Shown piece after piece: positions 1 through 64,000 of a DNA stretch of 64,000 nucleotides; within the stretch, counting starts at the first letter, position 1, and every line of letters begins with the position of its first letter. Where the stretch lies: contig JAFGES010000095.1 of NCBI GenBank assembly GCA_016931455.1, forward strand, positions 76,487 through 140,486, in the 5' to 3' direction. This DNA comes from Desulfobacterales bacterium. Its GTDB lineage: Bacteria > Desulfobacterota > Desulfobacteria > Desulfobacterales > JAHDSC01. Below the pieces are notes generated by a model that ran no database searches, was not told the DNA's origin, and saw only the letters and a list, made by a program, of their open reading frames with translations. A program made the position numbers and the translations under genes.

Positions 1-399
1 AATAGAAAATTCTCCTTTGTGCAGCCGCCTTGCAATCTCCGGATTAATCTTATGTCCTATGCCTTCTATATATTCCGAGGTATCGGCAACAACAAAACCT
101 TCTCCACGATTAATAAGATTTTTAAGCCGCAACAATGTTTCAGTTTCCAAGTCAATTTCGAAGTCTTGCGGCGGTTTTATGCGAATTGTATTTTCTAGTC
201 GGTTTGCTTTTGAAATCGGTTTTACATCTGCCATGGCCTCCATAAAAAGTTTTTGTTCGTTTTTACGATCCGGCTTTGCTTCAAACTTTTTTAGCGGTTT
301 GTCAAGAGTATGGGTCACAGGTTCAAAAGATCTGCTTCTAAGTAAGTCAGCAAGATTTTCAAAAGGTCTGAAGAGACCGGAAGATTTGGAAGGTTTCAT
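1..399 (-). CDS. Smr/MutS2-type domain protein (C-terminus off the edge)
   Basis: Reading the minus strand from an ATG at 399, preceded by a GAGGGGGG ribosome site, gives an open frame that reaches base 1 without a stop (133 codons). It contains FMEAMADVKPI near residue 50 and EYIEGIGHKINPEIARRLH followed by KGEFSI at the end. This matches the region just before the LDLHG-type Smr domain in stand-alone Smr proteins. The Smr domain itself, which would carry nuclease or DNA-binding activity, lies beyond the window, so the assignment rests on remembered family pattern rather than the catalytic motif. The frame on the opposite strand is its shadow. Confidence 0.65.
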   Translation of the reverse strand, partial: MKPSKSSGLFRPFENLADLLRSRSFEPVTHTLDKPLKKFEAKPDRKNEQKLFMEAMADVKPISKANRLENTIRIKPPQDFEIDLETETLLRLKNLINRGEGFVVADTSEYIEGIGHKINPEIARRLHKGEFSI

Positions 400-429
400 G
401 GTGTCACACCCCCCTCAAAATGAAATTAT

Positions 430-879
430 TCAGATTTCTGCATAATTAAAAATATTCTTTTTAATTTCTCCATTTTTATATTTGAAATAATCTTTAATAA
501 TTTTTTTGTGATCAAAAACAATTGGATCAGGAATTGAATTTTTCGTGAAAATATCCAGAGCTTTTGCATCATCGGAGGCCGTTGGTTTACCGATTGCTTT
601 AGCAATAAAGACTGTTGTGACTGTATGATGCCGAGGATCACGGTCGGGAGCAGAGTAAGTATGGAATTGTTCTTCGAGTAGAATATCCAATGATGTTTCT
701 TCCTTTGCTTCTCTTATGGCTGCGGATTCAACCGACTCGCCGTAATCGACAAAGCCGCCCGGCAGGGCCCATCCATGGGGAGGATTTACTCTTTCAATCA
801 GAACAATACCGCCGTTTATTTCAATAATAATATCTACGGTAACCAGAGGATTTCTATAAGGTTTTTTCGATAGCATCAA
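430..879 (-). CDS. Nudix hydrolase
   Basis: A 149-residue Nudix (MutT-like) pyrophosphohydrolase, likely cytoplasmic, acting on a nucleoside-diphosphate-linked metabolite. The full Nudix box GX5EX7REXXEE is visible as [14 protein letters not shown] followed by REAKEETSL at about residues 41-63; its Glu residues bind the catalytic metal. The PHGWALPGG segment just before it is typical of ADP-ribose or NADH pyrophosphatase-like members, but the substrate cannot be fixed from sequence. It lies 30 bases upstream of the Smr gene on the same strand and could be co-transcribed with it. Confidence 0.85.
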
Positions 880-906
880 TCTATATCAATTTGCTTGAAT
901 TTCAGT

Positions 907-1257
907 TTAAATTTCAGGGACACCTGCTGGAATCAGGCAGACAAAAATCAATGGTTGATCGGTTGTATTCTTTATCTGATGTTCCTGGTTGCCGGGTATA
1001 AAAATAATATAACCCGATGTGACGGAAATCCATTTGCCTTCGGACAAGATTTCTCCCTTGCCTGAATGAATAAATATTTCATGCTCCCATTCATGCGAAT
1101 GCCGGGGGGAACAACTATTTTTTGACAGTTCGAAAATGCGCATACAAAAGTTGTCTGCTCCATCACCTTTTCCAATGACCAACCGTCCTGTAATTCCACT
1201 TTGGGTAGCTTTTTCAGAATGCTTAGGCTCAATTCCAGAATAATGTTTTATCTTCAT
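907..1257 (-). CDS. Small single-domain cupin protein
   Basis: A 116-residue conserved-barrel (cupin_2) protein. The longer frame would start at 1359, but the ATG at 1257 has a clear AAGGAA ribosome site and begins directly with the cupin fold, so I use it. Cupin motif 1 is seen as PRHSHEWEHEIFIHSGKGE (two His, a Glu and the Gly turn), and motif 2 as PGNQEHQIKN. Metal ligands are therefore present. The ligand or reaction is unknown. Such proteins are sugar or small-molecule binders, isomerases or dioxygenases. Confidence 0.8.
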   Translation of the reverse strand: MKIKHYSGIEPKHSEKATQSGITGRLVIGKGDGADNFCMRIFELSKNSCSPRHSHEWEHEIFIHSGKGEILSEGKWISVTSGYIIFIPGNQEHQIKNTTDQPLIFVCLIPAGVPEI

Positions 1258-1513
1258 AAAAATTTCCTTCTTATTTATAACCCTTGATGGAATATTTAAA
1301 GTAATATAATCAAATAAATCAGAGTTAATTATTATGAAAATAGAAAGGTATAATGTCAAGGTTAAATTTTTAAATCTTACTAACGGTTCTAAATTACATC
1401 CGAAAGAGGGCTGAGTTTATTCTTTCTTCGATACTTAACTGCTTTCTTGACTAATTGTCCAATTTAGGTTGTTATGTAAGGCATACCATTTTTAATGATA
1501 AAGGAGGATACAG

Positions 1514-3385
1514 ATGGATTTACATGAGTATTGCCCATCAAAATTGAAGCGTTCTGAGGAAGCGATTTCGCAGATAAAGAGAGGAAGCCGGGTTTTTATC
1601 GGTACGGGTTGTGGAGAACCTCAACACCTGATCAGAGCCATGGTGAAAGATATGAATATGCAGGATATCATGGTCTATCAAATGCTTTCTTCGACCTTCT
1701 CCAAGTTTGTAGACGATCCGTCTTTTCTCAGGCGGTTTTCGCTCCGGCTTTTTTTTATCAGTAAAAGCATGCAAAAAGCCGCTTTCGAAGGCAAAATAGA
1801 TTATATACCATCTTATCTTTCTCAGATACCCAAACTGTTTTCCAGTAAAATCATCGGGCTTGATGTTGCATTAGTACAGGTAAGTCCTCCGGATCGATTT
1901 GGATATTGCAGTCTGGGGATTTCTGTTGATATTACGCGATCGGGAATAGAAAATGCAGATTTAGTTATTGCTCAAGTAAACCCCCGGATGCCCCGAACTT
2001 GGGGAGACAGTTTTGTCCATGTAGATGAAATTGATTATTTCGTTATACACGAAGAGCCCTTAGTTGAGGTTCTTCCGAATGAACAGGAAACTGAAGTCGC
2101 TCGTAGAATCGGTCTTTATGTTTCTCAGTTGGTAGAAGATGGCGCCACGCTTCAGATCGGCTTTGGCGGTCTGCCTTATGCCATTATGCAATATCTTGAT
2201 AAAAAAAATGATTTGGGGATTCATACCCAGCTTATAACCGATGGTCTCTTACCCCTTTTTGAAAAGGGTATTGTCACCAATAAAAAAAAGACACTTCTTC
2301 CTGGAAGAGTGGTGGCATCTCTATGTATGGGTTCTGAGAAGATTTACAATTATGTAGATAATAATCCAAAATTTTATTTCCGTTCTTCTGAATTTGTTAA
2401 TGACCCCACTGTAATTGCACGCAATGATAAATTGATTTCCATCAGTTCAGCGTTGGAAGTTGATTTGACCGGGCAAGTTTGTACGGATTCTATGGGATAC
2501 TTATTTTACAGTGGTATCGGTGACCAAGTCGATTTTCTTCGCGGCAGTGCAATGTCAAAAGGAGGTTTTACAATTATCGCTCTTCCATCTACAGCTCAAA
2601 ATGGCAGAGTGTCCCGAATTGTATCCCATCTCAGTGAAGGAGCTGGAGTAGCCACTACTCGAGGAGACGTAAACTTTGTCGTGACGGAATACGGAATAGC
2701 AGAGCTTCAGGGAAAAGGAATCTATCAGAGAGTTATGGAGTTAGCTGAAATCGCCCATCCCAAGTTTCGTGAAGATCTTATCGAACAGGCAAAAAAACAT
2801 CATTATATCTTCGCTGATCAATTGCCTCCACCTAAGGTTGATCTTCTTTTCCTTGAAGGCTATAAGAGCGCGTTGCAATTGGAAAATGGGATCGTAGTCG
2901 AGTTTAGACCACTTTTACCTACAGATGAGTTTGAGTATCGGAACTTTTTTTATTCACTTGAGGAAAGAACGATTTACTTCAGATTTTTTTACAAGATGAA
3001 AATATTCTCGCATGAAGTTGTACAGAAACATTGGGCATCTCTGGATTACAGAAAAAATATGTCAATTATCGGTCTGGTGCAGGAGGGTGGGCATAAAGAA
3101 ATCATCGCAATGGGTTCCTATGCTAAAGAAGAAGATAACATTGCAGAAGTCGCCTTTGTTGTCCGAGAGGATTTTCACAACATGGGTATCGCTTCTTATT
3201 TACTGAAAGTGCTGGAGAAAATAGCACAAGAAAATGACTACACAGGGTTTTCCGCAACAGTATTAAGGGAAAATGCTGCGATGATTCATATTTTTAAGGA
3301 AAGGTATCCGAATGCAAATATTTCATTGAGCAATGGAAGCGATGTCTTAATTGAAATGAATTTTGATGATGCTATTGGAAACTGA
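1514..3385 (+). CDS. Acetyl-CoA hydrolase/CoA-transferase fused to a GNAT acetyltransferase
   Basis: A 623-residue cytoplasmic protein with a strong AAAGGAGG site just before its ATG. Residues about 1-435 are the acetyl-CoA hydrolase / 4-hydroxybutyrate CoA-transferase family, with the glycine-rich IGFGGLPYAIMQYL and the conserved VDLTGQVCTDSMG segments. Residues about 450-615 are a GNAT fold, with a REDFHNMGIASYLLKVLE acetyl-CoA loop near 550. The first half would move or cleave CoA from short acyl groups. The second would acetylate an unknown amine or lysine using acetyl-CoA. The two-domain layout is one I associate with this lineage. The coupling of the two activities is inferred, and its substrate is unknown. 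It is followed 14 bases later by rsmG. Confidence 0.85.
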   Translation: MDLHEYCPSKLKRSEEAISQIKRGSRVFIGTGCGEPQHLIRAMVKDMNMQDIMVYQMLSSTFSKFVDDPSFLRRFSLRLFFISKSMQKAAFEGKIDYIPSYLSQIPKLFSSKIIGLDVALVQVSPPDRFGYCSLGISVDITRSGIENADLVIAQVNPRMPRTWGDSFVHVDEIDYFVIHEEPLVEVLPNEQETEVARRIGLYVSQLVEDGATLQIGFGGLPYAIMQYLDKKNDLGIHTQLITDGLLPLFEKGIVTNKKKTLLPGRVVASLCMGSEKIYNYVDNNPKFYFRSSEFVNDPTVIARNDKLISISSALEVDLTGQVCTDSMGYLFYSGIGDQVDFLRGSAMSKGGFTIIALPSTAQNGRVSRIVSHLSEGAGVATTRGDVNFVVTEYGIAELQGKGIYQRVMELAEIAHPKFREDLIEQAKKHHYIFADQLPPPKVDLLFLEGYKSALQLENGIVVEFRPLLPTDEFEYRNFFYSLEERTIYFRFFYKMKIFSHEVVQKHWASLDYRKNMSIIGLVQEGGHKEIIAMGSYAKEEDNIAEVAFVVREDFHNMGIASYLLKVLEKIAQENDYTGFSATVLRENAAMIHIFKERYPNANISLSNGSDVLIEMNFDDAIGN

Positions 3386-3399
3386 TGTAAGTTATTGCA

Positions 3400-4098
3400 A
3401 TGATTCTAGGTTCGTTAGAATGGAAGTGTTTTATTCAATATGGCGCCCGAGCCATGAATATTGACATTGAAAAGGAAAAAGTGGATCAGTTGGCCATTTA
3501 TGCTTTAGAACTGAGCCGATGGAACCAAAAAGTCAACCTGACAGCTATTACCGATCCGGTGGAGATTGCCGTCAAACATTTTTTGGATTCAATCGCTCCT
3601 GAACCCTTTATCCCGCCCTCTGCTTTGATGTTGGATATCGGTTCAGGAAGCGGATTTCCGGGAATACCGCTTAAGATATTGCTTCCATCATTATCGGTTA
3701 CACTGATCGATGCATCTCGTAAAAAGGCCAGTTTTTTAAGCCATATAATCAGAAATTTAAAACTTCAAGATATTCAGGCTTTTCACATGAGGGCCGAGGA
3801 TCTTGCGAGGAAGCGGGCTTTGGTAAAAGGCTATGATGTGATTATATGTCGTGCGCTGTCTTCTCTGAAGACTTTTATTGTAATGGCCTCGCCTTTGCTG
3901 GCGAAAGATGGGATGATCGTCGCCTTAAAAGGAAATGATGTTAAAAAAGAAATTGCCTCCTTGTCTTTATTAACTGATGGTAAATCTTGTCAATTAAAAA
4001 TCGGCAACTATAAATTTTTTCTGGAATTAAAAGCCTATACCCTTCCACACCTCGAATTGGAAAGATACCTTGTTATCCTTAAGTTAATCACAAGTTGA
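3400..4098 (+). CDS. rsmG: 16S rRNA (guanine-527-N7)-methyltransferase RsmG
   Basis: A 232-residue SAM-dependent methyltransferase that modifies G527 of 16S rRNA. The N-terminal ELSRWNQKVNLTAITDP and HFLDSI segments are the classic RsmG signature. They are followed by the SAM-binding motif MLDIGSGSGFPGIPLKI at about residues 78-94 and the ICRALSSLK motif. The start at 3400 retains a FIQYGARAM stretch that looks family-like, but no strong ribosome site is seen. An ATG at 3454 is an alternative. Its stop is 2 bases from the convergent kinase gene on the other strand. Confidence 0.92.
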   Translation: MILGSLEWKCFIQYGARAMNIDIEKEKVDQLAIYALELSRWNQKVNLTAITDPVEIAVKHFLDSIAPEPFIPPSALMLDIGSGSGFPGIPLKILLPSLSVTLIDASRKKASFLSHIIRNLKLQDIQAFHMRAEDLARKRALVKGYDVIICRALSSLKTFIVMASPLLAKDGMIVALKGNDVKKEIASLSLLTDGKSCQLKIGNYKFFLELKAYTLPHLELERYLVILKLITS

Positions 4099-4100
4099 TT

Positions 4101-6053
4101 CTAATGTCGGCAGTTATTACCGTTCAAGATTGTTCTCATACTTTGTGATAATTCTTTCATTGTAAACGGTTTCTGAATAAAGCCATTGCAGCCTCGCTGC
4201 ATGATTGCCGTAGCCTCACCATTGAGACTATATCCGCTAGAAAGTAAAACCTTGATTTCAGGATTGATTTTTTTTAATCTTTCATAGACTTCTTTGCCGC
4301 CCATGTTCGGCATCACCATGTCTAAAATTACAAGCCCAATATTGCTGCAATGTTTTTTGTAAGCTTCAATGGCATCGTGGCCTCCTTTTGCGATTAAGAC
4401 TTTATAGCCCATCACTGTCAGTATTTCCTGGGCCACTTCCTGGGTGATTTCCTCATCATCAACCAATAGCACAGTTTCCTTCGATTCGGTGTTTTTGACT
4501 GTTTGTTTGATTTTGACATGCTTGGTTTTTTCTTTTGAGATTATAGCCGGTAGGTAGATTTTAAAAGTAGTCCCATGATTTTTTTGGGATTCAACATCGA
4601 TATATCCACCATGTCCTTTAATAATACCGTAAACTGACGCCAACCCGAGTCCTGTGCCGTGTCCCATTTGTTTAGTTGTAAAAAAGGGGTCGAAGATGCG
4701 TTGCATAGTTTCCTTTTCCATTCCAATGCCGGTATCCGTGACGGTCAGCAAAACATAGGCCCCGGGTCTAGGATTATATAAAGCTCCTGCCATATCTTTA
4801 TGAGTGGCGTTTTGCGTTTTGAGTACAAGACCTCCTCCTGTCGGCATAGCATTTGCCGCATTAACATAGAGATTTAAAAGAACTTGCTCTATCTGCCCCT
4901 TATCCGCCAGAGTTTCTGCTAATTCATCACAAAATTCTCGATGAATGGTAATTTCTTTTTTGGCGCGGGCAAATGTTTCCGATGTTTCTTCGACGAGACT
5001 ATTTAAACAAAGCGGCTTAACTTTATATCTTCCCTTTCTAGCATAACCAAGAAGCTGGCTGGTTAGTTTGGATCCGCTCTGAACTAGCTTTTCAATACGC
5101 TTTAATTTTTCATGGTGAGGATGCCGGGAAGTGATGTCTAAGATCATTAAAGAAGTATTTCCTTGTATTCCCATAAGAAGATTGTTAAAGTCATGAGCAA
5201 TTCCAGCGGAAAGCGTACCGATAGCCTCCATTTTATGGGCTTGTCTAAGCTGAGTTTCTCTTCGTATTTTTTCGGTTACATTACTTAGAATGACAATCGC
5301 CTTGAATTCATTTTCTCTAAGCGGTAAAATTTTTACCTCAATTTGTTTGTCGTTCAATAATACGATAGAATCTTCAGCCGATTTTTGTGAAATGGCATGG
5401 TTGTTTTCCAAGAGGCCACAGATTTTTTCACGATTGCTGCAATCAAATAAATCAAGAAAATTTGAAGCTAGCAAGTTCTCTTCAGGTATACCGGTCAATG
5501 AAACGGCAACTGGGTTTGCGTATACGATTTTTGCATCGAGAGTAATCTCTAAAATTCCCTCGCTGATGCTATCAAGGATGATTTCAAAATGATGTTTAAG
5601 TGAGAGTAGTTCAGCGGTAATTTCACGGGAATGGATTTCTCCCAAGCCCATGATTTCACTTGAACGCAAAGTCGGGTTTCCAATTTCCGCTTGAGCCAAG
5701 GTTGCAAGAACATGTTTAGACAGCTTATTAAATGAGCATTTGGCAATGCAGGCATCGGCTCCAAAATCAGCAATGTTTATATTTTTCTCTTCAGCCGCAA
5801 TGGCTGAAATGATAACCAGATAAACAGCGTTGAGCTTAGGCATCTTGCGAATAATGCTACAAAGTTTATCACCACTGATATTGGGCATGATCAAATCGAG
5901 AAATATGACGTTCGGCACATAGGTTTTTAATATTTCCAGCGCAGCGATGCCGTCTATAGCGGTTCGGACCTGATACCCTTCTTTTTCAAGCAATGTGGTC
6001 ATAAATTTTAGCATCAGTACATGGTTATCTACGACTAATATTTTTTTTTTCAT
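4101..6053 (-). CDS. Hybrid sensor histidine kinase: receiver-PAS-HisKA-HATPase-receiver
   Basis: A 650-residue soluble signalling kinase with no membrane segment. Domains in order: receiver 1 with phospho-acceptor Asp53 (FLDLIMPN); a PAS domain at about 150-265; HisKA with His287 in GIAHDFNNLLMGIQGN; a HATPase with the GTGLGLASVYGIIKGHGG glycine box near 480-500; and receiver 2 with Asp578 (LDMVMPN). The HDFNN-type H-box marks the kinase family that often ends in a receiver. It is the last gene of a minus-strand group with a GGDEF protein, an Hpt protein and a single receiver, which together could form a phosphorelay. The input and output are unknown. Confidence 0.9.
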   Translation of the reverse strand: MKKKILVVDNHVLMLKFMTTLLEKEGYQVRTAIDGIAALEILKTYVPNVIFLDLIMPNISGDKLCSIIRKMPKLNAVYLVIISAIAAEEKNINIADFGADACIAKCSFNKLSKHVLATLAQAEIGNPTLRSSEIMGLGEIHSREITAELLSLKHHFEIILDSISEGILEITLDAKIVYANPVAVSLTGIPEENLLASNFLDLFDCSNREKICGLLENNHAISQKSAEDSIVLLNDKQIEVKILPLRENEFKAIVILSNVTEKIRRETQLRQAHKMEAIGTLSAGIAHDFNNLLMGIQGNTSLMILDITSRHPHHEKLKRIEKLVQSGSKLTSQLLGYARKGRYKVKPLCLNSLVEETSETFARAKKEITIHREFCDELAETLADKGQIEQVLLNLYVNAANAMPTGGGLVLKTQNATHKDMAGALYNPRPGAYVLLTVTDTGIGMEKETMQRIFDPFFTTKQMGHGTGLGLASVYGIIKGHGGYIDVESQKNHGTTFKIYLPAIISKEKTKHVKIKQTVKNTESKETVLLVDDEEITQEVAQEILTVMGYKVLIAKGGHDAIEAYKKHCSNIGLVILDMVMPNMGGKEVYERLKKINPEIKVLLSSGYSLNGEATAIMQRGCNGFIQKPFTMKELSQSMRTILNGNNCRH

Positions 6054-6092
6054 AGGATTTTTTTTAAATAGAAAGTAAAATGTTTTTCATAA

Positions 6093-7052
6093 CTACCCGA
6101 ATTTAACCCTGTTTCTTCCCTCTTCTTTCGCTTGATAAAGGAATCTGTCTGCCTGACGGATTAAATTATCAGCCGAAAAATCATTACGATGAGAATCATT
6201 TTCAAAGCTTGTTACACCAAAACTAGCAGTGATATATATCTCATTTTGTTGTACCTTGATGGCATGCTTTGAAATGGTCCCACAAATCCTTTTTGCAACG
6301 CGGATTGCATCGCTTAGATTCGTTTCCGGAAGAATAAGCAAAAATTCTTCACCTCCATATCGTACTAATGCATCCAGCGGATTTCGGATTGATCTCTTTA
6401 TACAACGGACAAATTCTTTCAATATAAGGTCTCCGGTTTGATGCCCGTATTTATCGTTGACCTTTTTAAAATGATCAATATCGCATAAAATCATTGAAAG
6501 CGGGCGTCGGTATCTTTCCGCCCTTTTTATTTCAATTGGCAATCTTTCATTCAGATAACATCGATTATAGCACCCTGTGAGCGGATCCGTTCTAGATAAG
6601 ATAGTGATTTCCTCATTAACTTTTCTAAGTGATGCCTCCAGTTCAAGGATGCGAATGCCTGTTTTTAGTCGGGCAAGTAACTCGGCTTTGTTAAATGGTT
6701 TAGTCAAGTAATCATCTGCGCCGGCTTCCAAGCCTGTGATAATATCATATTTAGAATCTTTGGCCGTCAAGAGGACAATAAAAACGTAACTTTGATTTAT
6801 TCTGCTTCTAATGGCTTTGCATAGTTCTAGGCCGTTCATTTCAGGCATTATCCAGTCTGTTACAACCATTGGATAAAATTTTTCGTTAAAAAGTGTAAGC
6901 GCATCGATTCCATTTTCAGCCAATACAACTTCATGACCCGCATTCATCAATATTTTTCCAATAAGTTTCCGGGTGACTGGATTGTCTTCAGCTATCAAGA
7001 TAGGAAAATGGTATTCTGATTCTTTTTCTTCTATTCTATTTCTTTTTAGCAT
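6093..7052 (-). CDS. Response regulator with GGDEF domain (PleD-like diguanylate cyclase)
   Basis: A 319-residue protein: receiver at about 15-135 with acceptor Asp66 (VVTDWIMPEMNG) and the KPF lysine near 118, then a GGDEF domain at about 152-319. The active-site motif reads RYGGEEF (GGEEF at 233-237), an active variant, so cyclic di-GMP synthesis after phosphorylation is expected. The inhibitory I-site RxxD that normally sits five residues before it reads NPLD here, so the arginine is absent from its usual position and product inhibition may be lost. It lies 39 bases upstream of the hybrid kinase and is likely co-transcribed. Confidence 0.9.
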   Translation of the reverse strand: MLKRNRIEEKESEYHFPILIAEDNPVTRKLIGKILMNAGHEVVLAENGIDALTLFNEKFYPMVVTDWIMPEMNGLELCKAIRSRINQSYVFIVLLTAKDSKYDIITGLEAGADDYLTKPFNKAELLARLKTGIRILELEASLRKVNEEITILSRTDPLTGCYNRCYLNERLPIEIKRAERYRRPLSMILCDIDHFKKVNDKYGHQTGDLILKEFVRCIKRSIRNPLDALVRYGGEEFLLILPETNLSDAIRVAKRICGTISKHAIKVQQNEIYITASFGVTSFENDSHRNDFSADNLIRQADRFLYQAKEEGRNRVKFG

Positions 7053-7188
7053 AGGTGTCCGGAAATCTTCTTGCTCAAATTATAAGTTGGATAATATTTT
7101 TTTCGATCTATTGAAGAATGTACCACATGGTCTGGTGATTGACTCCAAACCGGAAAGTAAAAATGTTTTTACTTAGAAAAAGATGGTT

Positions 7189-7563
7189 TTAATTGTTCGC
7201 AGGAATACTACCTACCTGATAAGAATTCGTGCCTTTATGCGTATTTTTTCGTTTGATCATATCATTGAGGTGGTCAAGACTTTTCCTTATTATTTTAACA
7301 GCTTCAGGTATCTTTTCAGATTGGAAACAATGAGCTTTTGTTTCAATCTCTTTTGCGGTTTTATAGAGATCATCTAATCCAAGATTGATTGCAGCACCTT
7401 TTAGAGAATGGGCTGCGAAGGCTATTTTTTCTGCACATTGTTCTTTAATACCTGTTTGCATAATATTTAGGTCTGAAAAACTAGATTGTATAAAAATTTC
7501 GATGAGTTCTAAATATTCATGCTCTTCTAAGTCTATGTTTTCTGCAAGTGCCTTAATATTCAT
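7189..7563 (-). CDS. Hpt-domain histidine phosphotransfer protein
   Basis: A 124-residue single-domain Hpt protein, all-helical, carrying phosphoryl groups between receivers. The signature AAHSLKGAAINLG contains the phospho-acceptor His52. The frame can be extended to a TTG at 7578, but the ATG at 7563 has a GGGAG site at the right distance and is preferred. It sits between a lone receiver gene and the GGDEF regulator on the same strand, which fits a phosphorelay intermediate role. Confidence 0.85.
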   Translation of the reverse strand: MNIKALAENIDLEEHEYLELIEIFIQSSFSDLNIMQTGIKEQCAEKIAFAAHSLKGAAINLGLDDLYKTAKEIETKAHCFQSEKIPEAVKIIRKSLDHLNDMIKRKNTHKGTNSYQVGSIPANN

Positions 7564-7601
7564 ATAGTAGACTCCCAATAAACTTTAGTTTATTCCTTTG
7601 G

Positions 7602-8003
7602 TTAATTTGCGAAGCAATCTATGTGCTCCTTATTAAAAACCCATTTATTGATTATCTTAAAAACAAGTTCTTTTTTAATCGGTTTTGCAATATAATCATC
7701 CATTCCTATTTCAAAACACTTCTCTCTATCCCCTTGCATTGCATTGGCGGTCATGGCTACGATCGGAACTCGTCCTGAGTTTGCTGCTTCCCACTCCCGA
7801 ATGGTTTTTGTGGCTTCCATTCCATCCATGCCGGGCATTTGAATATCCATAAGGATCAGGTTGAAATTATTTGGAGATGCCGTGTATTTTTGAACCCCCT
7901 CAATTCCGTTATTCGCTACTTCTACCTGGTAGCCGACCTTTTTAAGCATCATCTTGATTAGTTTTTGGTTGGACAAATTGTCCTCAGCTAAGAGTATACG
8001 CAC
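7602..8003 (-). CDS. Single-domain response regulator (CheY-like receiver)
   Basis: A 133-residue stand-alone receiver: acidic pair at Glu7-Asp8, acceptor Asp53 in LMDIQMPGMDG, Thr in MTANAM, and Lys107 in IAKPIKK. The sequence is of the kind normally found as the C-terminal receiver of hybrid kinases. It starts at GTG with an AAGGAGA site, is first in the minus-strand phosphorelay group and has no output domain. Its likely partner is the Hpt protein encoded 38 bases downstream. Confidence 0.88.
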   Translation of the reverse strand: MRILLAEDNLSNQKLIKMMLKKVGYQVEVANNGIEGVQKYTASPNNFNLILMDIQMPGMDGMEATKTIREWEAANSGRVPIVAMTANAMQGDREKCFEIGMDDYIAKPIKKELVFKIINKWVFNKEHIDCFAN

Positions 8004-8540
8004 GGAATTTTTTATCTCCTTGCAAACTTAATAATTTTGGACGGTGAATTTTATAATTTCTATGGAATATTTATGATAGAATTCAACCGTCGATAGGTAT
8101 TTGGATGAATCCATATTGTCTTTTTTTACATTTCTTAAAAATTTTGAAGTGTTAAAGAAGATAGGGAACTATCGCAATTCAAATATATATATGAATGCAC
8201 TAAATATAATACATAAAATAAATATACATTTTATCCGTCTTTTCTATCAAATTTATCGACAGGTGGTTTGAAGAACTTAAATATTGAATCTGATTTTGGT
8301 TTTATTAGGACTTATTTGAATATGAATGAATTGCATTTTGAATTTCAAAAAGCCTAAAATGAAAAATTATTACACATTCAAGGCTTGTTGTGCTATTTAA
8401 TAATTTGTTTGATTGAGGTATTGGAAATAACATGGATAGATCGGCTGAAATCATTGAATAGCCCAATTAAAAGAATTTAAGCGCTATTTCATATTCCATA
8501 TTCGTGTCTTGGGTGGTTAAAATTTTTGGAGGGGCGTTGT
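8004..8540. other. AT-rich intergenic region between divergent genes
   Basis: About 540 bases, very AT-rich, between the phosphorelay group (minus) and the DHH protein (plus). It must hold promoters for both directions. I see no conserved coding remnant, RNA gene or clear repeat in it. An SD-like GGAGGGG at its right end belongs to the DHH gene. Confidence 0.6.
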
Positions 8541-9452
8541 ATGCGAATTGTTACTAGACCTGATTTCGACGGTGTCGTTTGTGCAGTTTTGCTTTTTGAA
8601 GCAGAAAATATAGATGTGCCTGTGAAATGGGTTGAACCCAATGAAATGCAAGGTGGCCTTGTTGATATTCAACAGGATGATATCATTGCAAATTTGCCTT
8701 ATGATGATAGATGTGCCTTATGGTTTGATCACCATTACACCAATAAAATTAACAAGACTTTTAAAGGGGCTTTTAAAATTGCACCTTCAGCAGCAGGAAT
8801 TATTTTTGATTATTATAGTGAAAATTTTCGCCGTGATTATAGTGAATTAATAAAAGAAACGGATAAAATCGATGCGGCCGATTTATCCTTGGATGAAGTC
8901 CTGCATCCGGAAAATTATCCATATTTACTGCTTTCCATGACGGTTTCAGATCATAATAAAGCAGATGAATTCTATTGGAACCGGCTAATTGATTTGTTGA
9001 GGAAATATGAAATCGAAGAGGTGCTTGAGGATTCGGAAGTGAAACAGCGGTGTTTGACTATCATTCAGCAAAACATGGAATACAGAGAAATCTTGAAAGA
9101 AAATACGAAATTGAAGGCGCATATATCGATTACGGACTTCCGTTCTTTCAATAAGACACCGATCGGTAATCGATTTTTAGTTTATTCATTATTTCCTGAA
9201 TCGGTTGTCAATATTAAAATACGATATGATAATGAAGATAGAGAAAAGCTCATTGTTAGTGTCGGCCATAGTATTTTTAACCGAAATTGTAACGTAAACG
9301 TTGGATTAATGCTTTCAAGGTTTAACGGTGGCGGGCACGGCGGTGCAGGTGCGTGTACATTTCATGTGAGTAAAGCGGATGATTATATACCAAAAATTAT
9401 CGAAATCTTATTGAGAAATGAACCCCAAGAAGATTATGTAGAAATTATTTAA
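8541..9452 (+). CDS. DHH-family phosphoesterase
   Basis: A 303-residue protein of the DHH/DHHA1 superfamily (exopolyphosphatase, nanoRNase, RecJ relatives). An in-frame TTG lies at 8526, but GGAGGGG at 8528-8534 places the start at the ATG at 8541. The metal-binding motifs are visible: RPDFDG at residues 6-11, the Asp-His-His triad at 63-65 (WFDHHYTN), and a C-terminal GGGHGGAGACTF substrate-binding motif. It is expected to hydrolyse phosphodiester or phosphoanhydride bonds with manganese. The substrate is undetermined. It stands alone, converging on mtaB. Confidence 0.82.
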   Translation: MRIVTRPDFDGVVCAVLLFEAENIDVPVKWVEPNEMQGGLVDIQQDDIIANLPYDDRCALWFDHHYTNKINKTFKGAFKIAPSAAGIIFDYYSENFRRDYSELIKETDKIDAADLSLDEVLHPENYPYLLLSMTVSDHNKADEFYWNRLIDLLRKYEIEEVLEDSEVKQRCLTIIQQNMEYREILKENTKLKAHISITDFRSFNKTPIGNRFLVYSLFPESVVNIKIRYDNEDREKLIVSVGHSIFNRNCNVNVGLMLSRFNGGGHGGAGACTFHVSKADDYIPKIIEILLRNEPQEDYVEII

Positions 9453-9464
9453 TTATATTTAAAA

Positions 9465-10802
9465 TTAGTTCCTCTCACAAATAACGCCGAATAGCGAGTT
9501 GTTTTCATGTAAGCCCTTAATCCTGACACTAACAAGGGTATTTATCAGCACATCACCAGAGCCCCTGAAAAGAACAGGTACATAGCTTGAAGTCATGCCT
9601 TTTAGTAAACCACTCGATGGATTTTTTTTACCCTCAATAAGAATTTTAACCTTTTGTCCCTTTAATTTTTTGTAAAAATTTTCTGTTTTAATGTCACCAA
9701 GCTTTCGAATTTTGTCACACCTCATCTTGATCACCTTTGCAGGTACCTTATCGGGATATTTACCGGCAGGTGTCCCTTTACGAGATGAAAATGGAAAAAC
9801 GTGCAGGTAAGCGATCGGTAAATCTTTAATCAGAGAATATGTTTTTTCAAAGGATTCTTCAGTTTCGCCGGGAAATCCGATAAGAATATCTACCCCAATG
9901 GCAGCATCGGGTATCGTTTGATGAATTTTAAGTATGAGTTCTCTGAAAAAAGAGTTTGTGTAAGGCCTGTGCATCCTTTTCAAAATATGATCGTCACCGC
10001 TTTGCAAAGGGATGTGAAAGTGATGACAGAAAATATCGGATTCGGCTACGAGCTTTATTAGAGGCTCAGTGATTTTGCGAGGCTCAATCGAGCTGAGTCT
10101 CACACGATCAATAGCTTTCGATTCATTGATACGATATAAAAGATCAAGTAGTCGAGACGGGTGTGGATGTAAATCCAAGCCGTAGCAGCCTAGGTCGATA
10201 CCTGAAAGAACAACTTCTCGATGCCCCGCTTGTTTAAGCTGTTTGATATTTTCTAATACGTTTTCAAGGGGCATGCTGCGGCTACGGCCGCGTGCATAGG
10301 GAACAATGCAGTATGTACAAAAGTTATTACATCCATCCTGGATTTTTAACAAGGGTCTTGTCCTGTTCCCAAAAACAGTTAAAGAGGGTTGCTTAAAATG
10401 ATATTCATCAAAAATATTTTGGTGAATGTTTATCGGATAAGACGAAACCTTTTCTTCAGATTCCTTCCTAGAGGTAATTAATGCCGGGATTTTGAGTTTG
10501 TCGGCATTACCGATTATATAATGAATGCCCTGTATCTTTTTAATTGCATCCGGTTCCATTTGAGCATAACAACCGGTTACGTATATGCAGGCATCGGGAT
10601 TAGAACGAATGAGTTGTCTTATCACTTGCCGAGACTGCATAGATGCTTTTTGGGTGACGGTGCAGCTATTTACGATACATAGGTCCGCATTTTCCTCCCC
10701 ATTTGCCATTATCCAGCCCAATTTTTGCAAGGAACATGCAATGGCCTCTGATTCATATTGATTGACCTTACAGCCAAGTGTTTTAATTGTAAATATCGGC
10801 AT
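9465..10802 (-). CDS. mtaB: tRNA t6A37 methylthiotransferase MtaB
   Basis: A 445-residue radical SAM methylthiotransferase that converts t6A37 to ms2t6A37 in tRNA. The N-terminal UPF0004 domain has three cluster cysteines, Cys11, Cys47 and Cys78 (TLGCKVNQYES, NSCTV, TGCYAQ). The radical SAM domain has Cys158, Cys162 and Cys165 (DGCNNFCTYCIVPYARG). A TRAM-like domain follows after about residue 375. The TLGCKVN start and overall length fit MtaB rather than MiaB or RimO. It is third in an operon after the NIL-ferredoxin and mnmA genes, so the cluster concerns sulfur transfer to tRNA. Confidence 0.92.
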   Translation of the reverse strand: MPIFTIKTLGCKVNQYESEAIACSLQKLGWIMANGEENADLCIVNSCTVTQKASMQSRQVIRQLIRSNPDACIYVTGCYAQMEPDAIKKIQGIHYIIGNADKLKIPALITSRKESEEKVSSYPINIHQNIFDEYHFKQPSLTVFGNRTRPLLKIQDGCNNFCTYCIVPYARGRSRSMPLENVLENIKQLKQAGHREVVLSGIDLGCYGLDLHPHPSRLLDLLYRINESKAIDRVRLSSIEPRKITEPLIKLVAESDIFCHHFHIPLQSGDDHILKRMHRPYTNSFFRELILKIHQTIPDAAIGVDILIGFPGETEESFEKTYSLIKDLPIAYLHVFPFSSRKGTPAGKYPDKVPAKVIKMRCDKIRKLGDIKTENFYKKLKGQKVKILIEGKKNPSSGLLKGMTSSYVPVLFRGSGDVLINTLVSVRIKGLHENNSLFGVICERN

Positions 10803-10852
10803 AAATTAAAATGATAGCCTTAATTCAAGTGTAATTTATTTAATCTGCCTTC

Positions 10853-11890
10853 TTAATCATTTTCAGCAATATCAATCCATCCTCCGCCTAGAACCTCATC
10901 CTCTTTATAAAATACAGCGCCTTGCCCCGGCGTTATTGCCATTTGAGGGGTTTTAAATTTGATCATTGCCGTATTGACGTTAATAGGAAAAAGCATTGAT
11001 GCAACCGCTTCGTGACGGTATCTTAGGCGGGTATGGACTTTAATTGGAGATGTCGTTGGACGATATATCCAGTGCAAATTGGTAATCCTACATTTCCAAG
11101 ACAGCAAGTCTTCTTTAAAGCCTACAATTAGACGATTTGTTTTTTGATCCATACGAACAACATAATAAGGCTCGGAAGCCGGGCAGTTGATGCCGCGCCT
11201 TTGACCAACGGTAAAAAGATGAAGCCCTTGATGTTCGCCTATCACCTTTCCGTTAACATTTTCTATAAGTCCCGGCTGTGCTCTAAATGTTTCTTGCCGG
11301 ATTAAAAATTCCCCGTAGGTTTGACCTTTGATAAAACAGATATCCTGACTTTCTTTTTTCCTAATGGGGGTAAGACCTTTTTCCCCTGCCAGTTGTAAAA
11401 CTTTTGATTTCGTTATACCGCCTAGTGGAAAACATGCGGTGGAGAGCTGATTTTGTGATAAAAATGCAAGAAAATAAGACTGGTCTTTAGTTCGGTCAAC
11501 CCCCTTTAATAGCTGATAACGGTCCTTTCCACTTTTTTTTATTCTGGCATAATGCCCGGTTGCCAGATAAGATGCTTCCATTTTCAGAGCATGATCAAGG
11601 ACGATTCCAAATTTTATCGTAGGATTACATATCAAGCAGGGGTTGGGAGTTTTTCCGGCTTGATAGGTGCGAGTAAAATAATCGACAATTTTTGATTTGA
11701 ATGCTGCTCTACAGTCTATAATTTCAATATGAATATCGAGTTGGTCGGCTATCTGAGATATTTTTTGTTTTTTTTCATATCCGGAAATAAAATGAATCCC
11801 AATGACGTCATATCGCTGCTTTTTTAAAAGATACGCTGCAACCAAAGAATCTATGCCGCCGCTAATGGCAATAGCGATTAAGGGTTTCAT
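10853..11890 (-). CDS. mnmA: tRNA-specific 2-thiouridylase MnmA
   Basis: A 345-residue PP-loop enzyme that thiolates U34 of tRNAs. The ATP-binding loop is SGGIDS (residues 10-15, Ile replacing the usual Val). The first sulfur-handling cysteine is Cys85 in TPNPCLICN and the second is Cys185 in SQDICFIKG. Cys88 gives a CxxC pair, which could help bind an Fe-S cluster. The VDRTKDQSYFL motif contacts tRNA. The C-terminal barrel is slightly short for the family. The start overlaps by 4 bases the stop of an NIL-ferredoxin gene, pointing to translational coupling and perhaps a dedicated sulfur or electron supply. Confidence 0.93.
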   Translation of the reverse strand: MKPLIAIAISGGIDSLVAAYLLKKQRYDVIGIHFISGYEKKQKISQIADQLDIHIEIIDCRAAFKSKIVDYFTRTYQAGKTPNPCLICNPTIKFGIVLDHALKMEASYLATGHYARIKKSGKDRYQLLKGVDRTKDQSYFLAFLSQNQLSTACFPLGGITKSKVLQLAGEKGLTPIRKKESQDICFIKGQTYGEFLIRQETFRAQPGLIENVNGKVIGEHQGLHLFTVGQRRGINCPASEPYYVVRMDQKTNRLIVGFKEDLLSWKCRITNLHWIYRPTTSPIKVHTRLRYRHEAVASMLFPINVNTAMIKFKTPQMAITPGQGAVFYKEDEVLGGGWIDIAEND

Positions 11891-12315
11891 TCAAAAAAAC
11901 TTTTATTTGTCATGCGAACTTCCATTGCCCGAGTGGGACAGGCGGGTATGCAATGTTCGCAGACAATGCATTTTTTCTGATCGAAAATAACCAACATTTC
12001 AGGTCGTTGAATAGATAATGCACCGGTTGGGCATACGGCCGTGCAAGCACCGCAGTGGATGCATTTATTTGGATCACGTTTGACTTCCTGGGCTGCATTT
12101 TGAATATGGATTCCCTGATCTTTTAGGTATTGCACGCCTTTTTTAAAGTTTTTTTTGGAGCCGGATAGCTCAAGAACCATGATTCCCTCTTTTCTGGGAA
12201 GTATGGTTGCATTGAGTATCGTAAAAGTCAGGTCAAAATCTTTAGCAAGGTAACAAACTGTCGGTTTTTGCACTCTGTCTTTTGGGAAACGAAGAATAAG
12301 TATTTTTGAATACAC
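11887..12315 (-). CDS. NIL-domain protein with two 4Fe-4S clusters
   Basis: A 142-residue cytoplasmic protein. Residues about 1-75 form an NIL-type ferredoxin-like fold. Residues 80-135 are a 2x[4Fe-4S] ferredoxin with Cys85/88/91/95 (CIHCGACTAVCPTGAL) and Cys116/119/122/126 (CIVCEHCIPACPTRAM). NIL-ferredoxins take part in sulfur insertion, for example homocysteine formation from aspartate semialdehyde in methanogens and other anaerobes. Here the gene overlaps mnmA by 4 bases and precedes mtaB, so a role in tRNA sulfur delivery or electron supply is inferred from context only. Confidence 0.88.
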   Translation of the reverse strand: MYSKILILRFPKDRVQKPTVCYLAKDFDLTFTILNATILPRKEGIMVLELSGSKKNFKKGVQYLKDQGIHIQNAAQEVKRDPNKCIHCGACTAVCPTGALSIQRPEMLVIFDQKKCIVCEHCIPACPTRAMEVRMTNKSFFE

Positions 12316-12638
12316 GCCAGCCTCCGAAAGGTGGTTCTCCCCAAGTAACTATATAATCAATGCTTAGCGAGGAGCTACTTGCTTGTATATTACATCAAAA
12401 CGGCTTTGAGGAGCTTTCTGTGAAAAAAATATCTTAAACTAATGGTAATTAATAATCATGTCAACAGGAATCCACCAATATCGCAGGATAGTAATGGTAA
12501 ATTTTAAAGTCCTTCTTCTTATCTCACATAAAAAGATGATGTAAATAATTGTCCTTAAGATATTTTTATAGTTCCCGATAATAGCACTAAGAAAACTTAA
12601 AATATTTTTTAAAAAAACTATTTGGTCGATCTGGTAGT
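12316..12638. other. Intergenic region
   Basis: About 320 AT-rich bases upstream of the NIL-ferredoxin/mnmA/mtaB operon. It should hold that operon's promoter, but I could not place one convincingly. No RNA gene or coding remnant was seen. Confidence 0.5.
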
Positions 12639-12767
12639 TTAAACATTTTTTTTGCTGATAGGCTTATCAAAAATGTGTTTTAAATATAAATAAGGTCGCG
12701 CTGATTGTATGCCTGCATAGTCCAAAATCAAGTCATTCTGATAGGTCTGATATGAGTGAAGATTCAT
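12639..12767 (-). CDS. Possible 42-residue small protein divergent from kinase gene
   Basis: A short frame on the minus strand begins at an ATG at 12767 preceded by a near-ideal GGGAGG ribosome site and ends at 12639. The predicted product starts [13 protein letters not shown] and ends KPISKKNV, is polar and mildly basic, has no membrane segment and matches nothing I recognise. Its start codon sits one base from the start codon of the divergent kinase gene, and its ribosome site lies inside that gene's coding sequence. It may be a chance frame. Confidence 0.25.
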
Positions 12768-12768
12768 T

Positions 12769-14862
12769 ATGTTTTCCTCCCTGAAGTCGAAACTAATTTT
12801 TTTTATCACACTGATAATGGCTATAACGGCAGCCTCAATTATGTATGTTACCCATAGGTATGTGGGACGCGCTATGTTTGAGGCTGAAGAGGCTTCCACC
12901 GAGAATGTTCTCCAATTAGTGTCACTTAATATCGAGGGTAAATATAAAAAACTTCTTTCCGATAAGATTGAAACGATTGTTAGAGCGGAAAGAAGATTAA
13001 AAGATCTATCCTATTTTTATCTTTCCGGTTTAGAACAGTTTAGCTTGATTTGTGAAAACGGCATATTATCGAGGGAAGAAATAATTGAGAAATCGATAAA
13101 TTGGCTTAAAACTCTGCGTTTGCAAACGGCGATTTTTTTTGTTTTCGATCAGCACGGCTTAATTTTAACGCATTCAGACCCCTGTATGAACGGAACATAC
13201 ATTAATTCGCTATATGACATGAAAGGAAGAAGCCTTGCGAGTTTGATGCAAAAAAGCGTTTTTAAGGATACTGGGGAATTTGCCGTATACCTATCCAAAA
13301 AATCAGGCAAAAATACGAGTAGCAAGAAACTGGGTTTTTTTGTTCAGTTCCCAAAATGGCAATGGACTTTGGTTACTGCGATTGATTTCGATGATATAGA
13401 AGCGGAAACCGAGAAAAAAATGGAAAAACTCGTCGAGATGCTTAAAAACACTTTTGCCAGGATTCAAATTGCCAAAACCGGGTGTGCATTTTTATTTAAC
13501 GGAAAGAAGAATATGATAATACCGCCGCGTTGGTGTCAGGATATGAACTATAGTACGCTCAAAAATGCTCAAACGGGTAATCTCCTTTTAGATGATCTGA
13601 TACGTACTGCTAAATCAAATTCTGATGCAGTTTATTACATTAAACCTGCTGATGGGAATAATCTCTTCTTGGAAGCCCGTATGAGCTATTTCAAGGCTCT
13701 TGACTGGTACATCGCAGCCGTGGTCCCGGTTCAAGAAATTCGGCAACCTGCCAAAAACCTTGTCACCCGGCAAAGTTTGATTATTGCCATGATTTTTTTC
13801 GGAGCATCAATTGTGGCTTTTTTTCTAATGCATAGAATTTCTCGCCCTCTAAATATATTAACCTCTTATGCAAAAGAACTTCCTTCACATGATTTTACTG
13901 CTGAAAAAGAGAAAGAAAGCCCTCTAGAAAATCTTCCTGGTAGATTCAAGGATGAAGTCGGTCGACTTGCCGAATCTTTCATTTTCATGAAAACTGAACT
14001 GAGAAAAAATATCCAGCAGGTGATAGAGGCTACCGCAACTAAAGAACGGCTTCAAAAAGAAGCAGCTGAAGAGTCCAACCGTGCAAAAAGTAGGTTTGTA
14101 GCCAACATGAGCCATGAACTCAGGACCCCTCTGAACCATATTATTGGTTTTACAGAGCTGATTCTAGATAAGGAATTCGGAGAACTTAATCCGGAGCAGG
14201 AGGAATGCCTTACTGAAGTTTATAATAGTAGTAATCATTTGCTGGCTTTAATTAACGATATTTTAGATATTTCTAAAGTAGAGGCCGGAAAATTGGAACT
14301 GGATCTTTCAGCCACAAATTTGCCGATGATTCTTAAGCAAAGCATGAATATTGTTAAAGACAGAGCCATGAAACATCGTATTGAACTGTCATTAAACATC
14401 GATAACATAGCGGGAACGATTAATGCGGATGAACGTAAGTTAAAGCAAATTCTTTATAATTTATTGTCAAATGCTGTGAAATTCACTCCGGATGGCGGAA
14501 AAGTGTGCTTAAGCGCTAGACAGACTATGTGTAATGTACGAACAGGTCTTCGTGAGACGGATTCAAAAGATTTCAAAATTATCCTTGATCACTTTGAAAA
14601 AAGTGAAATTGCCCATAGCGAATGCAATACGGCTGTTGAAATTTCTGTTTCCGATACCGGAATCGGTATCAAAAAAGAGGATCTGGAGCGCATTTTCAAT
14701 CCTTTTGAGCAAGTTGAAAGTGATGCCAATCGAAGATACCAAGGAACAGGATTGGGATTGTCCTTGACTAAAACGCTTGTAGAACTTCATGGTGGAAAAA
14801 TTTGGGTCGAAAGTGAAGGTATAGAAAAGGGCAGCACCTTTCGTTTAGTAATTCCGATGTGA
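12769..14862 (+). CDS. Membrane sensor histidine kinase (Cache-HAMP-HisKA-HATPase)
   Basis: A 697-residue inner-membrane kinase. A transmembrane helix at about 9-28 is followed by a long periplasmic sensor (about 30-340) with Cache-like strands ([28 protein letters not shown]). A second helix lies near 341-362, HAMP at about 363-420 and a short coiled coil. HisKA carries His449 ([16 protein letters not shown]). The HATPase has an N-box near 570 (LLSNAVKF) and G-boxes DTGIGI and GTGLGLSLT. It lacks a receiver, so a separate regulator must exist. Its catalytic core closely resembles those at 28.5 and 39.2 kb, suggesting paralogy. The ligand is unknown. Confidence 0.9.
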
Positions 14863-15117
14863 GAAGCGGGAAATAAATTAATGTAAAACTTTTTTACCGT
14901 ATTTGAAATTTCCGCTTTTGCAGCCGCGATATAATATTCAATTCAATGCCCTGCCCGGTTCAAGAGACTGACAACTAGTTCCAAGGTTACTTTTGCCGAT
15001 CAACAGGTTTGCATTTTGTTTTTTTTGTGTCTTTGTGTTTCCGCTTTTTATGTGAATGATTAAAAATAATTTTATTAAAATGAATAAATTTCAAGTCAGT
15101 AACAAAGGTGGATTTCT

Positions 15118-16323
15118 ATGACCAAAATACCATTCATCAAATATACCTCCTATGGTAACAATTTCGTTATTGTCGATGAAACACGAGCACCTCTACTTAC
15201 TGAATTTGAAAAAATGAGCTTTGCCTATCAGGCCACAAATGTTTTTTATGGAGTCGGCTCGGATAACTTTTTAATAATCCAACCTTGTAATATTAAAATT
15301 CTAAATGAAATTAATAAGTTTCATGGATATTGGGAAAATATCCCTGATACAGAGGGTGCAAATTTCATCTTTAGAATGTTTGAACCCAATGGGGAGGAAT
15401 CATTTAGCTGTGGTAATGGGCTGATATGTATTGCGGATTATATTTATCGTAAATATGATAAAAAGTTTGCCCGAATAATGACCGAGATTCCGTCCTTGAA
15501 TCCCAAAGTAATAACTATTGGTACAAATCCGGAAAAAGGGAAAAATTGGGCCAATATGGGCCATCCTAGAAAAATTCCGTTGGCTCTAGCTAATCCTTAT
15601 ATGACAAGGTCTTATGATAAGGAAATAGATATGATTAAAGATTTATCATTGAGCAATTTCCGGCAAACCGGCGGATTGGAATTTTTTACCAATGATACTT
15701 CATTTAAAATTTCAGGTTTCCTTGTTTTTACCGGCGAACCTCATTTTGTTGTTTTTAGTGAAACCGGTTTTTCGATTGAGGACTTAGGGAAGAATATATT
15801 TTTAACTTCTAACGAACCAACTACATTAATTCAAAATACTGAAAAAAGATTGAACTCAAGTTCCTCGTTTATTCAGTTTATTGGTGATTATTTTGAAAGA
15901 GAATTTTCGCATATTTTTCCTGCCGGAATAAACATTAATTTTGTTCGCGTTGTTGATAGTAATGGCATATTGGAGTATCGCTGTTTTGAGCGGGGCATTA
16001 ACCGCGAAACTTTGGCTTGTGGAACCGGAGCGGTTGCAATCGCGTTTATCGCTCGACGTCTAAAAATGCTTACTGCGAATCCGATTCATTTATGGCCTCA
16101 TCGATGTCGCTGGTATGATCCTTATGCACAAAGTCAGGTTAAGGAAACTGAAAAAGGATGGATACTGTTTGGAGCACCGGTCATGTTGTTTGAGGGTATA
16201 TTTATGCTTATTCAACCTGAAATTGAGAAAAACTATTTTTTAAACATACGGCAAGCATTGGCTAACAAGTCTCTGAGGGCTGAAGAAAGAACTATTTGCA
16301 ATTTATCTGCCGCAGCTTTTTGA
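15118..16323 (+). CDS. DapF-family epimerase/racemase, enlarged
   Basis: A 401-residue protein of the PLP-independent diaminopimelate epimerase fold. Both active-site cysteines are present: Cys98 in FSCGNGL and Cys301 in ETLACGTGAVAIAF. Substrate-binding segments TSYGNNFVIVDE, GEPHFVVF and CFERGINRE also fit. Typical DapF is about 270-290 residues, so about 110 are extra, mostly between 110-200 and 225-265 plus a C-terminal tail. An AAGGTGG site precedes the ATG. It is followed by an MFS exporter-like gene and an unknown protein. Lysine/peptidoglycan DapF is possible, but the context favours racemising a different amino acid. That is inference. Confidence 0.75.
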   Translation: MTKIPFIKYTSYGNNFVIVDETRAPLLTEFEKMSFAYQATNVFYGVGSDNFLIIQPCNIKILNEINKFHGYWENIPDTEGANFIFRMFEPNGEESFSCGNGLICIADYIYRKYDKKFARIMTEIPSLNPKVITIGTNPEKGKNWANMGHPRKIPLALANPYMTRSYDKEIDMIKDLSLSNFRQTGGLEFFTNDTSFKISGFLVFTGEPHFVVFSETGFSIEDLGKNIFLTSNEPTTLIQNTEKRLNSSSSFIQFIGDYFEREFSHIFPAGININFVRVVDSNGILEYRCFERGINRETLACGTGAVAIAFIARRLKMLTANPIHLWPHRCRWYDPYAQSQVKETEKGWILFGAPVMLFEGIFMLIQPEIEKNYFLNIRQALANKSLRAEERTICNLSAAAF

Positions 16324-16350
16324 TTTAGGCTTTAATTAAATAAAGTTTTT

Positions 16351-18885
16351 ATGTTTTACTTTAACTTGGATCAAGCGGTGAGAGAAAACAGCCCTATTCA
16401 AAAACCATTTCGACGGATTAAGAATAGTATTTCAGTAAAACACAGGCTAATCTTAAGCGCTGTTTTTTTGCTGGTCATTGCGCTTGGCTTCAATTTGTTT
16501 TTTAATTCGAGTTTTTTTGATAAAATTTATCTGGAATCTCTTATTTCACAATATCGTGTCATTGGAGAAGACCTGCAAAACAAACTGGAAATATCATTAC
16601 ACCTTGGGGCAAATATTAGAAAGTTTATTGGGATTAATCAAATATTAGAGAAAACAAAGCAGCAATTAAATAAAGTCACCGACGGAGCGTCAGCACCAGG
16701 TGGGATAGGAACATCGGTATCGGAATCTAATGCTATCGTAGCAATTGTTGGGACGGATAATACGATTCTTTATAGCACGTGTAAAAAAAATGTAGGTATA
16801 ATATTACCCAAAAACCTTCTGATAGATTTAAAAAAAAATGGGGGTAAAGATTATCGTTTAAATAAAGATCACTATATCAACCTACCGGTCAAAGGTATTA
16901 ACAAAGAATATGTTGCCAATATAATCTTAACTTTTCGTGAAAAAATAATTAGAAAAAACTTTAATGTGATCCATAAACAATGCTTGGGAACCATCATCGT
17001 AATATTTTTTTGCGGAATAACAATCCTAACACTGCTGCTCCATTTTACAATACCCCGGAAGCTTCAAGACATAAGATCATCAAAGACCAGGACTTTTCTT
17101 ATTATCTTTTTAGTTATCGGTTTAGCTCAAATTATTTTTACATATTTGAACATGATTTCTTTCAGAGACAATTACCTGGAAATCAGTAGAAAGAAAACGG
17201 AAATAATTATATCAAATCTTAAGGATGACATTGAATCCTTATTGAGCAAAGGTGTCTGTCTCGATCATCTCTCAAGGATAGAGGTTTTGATGGGTAAAAT
17301 CCTTGCGACCTATTCGGAATTAAAGGACATTACCATTTCTAACAAAAAAGGACAGCCCCTATATATGGCAACGCAGCATGCCTTAGTTGATTTTCATCAA
17401 GAAAAAAATGGAACAATTAAGTACGAGCCAGCAAATGTGCCTATTATTGATCCCGAATATCATATTCGTTTGAATCTAATGAGAAAAGGAGAACTTAAGG
17501 GGTATCTTTCCGTAAGTATTTCAAAAGATATTTTATCCGAGCGTTTGCTTAACATTGTAATGGATTCCTTGACTGTGATAGTTATTTCAATTCTTTTCCT
17601 CGTAGAATTTCTGATTTTGATTTTTAATTTTATTAAAAAGCAGATTCATATCACAGAGAAAAAAATAAAAATTCATTATGGTGTTATGCGACCTGCTGCA
17701 TTCTTATTTCTTTTCGGCGTCGATATTTCCGTTTCATTTTTACCGCTTCATATAGAAAAATTATATCATCCGATTTTTAATCTTTCCAAACAGTTAATTA
17801 TGGGGCTGCCGATTTCTGTGGAATTTTTTTTTGCAGGAATTTCAATTCTAATATCAGGGGCATGGTTTGATCGGCGAGGATGGCATGAGCCTTTTTTTAG
17901 TGGTCTTATTTTGGCGATTTTCGGGATTCTCTATTCTTGGATGGCACCAGATGCCCTTAATTTTATAATTTCCCGGGGTATTGTCGGCTTTGGTTATGGT
18001 CTTGTTTTGATGGCTTCTCAAGGTTTTGTAATTTTCTATAGTGATGGGAAAAGCAAAGCTCAGGCCCTTGCCAGTCTTTTTGCCGGTATTTATGCTGGAA
18101 GTATCTGCGGCTGCGCAACCGGTGCTATGCTGGCAGAACGTATTGGTTACAGTAAAGTATTTTTAGCTGGTGCTATGATTTTGATTTTTGTTATAATTTA
18201 TACCCTTCTTTTTATGCGAAATGCTATTCAAAAACCGGAATTTGAATTTGCTGAAAAAACAATACCCGCTTTTAAGACAAAAAAAATTATAAATTTTTTA
18301 TCTAATAGGTCTGTATTAAATTTGATTTTCTTCAGCAGTCTGCCTGCTTCTATAGCGATTGTCGGTTTTCTTAATTACTTTAGTCCGATATATTTAAATC
18401 GCATTGGGATGTCTCAATCAACTATTGGACGCGTATTAATGGTTTATGGAATTTGTCTTATTTATATTGCACCATTTATAAGTAAATATGTGGATGCCTC
18501 GCCTAAAAAACAGCTATATATTTTTTTAGGGTGTGTGCTTGGTAGTTGTGCATTTTTAGTTTTTTATTTTTTGGAAGGACTTTTAGCTGCTGTATTAGCA
18601 ATTCTAATGCTGGGGATTTCTAGTAGTTTTGTTCTTGTTACACAGACAACTTATGCATTGAAATTGAAAGTTACTCAGGAATTGGGTGATGGTAAAGCAA
18701 TTGGAATTTTCCGATCTACAAGTAGGGTCGGACAAGTGCTTGGTCCGATTATCTTTAGCTGGTTAATCGCAACAAATATCAATGTAGGAATCACCTATTT
18801 CGGCATTGCCTATTTACTCACAGCTTTACTTTTTTTCCTCTTTACTCAAAAAGATCAAAAAATCGCTGTGGTGGAGGACGCATAG
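16351..18885 (+). CDS. Sensor-domain/major facilitator (MFS) transporter fusion
   Basis: An 844-residue membrane protein. The first half resembles a receptor: a helix at about 32-52, an extracytoplasmic region at 53-205, helices near 208-232 and 244-265, a second extracytoplasmic region to about 405, and a helix at 408-430. From about 450 to 835 it is a 12-helix MFS permease, with a GAWFDRRGW loop after TM2 in the MFS motif A position. A transporter carrying two periplasmic sensing domains is unusual. It lies between the DapF-like gene and an unknown gene on one strand, so it may export or import that pathway's product. No clear ribosome site is visible. Confidence 0.75.
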   Translation: MFYFNLDQAVRENSPIQKPFRRIKNSISVKHRLILSAVFLLVIALGFNLFFNSSFFDKIYLESLISQYRVIGEDLQNKLEISLHLGANIRKFIGINQILEKTKQQLNKVTDGASAPGGIGTSVSESNAIVAIVGTDNTILYSTCKKNVGIILPKNLLIDLKKNGGKDYRLNKDHYINLPVKGINKEYVANIILTFREKIIRKNFNVIHKQCLGTIIVIFFCGITILTLLLHFTIPRKLQDIRSSKTRTFLIIFLVIGLAQIIFTYLNMISFRDNYLEISRKKTEIIISNLKDDIESLLSKGVCLDHLSRIEVLMGKILATYSELKDITISNKKGQPLYMATQHALVDFHQEKNGTIKYEPANVPIIDPEYHIRLNLMRKGELKGYLSVSISKDILSERLLNIVMDSLTVIVISILFLVEFLILIFNFIKKQIHITEKKIKIHYGVMRPAAFLFLFGVDISVSFLPLHIEKLYHPIFNLSKQLIMGLPISVEFFFAGISILISGAWFDRRGWHEPFFSGLILAIFGILYSWMAPDALNFIISRGIVGFGYGLVLMASQGFVIFYSDGKSKAQALASLFAGIYAGSICGCATGAMLAERIGYSKVFLAGAMILIFVIIYTLLFMRNAIQKPEFEFAEKTIPAFKTKKIINFLSNRSVLNLIFFSSLPASIAIVGFLNYFSPIYLNRIGMSQSTIGRVLMVYGICLIYIAPFISKYVDASPKKQLYIFLGCVLGSCAFLVFYFLEGLLAAVLAILMLGISSSFVLVTQTTYALKLKVTQELGDGKAIGIFRSTSRVGQVLGPIIFSWLIATNINVGITYFGIAYLLTALLFFLFTQKDQKIAVVEDA

Positions 18886-18886
18886 A

Positions 18887-20506
18887 ATGTACACAAAAAA
18901 TAGCACAGCAGTGAATCAGACGGAAAGTAATTTTCTCTCAGCAGAACATTACTTAGAGGTTGTATGTAGAAATTCTTCGGTTATAAACCGAACAATTGAA
19001 CAATATGGCAATTTTACTCTTTATGATTACCTTAAAAATCTTCTCAAAAAAGTTGAAAAGCCTTATCAAAAGCGTGATGATCTCGTTGAAGCAGTTTATC
19101 GATATGCAGCCCCACTTTTAGGAGAATCGATAGCAAAACAGGCTTCCCACGATCTTGTTTTATATCCTGTGGTTCTTACTGCCAACCACCATGGGGTCGA
19201 CTATTTTTCTCAATCAATTCAAGGAAGTATTATTTTTTCCCTTAGCGCTTTAACGTGTAATAACTATGCTAAAACGGTTCTGGTATTTTCATTTGGAGCT
19301 ATTTCACTTAATAATTCGACATATCCAAGAGGCTTGCTTTTATATAATACAGAAAAGCATAATGAATTTGATAATATGCCTAAGAAATTGCCTATTTATT
19401 CTGATCGGTTTAAAAGACAAATGGTTAGCAATGTAAATGGATTTGATAAAGTGATGATTATCCGGGCCCAGGCACGTTTTGATAAAATGATTCATGATCG
19501 GAAAATTTCCCCTACTCTTGCAAGCCCCCTAAGGCAAATATTATGGCAAGATTACTGTGATGCAACAGTGATGAATCTAACCAATTATTCAGAACAATCT
19601 GTGATTGTAAACAGCCGTATTTGGAAACGGATTTTTTCGGAATCAGAAATAGTACCAAAAAGCGTTTGTATTGAAATTGAAAAAGTGGTTAGTATACTTT
19701 TAAAATCTGATTTATTAAATCCGGAAAGCCTTACTTGGTGTGTGATGTTTGACTCCAAACTTAGGAAGAATTTACTATATGAATTAGATGGTGAAAAAGC
19801 TTGCTGGAAACGAAAAATGCTGTATCAGCGACTTGGCAAGAGTAGAGTAGGTGAAAAAAAAGAGAAAATACCCGATGGGTGTGGAACCCATTTTTTTTGG
19901 GGTGTTGATGATACAGGAAGAAGAATTCCACTCTATCTTAAAAGTGATTCTTCGAATAATGATGTGGTGCTCCATGGAATGGATGATCATGGTAAAATTT
20001 GGGAATTCCCCTTTACATTTAATTCGATCCTAAAGTGCTTGAAAGAGGCTCGTTTAATACCTTCACTTTTCACTTGTTTCCTTACCGTTGCTTTTGCTCG
20101 CGGTTTTACTTGCCTTGGCGGCTACTTTCAATGTAAATATCTTCCCATTATGCAACGAGGCCTTGTAAATGCTTTAAAAAAAACAGGTGGTTATGATAAT
20201 ATGGTTCAACACGTTTCAAAAGTGACAACAGATGGTTATTTGTCAGGCATGCTTGCAGTGATGAGCCAGATTGAGGATAATTATTTGATTCCAGCTGGGC
20301 CGATTGAAATTATTGCGGGTGGTGGAATAACAAAAAAAGATATTGAAAAAATGTTATCTCTAACTATTCAAGATGCACACATGGCTGCATTGTTTGAAAC
20401 AGTGCCCGATATTACTCCTTGGGAATTATCTGTACGTAATTGGCAAAAGCAGCTGGCGGCAGACTGCTTTCAGTTGCTGAAAGGTAAGGTAGTTGTGAAA
20501 TCGTAA
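18887..20506 (+). CDS. Conserved-looking protein of unknown function (539 residues)
   Basis: An ATG at 18887 with a GGAGG site, directly after the MFS stop, gives 539 residues; the frame is open further upstream, but only inside the transporter gene. I do not recognise the family. Visible features: a TANHHGVDYFSQSIQG segment near 103-118, a long hydrophilic middle, a CGTHFFWGVDD segment near 345, and a glycine-rich EIIAGGGITKKDIEKML near 480-495. No signal peptide or membrane helix is apparent, so it is probably cytoplasmic. Tight spacing suggests one operon with the transporter and DapF-like epimerase. A biosynthetic enzyme making the exported compound is one idea, without direct evidence. 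Confidence 0.7.
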   Translation: MYTKNSTAVNQTESNFLSAEHYLEVVCRNSSVINRTIEQYGNFTLYDYLKNLLKKVEKPYQKRDDLVEAVYRYAAPLLGESIAKQASHDLVLYPVVLTANHHGVDYFSQSIQGSIIFSLSALTCNNYAKTVLVFSFGAISLNNSTYPRGLLLYNTEKHNEFDNMPKKLPIYSDRFKRQMVSNVNGFDKVMIIRAQARFDKMIHDRKISPTLASPLRQILWQDYCDATVMNLTNYSEQSVIVNSRIWKRIFSESEIVPKSVCIEIEKVVSILLKSDLLNPESLTWCVMFDSKLRKNLLYELDGEKACWKRKMLYQRLGKSRVGEKKEKIPDGCGTHFFWGVDDTGRRIPLYLKSDSSNNDVVLHGMDDHGKIWEFPFTFNSILKCLKEARLIPSLFTCFLTVAFARGFTCLGGYFQCKYLPIMQRGLVNALKKTGGYDNMVQHVSKVTTDGYLSGMLAVMSQIEDNYLIPAGPIEIIAGGGITKKDIEKMLSLTIQDAHMAALFETVPDITPWELSVRNWQKQLAADCFQLLKGKVVVKS

Positions 20507-20517
20507 AAACCGGAAAA

Positions 20518-21675
20518 TTAAGGTGATTTTATTTCACTGTAAATTTCATCTGCAGCACCTAGAATTTGAACTGGTGGATCGAAGCCGATAGCCACTGCTG
20601 TTTCTATATTGATGGCAATTTTAGGGGGTTCTTCAAAAAGTTGATCCAATTGTCGAGGCTTTGCACCATTAAAAATTTTAGCGAATGTTTTCGCATGAAA
20701 TTCTCCAATATATTTAAATCCAGCCTGTGAAAGGCTTACAAGGAATCCATACCTAACTTCTTCTGAGCCGGATTGAGAAAAAGTAGGGACACCATGAGAA
20801 TTTGCAATTTCTACTAATTTGGGAATGCTTTTTAAACTTACGCCACCTTGTAATGTTACATAAACGGCATCCACTTTTTTCACAAGTTCATGAAAACATG
20901 CAATAACACTTTCTTCAGCCATTTCTTTATCTGCAACGTCACTTTTGGTAAAGCATCTTATAATATTAAATCCAAGCTCCTTTGCGACTTTTTCTATTTT
21001 GTCGACTGCTGCATAACTTCTACCGCTAACTGTGTCTTCATAGGCAACACCTAGATTCTTAAATCCAATAATGTCATGGTATACTCTTATTTGCCTTTCA
21101 TAGCGATAAGGGTCAACGCTGGCGTGTATATGGTCAAAACCGGAATCTTCAACACTTTTTATAATTCCTGATGCAATGGGATCACTAGCCGAGCACACGA
21201 TGGTGGGAGTGTTGTGATAATTATTAGCCAAATCTTGTCCTGCCCAAGTACCCATTGCAATCATAAGATTGACATCTTTTTTTTGATTCAAGCGATTAAT
21301 TATTTCGCTAACGGTTTTTTTTCTGAGTTTTTCATCCCAATTCACACTGTAATGTGCATCTTTCAAAAACTGAATATAATTGCTTTTTGCTTGTGTTTCG
21401 AGCCAGTCCCAGAGCTCTTTCGTTTGTTCACCCTTTTGGAGAGGGATCTCTGCTGTTTCAATCCATCCCATTTTCATCATTGCACGAATCGTCTCAGTAA
21501 ATATTTTTTGATAATCAATATATTCCCCTCCCTCATAGTATCCGATCCTCCATTTTTTTCCATCATTTGTTTTCGGGCTGGTACTGAATTCTTTTTTATC
21601 CAAAGCAAAGGCGGTTATGTGAACTACTAAAGAAAATAAGGTAAATAGGAATATAAATTTTATTAATCTTTTCAT
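20518..21675 (-). CDS. Periplasmic ABC transporter substrate-binding protein (PF04392-type)
   Basis: A 385-residue exported binding protein. The signal peptide spans about residues 1-24 (hydrophobic core ending at THE AFA|L site). The type I periplasmic fold shows TPTIVCSASDPIASGI and GVAYEDTVSGRSYAA, characteristic of the ABC_sub_bind family. No permease or ATPase gene lies nearby, so it may serve a distant transporter or act as a sensory binding protein. It converges on the unknown 539-residue gene with 11 bases between stops. The ligand is unknown. Confidence 0.8.
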   Translation of the reverse strand: MKRLIKFIFLFTLFSLVVHITAFALDKKEFSTSPKTNDGKKWRIGYYEGGEYIDYQKIFTETIRAMMKMGWIETAEIPLQKGEQTKELWDWLETQAKSNYIQFLKDAHYSVNWDEKLRKKTVSEIINRLNQKKDVNLMIAMGTWAGQDLANNYHNTPTIVCSASDPIASGIIKSVEDSGFDHIHASVDPYRYERQIRVYHDIIGFKNLGVAYEDTVSGRSYAAVDKIEKVAKELGFNIIRCFTKSDVADKEMAEESVIACFHELVKKVDAVYVTLQGGVSLKSIPKLVEIANSHGVPTFSQSGSEEVRYGFLVSLSQAGFKYIGEFHAKTFAKIFNGAKPRQLDQLFEEPPKIAINIETAVAIGFDPPVQILGAADEIYSEIKSP

Positions 21676-21889
21676 TTAATTGCCTCTTTATTTAATGGGA
21701 ATTTGAATATTCGTATACTGTCGATCGGATTTTTATTTTAATAACTTAAACAATTAGCATGCATAGTATTAAGATTTTAGTTTCATTCCGGTTATTGACT
21801 ATGTATTTCTATTTTGATAATTAATCATAGCTTGGACCTTTTATTTAATTGTTTAATATTTCTGTTAATTTTTCAGCATAAGAATAATT

Positions 21890-23035
21890 ATGGACTCCTT
21901 TTTATCGGAAAAGAATCGAATTGTTCGTCAGTCGGTGCGTGCTTTTTGTGAACGAGAACTAATGCCGATTGCCGGGGAAATTGATAATGAGGCCCGCTTT
22001 CCCTGGGAAGTGGTGGAAAAGATGGGCAAGCTTTGCTACTTTGGAATTCAGGTTCCTAGAACACTTGGCGGCGCTGGTTTGGATTCGGTCAATTATATAA
22101 TTTTAATCGAGGAAATTTCGAGAGCGTGTGCGAGTATCGGACTTTGCGTGACTGTTCATAATAGCGTAGCCGTGTATCCGATTTTAGCTTTTGGTTCGGA
22201 AGAACAAAAACGGAAATGGGTTCCGGCACTTGCTGCCGGTGAAAAGATCGGGGCCTTCTGTTTGACCGAGCCGAATGCCGGATCGGATGCGGCCGGGATC
22301 GAGGCTACAGCTATTCGCGATGATGGTAACCATTATGTCGTCAATGCCAATAAGGTTTTTGTTACCAACGGCGGGATAGCCGACATTTGCTTGTTTTTTG
22401 TGCGAACGGATCCCCGTGCCGGGCGTAGGGGAATCAGTGTAATTGTTGTTGAGCGTGGGACGCCTGGATTTGTTGTGGGAGATCTTGAAGACCTCTGCGG
22501 TATGCGTGCAAATCCCGTTAGTTCGATTCGACTTTACGATTGTCGAGTACCTAAAGAGAATTTATTGGGTGCGGAAGGTGCAGGTCTGAATATCGGGCTC
22601 GCGGCACTGGATACGGGCAGAATGGGAATTGCGGCTCAGGCTGTGGGGATCGCCCAAGCTGCATTGGAAGAAGCCGTTCGGTATGCAAAACAGCGGCGAC
22701 AGTTCGGAGTCGCTATTGCAAAACATCAAGCGGTTCAAATGATGATTGCCGATATGGCCACACAGCTAGACGCGGCTCGATTATTGGTATACCGTGCGGC
22801 TGTTTTACGTGATAAGGGTAAGCCTTTTTCGCAGGCATCGGCAATGGCTAAAAATTACGCTTCCGAGACAGCTTCTAAGGTAACTGATATGGCTGTTCAA
22901 ATTCACGGCGGATATGGTTACTCAAAATCATATCCTGTCGAGCGGTATTACCGCGATGCAAGGGTGACACGAATCTATGAGGGAACGGCTGAAATTCATC
23001 GTATGGTTATTGCCAGAAATACATTAGGGATATAA
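21890..23035 (+). CDS. Acyl-CoA dehydrogenase
   Basis: A 381-residue FAD-dependent acyl-CoA dehydrogenase of the short/medium-chain (butyryl-CoA) type. Signatures: [15 protein letters not shown] near 122-136, the flavin-contacting [16 protein letters not shown] near 265-280, [20 protein letters not shown], and [11 protein letters not shown] near the C-terminus, whose Glu is in the usual catalytic base position. It oxidises acyl-CoA to trans-2-enoyl-CoA, passing electrons to the electron-transfer flavoprotein encoded next. It is first of a three-gene unit with etfB and etfA. Substrate chain length cannot be read from sequence. Confidence 0.92.
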
Positions 23036-23086
23036 ATTAAATTTTGACTCGATGCATAAAAACATTACTGAATTGAAGGAACTTTA

Positions 23087-23863
23087 ATGAAGTTTCATAT
23101 AATTGTGTGCCTCAAATCCGTTATCTTGAGTATGTCGGATAAACCGATCGATCGTTCGCCTGATTCATGCGAATTAAATCCCTTTGATCGCCCGGCGCTC
23201 GAAACAGCGCTAAGGATGAAGGAAAAATACGGCGGTATAGTGACGGCTTTGTCTATGGGACCGGAGAACTGTATGTTTGCCCTCTATGAGGCCATGGCCA
23301 TGGGCGTTGATCAAGGTGTCTTGGTTTGTGATTCGGCTTTTGCCGGAGCAGATACCCTCGCAACCTCCACTACGCTTGCAGCGGCTATCAAAAAGCTTGC
23401 TCCCTTTGATCTGGTTCTTTTCGGGACACGAACAGCCGATAGCGATACCGGTCAGGTAGGGCCACAGACAGCGGTGCTCCTTGATCTACAGTTGGTTACA
23501 GGCGTCCAGTCTATCGAAAATCATGGATCCGTTATTCGTGTGGAGCGCAGCATGGATTCTTTTCGAGAAAAATATGAAATTTTTTTACCCGCTGCTTTGA
23601 CAATTCATCCAAATTCGATACAAGCACGTGATGTCGGGCTTATAGGAATCGAAGTCGCTTTTGAGGACAAAGAAGTTAAAAAATGGAATTTGCTGGATCT
23701 TGGATTATCTTCAGATCGGGTCGGAGAGGCCGGTTCATCTACCCGGGTAAACTCAGTATCACGAGTGGACAAAGAAAGAAAATGTGAGATTCTAACGGGT
23801 ACGAACGAAGATCAGATCGAAGAATTGATAAGACGTTTGGCGGATTCGGGGCTGATTGGATAG
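23087..23863 (+). CDS. etfB: Electron transfer flavoprotein beta subunit
   Basis: A 258-residue EtfB. Typical segments are LNPFDRPALETALRMKEKYG near 30-50, the GTRTADSDTGQVGPQTAVLL AMP/flavin-binding region near 115-135, and the family's C-terminal region ending about residue 255. It forms the ETF heterodimer with the next gene product and accepts electrons from the acyl-CoA dehydrogenase 51 bases upstream. I cannot decide from sequence alone whether the complex is a simple carrier or a bifurcating type. Confidence 0.92.
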   Translation: MKFHIIVCLKSVILSMSDKPIDRSPDSCELNPFDRPALETALRMKEKYGGIVTALSMGPENCMFALYEAMAMGVDQGVLVCDSAFAGADTLATSTTLAAAIKKLAPFDLVLFGTRTADSDTGQVGPQTAVLLDLQLVTGVQSIENHGSVIRVERSMDSFREKYEIFLPAALTIHPNSIQARDVGLIGIEVAFEDKEVKKWNLLDLGLSSDRVGEAGSSTRVNSVSRVDKERKCEILTGTNEDQIEELIRRLADSGLIG

Positions 23864-23909
23864 GGGATATAAAAAGTGATCCCATTGGGGTAAATGGATA
23901 GAGAAATTT

Positions 23910-25532
23910 ATGTTAAATCATGCTGAAAAAGAAATATGGGTTTATGGTGATTTGAGAAATGAAAGACTTTTCGACTTTAGTCTTAAAGTTTTGGCTAAAG
24001 CTCGTGAACTGGCTCGGTCGATCTCGGGTAAGGTTGCGGTTGTTTTAATGGGTTCATCAATCGAAAATAAATCCGAGACGCTTTCTATCAGCGGAGGATT
24101 TATTTCAGCTGATGACGCTGCAAAGAATTTTATTTCCCATGGTGCCGACTATGTCTACTTTTTTGATAATTCTTTTTTGGCTGTGCCCCGCCCCGACCTT
24201 TATGCAGCGGTTCTTGCCGACGCGGTTCAGGATCAAGCTCCCCTCCTTGTCCTTTTCCCACTTACGGATTTCGGCCGCGAAACGGCAGCAAGGACTGCAA
24301 GGATGAATAATGCCGGATCCATTGCCGATTGTATGGATCTCAAGATTGTAAATAATAAGGTAGTGGCTGCCTGCCCCTCATGGGGAGGGAAGGTCATGGC
24401 TGAAATTTCTTTTGTGGATCACCAAAAAACCGGATTTGCAACGGTTCAACCCCATGCATTTGAGCCGATCAAGGTTTCGGGTGAACCGGGTATTGTTAAA
24501 AAAATCAAAATCAGTAACTTAAAAGTGCCTCAAGAACTTAAGTTTATCTCAAGTTCACAGGAATCTGCGGAATATCGAAAGCTGGAAGATGCTGATATTG
24601 TAATAGTCGGTGGTGCGGGGTTGGGTAGCGCCGAGGGATTCGGGTTGGTCAGAAATCTGGCGGTTACGTTGGGCGGTCAAGTCGGTGCCACACGCCCGCC
24701 TGTTTTGCAACACTGGGTGGACGAGGAACGATTGATCGGACAAACGGGAAAAACCGTTCGGCCTAAATTGCTGTTTTCCATTGGAACTTCGGGAGCCACG
24801 CAGTATACGGCAGGTATTATGGAGGCCCAAACGATTGTTGTTATCAACCGTGACCCGAATGCACCGATTTTTCAAGTTGCCGATTTGGGAATTGTGGCCG
24901 ATGCGAAAACCTTTTTACCTCAACTTATCGCCAAGGCCAAACGCGTAGTGATGCGCAAAATGGCAGACGTTTTGGGTGAAAATAAAACCGCCAAGGGCAA
25001 GGATGAATTCGGCATACAAATCCGAAAGCTTCGAGAATCCCATAATTGGTCCATCGAAAATTTGGCAAAAGCCACCGGACAGCCCCCGGAATTTATTGAG
25101 CAAGTCGAAAGTAACCGGATTGTTCCACCGGTGAGTTTTCTATTGGGGCTCGCGCGAGCCCTGGATGTCGATCCGGGCACTTTCCTTCGCGATGAAGAAA
25201 AAACAATGATTCAGGATCAACGGACAAAAGCGTTTATCAAGCGAACCCAAAACTATTCCTATCAGACGCTTACACCGGGTGCTGAGAATCAAAAATTGCG
25301 GGCTTTCATGGTGACTATTGAATCCAAACAGGACCACAAGCCGGTGGCTTACAAGCACGAGGGCGAGGAGTTTGTCTTTGTGATGGAAGGCGATCTTGAA
25401 CTAACACTGGGTAGAAAAAAGCATCAGCTTAAAGCGGGTGAATCGATTCATTTTAATTCCGAAGTTCCACATAAACTCAAAAGTCTTTCCGACGAACCGA
25501 CTCGATGCCTGGTGGTTCTGGATACACCATGA
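23910..25532 (+). CDS. etfA: Electron transfer flavoprotein alpha subunit fused to an XRE-HTH/cupin regulator
   Basis: A 540-residue protein made of two things usually separate. Residues 1-345 are EtfA: N-terminal domain, then the FAD domain with GQTGKTVRPKLLF, SGATQYTAGI and INRDPNAPIFQVADLGIVAD. After a linker (346-366), residues 367-425 are an XRE-type helix-turn-helix (IQIRKLRESHNWSIENLAKA), and 450-540 a cupin domain (KHEGEEFVFVMEGDLELTLG, HFNSEVPHKL). The frame is continuous. Either the regulator is covalently attached to the flavoprotein, or an internal start such as the ATGs at 24951 or 24960 also makes it separately. XRE-cupin regulators usually sense a metabolite and bind DNA. Confidence 0.85.
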   Translation: MLNHAEKEIWVYGDLRNERLFDFSLKVLAKARELARSISGKVAVVLMGSSIENKSETLSISGGFISADDAAKNFISHGADYVYFFDNSFLAVPRPDLYAAVLADAVQDQAPLLVLFPLTDFGRETAARTARMNNAGSIADCMDLKIVNNKVVAACPSWGGKVMAEISFVDHQKTGFATVQPHAFEPIKVSGEPGIVKKIKISNLKVPQELKFISSSQESAEYRKLEDADIVIVGGAGLGSAEGFGLVRNLAVTLGGQVGATRPPVLQHWVDEERLIGQTGKTVRPKLLFSIGTSGATQYTAGIMEAQTIVVINRDPNAPIFQVADLGIVADAKTFLPQLIAKAKRVVMRKMADVLGENKTAKGKDEFGIQIRKLRESHNWSIENLAKATGQPPEFIEQVESNRIVPPVSFLLGLARALDVDPGTFLRDEEKTMIQDQRTKAFIKRTQNYSYQTLTPGAENQKLRAFMVTIESKQDHKPVAYKHEGEEFVFVMEGDLELTLGRKKHQLKAGESIHFNSEVPHKLKSLSDEPTRCLVVLDTP

Positions 25533-25624
25533 ATCGGCATATTGTGTTGTTATTCATGCGATCCATTTTTTGGAGTTTTGTGATTTCAAGCTGCAATTAT
25601 TTTTAAATTGGGCCATTAATACTG

Positions 25625-26509
25625 ATGAGCAGGGTAATAAACTTTGAACCCCAAAAGTACGTTCTTAAAAAGGTAAATGCCTATATTGAGTCGGAAGAAC
25701 TTTTTCTCTCAGAACGTGATCAGGCGTTACCTTTGCTCCTAAAAGCTCTTGAATTTGCAGATAATCACTTAAAGCCGGAAATAATAATGCTATTGGGTGG
25801 TTTTGCCGAGCAGGAAGTTTCCCGGCAGCTTTATCAATTAATCATCAATACCGATGAAGATGAAGAAACACGTCTTTATGCTTCTATTTACCTCAATATT
25901 ATCTTTCCTTTTTTAGAAACCCCTCAACCCTTAATCAAACAAATGATTAAGGAACTGAGAAGTTCCGATTCTGAAATACGGATGCATGTAGCCTTTGCTT
26001 TAGGATGGGAAGGCAATACTCAGGCGGTAAGTCCTCTGATTGAACTGCTTTATGATACGGATATGGATGTGCAGCTTTTTGCAGTTATTGCGCTTTCCAA
26101 TTTGAAGGATGATCGCATCTTCAATTTTATGATAGAACGTTTGGATCAGGGTCCGTTGGAGCAAAAAAGGTGTATTCTATGTTACTTGCAGCGATTTTAT
26201 GATAAACGGAAGCAGGTTGTATCCATTTATTTAAAATATCTGGCGCACCAAGATCCTGAGATAAGGTTGGATACTTTAGACCTTCTCGGAGAAGTAACGG
26301 AAATAAGACAATATATACCAACATATCTTGAATGTTTGAGAGACAAAGACCCTCGGATTGCCGACTTGGCTTTAAATCGGTTAAATGAAGTTGATAGTGC
26401 GCTTCTATTTAAATTTAGAACAACTATTTATGAAATGCTTACAGATCCAAATATGAGGGTTAAAAAGGCGGCAATGAAACTTATTAAAAAATTTAAAGGT
26501 TATGTATAA
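25625..26509 (+). CDS. HEAT-repeat protein
   Basis: A 294-residue protein of repeated helical pairs. Repeats of about 30 residues are readable, for example IRMHVAFALGWEGNTQAVSP then LLYDTDMDVQLFAVIALSNL, and LRDKDPRIADLALNRLNEV. This is the PBS-lyase-like HEAT type, which acts as a protein-binding scaffold. No catalytic motif, signal peptide or membrane segment is seen. It is followed 90 bases later by the FapA-like gene, and the pair may be co-transcribed. The partner is unknown. Confidence 0.75.
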   Translation: MSRVINFEPQKYVLKKVNAYIESEELFLSERDQALPLLLKALEFADNHLKPEIIMLLGGFAEQEVSRQLYQLIINTDEDEETRLYASIYLNIIFPFLETPQPLIKQMIKELRSSDSEIRMHVAFALGWEGNTQAVSPLIELLYDTDMDVQLFAVIALSNLKDDRIFNFMIERLDQGPLEQKRCILCYLQRFYDKRKQVVSIYLKYLAHQDPEIRLDTLDLLGEVTEIRQYIPTYLECLRDKDPRIADLALNRLNEVDSALLFKFRTTIYEMLTDPNMRVKKAAMKLIKKFKGYV

Positions 26510-26598
26510 AGAAGCATATAGCTGAAGGATAAAAGCTTAAAGGGGAAAGGTCCAGGGATGCATAAGCTTTTACCTAAAAAACTCAGGAATTTGGTAAC

Positions 26599-28371
26599 AT
26601 GACAACTGAGAAAAAATACCAAATAATTTGTCCCTCTTGTCAAACTAGATACAGAGCTTCCAATAAATTGATTGGTATAAGTGTAACTTGCAAGAATTGT
26701 GGGGCTGGATTTCAAATTTCAAAGTTTGAGTTATTTAAAAATTATTCGAGTGATACTGGTGAAAATAAAAATGCCGCTGTAGTTAAAGCGCAAAAAGAGG
26801 GGGGGCTGGAATTTTTTGTTTCCGAAAGAGGAATGAAGGCAACTGTACGGATTAAAAGACCTATAGAACCAATAATTGCTAAACGACAAATAAAGGATTT
26901 TTTACTTAAAAAGGCAATTATTTATGGGATCCTCGATGATATTGAAATCAACCGGTTTTTTGAAAAAAAGCTACCGGAGAGTCAAATATTTGAGATTGCA
27001 AAAGGAAAACCACCTGAACAGGGCAAGGATGCATCAATCAAGTATTATTTCGATAAAAATCCTCGAAAGATTGGTGTGGTTAACTCCGGGGGTAATATTG
27101 ATTTCAAAGACAGGGGAGAGGTTCCATATGTAAAAAGTGGTGATTTGTTAGCAGAGAAGGTGCCGATCTTAAAGGGAAATCCGGGTATTGATATCTATGG
27201 TAATTCCGTTGAACCAAAAGAAATAAAAGATATTAAACTTCGCTGCGGCACGGGTACCCAACTTTCCGAAGATGGTCTTAAAGTTTTTGCCCTAGTGCAC
27301 GGGCAGCCAAAAATTTCATTTAATGATAAAATTTCTGTTTTGACGGAATATAAGATTGAAGGAGATATAGGGCTGGAAACCGGACACATCAATTTTGACG
27401 GTAATGTGGATGTAAAAGGAACGATACAGAATGGATTTCGTGTTAAGGGTTTTAATATTTGGGCGATGGAAATAGGGGCTGCTGAAATAGATGCCGCTGG
27501 AGACATTGACGTTTCAGGTGGGATAATCGGAGCAAATATCAAAGCTCAGGGCCGGATAAGGGCAAAATTTATCAAAGGGGCAAAAATTTCAGCTTATGGC
27601 AACATTATTGTCGAAAAAGAAATTGTTGATTCAGAAATAAATACCAGTGGTGCTTGCAGAGTTCTAAAGGGAAAAATCATATCATCGGTTATGGCTGCCA
27701 AAAAAGGTGTTACGGCAATAGATATCGGCAGTGAGGTTTCCAATCCTTGTCAATTGAATGTTGGGGTGGAAGAACACATCGAAAAAGAAATAAATGGAAT
27801 TAAAGATGAAATATTAATCCGAAAAAATAAACTGGAGAAGTTGCAAACAATGGTGTCGGTTTCTGAAACCCGGCAGCAGGATATACATAAGGAGATCACC
27901 GCACTTGCTCAGGTTCAAGATCGGGCCATGGTAAGCCGAAGAACTTTAGAAAACGAGATGAAGGCGCTCCAAGAACAAGGAGAAGGAGAAACGTTTGCCC
28001 AGGCTGAAAATGAACTGAAAGAACTTGCTGCAACGGCTAAACGGGCTGATGAAGCTATCAATAAACTCTTTGAAAAACAGGACCAGCTATTTAATTCAGG
28101 TGCTGAAATTCAAAAAAAAATTAAAGAGATCCATGAAGAAATGGATGAACTTCGTAGTCAAAGAAACGCCATTGTTACTTGGTCACGTAAAGAAAAAAGG
28201 GTTCCAATTGTAAAGACACCTGGTAAAATTTTTGGAGGAACTATAATTTCCGGTGTCCATTCATCGATGGTTCTAAAAAAGAATTATCGAAACGTTCTTA
28301 TAAAAGAAGTTGAAATAAATCATCCTAATATTGCAACTAGATGGGAAATGCGACTTAGAAGTATTGATTAA
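26599..28371 (+). CDS. FapA (DUF342) family protein with N-terminal zinc ribbon
   Basis: A 590-residue cytoplasmic protein. Residues about 8-35 are a zinc ribbon (CPSCQTRYRASNK and CKNCG). From about 70 onward it is DUF342/FapA: an N-terminal domain, then a right-handed beta-helix at about 230-385 (runs such as GHINFDGNVDVKGTIQNG and AAGDIDVSGGIIGANIKAQG), a coiled coil at about 395-540, and a short C-terminal domain. FapA relatives affect flagellar assembly or polarity in some bacteria. No flagellar genes are near, so the role here is open. Its 3' end overlaps the degraded receiver on the opposite strand. Confidence 0.85.
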   Translation: MTTEKKYQIICPSCQTRYRASNKLIGISVTCKNCGAGFQISKFELFKNYSSDTGENKNAAVVKAQKEGGLEFFVSERGMKATVRIKRPIEPIIAKRQIKDFLLKKAIIYGILDDIEINRFFEKKLPESQIFEIAKGKPPEQGKDASIKYYFDKNPRKIGVVNSGGNIDFKDRGEVPYVKSGDLLAEKVPILKGNPGIDIYGNSVEPKEIKDIKLRCGTGTQLSEDGLKVFALVHGQPKISFNDKISVLTEYKIEGDIGLETGHINFDGNVDVKGTIQNGFRVKGFNIWAMEIGAAEIDAAGDIDVSGGIIGANIKAQGRIRAKFIKGAKISAYGNIIVEKEIVDSEINTSGACRVLKGKIISSVMAAKKGVTAIDIGSEVSNPCQLNVGVEEHIEKEINGIKDEILIRKNKLEKLQTMVSVSETRQQDIHKEITALAQVQDRAMVSRRTLENEMKALQEQGEGETFAQAENELKELAATAKRADEAINKLFEKQDQLFNSGAEIQKKIKEIHEEMDELRSQRNAIVTWSRKEKRVPIVKTPGKIFGGTIISGVHSSMVLKKNYRNVLIKEVEINHPNIATRWEMRLRSID

Positions 28372-28527
28372 TGGTTTTTAGAAGACTTTTCGTGTCAATC
28401 GTCTTGGATATATGGCCTACACACCCGACTTCGATGGCTTTCCGCTCATTCTCAATCATCGCAATGAGCGGTTAAGGCGACGATGGGTATATCTTTAAAA
28501 GCATTATTAGTTTTTAATATCAGTTCA
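28355..28527 (-). pseudogene. Remnant of a receiver (response-regulator) domain
   Basis: Directly after the stop of the downstream-facing kinase, the minus strand encodes ELILKTNNAFKDIPIVALTA then HCDD in one frame. After a single-base shift near 28475 it continues ENERKAIEVGCVGHISKTID then TKSLLKTINQYF, ending at a TAA at 28355-28357. This is the C-terminal half of a receiver, including the ALTAH switch Thr and the SK lysine. The N-terminal half with the acceptor Asp is missing and there is no start codon. A kinase-plus-receiver pair has apparently lost its receiver by deletion and frameshift. Its end overlaps the fapA-like gene by 17 bases. Confidence 0.7.
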
Positions 28528-30810
28528 TTAGGAATAAAATGGAATTACAAAATGAAAAGTCGTTCCCTTATTTTCGCCTTGACTTTCCGCCCAAATCCTG
28601 CCGCCGTGGAGCTCGACAAACTTTTTCGTAAGCGATAATCCTAATCCTGAACCCTGATATTTGCGGTTTGCGGCACTGTCGATTTGTTCGAAAGGTTTGA
28701 ATATCAGATCAAGGTCATTTTTTTTTAAACCAATTCCAGTATCCGCAACTGATATTTTAATAAATTTTTTTGTCGCCTCTTCAATATTTTCCGTTAATCG
28801 TTGATTGATCTTTAGAATTGGAAGTTCCGAGTATTTAACCGGATAAGCTTTTATATACACGCTACCTTTGTTCGGTGTAAATTTTACTGCATTTGATAAG
28901 AGATTATACATGATTTGCTTCAACTTACGTTCGTCTGCTTTTATGAAATCCGGTATTTCATGTATGTCCATTGATACTTTTATTTCGTGTTTCATAGCTT
29001 TTTGTTTGATAATGGTAATACTGTTTTCCAAAAGTATTTTTAAAGAGACGCTTGAAACTTCTAATTGTAGTTTGCCTGCTTCTATCCTGGATAAGTCCAA
29101 AATATCGTTGATTAAGGAAAGCAGATGTTTGCTGCTTTGAAGGACATCATTTAAATATTCATGCTGGACTTTATTTAAAGCGCCAAATTGTCTATCAACC
29201 ACCAGTTCGGTAAAACCAATGATATGGTTTAAAGGGGTTCTGAGTTCATGACTCATGTTTGATAAGAATTCGCTCTTTGCCCGGTTTGCTGCATCCGCGA
29301 ATTCTTTGGCTTCTCTCAATGAACTTTCTATTTGTTTACGTTGACTGATGTCCCTGAGGATTCCGATTGCATTCCACCGGCCCTTTAGTCTGACGGCAGA
29401 AAGAGCTAATTCAATCGGAATTTCTTCGCCATTTTTTCGGATAGCTGTGAATTCCACCGTCTTCCCGACAATCGGCCCTTGCCCTGTGTTCTCAAAATGA
29501 CTAAGACCCTTTGAGTATCCATCCATAAATGTTTTAGGTGCAATCAATGTGTGTAAGTTTTGTCCCAATGCCTTTTCACTTGTATAACCGAGTATTTTTT
29601 CCGCTGCTTTATTCCAATACGAAATATTTCCATCATTATTCATTATGATAATTGCGTTTTGAGCAGAAGAGCTGATCTTTCTAAACATTTCCTCATTTTC
29701 TCTGAGAGCCTGTTCTATTCGCTTGCGCTCGGAGATTTCTTGTTCCAACAAGACATTTTTTTCCTCAACTTCTTTTTTACGCTTATGTTCTTGAGAAAGA
29801 TATGCATTTAAAACAAGATTTTGGGTATGGAATGTTAAAACAAAAGCCATAGCGCATAGGATGATCAATGCAATCACTGCCATTGCCAAAAGCAGGTCTC
29901 TTGGGTTCGTATTTCCAAATAACTGAACAACCGGGAGAGTCGTGATGATAGATAGGGGAGTATTTTGAATGGGCAGACGTAAGGCGAGCATCTTTATGCG
30001 TGAATTTTTCCGGTTGATCATCTGAAACCAATAGGGTTCATTGCTCGGTATATTTTTTAGCTTGTCAACTTCAATAGAAGAGAAAATGTTTTTTGCTTTT
30101 TCCTGGGGAAAGAGGCTTCCGGTACCGCAATTGAAAAACATATTTCGGTTTGTAGATTTGTCATTTCCATTGAGAAGATGATTGTAAATAACCCTGGGCT
30201 CAAGCCAAGCAATGATTTGTCCGACATATTTGTTTTTAAAAAAATAGGGGCTGGAAATTATAATCTCCAATTGTTCTGCTTGTTGCCGGACGTTAAGGAA
30301 AACATCATATCTTTTCGGTGTAATAAATTTTTTCCATTGCGGCTCAGGCATTCTTCTTTCTTTTATTGAATGACTACAGGAGCTGATTAATTTGCCGTTT
30401 TCGTCAACAAAGACGATTCGATTATAAATTCTTTCAGCATTTAGCTTTTTTTCTTCAAATAAATAATTAAAAAGATTCGTAATGCTCAGCAGACTTTGCT
30501 GCAGCCCATATTCCATTGACATTCCTAACGCTTTATTTTCAAAGAATATAGCAATTTCTCTGCTGCTAACAATGTTTTTTATGTCATTTTTACGTTCATT
30601 GAAAAAATAGCTTAAAGCGGTTGCCTGTTTTTCCGTAGCCGTTTTAAAATTTTCTGTTGCTGATTTTTGTAATTCTACTTGCGAGAGATAATTTTTTATA
30701 AGTAAAAAGGCGATAAAACCCATTAATATTAGACTGACAAAGACAACAGCAATAGCCATCTTTTTGTAATGCCTGATTCGAATTGAATCTGTATGGTGTT
30801 TTTCTGCCAA
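28528..30810 (-). CDS. Membrane sensor histidine kinase (periplasmic sensor-PAS-HisKA-HATPase)
   Basis: A 760-residue inner-membrane kinase. A helix at about 14-36, a periplasmic Cache-like sensor at 37-310, a helix near 314-338, a coiled coil, a PAS domain at about 380-490 (IIIMNNDGNISYWNKAAEKI), HisKA with His521 ([16 protein letters not shown]), and a HATPase with [15 protein letters not shown] and GSGLGLSLT. No receiver is attached; the remains of one lie just after the stop codon. A gene for a periplasmic amino-acid-type binding protein sits 17 bases upstream on the same strand, suggesting that it feeds this sensor. Catalytic residues appear intact. Confidence 0.9.
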   Translation of the reverse strand: MAEKHHTDSIRIRHYKKMAIAVVFVSLILMGFIAFLLIKNYLSQVELQKSATENFKTATEKQATALSYFFNERKNDIKNIVSSREIAIFFENKALGMSMEYGLQQSLLSITNLFNYLFEEKKLNAERIYNRIVFVDENGKLISSCSHSIKERRMPEPQWKKFITPKRYDVFLNVRQQAEQLEIIISSPYFFKNKYVGQIIAWLEPRVIYNHLLNGNDKSTNRNMFFNCGTGSLFPQEKAKNIFSSIEVDKLKNIPSNEPYWFQMINRKNSRIKMLALRLPIQNTPLSIITTLPVVQLFGNTNPRDLLLAMAVIALIILCAMAFVLTFHTQNLVLNAYLSQEHKRKKEVEEKNVLLEQEISERKRIEQALRENEEMFRKISSSAQNAIIIMNNDGNISYWNKAAEKILGYTSEKALGQNLHTLIAPKTFMDGYSKGLSHFENTGQGPIVGKTVEFTAIRKNGEEIPIELALSAVRLKGRWNAIGILRDISQRKQIESSLREAKEFADAANRAKSEFLSNMSHELRTPLNHIIGFTELVVDRQFGALNKVQHEYLNDVLQSSKHLLSLINDILDLSRIEAGKLQLEVSSVSLKILLENSITIIKQKAMKHEIKVSMDIHEIPDFIKADERKLKQIMYNLLSNAVKFTPNKGSVYIKAYPVKYSELPILKINQRLTENIEEATKKFIKISVADTGIGLKKNDLDLIFKPFEQIDSAANRKYQGSGLGLSLTKKFVELHGGRIWAESQGENKGTTFHFVIPFYS

Positions 30811-30827
30811 AGTCTGTTTTGTTTAGT

Positions 30828-31724
30828 TTATTGTTTTTCGAAGAAATCAGGGTAATATGTAAAAACCGTGGGATAGTATTTTTTGACCAATTGCAAATAG
30901 AATCCATCTTTTCTGCATTTTTCTAGAAAACAATTAAACGCTTCGCACAAATCATCGGATGTTTTGGCAAATGCATATCCCATGTATTGTGTTTGAGACA
31001 AAGGTCCGATAACTTTAATTTTGCCGGGCCATTTTTCCAGAGCAATCAAGGCATCCGGTACCTCTAAGAGAGCGGCTTCAGACTCTCCATTGATTACGGC
31101 AGGAGCTATCTCGTTTATTTTTTTGGTAAAGAAAATAATTTTTGCTCCGGCCGCTTCCAGGCCGAGCAAACTAGGATCTAGGCATGTGTCGGCAACTCCT
31201 ATTACGTTTTTCCCCTTGAGCATGGTTTTTACTGCAGAAATGTCTTGATCTATATTGCCGCTGGGTTTAATGGGCTTTAAAGATGAGTCTGCTTGTGCAA
31301 TCAGCCAGATTTGTGATGGAAAAGTCGGAATGGAATAATCTAAAACTTTTTGCCGCCACGGTAGGATTGAGAAGCCGCTTGCAATCATGTCCCCTTTGAT
31401 AGGCACGGTGCCGAGTATTTCAACATCCTCGCCCTTGGGTCTGACTTTTTGGCCGCATAAATCTCCAACAACATCTTCCCAGCTAGTTTCAATATACCGG
31501 TATTCCAACTTCAAATATTGAGCAAAAAGTTGGACTAGTTCGACATCCATTCCATCACCGGCACCAGTGACAAAGTTAGCATAGGGTATACCGAGATGAC
31601 GTAACACGCCCCGTTGCTTAATCTTTTCTATGTTTGACCCAAAAGCGGATTCCAAAGAAATCAGAATTATTATTGCGATTGCATAAATCCATGTCTTACT
31701 GAAACTTTTATATATAATTTTCAT
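30828..31724 (-). CDS. Periplasmic solute-binding protein, amino-acid (SBP_bac_3) type
   Basis: A 298-residue exported binding protein with a signal peptide at about 1-29 (hydrophobic core, then SAFG|S). The family 3 fold is shown by IKQRGVLRHLGIPYANFV at the start, MDVELVQLFAQYLKLEYRYI, and ALLEVPDALIALEKWPGKIK. No permease or ATPase is nearby; instead the gene lies 17 bases before a histidine kinase with a periplasmic sensor. The pair may be a binding-protein-coupled two-component sensor. The ligand, perhaps an amino acid or organic acid, is not identifiable. Confidence 0.82.
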   Translation of the reverse strand: MKIIYKSFSKTWIYAIAIIILISLESAFGSNIEKIKQRGVLRHLGIPYANFVTGAGDGMDVELVQLFAQYLKLEYRYIETSWEDVVGDLCGQKVRPKGEDVEILGTVPIKGDMIASGFSILPWRQKVLDYSIPTFPSQIWLIAQADSSLKPIKPSGNIDQDISAVKTMLKGKNVIGVADTCLDPSLLGLEAAGAKIIFFTKKINEIAPAVINGESEAALLEVPDALIALEKWPGKIKVIGPLSQTQYMGYAFAKTSDDLCEAFNCFLEKCRKDGFYLQLVKKYYPTVFTYYPDFFEKQ

Positions 31725-32019
31725 TTTAAATCTCCTTTTTTTGTAAAATGAACAATTGTAATTTTCATATCACCACTTCGAGTAAAATACAGTTATCCTT
31801 TTAATTTAATAAATACATATGCTATTTATCGAGTAATAAACTTATGAACTTGAGGATAGAATAAAATGTGGAGTAAACTATGAGGTATACACAAGGAACA
31901 CTGATTAAATGAAGCTAAAATGGTTGGTTTTATTAGCTCGGTATGTATTTCCTTGACATAAGCCGATTTTACGACTAAATTTTTAAAACTTAAAATAAAA
32001 TCCTATTCTGGAGGATTAA

Positions 32020-34815
32020 ATGGATTACAAAAAAACTTTAAACCTTCCAATGACAAAATTCCCCATGAAAGCAAATTTGGCAAAACGTGAGCCTGAGCAG
32101 TTAAAATCATGGGAAGAAAGCTGTTTGTATGATGAGATGCGAAGAGTTTCAAAGGGCCGAAAGAAATTTATTTTACATGACGGCCCGCCCTACGCAAATG
32201 GTCATATCCATATGGGCACTGCTTTAAACAAGATTTTAAAAGATATTATCGTCCGTTCAAGGCAGATGTCGGGTTTTGATGCCGTATATGTTCCGGGTTG
32301 GGATTGTCACGGACTTCCCGTTGAGCATAATGTTGAAAAAGAGCTCACTGCGCAGAAAAAGGAAATTTCTCAAGCCGAGTTCCGTCGATTATGCAGAGCA
32401 TATGCTGAAAATTTTATAAATATTCAGCGTGAAGAGTTCAAGCGACTTGGAGTAATGGGTGAATGGGGAAATCCTTATCTGACGATGAACTACAAGTACG
32501 AGGCTACGATTGCAAGAGAATGCGGCAAGTTTGCCCTGGACGGAAGTCTTTTTCGAAGCAAAAAACCAATATACTGGTGTTGTAGATGTAAAACAGCACT
32601 TGCTGAAGCAGAGATTGAGTATGGTGACGAATCATCGCCCTCGATTTTCGTTAAGTTTCCCTTTAAAGACGACTTAGGCAGTGAGATTCCAGAGCTTGCC
32701 GGTAAAAAAGTTTTTGTCGTGATCTGGACAACGACTCCCTGGACTATTCCATCAAATCTTGCTGTCGCACTTCATCCCGATTTTATTTATGCGGCAGTAG
32801 ATGTAGGAAACGGGGAAATATTTATCCTGGCTAGAGATTTGGTCGAAAGTTGTATGCAAACTTTTGGTATCTCCGATTTTTTTATTGTCGCTGAAATTGA
32901 AGCTGACAAACTTGAAAAGAAGCGGTGCATCCATCCCCTTTATGAGCGTGAATCCCTTATCATTTTAGGATCTCATGTTACACTGGAGGCAGGTACGGGC
33001 TGTGTTCACACTGCTCCGGGACATGGTCGGGAAGATTATGAGGTCGGTGTTTTATATGGTTTGGACGCCTATTCTCCGGTCGATGAAAAAGGATGTTTTA
33101 CAGGTGAGGTTGAATTTTTTGAAGGTAAATTCGTTTTTGATTCCAACTCGGCGGTAAATGCCAAGTTAAAAGAAAAAGGTTTGCTGATTGCTGAAGAGGA
33201 AATTAAGCATTCTTATCCCCATTGTTGGCGTTGTAAGAAGCCGGTTATTTTCAGGGCGACGCCACAGTGGTTTATTTCTATGGATAAGACCGACCTGAGA
33301 AAGAAAGCTCTTAAAGAGATCGAGCGTGTAGAATGGATCCCACATTGGGGTAAGGATCGAATTTACGGTATGATTGAAAACCGGCCGGATTGGTGTGTTT
33401 CCAGACAACGTGCTTGGGGAGTTCCCATCGCTATATTTTATTGTAAAAAATGTGGAGCCTTGTTGAACGATCCTGAAATTATGGAACATGCCTATGCAAT
33501 GTTTGAAACTCATGGCGCAGATATTTGGTTTGAAAAAGAGGTAAAGGATTTTATTCCCGAGACGACGATATGCTGTCAATGCGGGCATACTGAGTTTGTA
33601 AAAGAAACTGATATCCTTGATGTTTGGTTTGATTCAGGTGTCAGTCATGCTGCGGTTCTTGAACAACGCCCGAATTTACAATGGCCGGCTGATCTTTATC
33701 TTGAGGGTAGTGATCAGCATCGAGGCTGGTTTCACAGTTCCCTTTTGACAGCCGTGGGGACAAGAAATCAAGCTCCCTATAAATCCGTTTTGACACATGG
33801 GTTTGTTGTCGATGCGGAGGGAAAGAAAATGTCCAAGTCGGTGGGCAATATTGTAGCTCCGGAGAAAGTGATAAAAAAATATGGTGCCGAGATTCTCCGG
33901 CTTTGGGTTTCCGCCTCTGATTACAGAGATGATATCCGTATTTCTGAAAAGATATTAACACAATTAAGCGATGCTTACCGACGTATCAGAAATACATGCC
34001 GATTTATGATCGGCAATTTATTTGATTTTGATCCTCTTAAAGATGCTGTTGCCTATGAATCAATGCCCGATATTGATAGATTCGCTTTGCACAAGCTTCA
34101 AGGTTTGATCGAAAAAACACTGAAAGCGTACAAAACATATGAATTTCATATTATTTATCATACGCTTTATAATTATTGTACACTCGACCTTTCCGCTTTT
34201 TACCTTGATATTCTCAAAGACAGACTCTATACGTCTTTACCTGCATCCGCCGGTAGAAGAAGTGCGCAGACGGTTATGCACATCTTGTTGGACTCCATGG
34301 TTAGGTTGATGGCACCGATCCTTTCCTTCACAGCTGAAGAGATCTGGAAATTTATGCCGGATTATGAAGAAAAAGAATCCAGCGTGCATCTCGCAAAACT
34401 TCCAATTGTAAACGAATCCTGGAAGAATGGAGAGTTGGCGGATAAGTGGGGGCGTATACTTGAGGTACGAGGGGAAGTAACAAAGGCTCTTGAAGAAGCG
34501 AGAACCAAGAAACTCATAGGGCATTCCCTTGATGCCGCCGTTACAATTTCTGCAAAGGAAGATTGGTATGAGCTGCTTTATCCGTATGCAGATGATTTGA
34601 GGTCTATATTTATAATTTCCAAGGCCGAATTACAAAAAGAATCAAAACTTCCCGGAGCATATGAGAGTCCGGAAATTGAAGGATTGTCGATTCTGATCGA
34701 GCCCTCGGTCGGTGAAAAATGTGAACGGTGCTGGATACATGAACCTTCGGTCGGTTCGAGCACGGAATATCCGTCCATTTGCAAACGTTGCCGGCAAACG
34801 CTAGCAAATTTATAA
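32020..34815 (+). CDS. ileS: Isoleucyl-tRNA synthetase
   Basis: A 931-residue class I synthetase charging tRNA-Ile. A TGGAGG site precedes the ATG. Key motifs are [18 protein letters not shown] (HIGH motif, near 55-72), the editing-domain segments [14 protein letters not shown] and [14 protein letters not shown], and KMSKSVGN near residue 605. The C-terminus has a zinc finger with CERCW and CKRC, typical of bacterial IleS. Length is normal. It starts a plus-strand run with lspA and lgt, a common order of ileS-lspA in bacteria. Confidence 0.97.
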
Positions 34816-34877
34816 AGTCTAAAGCCGACAGTTTAAGGTAAATTTAAACCTGACATAAATCAAACAATTGACAGCCA

Positions 34878-35357
34878 ATGGCAGATAAAAAAAAACTTTT
34901 TATTATTGCCGGCCTGGTTGTGTTTCTGGACCAGATAACCAAGGTCCTGATTCTAAAAGCCCTGCCGATTTACCATTCCATCCCCGTGATACCGGGATTT
35001 TTCAGCATTACACATATTCATAATGCCGGTGGGGCTTTTGGATTTCTTGCAGATTATAGTCCGAGTATTAGAAGTATCGTTTTTCTGTTTGCATCCTCCT
35101 TGGCTGTCGGTTTAATCTATTATTTTTATAAAAATATACCTCAAACCCATTCATTTCTTGCTACAGGTTTCGCGCTGATTTTTGGAGGTGCGATCGGTAA
35201 CCTGATTGATAGAATTCGTTTGTCGGTCGTGGTGGATTTTCTTGATTTCTACATAAAAAATATACATTGGCCTGCTTTCAATATAGCCGATAGTGCAATT
35301 ACGATTGGGATTTTTATTTTTATGTTCCATTTAATTTTTAAGAAATTGCCGAGATAA
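34878..35357 (+). CDS. lspA: Lipoprotein signal peptidase II
   Basis: A 159-residue inner-membrane aspartyl peptidase that removes signal peptides from diacylated prolipoproteins. Four transmembrane helices are readable. The catalytic aspartates are in LIDRIRLSVVVDFLDFY and FNIADSAITIG near 110-140, and the NAGGAFGFL motif near 50 is present. It lies 62 bases after ileS and 10 before lgt, so two steps of lipoprotein maturation are encoded together. Predicted lipoprotein clients in the window include the protein at 63308. Confidence 0.95.
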   Translation: MADKKKLFIIAGLVVFLDQITKVLILKALPIYHSIPVIPGFFSITHIHNAGGAFGFLADYSPSIRSIVFLFASSLAVGLIYYFYKNIPQTHSFLATGFALIFGGAIGNLIDRIRLSVVVDFLDFYIKNIHWPAFNIADSAITIGIFIFMFHLIFKKLPR

Positions 35358-35367
35358 GTTAATTTAA

Positions 35368-36135
35368 ATGTATCCTGTTCTTTTTAAATTAGGCAAGTTG
35401 ACGATTTATACGTATGGATTTTTTGTTGCCATGGGTTTCCTGGTTGGAATTTTAATTGCAAAGATGGAGGCCAAGCGATTAGAACAAGATCCTCAAATGA
35501 TAATGGACCTTGCCTTTTATATTCTCATTGCCGCTATTATCGGCTCGCGTCTGTTCTATGTCATGACCAATCCGAAGATATTTCTTTCAAATCCTCTGGA
35601 AATCTTAAAAATATGGAATGGGGGTCTTGTTTTTTACGGCGGTTTTATTGCTGCCTTGCTAACCGCCTTAATTTATTTAAAGAAACAAAAAATTGAGTTA
35701 TGGAAAGTTGCTGATATTATGGCTCCGGCCCTTGCTGCCGGGCATTTCTTGGGGCGTTTGGGCTGTTTTTTTGCCGGATGTTGTTATGGAAAGATATGTG
35801 ATCTTCCCTGGGCGGTTACTTTTACACATCCTGATACACTAGCTCCTGTTGGTATACCACTGCATCCTACCCAGCTTTATTCCGCACTCGGTAATTTGAT
35901 TATTTTCAGTTTTCTTTGGTTGTTTCGTCGGCGCAAAAAATTCGACGGTCAGCTATTCTGGTTATATGTTGTGCTGTATGGCATTTCACGTACGCTAATT
36001 GAGATCTTACGCGATGATTTCAGGGGATATTTTTTTTACGGCATCCTTTCTATATCACAACTTATTGGGATCACTCTGATTATTATTGCTATTGGTATGC
36101 TCGTATTTCTCGCCAAGAGAACCGAAAAAGCTTAG
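35368..36135 (+). CDS. lgt: Prolipoprotein diacylglyceryl transferase
   Basis: A 255-residue multi-pass inner-membrane enzyme that attaches diacylglycerol to the lipobox cysteine. Seen: the N-terminal YTYGFFVAMGFLVG helix, the FYGGFIAALLTAL helix, HFLGRLGCFFAGCCYG (a variant of the Lgt signature with a cysteine-rich end), and HPTQLYSALGNL. This is the CCYG subgroup rather than the E. coli-like GNFINGE form. It follows lspA by 10 bases. Confidence 0.92.
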   Translation: MYPVLFKLGKLTIYTYGFFVAMGFLVGILIAKMEAKRLEQDPQMIMDLAFYILIAAIIGSRLFYVMTNPKIFLSNPLEILKIWNGGLVFYGGFIAALLTALIYLKKQKIELWKVADIMAPALAAGHFLGRLGCFFAGCCYGKICDLPWAVTFTHPDTLAPVGIPLHPTQLYSALGNLIIFSFLWLFRRRKKFDGQLFWLYVVLYGISRTLIEILRDDFRGYFFYGILSISQLIGITLIIIAIGMLVFLAKRTEKA

Positions 36136-36192
36136 ATAACTTGGAAAACAGACTAAAATATTATATTAAATCGTGAATAAAGATTCAAACCA

Positions 36193-37680
36193 ATGCCTGA
36201 GATTAATTTTAAAGAGCTGAAAAATTATCTCAAAAATTTAAAAAAAGAGCAGCAAAATGACACTACGAAGGTTGCCGCGCCTATCTTTCTGATTTATGGA
36301 GAAGATCTTCTCTGCAAAACAGCGTTTGATCAGATTCTAGATATATTGATTCCAGATTCGATCAGAAGCCTGAATTATGAGCGTATTGACGGCGTAAATG
36401 AAAATATTTATGAAGTCATCCAACGGATAAATACCTTTTCACTTTTACCTGGTACTAAAGTCATAGCAATTCTTGACTCACAGATTTTTTATTCAAAGCA
36501 AGATGACGGCAAACTTTTCGAGAAAGCAAAAGAAGCCTATATCAGCGGCGATATTAAAAAGGGAGCAAAATATTTTATCAGCCTTTTAGGATTGCTGAAT
36601 TTTACCCTTGATGATGTCGGCAAACCGAATGGGAAAAAAAAGTTAAAATCGGATTCCGATGAATTAAAAAGTGAAGGGTGGATAGATGAAATTACTGATT
36701 ACTGCGTCGATCAAAACTTGTCTGTCCCCACCAACGAAGACGACGCCGATGTTTTACAGAAAGCCGTTATAAAAGGATTCCCAAAAACAAATCATCTGAT
36801 TATCACCACCGATATCGTTGATAAACGTCGGGGGCTATTTAAAACCATAAAACAGTACGGCATCATAATTGACTGTTCAGTTCCAAAAGGTGATCGTCAG
36901 GCTGATAAGAAGGTTCAGGAAGCTGTCCTTTACGAAAAGATGGAAACCATCCTTTTGAACAACAAAAAAAAAATGAATAAAGCAGCTTTTCGAGCTTTGT
37001 ATGAAATGACCGGTTTCGATCTGCGTACATTTTCCAATAATCTTGAAAAACTGATCAATTATATCGGCGATCGACAAAATATAAGCATTGATGATATTGA
37101 AGCGGTTCTGAAGCGTACCAAAAAAGATCCGATTTATGAGTTAACCCATGCAATAACGGATCGAGACATTGAAAAAGCATTCTTTTTTTTAGAATCCCTT
37201 CTTAAGGAGGGGATTTATCCGTTGCAGATCCTTGCAGCTATTTCAAATCAGATCAGAAAACTTTTAGTTATTAAGGCTTTTACAGAAAGTCGTCAGGGTA
37301 TTGCGTGGCACGTGAAAATTTCATACGATCGTTTTAAAAACGCTGTTATACCGGCAATCCAGAAATATGACGGTGCACTTTTGAAGCAGTTGGAAGATTG
37401 GGAAGGTATGCTTTTAGAATGTGGTGATGCAGATAACCGGAATACATCCGGCAATGCATCAAAGCAAAAAATAAAAGTAAATACTGATCTTTTAATTGCA
37501 AAAAACCCCAAAAATCCCTATCCTATTTATCAATTATTGCTGAAATCCGAAAAATTTACCAAAAAAGATCTCCTGACCGCTATTGAAGAATTGAGTCATA
37601 CGGATTTTAAACTTAAGTCTAGTGGTCAAAATCCCAAGCAAATTTTGGAGACAGCTATTTTTCATATCTGTCAACCCTAA
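36193..37680 (+). CDS. holA: DNA polymerase III delta subunit (clamp-loader), enlarged
   Basis: A 495-residue protein of the HolA family, which opens the beta clamp. It begins IFLIYGEDLLCKTAFDQIL (Walker-like region without ATPase residues), contains KMNKAAFRALYEMTGFDLRT and FSNNLEKLINYIGD, and has the C-terminal DPIYELTHAITDRDIEKAF and LQILAAISNQIRKLLVIK helices. Usual length is about 340. The extra 150 residues lie mainly at about 105-215, in a charged insertion (KPNGKKKLKSDSDELKSEG), and near 400-440. It is 57 bases after lgt. Confidence 0.88.
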   Translation: MPEINFKELKNYLKNLKKEQQNDTTKVAAPIFLIYGEDLLCKTAFDQILDILIPDSIRSLNYERIDGVNENIYEVIQRINTFSLLPGTKVIAILDSQIFYSKQDDGKLFEKAKEAYISGDIKKGAKYFISLLGLLNFTLDDVGKPNGKKKLKSDSDELKSEGWIDEITDYCVDQNLSVPTNEDDADVLQKAVIKGFPKTNHLIITTDIVDKRRGLFKTIKQYGIIIDCSVPKGDRQADKKVQEAVLYEKMETILLNNKKKMNKAAFRALYEMTGFDLRTFSNNLEKLINYIGDRQNISIDDIEAVLKRTKKDPIYELTHAITDRDIEKAFFFLESLLKEGIYPLQILAAISNQIRKLLVIKAFTESRQGIAWHVKISYDRFKNAVIPAIQKYDGALLKQLEDWEGMLLECGDADNRNTSGNASKQKIKVNTDLLIAKNPKNPYPIYQLLLKSEKFTKKDLLTAIEELSHTDFKLKSSGQNPKQILETAIFHICQP

Positions 37681-37700
37681 TTACCCGTACATTAATTTTA

Positions 37701-37775
37701 CAACATTTGAAACATGGGCATGATCGTAATCTTGGTCATATTGCCGAAATTAGAACTAAGCTCGGAATAATGTAG
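37701..37775 (+). pseudogene. Possible remnant of a DinB-like protein C-terminus
   Basis: Between holA and pyk the plus strand reads QHLKHGHDRNLGHIAEIRTK then LGIM and a stop. This resembles the last helix of DinB/YfiT-type metal-binding proteins (HDxxHxxQIAxxR). The open frame runs back into holA, with no start codon or fold before it, so this would be a leftover tail. The match is short and could be chance. Confidence 0.25.
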
Positions 37776-37809
37776 AGTTATAAAATTTTACCAATGGGGT
37801 CGAAAAAAT

Positions 37810-39213
37810 ATGCCGAAAACAAAAATCGTATGCACCATCGGTCCTGCTAGCTGTACCCCAAATGTGATTCAACAGCTTGTTTTAAATGGTATGAATGTAG
37901 CGAGATTGAATTTTTCCCATGGTACGTGGGAAAAACATTTTGAAAGTATAAATGTAATTCGCTCCGTTTCCGATAAACTAGGTCGCCCTATCGCGATCTT
38001 ACAGGATCTTTCCGGGCAAAAAATTCGGGTAGGTGAAGTTCGTCAACCCGGCATACGTTTGGAACCTGGAAAGCATTTTATATTAACGACTAAGCCGATT
38101 GAAGGAAATGAAAAAAGGGTATCCGTATCCTACGTGAATTTGCCGGCGGAAGTCAGAGCGGGGGACAGAATTTTATTGGCAGACGGACTGATGGAGCTGG
38201 TTGTAAAAAAAACAGGTCAAAGCGAAATTTACTGCGATGTTATCACCGGAGGCATCCTTACTTCGCACAAAGGTATCAATCTGCCCACTATGACCATCAA
38301 GGCGGAATCGATTACAGCGAAGGACAGAGAAGATCTTATTTTTGGTTTAAAAAATGATGTAGATTATATTGCACTTTCGTTTGTCAGAACAGCAGATGAT
38401 ATTGTTGGGGTGAAAAATATTATTAAAGCCGAGAAAAAAAATACACCGGTTATCGCAAAAATAGAAAAACATGAAGCCTTGGAAAATATAGATGAAATTA
38501 TCAATACCTGTGACGGGATTATGGTGGCCCGAGGTGATCTTGGAGTAGAAATACCGCTTGAAAATGTACCAGGTATTCAGAAATTATTGGTCAAAAAGGC
38601 TGGAGCTTTCGGCAAACCCGTTATCATTGCCACCCAAATGCTTCGTTCCATGGTCGATGCGACACGTCCAACCCGTGCTGAAGCAAGTGATGTGGCAAAT
38701 GCCGTGCTGGATGGTGCGGATGCAATTATGTTGTCTGAGGAAACGGCAATTGGAAATTTTCCGGCTGAAGCCGTTCGCTTCATGGCGCGAATAGCCGAGA
38801 GTGCGGAAAGAGATTTCCCTCATGATAGTTATTTGAAAGTCACTTCCCGTAAAGAAGTGGCCGAATCTGTTGCTTATAGCGCCTGTGTTTTAGCCGCTCA
38901 TCTGGATGCAGCGGCAATCATTGCCTCGACGCGATCCGGTTCTACTGCCATGCAAATTTCGCGATTTAAGCCAAAATCTCGAATTATAGCGATTTCTCCG
39001 GAAAAAGCTACATTGCGGCGCCTATCTCTTAACTGGGGCTGCGTTCCTATTCTATCCGCAGATACAAAGGATACCGATGAAAGGATTGAAGAAGTAGCTC
39101 TAACTGCTCTTGAGGCGGGGGAGGTGTCAAAAGGGGATCTAGTCGTAATTACTGCTGGACAGCCGGTATGGGTAACGGGTACAACGAATATGATCAAGGT
39201 CGAAAAAATATAA
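37810..39213 (+). CDS. pyk: Pyruvate kinase
   Basis: A 467-residue glycolytic enzyme making pyruvate and ATP from phosphoenolpyruvate and ADP. Motifs: TIGPAS and MNVARLNFSHG near 10-35, the catalytic-lysine region VIAKIEKHEALENIDEI near 218, MVARGDLGVE near 240, and PTRAEASDVANAVLDGADAI then MLSEETAIG near 280-310. The C-terminal domain is shorter than that of fructose-bisphosphate-regulated enzymes but complete. It is monocistronic, facing a kinase gene on the opposite strand 11 bases away. Confidence 0.96.
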   Translation: MPKTKIVCTIGPASCTPNVIQQLVLNGMNVARLNFSHGTWEKHFESINVIRSVSDKLGRPIAILQDLSGQKIRVGEVRQPGIRLEPGKHFILTTKPIEGNEKRVSVSYVNLPAEVRAGDRILLADGLMELVVKKTGQSEIYCDVITGGILTSHKGINLPTMTIKAESITAKDREDLIFGLKNDVDYIALSFVRTADDIVGVKNIIKAEKKNTPVIAKIEKHEALENIDEIINTCDGIMVARGDLGVEIPLENVPGIQKLLVKKAGAFGKPVIIATQMLRSMVDATRPTRAEASDVANAVLDGADAIMLSEETAIGNFPAEAVRFMARIAESAERDFPHDSYLKVTSRKEVAESVAYSACVLAAHLDAAAIIASTRSGSTAMQISRFKPKSRIIAISPEKATLRRLSLNWGCVPILSADTKDTDERIEEVALTALEAGEVSKGDLVVITAGQPVWVTGTTNMIKVEKI

Positions 39214-39223
39214 AACTCGTGGT

Positions 39224-40075
39224 TTATGTGCGAGTAGGAATGATGAAATTGAACTGACTGCCCTTGCCTTCCCCCTCACTTTCCGCCCAAATTTTACCTT
39301 TATGCATTTCAACTAGTTTCTTGGTCAGAGATAGCCCCAAGCCTGTTCCCTCATGGTGCCGTTTTTCGGAATTTTTTACCTGTTTGAACGGTTCGAAAAT
39401 TTGTTCCAAGTTACTTGGTTTGAGGCCTATGCCGGTGTCCTGGACGGATATTTTTACAAAATCATCGGTATTTTGCCTTTCAAAACCAAATGCCTGCAGC
39501 TCAGCATCGGGAGCTCGATTCGCCTTGATCAAAATTTTACCATTAGTGGATGTAAATTTTACCGCATTGGAGAGCAAATTATAAATAATTTGTTTGAACT
39601 TTCGTTCATCCGCCCTTATGGTTTCAGGACTGTTTTGAAAATCTGCCGAAAGCTTTATATTTTGCTTCATGGCCTTTTCTTTAATCATACTTAGGCTATT
39701 TTCTAAAATTACCTTTAAATTGAATTTTGTCGGAGTCAATTCCATCTTGCCTGCCTCCACTTTCGAAAGGTCCAAAATATCATTAATAAGAGCAAGCAGA
39801 TGCTGGCTACTTTGAAGCACGTCATTAAGATACTCTTCCTGAACCGGATTTAATTCTCCAAAATGCTTATCTAAAATCATCTCCGTAAAACCAATGATAT
39901 GATTTAGAGGGGTTCTGAGCTCATGACTCATTCCGGCTAAGAACTCACTTTTTGCACGGGTTGCAATTTCAGCTGCTTCTTTAGCCAGCTTTAGTCGATA
40001 CTCCACCTGAGTACGTTCAATAAATAGTCTTGATAACTCGTTGGTCTCTTTTAAATTAATATAGATCTTTTCCAC
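39224..40075 (-). CDS. Short soluble histidine kinase core without sensor
   Basis: A 283-residue kinase consisting of a short coiled-coil lead, HisKA with His51 ([16 protein letters not shown]), and a HATPase with [15 protein letters not shown] and [16 protein letters not shown]. It has no transmembrane segment or PAS domain, so it must be fed by protein interaction or is a truncated copy of a larger kinase. Its core is very close to those of the kinases ending at 28528 and 14862, so the three look like paralogues. No receiver gene is adjacent. Confidence 0.85.
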   Translation of the reverse strand: MEKIYINLKETNELSRLFIERTQVEYRLKLAKEAAEIATRAKSEFLAGMSHELRTPLNHIIGFTEMILDKHFGELNPVQEEYLNDVLQSSQHLLALINDILDLSKVEAGKMELTPTKFNLKVILENSLSMIKEKAMKQNIKLSADFQNSPETIRADERKFKQIIYNLLSNAVKFTSTNGKILIKANRAPDAELQAFGFERQNTDDFVKISVQDTGIGLKPSNLEQIFEPFKQVKNSEKRHHEGTGLGLSLTKKLVEMHKGKIWAESEGEGKGSQFNFIIPTRT

Positions 40076-40275
40076 TGAGATTGCCCTTCTATTAGGAGGC
40101 CTCGAAACTCATTAATCAATTAATCATGTTATCGCAGTTTTTCAACATAACTTTATATTTGAGACAAAAATAGATTGAAAAATTTAAGATTGCGTGTAAA
40201 AACGAATAATTTCATGCAAAAGACTTTCAAAAAACTATCGTCTGTACAAATTATAAAAAGCTGAGAGGTTATCTA

Positions 40276-40482
40276 ATGAGTTTTATTAGACGTCAGGAAG
40301 AACGTCTTGCAATTCGATTATTACAATGGAAATATAAAAGAGTCAATCAACCTTTACCCGTTTTTTCAGAACTGCAACAGCATGCTGTTAAGATTGTTGA
40401 TGAAGCACATCGGATTGCAAGTGAAAGAGGCCGTAACGTGATTGTGATTATCAAAGAGTTGGCAAATGATTTAAAAAAATAA
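40276..40482 (+). CDS. Small conserved-looking protein (68 residues)
   Basis: A basic helical 68-residue protein with a GAGAGG site before its ATG. It begins MSFIRRQEERLAIRLLQWKY and ends VIIKELANDLKK. There is no signal peptide, membrane helix or metal motif. I do not recognise it. The clear ribosome site and the terminator 27 bases after the stop support a real gene. Confidence 0.6.
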   Translation: MSFIRRQEERLAIRLLQWKYKRVNQPLPVFSELQQHAVKIVDEAHRIASERGRNVIVIIKELANDLKK

Positions 40483-40508
40483 AAAATATTCGATTGAAAT
40501 TTTCCCAT

Positions 40509-40542
40509 AAGATTAAAATGGGTACGAGCCTATTTTAATCTT
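40509..40542. terminator. Bidirectional hairpin between convergent genes
   Basis: A perfect 11-base inverted repeat, AAGATTAAAAT and ATTTTAATCTT, with a 12-base loop, lies between the stops of the 68-residue gene and the radical SAM gene. It is AT-rich with T-containing flanks on both sides, consistent with a two-way intrinsic terminator of modest stability. Confidence 0.5.
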
Positions 40543-40545
40543 AAT

Positions 40546-42195
40546 TCAGAATGTTGCTTCAAATAAGGTAAGATAATAGCGGATAATTGCTGCCTGCTCA
40601 CTGTATAATGAGCTTTGGCCGCTTTGAAGAATCGATTTCAGTAAATAATCACAAATCGAAGTGGCCATCTTTTGCATTCCGGACTCTGACAGATTACGGA
40701 TAAAATAATCATATATGGTCATCTGGGTGGAAAGTTCGCTGCTCAAAAACTTGCCGGCTGCCTCATTCCACTTACACTGATCTGTCAGATAAGTTATCGC
40801 AAGACTCTGCTGGGTTATCCGGTCATAACCGTTTTGGTAATCCATTCGAAGATAAGTATTTTGCTCTATATAAGTTTTAAGTTCCAAAGGGCTTTTAGGG
40901 GCGCAATAAAAATAAGGTTCAAGATAACCTGGAGATTTTTTTCCATATAAATGCGTGCTATCCTTGTTGTTCTCGACGAAATGGCATAATGGCGTGCCCG
41001 GATAAATTCTGCCGCCAATTGTGTATTCATATCGTCTTAAGGCATTGGATGGATAATTGTTGTTCACCATCTGAAGAGTACAGTCGATCGTTTCATAAGA
41101 CTCTCCCGGTAAGCCAAAGATCAGGTTTGCCGTGCAGTCAATGCTGAATTTTTCACATAATTCCAAGCTATGCATGATGTCTTTTTGACGGTAGGCTGTT
41201 TGATTGATTTCAAGTATCCCGTTTGCAAAACTGTCGCAGGTAAGAATAATGCCAAAATTTGCCTCGCTCAAAAGTCTTGCAAATTCAGAATCAAAAGGCC
41301 TTGGCAAGAATTGAGAAGAAAAGCGGAAATATTTATGTAGGTCGGAGGTTAGAATTTTCTTAACTAATTCTGAACAATATTCAAGGGTTGGAATATTAAA
41401 TTCTGTATCAGTAAAAAATATGTTTCGGACACCGGCATGATTTTTAACGATTGATTTCAGCTCTCGAATCACGTGTTCATAATTTTTGAAGGAAAAGTTT
41501 TTTCCTTCGATTAACGGTTCGACACAGTAAGAGCAGTTCTGATTACATCCCCGCTTTATTTGTAGTGGCAGGCCGGCCGTTTCATAAGCATAGTTGAATT
41601 TTCGATCTCGATGAAAGATGTCTCCGGATTCTTTAAAAACATAAGGGCGTCTGGAATTGACCTTGAATCCATTCTCGGTTTGCCATACAAGATTAGATAT
41701 TCCTGAAATTTTCTTTTTATCTGGAAAGGCTTCTACAAATTCTCTAAAAGCTTCTTCACCTTCTCCCACAATCCCGTATTGAAGTCCTAACGTTTCTATA
41801 ATGGTTACCGGCGATATGCTAAAAGCACCACCACCGGCAATCATAGGAATATGAGGCGCTATCTTTCTGATGGTTTCAACAATTTTTTTGACCTCCGTCA
41901 AAAAATAAAAGGTTTTGTAACCCGGACCTTCATAATTTCCATACTTTTCGCAAGACATTGTGGTGTCTATATTCCTGAGCCCGAGACCAATAATATCCGG
42001 ATGAGTGCGTTTTATGATGCCGGCTATATTTATTTCCGGATCATCATCAGGCAAAAATGGATAGTCAATGGTTACTTCATAGCCATATTGATGCAGATGA
42101 TTTGCAATGATATCCAAGCCATAAGGGTAGACCTGTTTTATAAGATAGTATTTGTCCGTATATAAAAGTAAAATTTTATTATTTTTGCGTGGCAT
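40546..42195 (-). CDS. B12-binding-domain radical SAM protein
   Basis: A 549-residue protein. Residues about 6-155 are a cobalamin-binding (Rossmann) domain (YPYGLDIIANHLHQYGYEV; GGGAFSISP; YGIVGEGEEAF). Residues about 205-420 are the radical SAM barrel with Cys217, Cys221 and Cys224 (KRGCNQNCSYCVEP). A helical C-terminal domain follows. The usual DxHxxG cobalamin motif is not evident, so any cobalamin would bind base-off without that His. Members methylate, cyclise or rearrange unactivated carbons in lipids, tetrapyrroles and natural products. The substrate is unknown. It stands alone but lies 2.2 kb from the ole/pfa cluster's end. Confidence 0.85.
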   Translation of the reverse strand: MPRKNNKILLLYTDKYYLIKQVYPYGLDIIANHLHQYGYEVTIDYPFLPDDDPEINIAGIIKRTHPDIIGLGLRNIDTTMSCEKYGNYEGPGYKTFYFLTEVKKIVETIRKIAPHIPMIAGGGAFSISPVTIIETLGLQYGIVGEGEEAFREFVEAFPDKKKISGISNLVWQTENGFKVNSRRPYVFKESGDIFHRDRKFNYAYETAGLPLQIKRGCNQNCSYCVEPLIEGKNFSFKNYEHVIRELKSIVKNHAGVRNIFFTDTEFNIPTLEYCSELVKKILTSDLHKYFRFSSQFLPRPFDSEFARLLSEANFGIILTCDSFANGILEINQTAYRQKDIMHSLELCEKFSIDCTANLIFGLPGESYETIDCTLQMVNNNYPSNALRRYEYTIGGRIYPGTPLCHFVENNKDSTHLYGKKSPGYLEPYFYCAPKSPLELKTYIEQNTYLRMDYQNGYDRITQQSLAITYLTDQCKWNEAAGKFLSSELSTQMTIYDYFIRNLSESGMQKMATSICDYLLKSILQSGQSSLYSEQAAIIRYYLTLFEATF

Positions 42196-42536
42196 GGCTT
42201 TTACTTAGCTATCGCTTCGTTTTAAATCTTATATCTAAAATCATTCTTGTGTTAGTAAGAGGACTTATGCTATGTGCTGAACATTAATGAAGGTTTTCAG
42301 AGAAACAAAATTCAATATTTCATCTAAGCTCTATAGTGCTTTTACAACGGTCGGTAAAAAGACAGTATGGATTTTTTATCTTATTCTTTGATTGCCTCTC
42401 AAATTGACTTTAAACGAAAATGATCAAGGGAAAAGATACATTTTTCAAATCGGAAACGACTATATTTTGCAAGGTGGTGACCCCTGAAGAAAAGAAATGT
42501 TTTCGATCGAAAAAATAAAATCAGAAGGAAGTCGCA
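42196..42536. other. Intergenic region with a doubtful 32-residue frame
   Basis: About 340 bases between divergent genes. A frame from an ATG at 42420 to 42518 would encode a 32-residue basic peptide ending KKCFRSKK, but it has no ribosome site, so I do not call it a gene. AGAAGGAAG just before 42537 is the ribosome site of the next gene. No RNA gene or repeat was seen. Confidence 0.45.
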
Positions 42537-43385
42537 ATGTCAAGAAAAAGAAATATTTCATCTTTAATATTAGAACATAAAACCATGTTCATAATCGTTG
42601 CAGTCGCGTTATTTATGATTGAGCTGCAAATTCTTTCCGTCGCGGTTTTGAAATCGGGTCAGAAACCATTATTGCAAGTTATTGACGATAAGGGCAATGT
42701 AATCCATGAAACGAATGGCAGACATTTGAGTGATTTTGATCGCTATTTCTTTGAGAAAATTTTTGGTCCCTTGGATCAATACGAGGTTCGACATATCACC
42801 AAAGAAATTCCTTTTCCATTTAGAGCCTGGTTCGTAACCGCTGTGGGAGTACCGATCGGAGTTGTCCTTTTGCTTGCTTTTATCATTAAAGCTTGGGCGG
42901 CACTTTTTTATGGCGAGGAACAAACTGAGCCTAAACCTGAAGTGAACAAAACTGAGCCCAAAACACGTTTCGAAAGTATTCTAAGCAAAATAAGCGGCTT
43001 AAATATTTTTGTTATTGGATTATTAGCATTTCTAGCGGTATTTTTATATTGGGTTTTACCTAATTTGATCACCTATATCGGAAGATTAGGGATTGAGACA
43101 TTAACCCGGTATAAATGGGTATTTTTAGGTGCAACCCTTATGTTGTTCGGTCTGATTGTATGGATCATTTATTTGAAATATCTTTTAGCCAAAAAAACGA
43201 TAGACAGTCAAACTGAAATCGATAAACATCGTCTGCAACTGGAATATAGTGAAGTTAAAAGAAACTCTCTGCAATTGGAATATGATGAGAATAAAAAGAA
43301 AGATACGCCGCTGGTTGATTGGGACAACAATGATTCAGCGAGTCGCAAGAACAAGAAAAATAATGCGGATTGTAATTATCCCTAA
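42537..43385 (+). CDS. Membrane protein of unknown function (four helices, coiled-coil tail)
   Basis: A 282-residue inner-membrane protein. Predicted helices lie at about 15-37, 98-120, 153-177 and 185-208. An external segment sits between the first two, and a charged cytoplasmic coiled coil (IDKHRLQLEYSEVKRNSLQL, repeating HRLQLEYSE / NSLQLEYDE) follows to the end. I do not recognise a family. It is followed 19 bases later by a secreted-protein gene, so they probably form a pair. Confidence 0.65.
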   Translation: MSRKRNISSLILEHKTMFIIVAVALFMIELQILSVAVLKSGQKPLLQVIDDKGNVIHETNGRHLSDFDRYFFEKIFGPLDQYEVRHITKEIPFPFRAWFVTAVGVPIGVVLLLAFIIKAWAALFYGEEQTEPKPEVNKTEPKTRFESILSKISGLNIFVIGLLAFLAVFLYWVLPNLITYIGRLGIETLTRYKWVFLGATLMLFGLIVWIIYLKYLLAKKTIDSQTEIDKHRLQLEYSEVKRNSLQLEYDENKKKDTPLVDWDNNDSASRKNKKNNADCNYP

Positions 43386-43404
43386 GAAAATATAGGCGCC
43401 CCTG

Positions 43405-43932
43405 GTGATTTTAAAAACAAAAAGCCATTATGGTTTCAAAGGGATCGTATCGTTTCTGCTCATGGTTGGCTGCCTCGCTTGCCAGGGTCGATTTTATGGT
43501 TATCAAGGTGCGGTCGTGGGCAGGGAATACCGCATCTTATTGCTGGAAGGCGGACCGCATCAAGGATCTTGGCGGACAAATGACTTAACCATTTATTATG
43601 GTTACTCAAAAAAATTATTAAGGGTGGAGCTTTCCGGCCGAGTTGAACTGGCCGGCTATCTTCAGAAGAGTTTTTCGCAGATTGAAAATTTTTTTCTTAC
43701 TCTCCATTTTCTGGATTCAGCGGGTACGGTCTTGAAAAGCAGTGTGCTATTGACCGCCGGATATCGTCAAGAGATCGAAAAGTTGAGTTTCAATCGTCTT
43801 ATAGAAGTCGTTCCGGAAACGGCGGCAATTGTTTTCAGTTACAAGGGTCGAGTTCGAGAAGGTAGCGGAACCGATTCTTTAAGGGATGGAGATGCCATTA
43901 CTTGGGATTTCTGGAAAGCTCCTTTTGATTAA
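43405..43932 (+). CDS. Predicted secreted or lipoprotein of unknown function
   Basis: A 175-residue protein starting at GTG. The N-terminus has a basic stretch and hydrophobic core (GIVSFLLMVGCLACQG). The cysteines just after it resemble a loose lipobox, so it may be a lipoprotein. The rest is beta-strand rich (RILLLEGGPHQGSWRTNDL; LRVELSGRVELAG) and ends with DAITWDFWKAPFD. No enzyme motif is seen. It likely works with the membrane protein encoded just upstream. Confidence 0.6.
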   Translation: MILKTKSHYGFKGIVSFLLMVGCLACQGRFYGYQGAVVGREYRILLLEGGPHQGSWRTNDLTIYYGYSKKLLRVELSGRVELAGYLQKSFSQIENFFLTLHFLDSAGTVLKSSVLLTAGYRQEIEKLSFNRLIEVVPETAAIVFSYKGRVREGSGTDSLRDGDAITWDFWKAPFD

Positions 43933-43994
43933 TTCCCAAGTTACGGATTCGCTTATGTTAAAGGGTTGCCGGGCTGATATACTTTTCGAGACTT

Positions 43995-44720
43995 TTAATG
44001 TCTGGGGCTGAGTTGTGCAAGATAATCACCGCTTTTGCCCATATAAATAACCCGGCAGCAAAGACTTGCTTCTAAGGCCTGATCCGTGAGTGTTTGCGGG
44101 TCTATGTGCAACCATCCAAAAGGAGGACCCTTTATTCCTTTATACTCAAACTGTAAACGGTTTTCTCCAATATAGCGGCCCTTCTTATAAATAAATTCTT
44201 GATACGCCAAATCGACCAGATTTTTTGTTCGGCGCATATCTAATGAATCTAATAAAATTTGTCCATTAGGCGTGATCAAGCTGTAAACGTGTTTTAAGAA
44301 ACGACTCAAACCCAATAAGTTTTCAACGATTCCAACCCCGTGCATCATTAATAGTAGCGTATCGAATTTTTCTTTTTCCAATTCATAAATATCGATACAA
44401 CGAACGTTTTTGACCCCGCGTTTTGACATAATTTCCACTGCTTCCGGAGAAATATCAATTGCATACACGGATCGGCCTTGCTCCTGAAGTGCCAGGCTAT
44501 GTCGGCCGGCGCCGGCTCCGACGTCCAAGATACGACCGGAACACAGCTTAAGAGCTGTTTTCTCCAAGGTTGAAAAACTTGAAGGTTCTGAGAAGTAATT
44601 TTTTAATAGGTGAGTTTCTCTTGATCCATCATCACGATAAATTACAATTTTTGCTAACGTATCGCCATCATAGAAATCCAGAAGGGCGCGACGGTAGGGC
44701 TCGATAGATATGAGGTTCAT
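43995..44720 (-). CDS. Class I SAM-dependent methyltransferase
   Basis: A 241-residue Rossmann-fold methyltransferase. The frame extends to a TTG at 44735, but the AGAGGA site places the start at the ATG at 44720. Motif I is ILDVGAGAGRHSLALQEQG and motif II VYAIDISPEAVEIM; LLLMMHGVGIVENLLGLSRF corresponds to motif IV. The substrate is unknown. It is last in a minus-strand series after an HDAC-like gene and the ole genes, 24 bases after the former's stop. Confidence 0.8.
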   Translation of the reverse strand: MNLISIEPYRRALLDFYDGDTLAKIVIYRDDGSRETHLLKNYFSEPSSFSTLEKTALKLCSGRILDVGAGAGRHSLALQEQGRSVYAIDISPEAVEIMSKRGVKNVRCIDIYELEKEKFDTLLLMMHGVGIVENLLGLSRFLKHVYSLITPNGQILLDSLDMRRTKNLVDLAYQEFIYKKGRYIGENRLQFEYKGIKGPPFGWLHIDPQTLTDQALEASLCCRVIYMGKSGDYLAQLSPRH

Positions 44721-44744
44721 TTTTTTTCCTCTCAAAAGCGCTGT

Positions 44745-45491
44745 TTAATTACCGGACAAACCTTCGATGAGTGCCTTGACATTATATCCTAAAACATGAT
44801 GGTTATAACCTCCTTCCAAAATTCCAAAGCAGCCGCCTCCACACCGGAGAGCAGCTGCCCGTACTTTGCGACCCGTTTCTATATAATCTTCTGTTTTAAG
44901 AACGCCGCCCCAATCGTCTTCATGGTTGTCAAAACCGGCGGAAATCCCAATTATATCTGCCTGACAGTGTTCCATTTCCTCAGCTATTTCGTCCAGATAT
45001 GCCAAGCGGTCGTAAACTTCTACGTTGTGGATGGTAATATAATTTTTGTTTCCCAGAATATTGACCGTGCCGTCTCCAAAATGTAAATCAATATCTAATA
45101 CATATGCGGATTGGATTTTTTCTTTTTGCTTTAGTACTTCCAATGCGATGGCCATATTATTGAAATAACAGAAACCCCAGGATGAATTGGCCGATGCATG
45201 ATGACCGGGGGGACGGATAAGTCCGAAACTCGGCTCGTTTAAGCCCAATGCAGCGGTTTGGATGGCTCCACCTGCAGCCAGAGCTGAAATGGAATAAAGG
45301 CCTCTTTGTCGAACATCGCAAATATGTTCTCGGGTATGGGCTAAGGCAATTTCGTTCTCGGACGCCGGCTTGGCCGTAATAAAATCAACATATGGTGCAA
45401 TCACCTCAACAATTGCTTCCATTCTTCTTCCGGCGGCGGCTGGATCGGATGTATAAACCTGATAGAAATCTTCGTGGAAAATAACCTTCAT
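44745..45491 (-). CDS. Histone-deacetylase-family amidohydrolase (AcuC/polyamine deacetylase-like)
   Basis: A 248-residue zinc amidohydrolase. The ATG at 45491 has a strong GAGGAGGA site, so I prefer it to the longer frame from 45539. Motifs: RPPGHHA with His97-His98, VLDIDLHFGDGT with zinc ligands Asp135 and His137, GISAGFDNHEDD with zinc ligand Asp188, and LEGGYN with Tyr229. All catalytic elements are present. The small size fits bacterial acetylpolyamine deacetylases or AcuC-like proteins. It lies between oleD and a methyltransferase on the same strand; any link to the ole pathway is not established. Confidence 0.85.
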   Translation of the reverse strand: MKVIFHEDFYQVYTSDPAAAGRRMEAIVEVIAPYVDFITAKPASENEIALAHTREHICDVRQRGLYSISALAAGGAIQTAALGLNEPSFGLIRPPGHHASANSSWGFCYFNNMAIALEVLKQKEKIQSAYVLDIDLHFGDGTVNILGNKNYITIHNVEVYDRLAYLDEIAEEMEHCQADIIGISAGFDNHEDDWGGVLKTEDYIETGRKVRAAALRCGGGCFGILEGGYNHHVLGYNVKALIEGLSGN

Positions 45492-45678
45492 GATTTCCTC
45501 CTCTCGAAAATGGAATAAAATCCTGATTCTCTTTGCCATTAAGGACTCAATAAACGATTGTTTTATCGTTTCGTTGATAATAAGCCCGTAAAAATTTTTA
45601 ATTCGAATTGAGCAAATTTAAAAAAGGTTAAAACCCATTGCACTATACAGAGGAATGAGTTTGACATTCGGACGGAAA

Positions 45679-46710
45679 TTATCTGTGTTTCAACTCAGCT
45701 TCAAGGCGTTTAAGACCCGTTTCAATAGAAATCCGAGGTAAATAGCCCAAATCTTTGCAAGCTGCACTGATATCGAACCAGTGTGCGGTCGAAAGCTCAT
45801 TGGCGACAAAGCGGGTCATCGGCGGCTCACTATTGATTTGCAATGTTTTATAAACACATTCAAAGATAGCGCCTATGAGCCATGCGGCCTTTTTTGGTAT
45901 GGATCGCTTCACCGGTTCAAGACCGGCTGCCGCCAATATACGGTTAATCATCTCCCATAGCGCTATCGGCTCTCCTTGGCTAATAAAATAGATATTACCG
46001 GAAAGCTCAGGGTTTTGATCTAATTTTTCGTCAGCTAATATATGTGCGTAGGCTGCATTATCAATATAAGTCGTGTCGACAAGATTGTTGCCGCTACCGA
46101 CTTTAAACAATTTTTTCGATCTTGCGATGATTCTTGGAACGAGATGATTATCTTTAGGCCCCCATATCAAATGAGGCCTTAGGATTATGGTTAATAAACC
46201 ACGACGTGCAGCCACGATCACTTTCTGTTCGGCAAGGGCTTTGGTTTGAGGATAGTAAGCGTGAAACCGGTCAGGATAAGGTACGGTTTCATTTATGTTT
46301 TCCATATCAGTCGCATTGAAAATGACACTAGGCGAGCTGGTATAAATCAATTTTGAAATTTTGTGCATACGGCAGGCGGAAATGATATTTTTAGTTCCGA
46401 TCACATTGGTCCGGTAGAAGTCTTCATATCGTCCCCAGACGCCGGGTTTTGCGGCTACATGAAAAATTGTGTCGATACCGGCGCATGCGTTGCCGACTGC
46501 CTGTTTATCACTGAGGTCGCCTTGAATCTGTTCAACGCCGATGACATCAAGTTCCTGATAATAATTGCGGGAAAAGCTGCGGATAGCCTCGCCTTTTTCA
46601 GCAAGGAGTTTAATGATGCTGCCTCCTAAAAATCCGCCGCCTCCGGTAACAAGAACTTTGCGCTGCCTGGGTTTAGACTTAAGCCTTATTTGAGTTGCCG
46701 CGTCGCCCAT
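45679..46710 (-). CDS. oleD: OleD: NADPH-dependent 2-alkyl-3-ketoacid reductase
   Basis: A 343-residue short-chain dehydrogenase of the 3-beta-HSD/epimerase type. The nucleotide-binding motif is VTGGGGFLGG (residues 21-30) and the catalytic pair is Tyr153 and Lys157 (YYPQTK). In the Ole pathway it reduces the 2-alkyl-3-keto acid made by OleA to the 2-alkyl-3-hydroxy acid. Its start overlaps the end of oleC by 25 bases, so the two are translationally linked. The identity is supported mostly by the complete oleABCD neighbourhood. Confidence 0.88.
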   Translation of the reverse strand: MGDAATQIRLKSKPRQRKVLVTGGGGFLGGSIIKLLAEKGEAIRSFSRNYYQELDVIGVEQIQGDLSDKQAVGNACAGIDTIFHVAAKPGVWGRYEDFYRTNVIGTKNIISACRMHKISKLIYTSSPSVIFNATDMENINETVPYPDRFHAYYPQTKALAEQKVIVAARRGLLTIILRPHLIWGPKDNHLVPRIIARSKKLFKVGSGNNLVDTTYIDNAAYAHILADEKLDQNPELSGNIYFISQGEPIALWEMINRILAAAGLEPVKRSIPKKAAWLIGAIFECVYKTLQINSEPPMTRFVANELSTAHWFDISAACKDLGYLPRISIETGLKRLEAELKHR

Positions 46711-48359
46711 TTTGATAGTTTCTCGCGAAAAATTTTCGAGTTATGCCGTATATCGACCGGAAAGGATTTGTGAAAGAGGATCGTCTTGATATCCTTTGTT
46801 AGGACGTTATTTTTTGCAAGCTCCAGAAGCTCAGCTTGGATCGGTTTCGTATTCTTATCCCGAATGCCGTTTTTCAACTCGATAATCATTACCGGCTTTT
46901 GCTCGTTTATAGGACCGATTCCCACAAGAGCACTACGGGAAACGTTGGGGTGGTTATTGAAAACGGCCTCACAAGGTATGGTAAAAAGCTGCTTATCGGC
47001 AGTCGTAACGCGATGACTTTTGCGGCCGCAAAACCAGATCCGGCCTTTTTTGTCCATCCAACCCAAATCCCCCATTCGATGCCGGAAGGTATCGCCATCT
47101 TTAATTTTATTTAGGGCGTCGGCTTGTGGATTTTTGAAGTATCGCTGGGTGACGATATCTCCCTTGACGACGATTTCACCGATTTCGCCCTTTGGAACTT
47201 CAAGGTCATCGGACCATTGTTCGATGGCAAGGTCACTTATTTTAATGATACGTACATCAATTCCGGTGATCGGGCGACCTACACAGTTTCCATATCCTTG
47301 TTCGCTATATCTTCGGGTTTCGCTCAAAATTTTGTTGCCGGTGATGGAAAGGACGGGCATTGCCTCAGTAGCACCATAAGGCGTATGAATCTCAGCCGGT
47401 TTGCGCAACATCGCGGCAAACTGCTCAATGTTGGATGGTAAAACAGGTGCACCCGCCGAAATAACCCTTTTCAAAGACGGCAATTTAATACCCTTTTGCT
47501 TGCCGTAGGCGCCAACGCGACTTAGCAAGGCCGGAGAAGCGAACATGTTTGTAACACCTTGGTCTATAATGGCTTCTATGATTTTGACGGGATTTACCAA
47601 TGCCGGTTTTGTGGGATTCATATCCGGTATGACGGCTGTCATTCCCAGGGCAGGGTCAAAAAGTGCAAAGAGCGGAAAAGTCGGTAGATCGATTTCACCG
47701 ATTTCGATACCGAAGTGAGTCTTTAGATGTCGGATCTGGGAATCAAATATACCGTGTGTGTAGACGGCTCCCCGGGCGGGACCTGTACTGCCGGTTGTAA
47801 AAAGGATCGCTGCGGTTTCATTTGCCTTTGTTTTTACAGCTGAATACGGCTTCCAGGGCACGAGACGAATCTGATTCATTGTCAGGCCACCCCAGAACCA
47901 ACGCTTACCCACTGTTATCCAAACTTTTACGGTTTGAAAAAATTTAGGATAAAGGGTTCGAATGACATGTGCGGGAGGAATGCCGATAAACGCTTCAGGC
48001 TGACTTTCTTTGAAACAACGGATCATTCGGCGAATTCCCATCCCCGGATCAACCACTACGGGTATCGCACCGATTTTAAAAAGTGCGAATGTTAAGGCGA
48101 AAAACTCGAGACCGGGTTTAACCATTAAAATGGTTCGACAACCGCGGTTAATACCCGCTTTGAATAAACCATGGGCCAACCGGTCGGATTCCTGCTCAAG
48201 TTGTAAAAAAGTTAGATGTGCATAGGCAACTCGGCCGTTATTATCGCGACCAGCCGGATAAACAACGGCGCGTTGATATGGCTGGACGCCGGCCATTTTT
48301 TTTAGATGAGAGGAAACATTTACGAAAAGGCTATTTTGATCAGGGTCGATAATTGTCAT
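46686..48359 (-). CDS. oleC: OleC: beta-lactone synthetase (AMP-dependent synthetase family)
   Basis: A 557-residue ANL-superfamily enzyme. The ATP loop is ILFTTGSTGPARGAVYTHG near 192-210, and YGATEAMPVLS and the VTTADKQLF C-terminal hinge region are visible. In OleC this fold activates the 2-alkyl-3-hydroxy acid with ATP, and internal attack forms a cis-beta-lactone and AMP. It overlaps oleD by 25 bases and lies 173 bases after oleB. Without the cluster it would be annotated as a fatty-acid-CoA ligase; the neighbourhood makes OleC the better call. Confidence 0.88.
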   Translation of the reverse strand: MTIIDPDQNSLFVNVSSHLKKMAGVQPYQRAVVYPAGRDNNGRVAYAHLTFLQLEQESDRLAHGLFKAGINRGCRTILMVKPGLEFFALTFALFKIGAIPVVVDPGMGIRRMIRCFKESQPEAFIGIPPAHVIRTLYPKFFQTVKVWITVGKRWFWGGLTMNQIRLVPWKPYSAVKTKANETAAILFTTGSTGPARGAVYTHGIFDSQIRHLKTHFGIEIGEIDLPTFPLFALFDPALGMTAVIPDMNPTKPALVNPVKIIEAIIDQGVTNMFASPALLSRVGAYGKQKGIKLPSLKRVISAGAPVLPSNIEQFAAMLRKPAEIHTPYGATEAMPVLSITGNKILSETRRYSEQGYGNCVGRPITGIDVRIIKISDLAIEQWSDDLEVPKGEIGEIVVKGDIVTQRYFKNPQADALNKIKDGDTFRHRMGDLGWMDKKGRIWFCGRKSHRVTTADKQLFTIPCEAVFNNHPNVSRSALVGIGPINEQKPVMIIELKNGIRDKNTKPIQAELLELAKNNVLTKDIKTILFHKSFPVDIRHNSKIFREKLSKWATRQLK

Positions 48360-48532
48360 GGACCATTTTGCATTTTGGTATTGATGAATTTCGACTATTT
48401 TATCCTTAGATATTTTTAAATTATAGCACCTGTTGTGTTATTTCGTCAACCCATCAACATCTAAGGGTGTCTAAAATAGTAAACTCTCCCATCTGGTTTG
48501 TTTTTTTGGTATGATTTAATAAATCATATCTT

Positions 48533-49459
48533 TCATATCGGCGTGTTTTGCAGGAAATCTTTTAAAAGTATTTTGATTTTTTCCGGCTCATCTTCAAGAA
48601 CATAATGACCTGCATTTGGGAAGATATGAGTCTGCGCGTTGGGAAATCGACGTTGCCATTCGGCAAGGTAGTCGGCATCAAAAACAAAGTCGTGTTGTCC
48701 CCAACAGATGAGCATAGGCTTATCTGTCAGCTTTGATAAATTGTCATCCACGTATTTTACCAAACTGTAACTGGGATCCTTGGCATTTAGCGGAATATCT
48801 TGAACGAATTTGAGGGTTGCTATTCGATTCTTCCAGCAATTGTAAGGGGCGGTTAAACCCGATCGGACAGTGTTGGACAGCCTCTTGTAAGATGCCGTCA
48901 AAACCGCTGCATACGCAAAAAGATTAAAACCCAGAACAGCCACCGTAGCCAAAGGCCGAATGGTGCGTATGATTTGCAAACGCAAAGGCAATTTTTTATG
49001 ATTAGGGGGTAAAAAGGCAGCCGTATTCAGTAAGACAATCCGGCCGATTTTTTCCGGGTGCCTTAGCGCGTAGGCCATCCCGATAATTCCACCCCAGTCA
49101 TGCAGAACCAGAGTGATTTTTTGTTTTAATTTCAGATAATCAAGCAAGGCTTCAAGATCGTCGATGCGACTTTTGAGCCTGAAGTCATATTCTGTTGTAT
49201 CGGGTTTGTCCGATAGACCACAGCCGATATGATCCGGTGCAATGATGCGGTAATGATCAGACAGACCTTTAATGAGTTCTCGGAAATAAAAAGACCAAGT
49301 CGGGTTTCCATGAACCATGATAATAGGTTCACCAATGCCTTCATCGATAAAGTGGTATCTTAAACCGTTTAAATTCAAGTAGTGAGACCTGAATGGATAG
49401 ATTCGGCGAAACCGGAATTCATCAACGGGTTTGTTTTTTTTTTTACAGGATTTTACCAT
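48533..49459 (-). CDS. oleB: OleB: alpha/beta hydrolase, beta-lactone decarboxylase
   Basis: A 308-residue alpha/beta hydrolase related to haloalkane dehalogenases. HGNPTWSFYFRELI marks the oxyanion region, VLHDWGGIIGMAYA carries nucleophile Asp121, and NAGHYVLEDEP carries His285. An Asp nucleophile rather than Ser fits OleB, which decarboxylates the beta-lactone to a cis-olefin and CO2. It overlaps the end of oleA by 7 bases. Confidence 0.88.
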   Translation of the reverse strand: MVKSCKKKNKPVDEFRFRRIYPFRSHYLNLNGLRYHFIDEGIGEPIIMVHGNPTWSFYFRELIKGLSDHYRIIAPDHIGCGLSDKPDTTEYDFRLKSRIDDLEALLDYLKLKQKITLVLHDWGGIIGMAYALRHPEKIGRIVLLNTAAFLPPNHKKLPLRLQIIRTIRPLATVAVLGFNLFAYAAVLTASYKRLSNTVRSGLTAPYNCWKNRIATLKFVQDIPLNAKDPSYSLVKYVDDNLSKLTDKPMLICWGQHDFVFDADYLAEWQRRFPNAQTHIFPNAGHYVLEDEPEKIKILLKDFLQNTPI

Positions 49460-50493
49460 TTTATTCCCAGCATGAGGCAGTTAAGGCCGCTGCCGATTCC
49501 AAGGAAACCCACCTCATCATTTGCTCTGAGAAAATCACGTTCGGATGCAATCGCAGCGGTGATGGGAAGTGATACGGAGCCGATATTGCCTAAAAATTTA
49601 AATGTCGTAAAATCTTTTTCTTCCGCCACCCCGATGGACTCAAGTATGATTTTACGATGGGTCGCACCGACCTGGTGACAAATAATTTTATCCGGCTTGT
49701 CATCCGGCCATGAGAGCTCTTTTTTAAACTCCTTAAACGTTTGGGTCCCCAAGGCGACACCGTTTTGCAATACGCCGACGGATTCGGTTTGAATCAGTTG
49801 CATTTCACCGGCTGATATGCCGGTGCCCAACCCCCACGTACAGAGCTGATGATATTCCACGGCGTTTTTAACAACGCCTCCCAAGATACGGTGACCACTG
49901 TCTGCAATGGATGCAGATGTCAACAAAATCGCAACAGCACCGCATCCACCGGTCAGTGTAGCGACGGTATTTTTAAAGGTATTCATATCCTTTGTTTCAA
50001 GTAGATGCCGAATGGTAAGCTCAATAACTTGCCGAGAAGATTCGCAGGATACCAGAAGACCTGCTTGAATTTGGCCCAACTCAATCGCATTGGCAACCTG
50101 AAGCATGGCATTTAAAACCCCCAGACAGGCATTGGAAACATCATAGACCTGAGTTGCAGGGCGCAAACCCAAACCGTGGGCAACCGCACAAGCGGTTGCA
50201 GGCTCTAAATAATCCTTACAGATACCACAATAGATCAGCATATCGATATCTTCAGGTGAAACACTCGCATGCTCCAATGCCTTTTGACCGGCACAGACGG
50301 CACCTTCAGACATCTTATAATCCGGGTCCCAGAACCGACGTTCCCGAATTCCGGTCAATGCTTCAAGCTGGCCTTTTTGTAGATGAAGAGCCTTGTAAAG
50401 GGGCTCCAGTTGCTTCTCAATGTCCTCTGATGTCACCACATTCGGAGCCAATTCGTGTCCAAAGGAATCAATATAAACTTTTGAATATAACAT
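49453..50493 (-). CDS. oleA: OleA: head-to-head acyl-CoA condensing thiolase
   Basis: A 346-residue thiolase-fold enzyme similar to FabH. Active residues are Cys123 (SNACLG), His273 (CHQVGATHR) and Asn303 (LGNIGSVSLP). Glu97 in LEPATACAV is at the spacing of the OleA-specific base contributed by the partner subunit (26 residues before the Cys). It performs a non-decarboxylative Claisen condensation of two acyl thioesters to a 2-alkyl-3-keto acid, the committed step. It lies 109 bases after the Pfa-type synthase gene, so polyunsaturated acyl chains are the likely substrate by inference. Confidence 0.9.
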   Translation of the reverse strand: MLYSKVYIDSFGHELAPNVVTSEDIEKQLEPLYKALHLQKGQLEALTGIRERRFWDPDYKMSEGAVCAGQKALEHASVSPEDIDMLIYCGICKDYLEPATACAVAHGLGLRPATQVYDVSNACLGVLNAMLQVANAIELGQIQAGLLVSCESSRQVIELTIRHLLETKDMNTFKNTVATLTGGCGAVAILLTSASIADSGHRILGGVVKNAVEYHQLCTWGLGTGISAGEMQLIQTESVGVLQNGVALGTQTFKEFKKELSWPDDKPDKIICHQVGATHRKIILESIGVAEEKDFTTFKFLGNIGSVSLPITAAIASERDFLRANDEVGFLGIGSGLNCLMLGIKW

Positions 50494-50602
50494 AGATTCT
50501 ACTGCTGATTTCTCCCCTGAAAGTAAAATTTATTTCTTTTAAAACGCCGGTGCTGCTTTTCATGAAAGTTGCAGCATCGTGACGATTTTAACCTCTATCG
50601 AT

Positions 50603-53600
50603 CTATGATTGAGTCAAAGGAACCAAGCAAAGACCGAAATTTTCCATTTTATAAATATAGAGGCCGTCTACTTTCAAGTATCCACTTGCCGTAATGGCAG
50701 GTACAGGATCTTGTTGAATTTGAGTTACGACAGCTTCGACCTCAATTTTTTTACTTGTGGGAATAATTTGTCCTCGAAAGATCCAATGATGCGGTTGTTG
50801 AGTCATGACTGCAAATCGGTGACTATTCGTTAGGTGTTTCCAACGCTTCAGCGCCATGAATTTGATCAGCTGCATAAAAGATTCTATTCCCAGAGAGCCC
50901 GGGCAGACCGGGTCCTGATAAAAGTGCGCCTTAAAAAACCATTCATCGGGATCAACCATTTTAACTCCACGAATAAAACCCAGACCCTCAGGTCCCCCAT
51001 CGGGCGCATAAATCTCAATTCGGTCGATCATCCGTAAAGCCTTAGACGGCATAGCCAAAGTATGCTCCTGTTTGAAAACCGGTTTACCGAAAGGCTCTTC
51101 CGGCAATAACGGTGACTCATCGGTAAAGGTGTAAGAAGAACCGGTTTTAAGTTCTTCAGAGTCCGGTACATATACATGCCGATCTGCCTCACGAAGCCCC
51201 ACCTGTTGAGCCATCGTCTTCCTTGAAAAAAAACCGAAAGTTGTATTACCTTTATAAATTATTTTATCAGCTTGCAAGACTTTCATATCAAATTGTTCAA
51301 TAATCATGTTGCCGGCTTCGGAAACCTGGTTCATCCGGGTAAGCATGCGAAGAGTACCCGCATTCGGAAGAACTTCATGGTAAAGAACCGAATTTCCGCC
51401 TAGGTTTCTGAATTGGAGATCTTCTTGGCTTTTAAGTGAAGATCCCAAATAGGCTGCCAGCCATCCACAAGGTTGAAATGCAATTTCAAGCAGCATGCAA
51501 AACGGCAGTGATGATGTGCGATTCGCATAAAAATACCAGGCATTCGGAGGTACATCGTATTCCGCTTCGATCCATCCGCCGGGTTTCAACACCCAGGGTT
51601 TAGGCTCGATGTGCGTGATTCGGTCGATAAACAGATAAGGCGGCCCAGGAAGACGGGCGACAAACCGGTTTCCGTCAAATATTTTATAAGGTTCACCAAA
51701 GGCTTCCGACGGTTTTCCAACGGCAAACGCCAACAATTTGTTGCGATCAAACATAACCTCTTTGGGAGCAGATTTTTTTGGAGTTTGGTTTTGCCTTTTT
51801 CGGGTCCATAAAGATTCGATCTCCTCCCGCGTAACGCCGGTCATTTTTATGGTCATATCTTTAAACAATACGATACGATGATCATCGGCATACATATGGG
51901 CATCCGCAATGGCATAGGGCTCGGGTTGATATCCGATTTCTTTCAGTTCCACTTCATAAACCACATGACGGGTATCGGGTGTGACCGGTCCCCGGCACTT
52001 AAGCTTGCTTGCAACTTCCTCCAAGGGTTCATAGCAAACACCGGGTTTGTCCGTCACCCAGCCCATGCGCTGGATAAATACCCTTAAGGTATGATTGCAG
52101 CATTCATACATCAACGTTCCGGGCATGACCGGATCGTCCATAAAATGGCAGGTCAAAAACCAGTCATCCGGATGGATATCGGCCTCAGCGCGAATGATAC
52201 CCAGTCCATAGCGCCCCCCCGTTGGATCAAGAGATAGAATCCGATCGATGAGTTTCATTCTGCCACCGGGCAGCCTCAATGAATCGGCGAGTTTGATTCC
52301 TTCAAATAATTCTCCGAAACATTGTGCGAGATTTCCATGCCGAAGGGCTTCAATGGCTTCATCGGAATAACTTTCGATTGACATCGGTACCAGATCCGGC
52401 CGTTCCGAGGGTTTTCGGCTTATTAAAGGCCGGGTATCTTCCTCGGTCAAAATGATACCACCGGAATTTCGAACTTCTTCCGGAGTAAAAAAACCTGCAC
52501 ATCCGTTACGCATAGTAATCAGATGGCTGTTGCCGATGTGGCCTTCGAAGTGAAAAAAGAAAAGATAGGTATTACCTTGACGTATAAATTTTTCGATTTG
52601 AATCTCATAACGGATGGTATCACCCGGTCGCGGCAGACCTCGATGAAATTTGACGGTAGCATCTAATAGCCGATAAGTTCTTTTCCCCTTAACAGCCAAA
52701 TCAATGCCCAGATAAGCGCAGAGAAACAAATCTGCTTGACCCGCTTCAACTGATATACAGACAGGTGCACGATCAGCATCCAAATACCAGGATCCGGGTA
52801 AAACATCATGCTCGGTGACCACTCGGCCCGAACCCAGGGAACCTTTTTCACCTTCCACCGTAAGGATTCTGTCAACCAGCATAAGGGGTTCATCCGGCAG
52901 TCGGACCCGCACTGCATAAGTGTCCACCACTGCGAATTCAGGGCCCAATACTTTGGCAACCGAACCGACGGCAAATTCCAGACACATGTCACGCCCAAAA
53001 ACGGGTTTGGGTTCCGGCTCCGAGACGATGGGTTCTATATCCTGATTACCGATAATGGTTTCAAGGAGTTGGTTTTGCAATGCAAAAGTTTTTGCAAAAG
53101 ATTGGGTCAGATCCGTTGAAAACTTTAAAAAGGATTGATGGGCCTCAGAAGTAGCCTCAATATTTTGGTCTAAAGAGTTTAAAATCTCAAGAAAAGCATT
53201 AGGCTGTTGTATGGTATCTTGAGGCTTTATTTTTGACCTTGGATTATTCGATTTCGGTTCTAAGACTTTTATTTGTGTCTTCGAATCTTGCCGGTGATGG
53301 GAATTTGCTATTTGGGTCGTTTTTTGAGGCAAAGTGAAAACCGGTGCTTTCCCGCCGATATAAACCGTAACCTTAAGGCCTATTTTTTCCTCGGGCTTAT
53401 GAATAATTTCCAAAGGATAAGCATTCTTACCATAAATTTGAGTAAGATTAACCGGCACACGGGCAGCAATCAGTGAACCGAGAAATTTAAGGGTGGTAAG
53501 GTAATCGTCTTCACCTCGAACACAGGCGGAAACGGCGATATGCGGTTTTGAATATAGGATCTTACTGATCATTCGAGTGCAGGATGCGTGCGGCCCCATT

Positions 53601-56600
53601 TCCAGAAAAATTCGAATACCGTCTTCATATGCCTGTTTGATAACAGCGGTGAAATCAAAGCCGTAAAGTGCTTGTCGAAGAATCGAAGAAGCGGCGTTTT
53701 GACTGTTAAGCTCATAGGTTTTGCATAGAGCGCAGCTATAGAATTGGATTCCCTCCGGCACTGTTGTAGGAAAAATATGCAGATTTTTATAAGATTCTGC
53801 GATTGGCATTGCGGCTTTACAATGAACAGTAACAACTCCTTCTAGAAAGACCGCCTCACAGCCAAGCTCCTTTATGGCTGCCTCTACTTCATGTTTTCGG
53901 CCGCCGATGACACACTCATGGGGCGTGTTCACGATCAAAAGCCCGGTGGTGGAAAATTTGTTAATCACCCGGTGTACGATATTAGCCGCCCGATTAACCG
54001 CTGCAACACACCAGTTGACATCTTCCGATGCCGGCACGTCCCAAATTTTACGGGCGGCAAGACACGGACCGGATAGCTGCGTATGAAACAGATCGGTCGC
54101 AAGCATTCGTTGCAGCATTTCGCCGCGATCGGGCCATGCGCCCATGGCAAACAATCCTGCCGATTCGCCCAAGCTGTATCCGATAACAGCCGATGGTTTT
54201 AAATCGAAATTCCTGACGAGGTTTGCCACCACCCCACCGTGAGCCACCTGCCCAAAAATCATGTTCAGAGGATCAGCGATGATTTCAGAATGTGCTTCTA
54301 TTTCCCATCCCGGTTCCCAGTTCACTCTCCAGGGGGTATAGCAGTGCGGGAGCAGTTGCGTTTTTAATTGCAAGGTTTCCGCATCCATTTTGCGGAGAAT
54401 TTCCGGCCATTGGATACCGATTCCTCGGCCCATTCCGACATAATGATTTCCGGAACCGGGAAAAACAAATGCGATTTTGCCGTGATATTCCTGAACCTCG
54501 GAGCAATAACTGATGCCGCCGGCACCATTCATTTTTTTGGAAGTATCGGATAAAACGATGTTTTTAGCATCAATGGTCCATTTTTGGAGTTTTTCAAAAT
54601 TATCGGCAACAATGGATAGCGCATATTTTTTTTCATGATTTAATGGGTGTTTCAGATGCCAGTTATGGGCGCAAAATTCTATATTTTTGCCTGTTGTATA
54701 ATGTTCTCCGGTATGTCGTTCAAGGGCCGTAAGGCCTTCTATCAGAGCATTTTTACTATTTCCTTCCACAACAAAAAGGCCTCCGGAATTAAAGCCCAAA
54801 GGCTTTTGCCGCTCCCTTGCAACCTTTTTTGAGATCGGGTGGGTAGGACTATAGTCAACATCTTCCAGAATCACATGCATACAATTGCCGTCGGAAGTCA
54901 TAGACCCGACACAAGACCTGCGGGGCCCGTTTTTTCGGTCTCGGAGCCAGTATTGGGGGTATGCCGGTATGTGGAATCGGCCTTTTTGCCAAATATCGGA
55001 CTTTGGGCGTTTAAAATTTTTTAGCGGTGGAATGATTTCTTGGTACAGGCAAAGACTGGTTTTTATAATGGAAGCAATCCCGGCGGCAGCACCGGTGTGC
55101 CCGATATTCGGTTTTACGCTTCCGACAGCACAGGCTTGCTGTTTAGAATTGAATTGATCCGTGAAAAATTCATACAGAGCTGTTTCTTCCACGCTGTCTT
55201 CTAAAGAATCTGCGCTGCCGTGGGTTTCAAAATAGCTGATCGAAGCTGGAGAGATTGCGGCTTCGTCAATACACCGTCTCAGGGAAAGCATGTAGACATC
55301 TTTTGAAGGAAAAGGGGTTTTAATACTTCCCCCGCTTGCATTTCCGATCCCCTTAATAATCGCGTATATTCTATCTCCGTCTTTTTGGGCCTGGTCCAGT
55401 CGTTTAATGATCAATGCCGCCGCTCCTTCCCCCGGAAGAGTTCCATCGGCTGAATGATCAAAAGGGCGAATTTCGTTTTGTTTTGAAAAAGATCGAAATT
55501 GATTGAATGCAATGATATTGCGGATATCTCCTACAAGATCAATCGCGCCGATTAGGACGGTATCCACTTCATTTTGCTGTAAAGACCTTACCCCGATTTC
55601 AAGGGCTTTGAGACCGGATGTTTCTTCGCCGGAAACCACAAAGCTAGGTCCCCCGAAGCGAAATTCCCGTGCAATTCGACTTGCAATCAATCCTCCTAAA
55701 GCACCTAATGTGCGTGTTGCGGTAAGGGGCGGACTGCATGCGTCCTGAAGGGTGGTAAGCCAAGCAGCTGTTTCATTTTTATCGAGATCGAGACTGAATT
55801 TTTTTTTCCATACTTCAATGTGATTATGTAGATTCCATCGAAGATGAAAGTTGTTGGCCTCAAAGTCATAGCCCATGCCGATGATAACGCCCATCCGAGG
55901 ACGTTCTTTTCTAAGGGGAAGTCCTGCATCCTGCATGGCTTTGGCGGCAACTTTCAGCATCAACAGATGCTGAGGGAGAATGTCCGGAATTTCATTAGGG
56001 GGAATATGAAATTCGTCGATTTGCAGGACGATTTGATTCATAAAACCGCCGCTGAGATTCGGGGATTCCATGTACCTGCGGGCAATATCTTCACAACCTT
56101 TCCAGCGGTCCCGGGGCCGTTTCCCAATGGTTGTATCACCCTTGAAAACAGTTTCCTGAAAATCGCGTAGTGATGAAAGTGAGCCGAAAACCGCTTCCAT
56201 CCCCACAATGGCAATGGGAACCTGTTTTTCCGCCTGATTATGGTTGGACGATAACGACGGATTGTCCTTGAATGCATGTTCAACAGTGGGCTTCGGGCGT
56301 TGAATTCCGGAGGATAAAGATTGGATTTTTTTCCTTTTCGGATACCATTCTTCAAAAAGCAGGTGACCGTTGGTGCCTCCGAAACCAAATGCACTGACTG
56401 CGGCGCGCAATGGAAGGTTATCGGTCTTGCGAATCCATTCCGTAGCTTCTGTCTGTACTCTGAAAGGGCTGTCATTTAGGGCACTTTTGGGAGGTGCTTT
56501 CTTAAAGTGCAGGGAAGGCGGTAATAGTTTAAAATTTAATGCCAATAATGTTTTTATCATTCCGGCTGCACCGGCAGCCGTTAAAAGATGGCCGATCATT

Positions 56601-57718
56601 GATTTAACGGAACCAATAGCGCATGGCTTCTCATGACAGTCGCACTCTTTCCAGAATGATTTTAAACTGTTAATTTCCGTTTGATCGCCGATCGGAGTTC
56701 CGGTGCCGTGGCATTCCACCAGATCAACATCAGCGGGCGACCATCCGGCAGATGCATAGGCGCTTCGCATGGCGCGAATTTGGCCTTCACTGTCCGGGGC
56801 TAGCAGATTGCTGCGCATATCATTGGAAATTCCAATGCCTCGGATAACTCCATAAATTGTGTCGTCTGCCTGCAGGGCATCTTCCAACCGTTTGAGAACA
56901 AGTATTCCGGCACCTTCACCCACCACTAGGCCATCGGCGCTTTCGTCAAAGGGTGCACATCGGCCGGAGGGTGACAACGCCATAAGCTGGCTGAAACCAA
57001 TTTGTGTGTAAAGGCATTCAGGTCGTGAGACACCGCCGGCCAACATCATATCCGTCCGACGAAGCTGCAGCTGATCACAGGCAAGCTTTACCGCATAAAG
57101 CGATGATGCACAGGCGGCATCCAGCGTAAAACTTCCACCGCCCAGTCCCAGGCTTTGAGCCAGAATAGCGGCCGGAAGACCGGTCACTTTAGCTGATAGG
57201 CATTGTCGGCGTGTCAGAAGATTGTATTTATTCCGATCGATATGGCGATTGGAATCAATATAAAGTTTTTCTTCAAAAGATCTTCCCAATATCTCTCTCG
57301 TGATTTTGGACGAGGCATCCGTGGGAAGGGCGATGGCAGCAAGTATAACACCTGTGCGCTCTTTATTTAATGTCGAAGTTCCGACACTTGACAATGCCGA
57401 TCTTCCGGTATGCAGCACGATATGATAAAGTGGATCGAGATCCTTAAGTAGGTTCTCGTCAATATCAAAGCCTTTAAGATTCGATTGAACCGATTTGAGT
57501 ATGTCTGTGGATATGAGGCAGGCCCGTTTCGAAAAAGCCTTGTCCGGTGCAGGCCTTGGTTCATGCATCAATTCCGGTGAGGCAATCCATCTGTTCCGGG
57601 GTACATCAACCGTTGAATCGACTTTATTGATAATGTTTTGCCAGAAGATGTTAAGGTCGGCAGCTCCGGGAAATAACCCGGCCATTCCAACCACGGCAAT
57701 TGGTGGTCTTTTTTTCAT
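50603..57718 (-). CDS. Pfa-type polyunsaturated fatty acid/polyketide megasynthase (KS-CLF-AT-DH-DH)
   Basis: A 2371-residue multidomain protein. KS1 (about 1-460): Cys203 in LDAACASS, HGTGTPIGD, IGHLLTAAGAAGM. A second KS-like domain (about 495-970) lacks the Cys, with Glu699 in its place (VVSGEETSG), so it is a chain-length-factor-like partner. AT (about 1085-1420): GYSLGESAG with Ser1182. After a linker come four hot-dog units forming two double-hot-dog dehydratases: His1858 (HFMDDPVMPG) and His2265 (HFYQDPVCPG) are intact; the first and third units are degenerate. There is no ACP, KR or ER. PfaC normally has KS-CLF-DH-DH; here a PfaB-like AT is inserted. The ACP-bearing PfaA and reductase PfaD must be elsewhere. 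Confidence 0.92.
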   Translation of the reverse strand: MKKRPPIAVVGMAGLFPGAADLNIFWQNIINKVDSTVDVPRNRWIASPELMHEPRPAPDKAFSKRACLISTDILKSVQSNLKGFDIDENLLKDLDPLYHIVLHTGRSALSSVGTSTLNKERTGVILAAIALPTDASSKITREILGRSFEEKLYIDSNRHIDRNKYNLLTRRQCLSAKVTGLPAAILAQSLGLGGGSFTLDAACASSLYAVKLACDQLQLRRTDMMLAGGVSRPECLYTQIGFSQLMALSPSGRCAPFDESADGLVVGEGAGILVLKRLEDALQADDTIYGVIRGIGISNDMRSNLLAPDSEGQIRAMRSAYASAGWSPADVDLVECHGTGTPIGDQTEINSLKSFWKECDCHEKPCAIGSVKSMIGHLLTAAGAAGMIKTLLALNFKLLPPSLHFKKAPPKSALNDSPFRVQTEATEWIRKTDNLPLRAAVSAFGFGGTNGHLLFEEWYPKRKKIQSLSSGIQRPKPTVEHAFKDNPSLSSNHNQAEKQVPIAIVGMEAVFGSLSSLRDFQETVFKGDTTIGKRPRDRWKGCEDIARRYMESPNLSGGFMNQIVLQIDEFHIPPNEIPDILPQHLLMLKVAAKAMQDAGLPLRKERPRMGVIIGMGYDFEANNFHLRWNLHNHIEVWKKKFSLDLDKNETAAWLTTLQDACSPPLTATRTLGALGGLIASRIAREFRFGGPSFVVSGEETSGLKALEIGVRSLQQNEVDTVLIGAIDLVGDIRNIIAFNQFRSFSKQNEIRPFDHSADGTLPGEGAAALIIKRLDQAQKDGDRIYAIIKGIGNASGGSIKTPFPSKDVYMLSLRRCIDEAAISPASISYFETHGSADSLEDSVEETALYEFFTDQFNSKQQACAVGSVKPNIGHTGAAAGIASIIKTSLCLYQEIIPPLKNFKRPKSDIWQKGRFHIPAYPQYWLRDRKNGPRRSCVGSMTSDGNCMHVILEDVDYSPTHPISKKVARERQKPLGFNSGGLFVVEGNSKNALIEGLTALERHTGEHYTTGKNIEFCAHNWHLKHPLNHEKKYALSIVADNFEKLQKWTIDAKNIVLSDTSKKMNGAGGISYCSEVQEYHGKIAFVFPGSGNHYVGMGRGIGIQWPEILRKMDAETLQLKTQLLPHCYTPWRVNWEPGWEIEAHSEIIADPLNMIFGQVAHGGVVANLVRNFDLKPSAVIGYSLGESAGLFAMGAWPDRGEMLQRMLATDLFHTQLSGPCLAARKIWDVPASEDVNWCVAAVNRAANIVHRVINKFSTTGLLIVNTPHECVIGGRKHEVEAAIKELGCEAVFLEGVVTVHCKAAMPIAESYKNLHIFPTTVPEGIQFYSCALCKTYELNSQNAASSILRQALYGFDFTAVIKQAYEDGIRIFLEMGPHASCTRMISKILYSKPHIAVSACVRGEDDYLTTLKFLGSLIAARVPVNLTQIYGKNAYPLEIIHKPEEKIGLKVTVYIGGKAPVFTLPQKTTQIANSHHRQDSKTQIKVLEPKSNNPRSKIKPQDTIQQPNAFLEILNSLDQNIEATSEAHQSFLKFSTDLTQSFAKTFALQNQLLETIIGNQDIEPIVSEPEPKPVFGRDMCLEFAVGSVAKVLGPEFAVVDTYAVRVRLPDEPLMLVDRILTVEGEKGSLGSGRVVTEHDVLPGSWYLDADRAPVCISVEAGQADLFLCAYLGIDLAVKGKRTYRLLDATVKFHRGLPRPGDTIRYEIQIEKFIRQGNTYLFFFHFEGHIGNSHLITMRNGCAGFFTPEEVRNSGGIILTEEDTRPLISRKPSERPDLVPMSIESYSDEAIEALRHGNLAQCFGELFEGIKLADSLRLPGGRMKLIDRILSLDPTGGRYGLGIIRAEADIHPDDWFLTCHFMDDPVMPGTLMYECCNHTLRVFIQRMGWVTDKPGVCYEPLEEVASKLKCRGPVTPDTRHVVYEVELKEIGYQPEPYAIADAHMYADDHRIVLFKDMTIKMTGVTREEIESLWTRKRQNQTPKKSAPKEVMFDRNKLLAFAVGKPSEAFGEPYKIFDGNRFVARLPGPPYLFIDRITHIEPKPWVLKPGGWIEAEYDVPPNAWYFYANRTSSLPFCMLLEIAFQPCGWLAAYLGSSLKSQEDLQFRNLGGNSVLYHEVLPNAGTLRMLTRMNQVSEAGNMIIEQFDMKVLQADKIIYKGNTTFGFFSRKTMAQQVGLREADRHVYVPDSEELKTGSSYTFTDESPLLPEEPFGKPVFKQEHTLAMPSKALRMIDRIEIYAPDGGPEGLGFIRGVKMVDPDEWFFKAHFYQDPVCPGSLGIESFMQLIKFMALKRWKHLTNSHRFAVMTQQPHHWIFRGQIIPTSKKIEVEAVVTQIQQDPVPAITASGYLKVDGLYIYKMENFGLCLVPLTQS

Positions 57719-57906
57719 TGATTTTTACGGAGCATATTGCGGTATTTGAGTCTAAGAGCCAAAAGCTGAATCGGCTAAAAATCTTTTCTTACTAAAAAAG
57801 AGATTCTATATCCGACTAATTTCTTTAAGGCAAGTGACAATAATCATTTTCTGCAACCCTTGCCCGGATGGAAAGGGTTGCAGAGATATTGGAGTTGGGA
57901 GGGGTA

Positions 57907-58506
57907 TTATTTAATTTTTTGTTGGCACAATTTATGTACGGTCTGCCCGCGCCATTTTCCCTTGCCGGAAAAAGTCGTTATCCCCATAGAGTCCAACTGT
58001 TGGGCGATTTTCTCGTAACTCATTTCATTTTTACGCATTTCATAAATTCTTTGAAGTGTTTCTTCGCGATCCGCTTCAGTGATTTTAAAGGTTGTTTTAT
58101 TTTTTTGTAAAGTGGGAGTCTGTTCGGATGCGGTAGCTGGGGTGATTGTGTTTTCTGATTCTGATAAAGTAACGCTGGAACCTATGAGTTTTTCCAAATA
58201 TTCACAAATTTTTATAAGTGCATCGGTTTTACGTTCTTCTGCTTTTACAAGGCTTTCTTTGGCATCCGCCAAACGTTGTTGATGTCCGGCAATGGTTTCA
58301 AGAAAAGTTTTAACAACAGGCAGGTTTTCAATCAGCAATTCGGATATATTCTCCGGAACTAAAGCTTTGCGTGGATTTCCTTTTCTCTTATCGTTGCCGT
58401 TGCGTTTGTCAGGGCCGATATATTGCGGGTTGTTATATTGTCTTCGGTTTCTGTCGAAGCGCTGCTTGTCCTTAATGCTCCGAAGATTATGAAGGAAATC
58501 ATTCAT
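57907..58506 (-). CDS. Protein of unknown function with helix-turn-helix-like C-terminus
   Basis: A 199-residue, highly charged protein with a strong AAGGAGG site. The first 65 residues are Arg/Asn/Lys-rich (RFDRNRRQYNNPQYIGPDKR), the middle is a coiled coil, and residues 150-199 read SYEKIAQQLDSMGITTFSGK then GKWRGQTVHKLCQQ, like the HTH/tail of the serine-recombinase domain that recognises DNA. There is no catalytic recombinase domain. It may bind DNA or RNA. It sits 188 bases before the Pfa-type gene on the same strand, so a regulatory role there is possible but unproven. Confidence 0.65.
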   Translation of the reverse strand: MNDFLHNLRSIKDKQRFDRNRRQYNNPQYIGPDKRNGNDKRKGNPRKALVPENISELLIENLPVVKTFLETIAGHQQRLADAKESLVKAEERKTDALIKICEYLEKLIGSSVTLSESENTITPATASEQTPTLQKNKTTFKITEADREETLQRIYEMRKNEMSYEKIAQQLDSMGITTFSGKGKWRGQTVHKLCQQKIK

Positions 58507-59506
58507 TAGGGCCTCCTTAAATGCTTTCTGAATTCAGAAAGTCTTGTTAAAAATTTTATTGTTTTTCTTTCCGGTGCGGGGAAAACTATTTTTAAGTTTT
58601 TGTTTTTGTGCAAAATTTTATCTTTTTTTTCTACAATATAAGCTTTTCTCAAATCAGGCTAAGGCCTCCGCGCAGATAGATAAAATAGATAAAAAAGGTG
58701 GGGTGGGGTACAATTTTTTTTAAATCCAAGGTAACACGACCGTTCCAATAATCAATAAAATGATTCCCATTTTTTTCTATTGCATCGAGAAAATAACTTA
58801 AAAGGACGATTTTTATTTATTTAAAGTTGCGCAATATAAATTAATCCGTTGCCTGTGTCAAGCGAGATACGAATTCAATTGCAGAGAATTTTGGTTCAGC
58901 CGATTACACAATTCTATTAAAATCCTTGAGTTACGGATTTCGTATATTTTTATATTTGCCATAACGAATACTATAATGAAGGGTGTCTTATTAGGAAATG
59001 AACTTATATTAAAATTTATGCAACAATCAGGCCAAAGGGGATGTTTAATGCTTTATGTATAATATGCGTCGGTTTTTGAATCTTAATTATCAAAAAATAT
59101 AACCAAATAAAAACAACTGGTTATTGTTTTAATAAGTTAAATTCGTTGAATGGGTTCGGATAGTTTTATTTGTTAACCAATAGAACCAATTAAACTAATG
59201 AAACCGGAACGTTAATGGCAAATTAAAAAACGATAAAGAGTTTTTATAAATCTATTATCAATAAATATTTTTCGAAAATTAAAGCAATTGCTAATTCCAA
59301 GAATGTATGACGATATATGCCGAATATTGTCAAATAATTTAACAAAGAATGTTGTCTCCGACAAATCCTGCTTGGTTTTAGCGATAGCCGTTGAGCCTTT
59401 TCCCAATTTCATATATCGTCATGCTTAAAAAATAGAGGTTGACGGCAGATAAATTAGAAAAAAATAAATATTGGATGGAAAATTTTTGAATTGAATATAT
59501 TGCAAA
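58507..59506. other. One-kilobase AT-rich intergenic region
   Basis: Very AT-rich. It should hold the promoter of the 199-residue gene and any terminator of the IHF-like gene. I see no tRNA, recognisable repeat or conserved protein remnant. Short frames at 59212-59412 (minus) and 58977-59063 (plus) lack ribosome sites and are not called. Confidence 0.5.
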
Positions 59507-59794
59507 TTACCCTTTGCTGTTTATTTTTTCTCTCAAAAGATGTGAACACTTGAAAGTAACTACTTTGCGTGCCGGCAGGATCATATCCTCACCTGTGGCC
59601 GGATTCCTTCCTTTTCGATTTTTTTTGCGATTGACACTAAATTTCCCGAAACCGCTTATCAGAACATCGTCTCCTGTTTCTAAATTTCTTTTAATAATTT
59701 CAATTAAATTTTCGATCAAATCCGTACTTTTTTTTTTGGGTAAATCGAGCTGTTTGTGAATCGCGTCGATTATATGAGCTTTTGTAAGCGCCAT
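59507..59794 (-). CDS. ihfA: IHF/HU-family DNA-binding protein (IHF-alpha-like)
   Basis: A 95-residue histone-like protein. It starts MALTKAHIIDAIHKQLDL and has ISGFGKFSV, the RKGRNPATGEDMILPARKV DNA-arm segment with the intercalating Pro, and a helical C-terminus. The ALTKAHIIDAI start and KGRNPATGE suggest the IHF alpha side of the family. It bends DNA in recombination, replication and sigma-54 promoters. HU is the alternative. It is transcribed alone. Confidence 0.85.
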   Translation of the reverse strand: MALTKAHIIDAIHKQLDLPKKKSTDLIENLIEIIKRNLETGDDVLISGFGKFSVNRKKNRKGRNPATGEDMILPARKVVTFKCSHLLREKINSKG

Positions 59795-59944
59795 TTGTAA
59801 ATGCTCCTGATTATATATAAATAAATTTATGTTGCATTGAATTCATTTAAGAGAAGCAATTACTTTTTAGTTGGAATTTTGTCAAGAACTTATGACAATA
59901 TTATTTAGCAGACTTTTGAAAAAACCCGAGTAAGTCGAAGGGCT

Positions 59945-60142
59945 TCAGTCTTCCCCTTGTTTCAGAAAAATTTTGTGGTCCACCAGCGATAGGGAATGAA
60001 TCTTGGCTTTAAGGATCTTTTGCTCTCCGAAAATACTGGTTAGACGGATGGAATCGGGTCCTTCCGGCAGGGCCGTATCCACTGCTTCCATAACGAGTTC
60101 CCGGTCCTTTCCTCTGATGATATAAGCGTTTGCTTCACACAT
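59945..60142 (-). CDS. CooT-family nickel-binding protein
   Basis: A 65-residue protein starting MCEANAYII, with an AAGGAAAG site before the ATG at 60142; the longer frame to 60250 is read-through. Cys2 right after Met is the nickel ligand of CooT, a small chaperone linked to carbon monoxide dehydrogenase maturation. The end KIHSLSLVDHKIFL is family-like. It is 25 bases after the DUF3842 gene, so the pair is co-transcribed. A role in nickel handling is known for CooT; its client enzyme here is not in the window. Confidence 0.82.
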   Translation of the reverse strand: MCEANAYIIRGKDRELVMEAVDTALPEGPDSIRLTSIFGEQKILKAKIHSLSLVDHKIFLKQGED

Positions 60143-60167
60143 GATGCTTTCCTTTTTATAATTTTTT

Positions 60168-60581
60168 TTATAATCTTTGCGGTAGATGATTTTCCACCAG
60201 TGCTTCAATAAGGTGCGGCAACGGCATGGAAGAGATGCCCACAACCTCAATGTTTTCTTGGGTCAGCGGCAACAATATTTTTCTGGCCGGGCTGGAGGCC
60301 ACTGCTTCAGCCATCCGGGGGGTCATCTCGCCCATCATGGCATTTGCAAGCAGAATACCGATGGGGCCGATGATCAGGTCGACTTTTTGGGTGGTTAAAA
60401 CGATGGCATTTTCACCGGATGCACCGATATTTGCCCCGACTTTAAGCATATGGGCGGTTGCTATGGCATTGGTACCCAGCGCAATGACCCGAACCTTTTC
60501 CCCTAAGCGTTCTTTCAGCTTTTTGATTATGGCGCTGCCGATGCCGCCCCCCTGGCCGTCAATAACACAAATATTTTTCAT
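60168..60581 (-). CDS. DUF3842 family protein
   Basis: A 137-residue Rossmann-like protein starting MKNICVIDGQGGGIGSAIIK (ATG at 60581 with an AAAGGC site; the longer frame to 60662 is not needed). The VIDGQGGGIGS loop looks nucleotide-binding, and TQKVDLIIGPIGILLANAMM and AEAVASSPARKILLPL are conserved family blocks. Function is unknown. It precedes a CooT gene on one transcript, a pairing I associate with anaerobes. Confidence 0.8.
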   Translation of the reverse strand: MKNICVIDGQGGGIGSAIIKKLKERLGEKVRVIALGTNAIATAHMLKVGANIGASGENAIVLTTQKVDLIIGPIGILLANAMMGEMTPRMAEAVASSPARKILLPLTQENIEVVGISSMPLPHLIEALVENHLPQRL

Positions 60582-60786
60582 GATCAATGCAGCCTTTCTG
60601 ATTTGCGATACGATACAGGATATTCGGGTCGTAGAAATAGTCCATCTAACATAAAAATCCATGTTTGAAAAGAAATATGAACAGAAATTTAAAAACTCAT
60701 TACATTACAAAAAAAAATTATGCAAACTCAGCACAGAGTGTAGCAACAGGTACTTGCGATTTCCCAGGGATGAATGATCAAAATTC

Positions 60787-60815
60787 TTGACTTTTAATAC
60801 ATCCTCAAATAAAGA
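60787..60815 (+). promoter_or_regulatory. Possible sigma-70-type promoter for the TonB receptor gene
   Basis: TTGACT and TAAAGA are separated by 17 bases, about 230 bases upstream of the TonB receptor start. This spacing and the upstream position of the hairpin fit a long 5' leader. No operator was identified. Confidence 0.3.
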
Positions 60816-60925
60816 TCTTTTTTAAAATTGCGGCAGAAGCTGCTGGTTTATGCTTGAATTTCAGGGCAAGAACCCAAGGAATAGATCCTCTGTAGAATAT
60901 CAGCAGGGATTACATAAGTTAAAGC

Positions 60926-60982
60926 AAAAGGCCACGAAGGTCCATGCACCCGGTAAGGGAAGCGACCTCGTGGCCTTTTTTT
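60926..60982 (+). terminator. Strong leader hairpin followed by T-run (attenuator or terminator)
   Basis: Left arm 60926-60942 (AAAAGGCCACGAAGGTC) pairs with right arm 60964-60980 (GACCTCGTGGCCTTTTT) with one bulged A, then more T. An inner CCC-GGTAA-GGG hairpin fills the loop. This is a textbook intrinsic terminator shape, yet it lies inside the 5' leader of the TonB receptor gene and about 66 bases before its ATG. It could act as an attenuator under a riboswitch or leader control, or end an unseen short transcript. The inner GGTAAGGGAAGC faintly resembles part of a cobalamin riboswitch, but no B12 box is present. Confidence 0.55.
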
Positions 60983-61047
60983 GTTTGAAAGAATGGAGTT
61001 TAGCAAAATACTTATTGAAATGGAAAGAGTAGGAGGAAAGAATTTAG

Positions 61048-63204
61048 ATGAAAAAAGACAGACGTGCAATTCATCCGATTGGAATAGCTATTCTGCTTAT
61101 CGGCGCGGCGCTGATGGTGTGGACATCCTTAGGCATGGCTGCAGATGCCCGTGAACAAGAAGTCGCGCAGAAGCAGGAAGAAGTTCAGCAATTGAAAGAT
61201 GTGGTGGTAACTGAAAAAGGCGGTGCCCCGGGTCTTGAACAGAGCCCCTCCAAGACCGTCATCAATGTGGAGGATTTTACCGTCATCGGTGCTCCGGGCA
61301 ATATCGAAGATCTGTTCAAGACCCAGGCCATTATCGATTTTCGCGGTGAGACGGACTTGGTGCCTGACAGCGACACCCTTAACATGCGTGGTTTTTCAAG
61401 CGGTCGTTTCGTGATGGCCGTGGATGGATTGACTGTTCAAAAAACCGGCGGGCGCAAGGGTACCCACATTGTCGACTATACCTTGTTGTCTCCGCTTCCA
61501 ATCGAAAAGATTGAAATTATCGCAGGTCCCCATTGCGCCCTCTACGACAGCAAAAGCATCGGCGGCGCAATCAATATCGTTACCGAAGCACCCAAACGCC
61601 GGGACAGTTTAAAACCGGATGTGAAGCTCAGCACCAGCTACAGTTCCTATAATACTCAGAACCACAGCTTGAGAATGCAAGGTGCTGCGGACATAGTGAC
61701 TTACGGCCTCGGCGTGCAGCTGAATTCCACCGACGGTTATTTGCGCCACAACGAGACCGATATTCAGACCTATTCCGGTAATATCGGTGCCTTGTTGCCG
61801 TATAACGGTTTTATCAATCTCAGTGCTTCCCGGTCTAATGTTAATCGTGAAGTCCCGGTGAATAACACCGGTGATGATTACGATTCCGATTATCCGGAAG
61901 TGGAAGGCGCCTCTTTTGACGCCTATCAGGATCCCACCTGGGACAAGAACGCATGGTCCTATCGCTTGAATTATCTGCAGAATCTGCCCATCGGACGCCT
62001 GACGGTGGCAGCTTACCGAAGCGAGGAAGATCGTGATCGAGCCTACTATACCTGGATCAATTCAAGTGATCATTCCGAAGGGTTAGAATTATCCTCCATG
62101 TTTACCACCTGGCGGCAGGAGGGCGGCAAGATCCAGGACGAATACAAGTGGACGGACAATCACATCAGTACCTTCGGATATGAAACGGCAAAGCTGTACG
62201 ACGGTGAAGATGAAGACGAGCGGGTCCGTAAAGTAGCCGGTTACCTACAGCACCAGTGGAATATCACATCGTTTTTGGACGTCAAACTGGGACTGCGTCA
62301 TGAAGATGTGAAGATCTGGGTCAGCAACAGTCAAACCAGCGGAATACCGAACCGGGGAAGTTGGATCGAACGTGAGTGGCACCAATGGGTACCCAAATCC
62401 TATACGACCTGGAAAATGGATGCGATGACCCCCTGGTTGAGGGATACCTCGCTTTCATTGGGGATCAGTAAAATATGGCATGCGCCGGACTCTCACGGGG
62501 AGTACAATCCTCAAGGAAGACCTACCGGCGCTTGGCTGGAGCCGGAACACGGCATGGGATATGATTTTGTGCTGAACCGGCGTTTATGGCGTGATATTTC
62601 ACTTATGCTCGACTACTCCTTTTATAATATCAAAGACTTTATCGCCTCCAACAGCTCATATGCCGAATACTCAGGTGCTTCCGCCGGTGACCTGAGATAT
62701 AGTGATTATAAAATCAACCTGGAAGAGGTACACCGACAGGGTGTGGAACTTAATTTGGGCGGTCATCTGACCATGGATCTTTCATTTTATTTGACCTATG
62801 CTTGGCAGAACTTTAAAAGCCAAGGCGACGAACCGGCTGGTAAGACCGAATTGGACGACCAAGCCGAACACCGCATCAGTGCGGGTCTGCGTTATTCGCT
62901 ATTTGAAAAAACAGCCTTGATGCTGGATTATTATTATCAGAGCAAGGAGGTATCGGAAAGATCCGAACTTATTGGTTACGATGAAAATAATGAGGAGATT
63001 TATGATTGGAGTCAGGTGGATAATCCGTCGTATCAGCTTGTTAACTTTGCACTGGAACAGAAACTTTTTAAAAACAAGTGGTTTTTTCGGGATGCAAAGC
63101 TGAAATTTTACATCAAAAATTTATTTGACGAAGTTTACTACGATTCCCGGGCCTACCCTAGCACGGACAGGACTTACGGTGTGACCTTCAGCGTCGGGAT
63201 ATAA
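61048..63204 (+). CDS. TonB-dependent outer-membrane receptor
   Basis: A 718-residue outer-membrane transporter. The signal peptide spans about residues 1-31, a TonB-box-like LKDVVVTEKGG lies near 49-59, and the plug domain at about 65-180 has LNMRGFSSGRFVMAVDGL and KIEIIAGPHCALYDSKSIGG then AINIVTEAP. The rest is an aromatic-rich beta barrel ending YGVTFSVGI. An AGGAGG site precedes the start. The substrate is unknown: a corrinoid, heme or metal chelate is suggested by the tetrapyrrole-methylase-like gene that follows and the divergent CooT nickel gene. The region looks richer in G+C than the rest of the window, hinting at transfer. Confidence 0.9.
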   Translation: MKKDRRAIHPIGIAILLIGAALMVWTSLGMAADAREQEVAQKQEEVQQLKDVVVTEKGGAPGLEQSPSKTVINVEDFTVIGAPGNIEDLFKTQAIIDFRGETDLVPDSDTLNMRGFSSGRFVMAVDGLTVQKTGGRKGTHIVDYTLLSPLPIEKIEIIAGPHCALYDSKSIGGAINIVTEAPKRRDSLKPDVKLSTSYSSYNTQNHSLRMQGAADIVTYGLGVQLNSTDGYLRHNETDIQTYSGNIGALLPYNGFINLSASRSNVNREVPVNNTGDDYDSDYPEVEGASFDAYQDPTWDKNAWSYRLNYLQNLPIGRLTVAAYRSEEDRDRAYYTWINSSDHSEGLELSSMFTTWRQEGGKIQDEYKWTDNHISTFGYETAKLYDGEDEDERVRKVAGYLQHQWNITSFLDVKLGLRHEDVKIWVSNSQTSGIPNRGSWIEREWHQWVPKSYTTWKMDAMTPWLRDTSLSLGISKIWHAPDSHGEYNPQGRPTGAWLEPEHGMGYDFVLNRRLWRDISLMLDYSFYNIKDFIASNSSYAEYSGASAGDLRYSDYKINLEEVHRQGVELNLGGHLTMDLSFYLTYAWQNFKSQGDEPAGKTELDDQAEHRISAGLRYSLFEKTALMLDYYYQSKEVSERSELIGYDENNEEIYDWSQVDNPSYQLVNFALEQKLFKNKWFFRDAKLKFYIKNLFDEVYYDSRAYPSTDRTYGVTFSVGI

Positions 63205-63307
63205 TCGGAATGTTGAGCGGATTCAAATTCGGAGATGACGGCATTGATTATTGAATTGGCGGTTTAATAAAGAATTTTCACAGACGTTAAAAAAAGGAGA
63301 ATACCGC

Positions 63308-64000
63308 ATGCAAAGTAATAAAATGAAAAAAAACATTTGGATAGGGAGCTTGTTGCTATTGGCTCTTTTATGGGTTTTTGGGGTCGGATGTCAGGCCCAT
63401 ACCCCGCAGATCGAGAGCCGCAAAGAAAGCCCCCAAGGCAGCTTCAAGGTGGTGGGTATGGGGCCGGGAGACGCTGACCTGATGACCGTAAGGGCGCTGG
63501 AAGCGATTCGTAAAGCGGATTTGGTTTTTTGCAGCAACCGAACTAAAGAGAAACTAACGCCTTTTTTGGATCTTGCAGGCAAACAGGTGCTGGATGGCTA
63601 CGGAGTCCTGTTTCGCTTTTACGGCAAGGATTGTAAAAAGTCGAGCAAAGCTGAAACCTCGCGACGTTCGATGAGCTGCGAGGATTACCATCGGAAGCAG
63701 GCGGAATTTGCGCGCTTGGTCCGAAATGCCGTATCGACGGGGAAAAATGTGGTGCTGCTCAGTGGTGGTGATCCCACCATTTATGGACCGGATATGTGGA
63801 GCCTCCAAGAGCTACGGGACCTCAACCCTGTAGTGGTGCCCGGCCTCAGTGCCTTCAATGCCGCAAACGCCGTCCTGCAGGTCAGTTTGGGTGAGGTGAT
63901 TATCACCGCACCTTTCAAGAAAGAAAATAGTAAGGATGCCATTGAGAATCTGGCCGGACATGATCGGGCGACCATGGTTATTTTCATGCCCCGGGATATG
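63308..64000 (+). CDS. Exported tetrapyrrole-methylase-family lipoprotein (C-terminus off the edge)
   Basis: 231 residues are visible; the frame runs off the window. The N-terminus is a lipoprotein signal (LLLLALLWVFGVGC, Cys28 as the lipidation site). From about residue 45 it is the CobI/CbiF-type SAM-dependent tetrapyrrole methylase fold: VVGMGPGDADLMTVRALEAI, SGGDPTIYGP and VVPGLSAFNAANAVL are the SAM- and substrate-binding signatures. Members normally methylate precorrins in the cytoplasm. Here the protein would sit in the periplasm, where SAM is not known to be supplied, so it may bind or alter a tetrapyrrole, or be a repurposed binder. It follows the TonB receptor by 103 bases, with an AAGGAG site. 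Confidence 0.82.
   Translation, partial: MQSNKMKKNIWIGSLLLLALLWVFGVGCQAHTPQIESRKESPQGSFKVVGMGPGDADLMTVRALEAIRKADLVFCSNRTKEKLTPFLDLAGKQVLDGYGVLFRFYGKDCKKSSKAETSRRSMSCEDYHRKQAEFARLVRNAVSTGKNVVLLSGGDPTIYGPDMWSLQELRDLNPVVVPGLSAFNAANAVLQVSLGEVIITAPFKKENSKDAIENLAGHDRATMVIFMPRDM

Follow-up and report, generated by a model that had tools for sequence, protein, structure and literature searches.

A gene in the window, as we call the whole 64,000-nucleotide stretch analysed here from a Desulfobacterales bacterium (assembly GCA_016931455.1), encodes an electron transfer flavoprotein (ETF) alpha subunit, EtfA, whose chain continues into an XRE helix-turn-helix (HTH) and a cupin domain. This fusion is real and is shared by many sulfate-reducing bacteria. 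On balance, we consider it probable that the protein acts both as the dedicated ETF of its acyl-CoA dehydrogenase and as a regulator, most likely of its own operon, as a PutA-like "trigger" flavoprotein. ETFs take up the electrons released by acyl-CoA dehydrogenases. Anaerobes oxidizing fatty acids and hydrocarbons possess many ETFs, with partners and control that are mostly uncharacterized. Each half of the fusion is known already, and the covalent combination has no description in the literature searched: no publication on an ETF/XRE/cupin fusion was found in a search that lay outside most subscription journals.

Domain organization and structural models

The features of the gene and its surroundings are listed in Table 1. 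The reading frame is open across the junction near 24945-25001, and four Pfam domains lie in one 540-residue chain, each scoring above its curated cut-off. The first part belongs to EtfA by its ETF and ETF_alpha domains and by the etfB partner gene, and the second part has the XRE HTH followed by Cupin_2 that defines XRE-cupin regulators, as seen in both Pfam and cupin fold matches. A sequence-only reading of this DNA had proposed that a complete EtfA of about residues 1-345 runs without a stop into the two further domains; both its limit and the read-through agree with the Pfam boundaries and the uninterrupted frame. The source genome has four EtfA genes, and this is the only fused one.

Table 1. 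Features of the fusion gene and its operon, with positions in the window
Feature	Position	Strand	Evidence or remark
Promoter-like element TTGACT-17 nt-TAATTA, with TG before the second hexamer	21795..21823	+	comparative
Acyl-CoA dehydrogenase, short-chain/acryloyl-CoA-reductase-like, first gene of the unit	21890..23035	+	Pfam/NCBIfam
EtfB with DSDTGQVG motif	23087..23863	+	Pfam ETF
EtfA-XRE-cupin fusion gene	23910..25532	+	ATG start, 540 aa, no internal stop
ETF N-terminal domain, residues 10-191	23937..24482	+	Pfam ETF, 95.1 bits (cut-off 26.7)
EtfA FAD-binding domain core, residues 224-303	24579..24818	+	Pfam ETF_alpha, 95.2 bits (cut-off 27)
GQTGKTVRP and SGATQY motifs	within 24579..24818 (FAD-binding domain core)	+	
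Tyr299 codon, in place of the His of the SGAxQH motif	24804..24806	+	alignments
Variable linker, residues 346-364	24945..25001	+	column entropy, alignment, start scan
XRE helix-turn-helix, residues 366-423	25005..25178	+	HTH_31/HTH_3, 35.7/33.9 bits, above cut-offs
Recognition helix region TGQxPEFIxQVE	within 25005..25178 (XRE helix-turn-helix)	+	
Cupin_2 domain, residues 467-536	25308..25517	+	Pfam, 60.9 bits; fold matches 6b8w_A, 1y9q

An AlphaFold2 model of the full-length fusion reached a mean pLDDT of 79.1 and a pTM of 0.48, a low value that leaves the placement of the two halves relative to each other unpredicted. The EtfA part of the model matches the bifurcating EtfA 4kpu_A (328 residues aligned, Z 29.0, rmsd 3.2), and the cupin part matches the cupins of the XRE regulators 6b8w_A (Z 15.9) and 1y9q (Z 14.8). 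When the XRE-cupin part was modelled alone (pLDDT 74.4), 1y9q ranked first in Foldseek, directly followed by the HTH-cupin epoxidase HppE.

Distribution and evolution of the fusion

A homologue search, the check that the sequence-only reading had proposed for its fusion, recovered the same architecture in full-length proteins sharing 38-67% identity with the window protein. At a threshold of E <= 1e-90, the protein was matched in 52 of the 389 sampled genomes of the order (23 of 150 genera), with alignments spanning from residue 9 or earlier to residue 507 or later in 49 of them. All matches in a class-level draw fell inside the same order, and a phylum-level draw added 19 matching genomes outside it, 18 with the fusion and one without. 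In a scan of 84,980 named species, the fusion turned up in Desulfosarcina widdelii and D. alkanivorans, both with complete chromosomes; further carriers included Desulfatibacillum alkenivorans, strain NaphS2, Desulfatitalea alkaliphila, Desulfocicer vacuolatum, and Desulfamplus magnetovallimortis. Among the best 80 of 352 relatives, most loci came from Desulfobacterota or from metagenome-assembled genomes (MAGs) of unclassified "Deltaproteobacteria", and a few MAGs bore other phylum labels, which may be misassigned. As this view is that of the best 80, a thin spread of the fusion beyond the phylum is possible. A plasmid search returned matches to parts of the query only, none covering more than 80% of it.

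Most of the fused proteins group in a single supported clade of the EtfA tree; the proteins of three loci (L106-L108) are placed elsewhere, but one clade of all fused EtfAs is still compatible with the data (AU p 0.092). These three are divergent fused proteins, with 35-45% identity in each part and Phe at position 299, and may either have branched off early or have arisen by a second fusion. Locus L105 (7047-8105) has the same operon and an EtfA of the fused subfamily, of 352 residues, followed by no XRE-cupin; nothing cupin-like was detected in the 118 bases between this gene and the next. Since this unfused EtfA nests inside the fused clade, it points to a secondary loss of the XRE-cupin, and the regulator would be dispensable there. 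An unrelated EtfAB pair follows the L105 operon on the other strand.

The flavin site of the fused EtfAs carries an unusual residue. The Arg of the GATR motif (R262) and GQTGK are conserved, and the His of SGAxQH is replaced by Tyr or Phe throughout the fused clade. Among the fused proteins checked, position 299 is Phe in L106-L108, L169, and L171 and Tyr in all others, as compared with His in unfused EtfAs of the same phylum. In human ETF, this His (alpha-His286) lies at the O2/N1 edge of the flavin and helps to stabilize the anionic semiquinone. A literature search on this flavin-contact His yielded no paper. The change of His to Tyr could alter or weaken the flavin chemistry.

Operon organization and upstream region

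The fused gene is the third of a three-gene unit: in 97 of the 106 fused loci with enough sequence, it is immediately preceded, in the same orientation, by genes for an acyl-CoA dehydrogenase and EtfB. Some contigs appear twice in this count because two collections were used. No other neighbour family recurred in at least four loci within 7 kb of the fused genes, and together with the conservation of the unit this suggests that the three genes are self-contained. For the acyl-CoA dehydrogenase, the top NCBIfam model is acryloyl-CoA reductase, with a score below the cut-off of that model, and the nearest solved structure is 5ol2_C, the Bcd of the bifurcating Bcd-Etf complex of C. difficile. Its YEGT motif, which holds the catalytic Glu, is kept in 38 of 39 neighbouring acyl-CoA dehydrogenases. 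EtfB has its top PDB matches among bifurcating EtfBs (5ol2_B, 6fah_B, and 7koe_A), so that both subunits have bifurcating ETFs as top matches in what is a comparison of nearest relatives.

A promoter-like element lies some 70-95 nt before the start of the acyl-CoA dehydrogenase gene; several relatives have it ahead of the unit too, and a strict promoter scan did not pick it up. Motif sampling upstream of the unit gave a sigma-70-like promoter as the sole shared signal (11.4 bits vs 9.8-10.0 in shuffled sequences), and the shared motif, being explained by the promoter, was rejected as an operator. Inverted repeats upstream of the unit were not enriched either, occurring in 35 of 53 loci against a shuffle mean of 31.9. 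The palindrome TTCAATTTGAA occurs some 115-135 nt ahead of the acyl-CoA dehydrogenase gene in L145, L155, L156, and L179; shared by these four Desulfosarcina-type loci only, it is a possible operator within one group.

Elsewhere in the window, on the reverse strand (45679-57718), an oleABCD-like set, made up of OleD-, OleC-, and OleA-like families and a haloalkane-dehalogenase-like OleB candidate, adjoins a polyunsaturated synthase of 2371 aa with PfaA/PfaB/FabA domains. The two together look like a pathway for long-chain polyunsaturated olefins in a Desulfobacterota genome.

Conservation of the XRE-cupin half and its stand-alone relatives

Mean column entropy was 1.02 bits in the cupin, 1.04 in the FAD domain (residues 224-345), and 1.44 in the HTH, compared with 2.02 in the ETF N-domain, the least conserved folded part, and 2.55 in the linker. 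By this measure, the cupin appears as conserved as the FAD domain, and the low entropy of XRE and cupin argues that the regulator half is maintained, with no decay. Residues invariant in 40 of 40 fused proteins are R375, A386, and E400 of the HTH and R445, Y449, Y451, F466, H476, K477, Y481, H483, E486, E487, and H521 of the cupin and its preceding helix. The recognition helix region is likewise kept within the fused clade (T389, G390, Q391, P393, E394, F395, I396, and E400).

Stand-alone XRE-cupins are common in the order and share about 42-49% identity with the fused XRE-cupin over its whole length. At most of the loci read, an acyl-CoA dehydrogenase gene adjoins, usually with genes for 3-hydroxyacyl-CoA dehydrogenase and thiolase on the other side, the neighbours in these thl-hbd-XRE-cupin-acyl-CoA dehydrogenase clusters having been named from their sequences. 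The source genome itself has one such cluster (L198). Its XRE-cupin (6800-7351 of L198, G000:C42), like those of L191-L208, is likely an uncharacterized regulator of butyrate-type beta-oxidation. Stand-alone and fused forms fall into separate clades (support 100/99), for which the program flagged long branches. They have in common the H/E/E/H, Tyr, and His residues of the pocket, and the recognition helix differs, so the simplest reading would be a shared acyl-CoA-metabolism signal with different DNA targets.

Proposed function and relation to known systems

What the sequences establish comprises the domains, the conservation of fusion and operon, the conserved cupin pocket and HTH, and the unusual flavin-site residue. 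In the mechanism proposed, the first ~345 residues would form a heterodimer with the neighbouring EtfB, and the resulting dedicated ETF would take electrons from the acyl-CoA dehydrogenase encoded by the first gene of the unit. The C-terminal XRE-cupin would be a DNA-binding regulator that binds a small molecule or metal and most likely acts on its own operon (autoregulation), with a cupin ligand, a metal, or the flavin state as candidate inputs. The amount of dehydrogenase and ETF would then track acyl-CoA pathway supply and, possibly, the redox or docking state of the flavin as well. A more specific and considerably more tentative idea is that the attached XRE-cupin binds or leaves DNA according to whether the FAD domain is reduced or docked, with the Tyr/Phe as part of the tuning, so that such coupling would allow electron back-pressure in acyl-CoA oxidation to be read at the ETF itself. 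The sequence-only reading had suggested that acyl-CoA oxidation might be tied to gene control; the link to oxidation has gained from the dedicated dehydrogenase and EtfB in the unit, whereas gene control is something that we infer, no operator having been found upstream of the unit.

Several known systems resemble parts of this arrangement. The bifurcating EtfAs of ETF/butyryl-CoA dehydrogenase systems (4kpu of A. fermentans and 5ol2 of C. difficile) and of caffeyl-CoA reductase (6fah) have the same fold, FAD-domain motifs, and operon partners (EtfB and acyl-CoA dehydrogenase) and are the top sequence and structure matches of the fused EtfA. Unlike them, the fusion adds a C-terminal XRE-cupin and has Tyr/Phe for the SGAxQH His, and bifurcation is suggested for it by relatedness only. 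PuuR-like XRE-cupin regulators (1y9q and 6b8w) likewise consist of an HTH and then a Cupin_2 domain whose pocket residues are conserved; in contrast to them, the protein is fused to EtfA and scores 40.8 bits with the PuuR model, against a cut-off of 211. The stand-alone XRE-cupins described above share the pocket and the kind of neighbour but are unfused, belong to a separate clade, and have another recognition helix. Trifunctional PutA, a flavoenzyme with a ribbon-helix-helix DNA-binding domain, acts as repressor of its own genes and alternates between this DNA-bound form and a membrane-bound enzyme (PMC5293562). As in PutA, a redox flavoprotein and a DNA-binding domain are present in one chain (PMC5293562), but an ETF carries electrons rather than dehydrogenating a substrate, and the regulator of the fusion is C-terminal with a sensor domain of its own. 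Pfam and NCBIfam searches of the fusion gave no match to proline dehydrogenase or ribbon-helix-helix families; the protein could therefore only work like PutA and is not a PutA.

Alternative explanations

That a sequencing or assembly error merged two genes might be suspected from the 133 contigs of the source assembly, but the fusion recurs in independent assemblies, the two complete Desulfosarcina chromosomes among them, and the chance of such an artefact is negligible. The same architecture on independent DNA in dozens of genera excludes a hidden stop or frameshift, including the stop near 24950-25010 that the sequence-only reading had named as a possible flaw, and the homologues in the order sample and in named isolates rule out sequencing error as the source of the fusion. 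The other alternative raised there, an internal start yielding a separate regulator, belongs with a broader explanation in which EtfA and XRE-cupin end up as two proteins through a start at M348 or M352 or through proteolysis of the linker. The window gene does have in-frame ATG codons for both residues near the linker, and the linker, which is variable, is probably exposed. However, such starts lack conservation: in five of the 40 fused genes examined the linker has no ATG, GTG, or TTG, in several more it has TTG only, and the frame stays open over the linker in dozens of genera despite its varying length. A linker start that has at least a weak match to Shine-Dalgarno occurs in six of 40 genes, a comparison of little power since the assigned starts match in 11 of 41 only. 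With its internal start thus weakened, a two-protein outcome strikes us as improbable.

Two further explanations accept the single chain and assign its C-terminal half another role. XRE-cupins and cupins often dimerize, and the XRE-cupin might have ceased to be transcriptional and have become a module for oligomerization or docking, which would build an ETF dimer or tie the ETF to the acyl-CoA dehydrogenase or a membrane acceptor. This dimerizing habit, the negative operator search, and the one relative (L105) that does without the XRE-cupin all speak for it, but a pure tether would have no need of the XRE signature and the recognition helix region that the fused clade has kept, and we rate it as unlikely. 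Less likely still is a cupin that works as a metal-dependent enzyme or as an Fe(II) redox or oxygen sensor, through the triad H483-x3-E487...H521, instead of sensing a ligand derived from acyl-CoA. HppE uses an H/E/H triad of this kind. The invariance of the three residues in all 40 fused proteins and the rank of HppE directly after 1y9q are in keeping with such a role; however, the cupin matches the XRE regulators 6b8w and 1y9q better than HppE, and the whole-length rmsd of 9-12 A to HppE means that only single domains match.

Implications

We know of no ETF that acts as a regulator. If a dedicated ETF that also regulates its own operon is the correct reading, this conserved protein, with sensor and DNA-binding domains of its own, would be the first example known to us, and it would offer a direct way to study how beta-oxidation capacity is adjusted to electron flow in sulfate reducers. 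Desulfosarcina widdelii and Desulfatibacillum alkenivorans are among the culturable species in which this reading can be tested.
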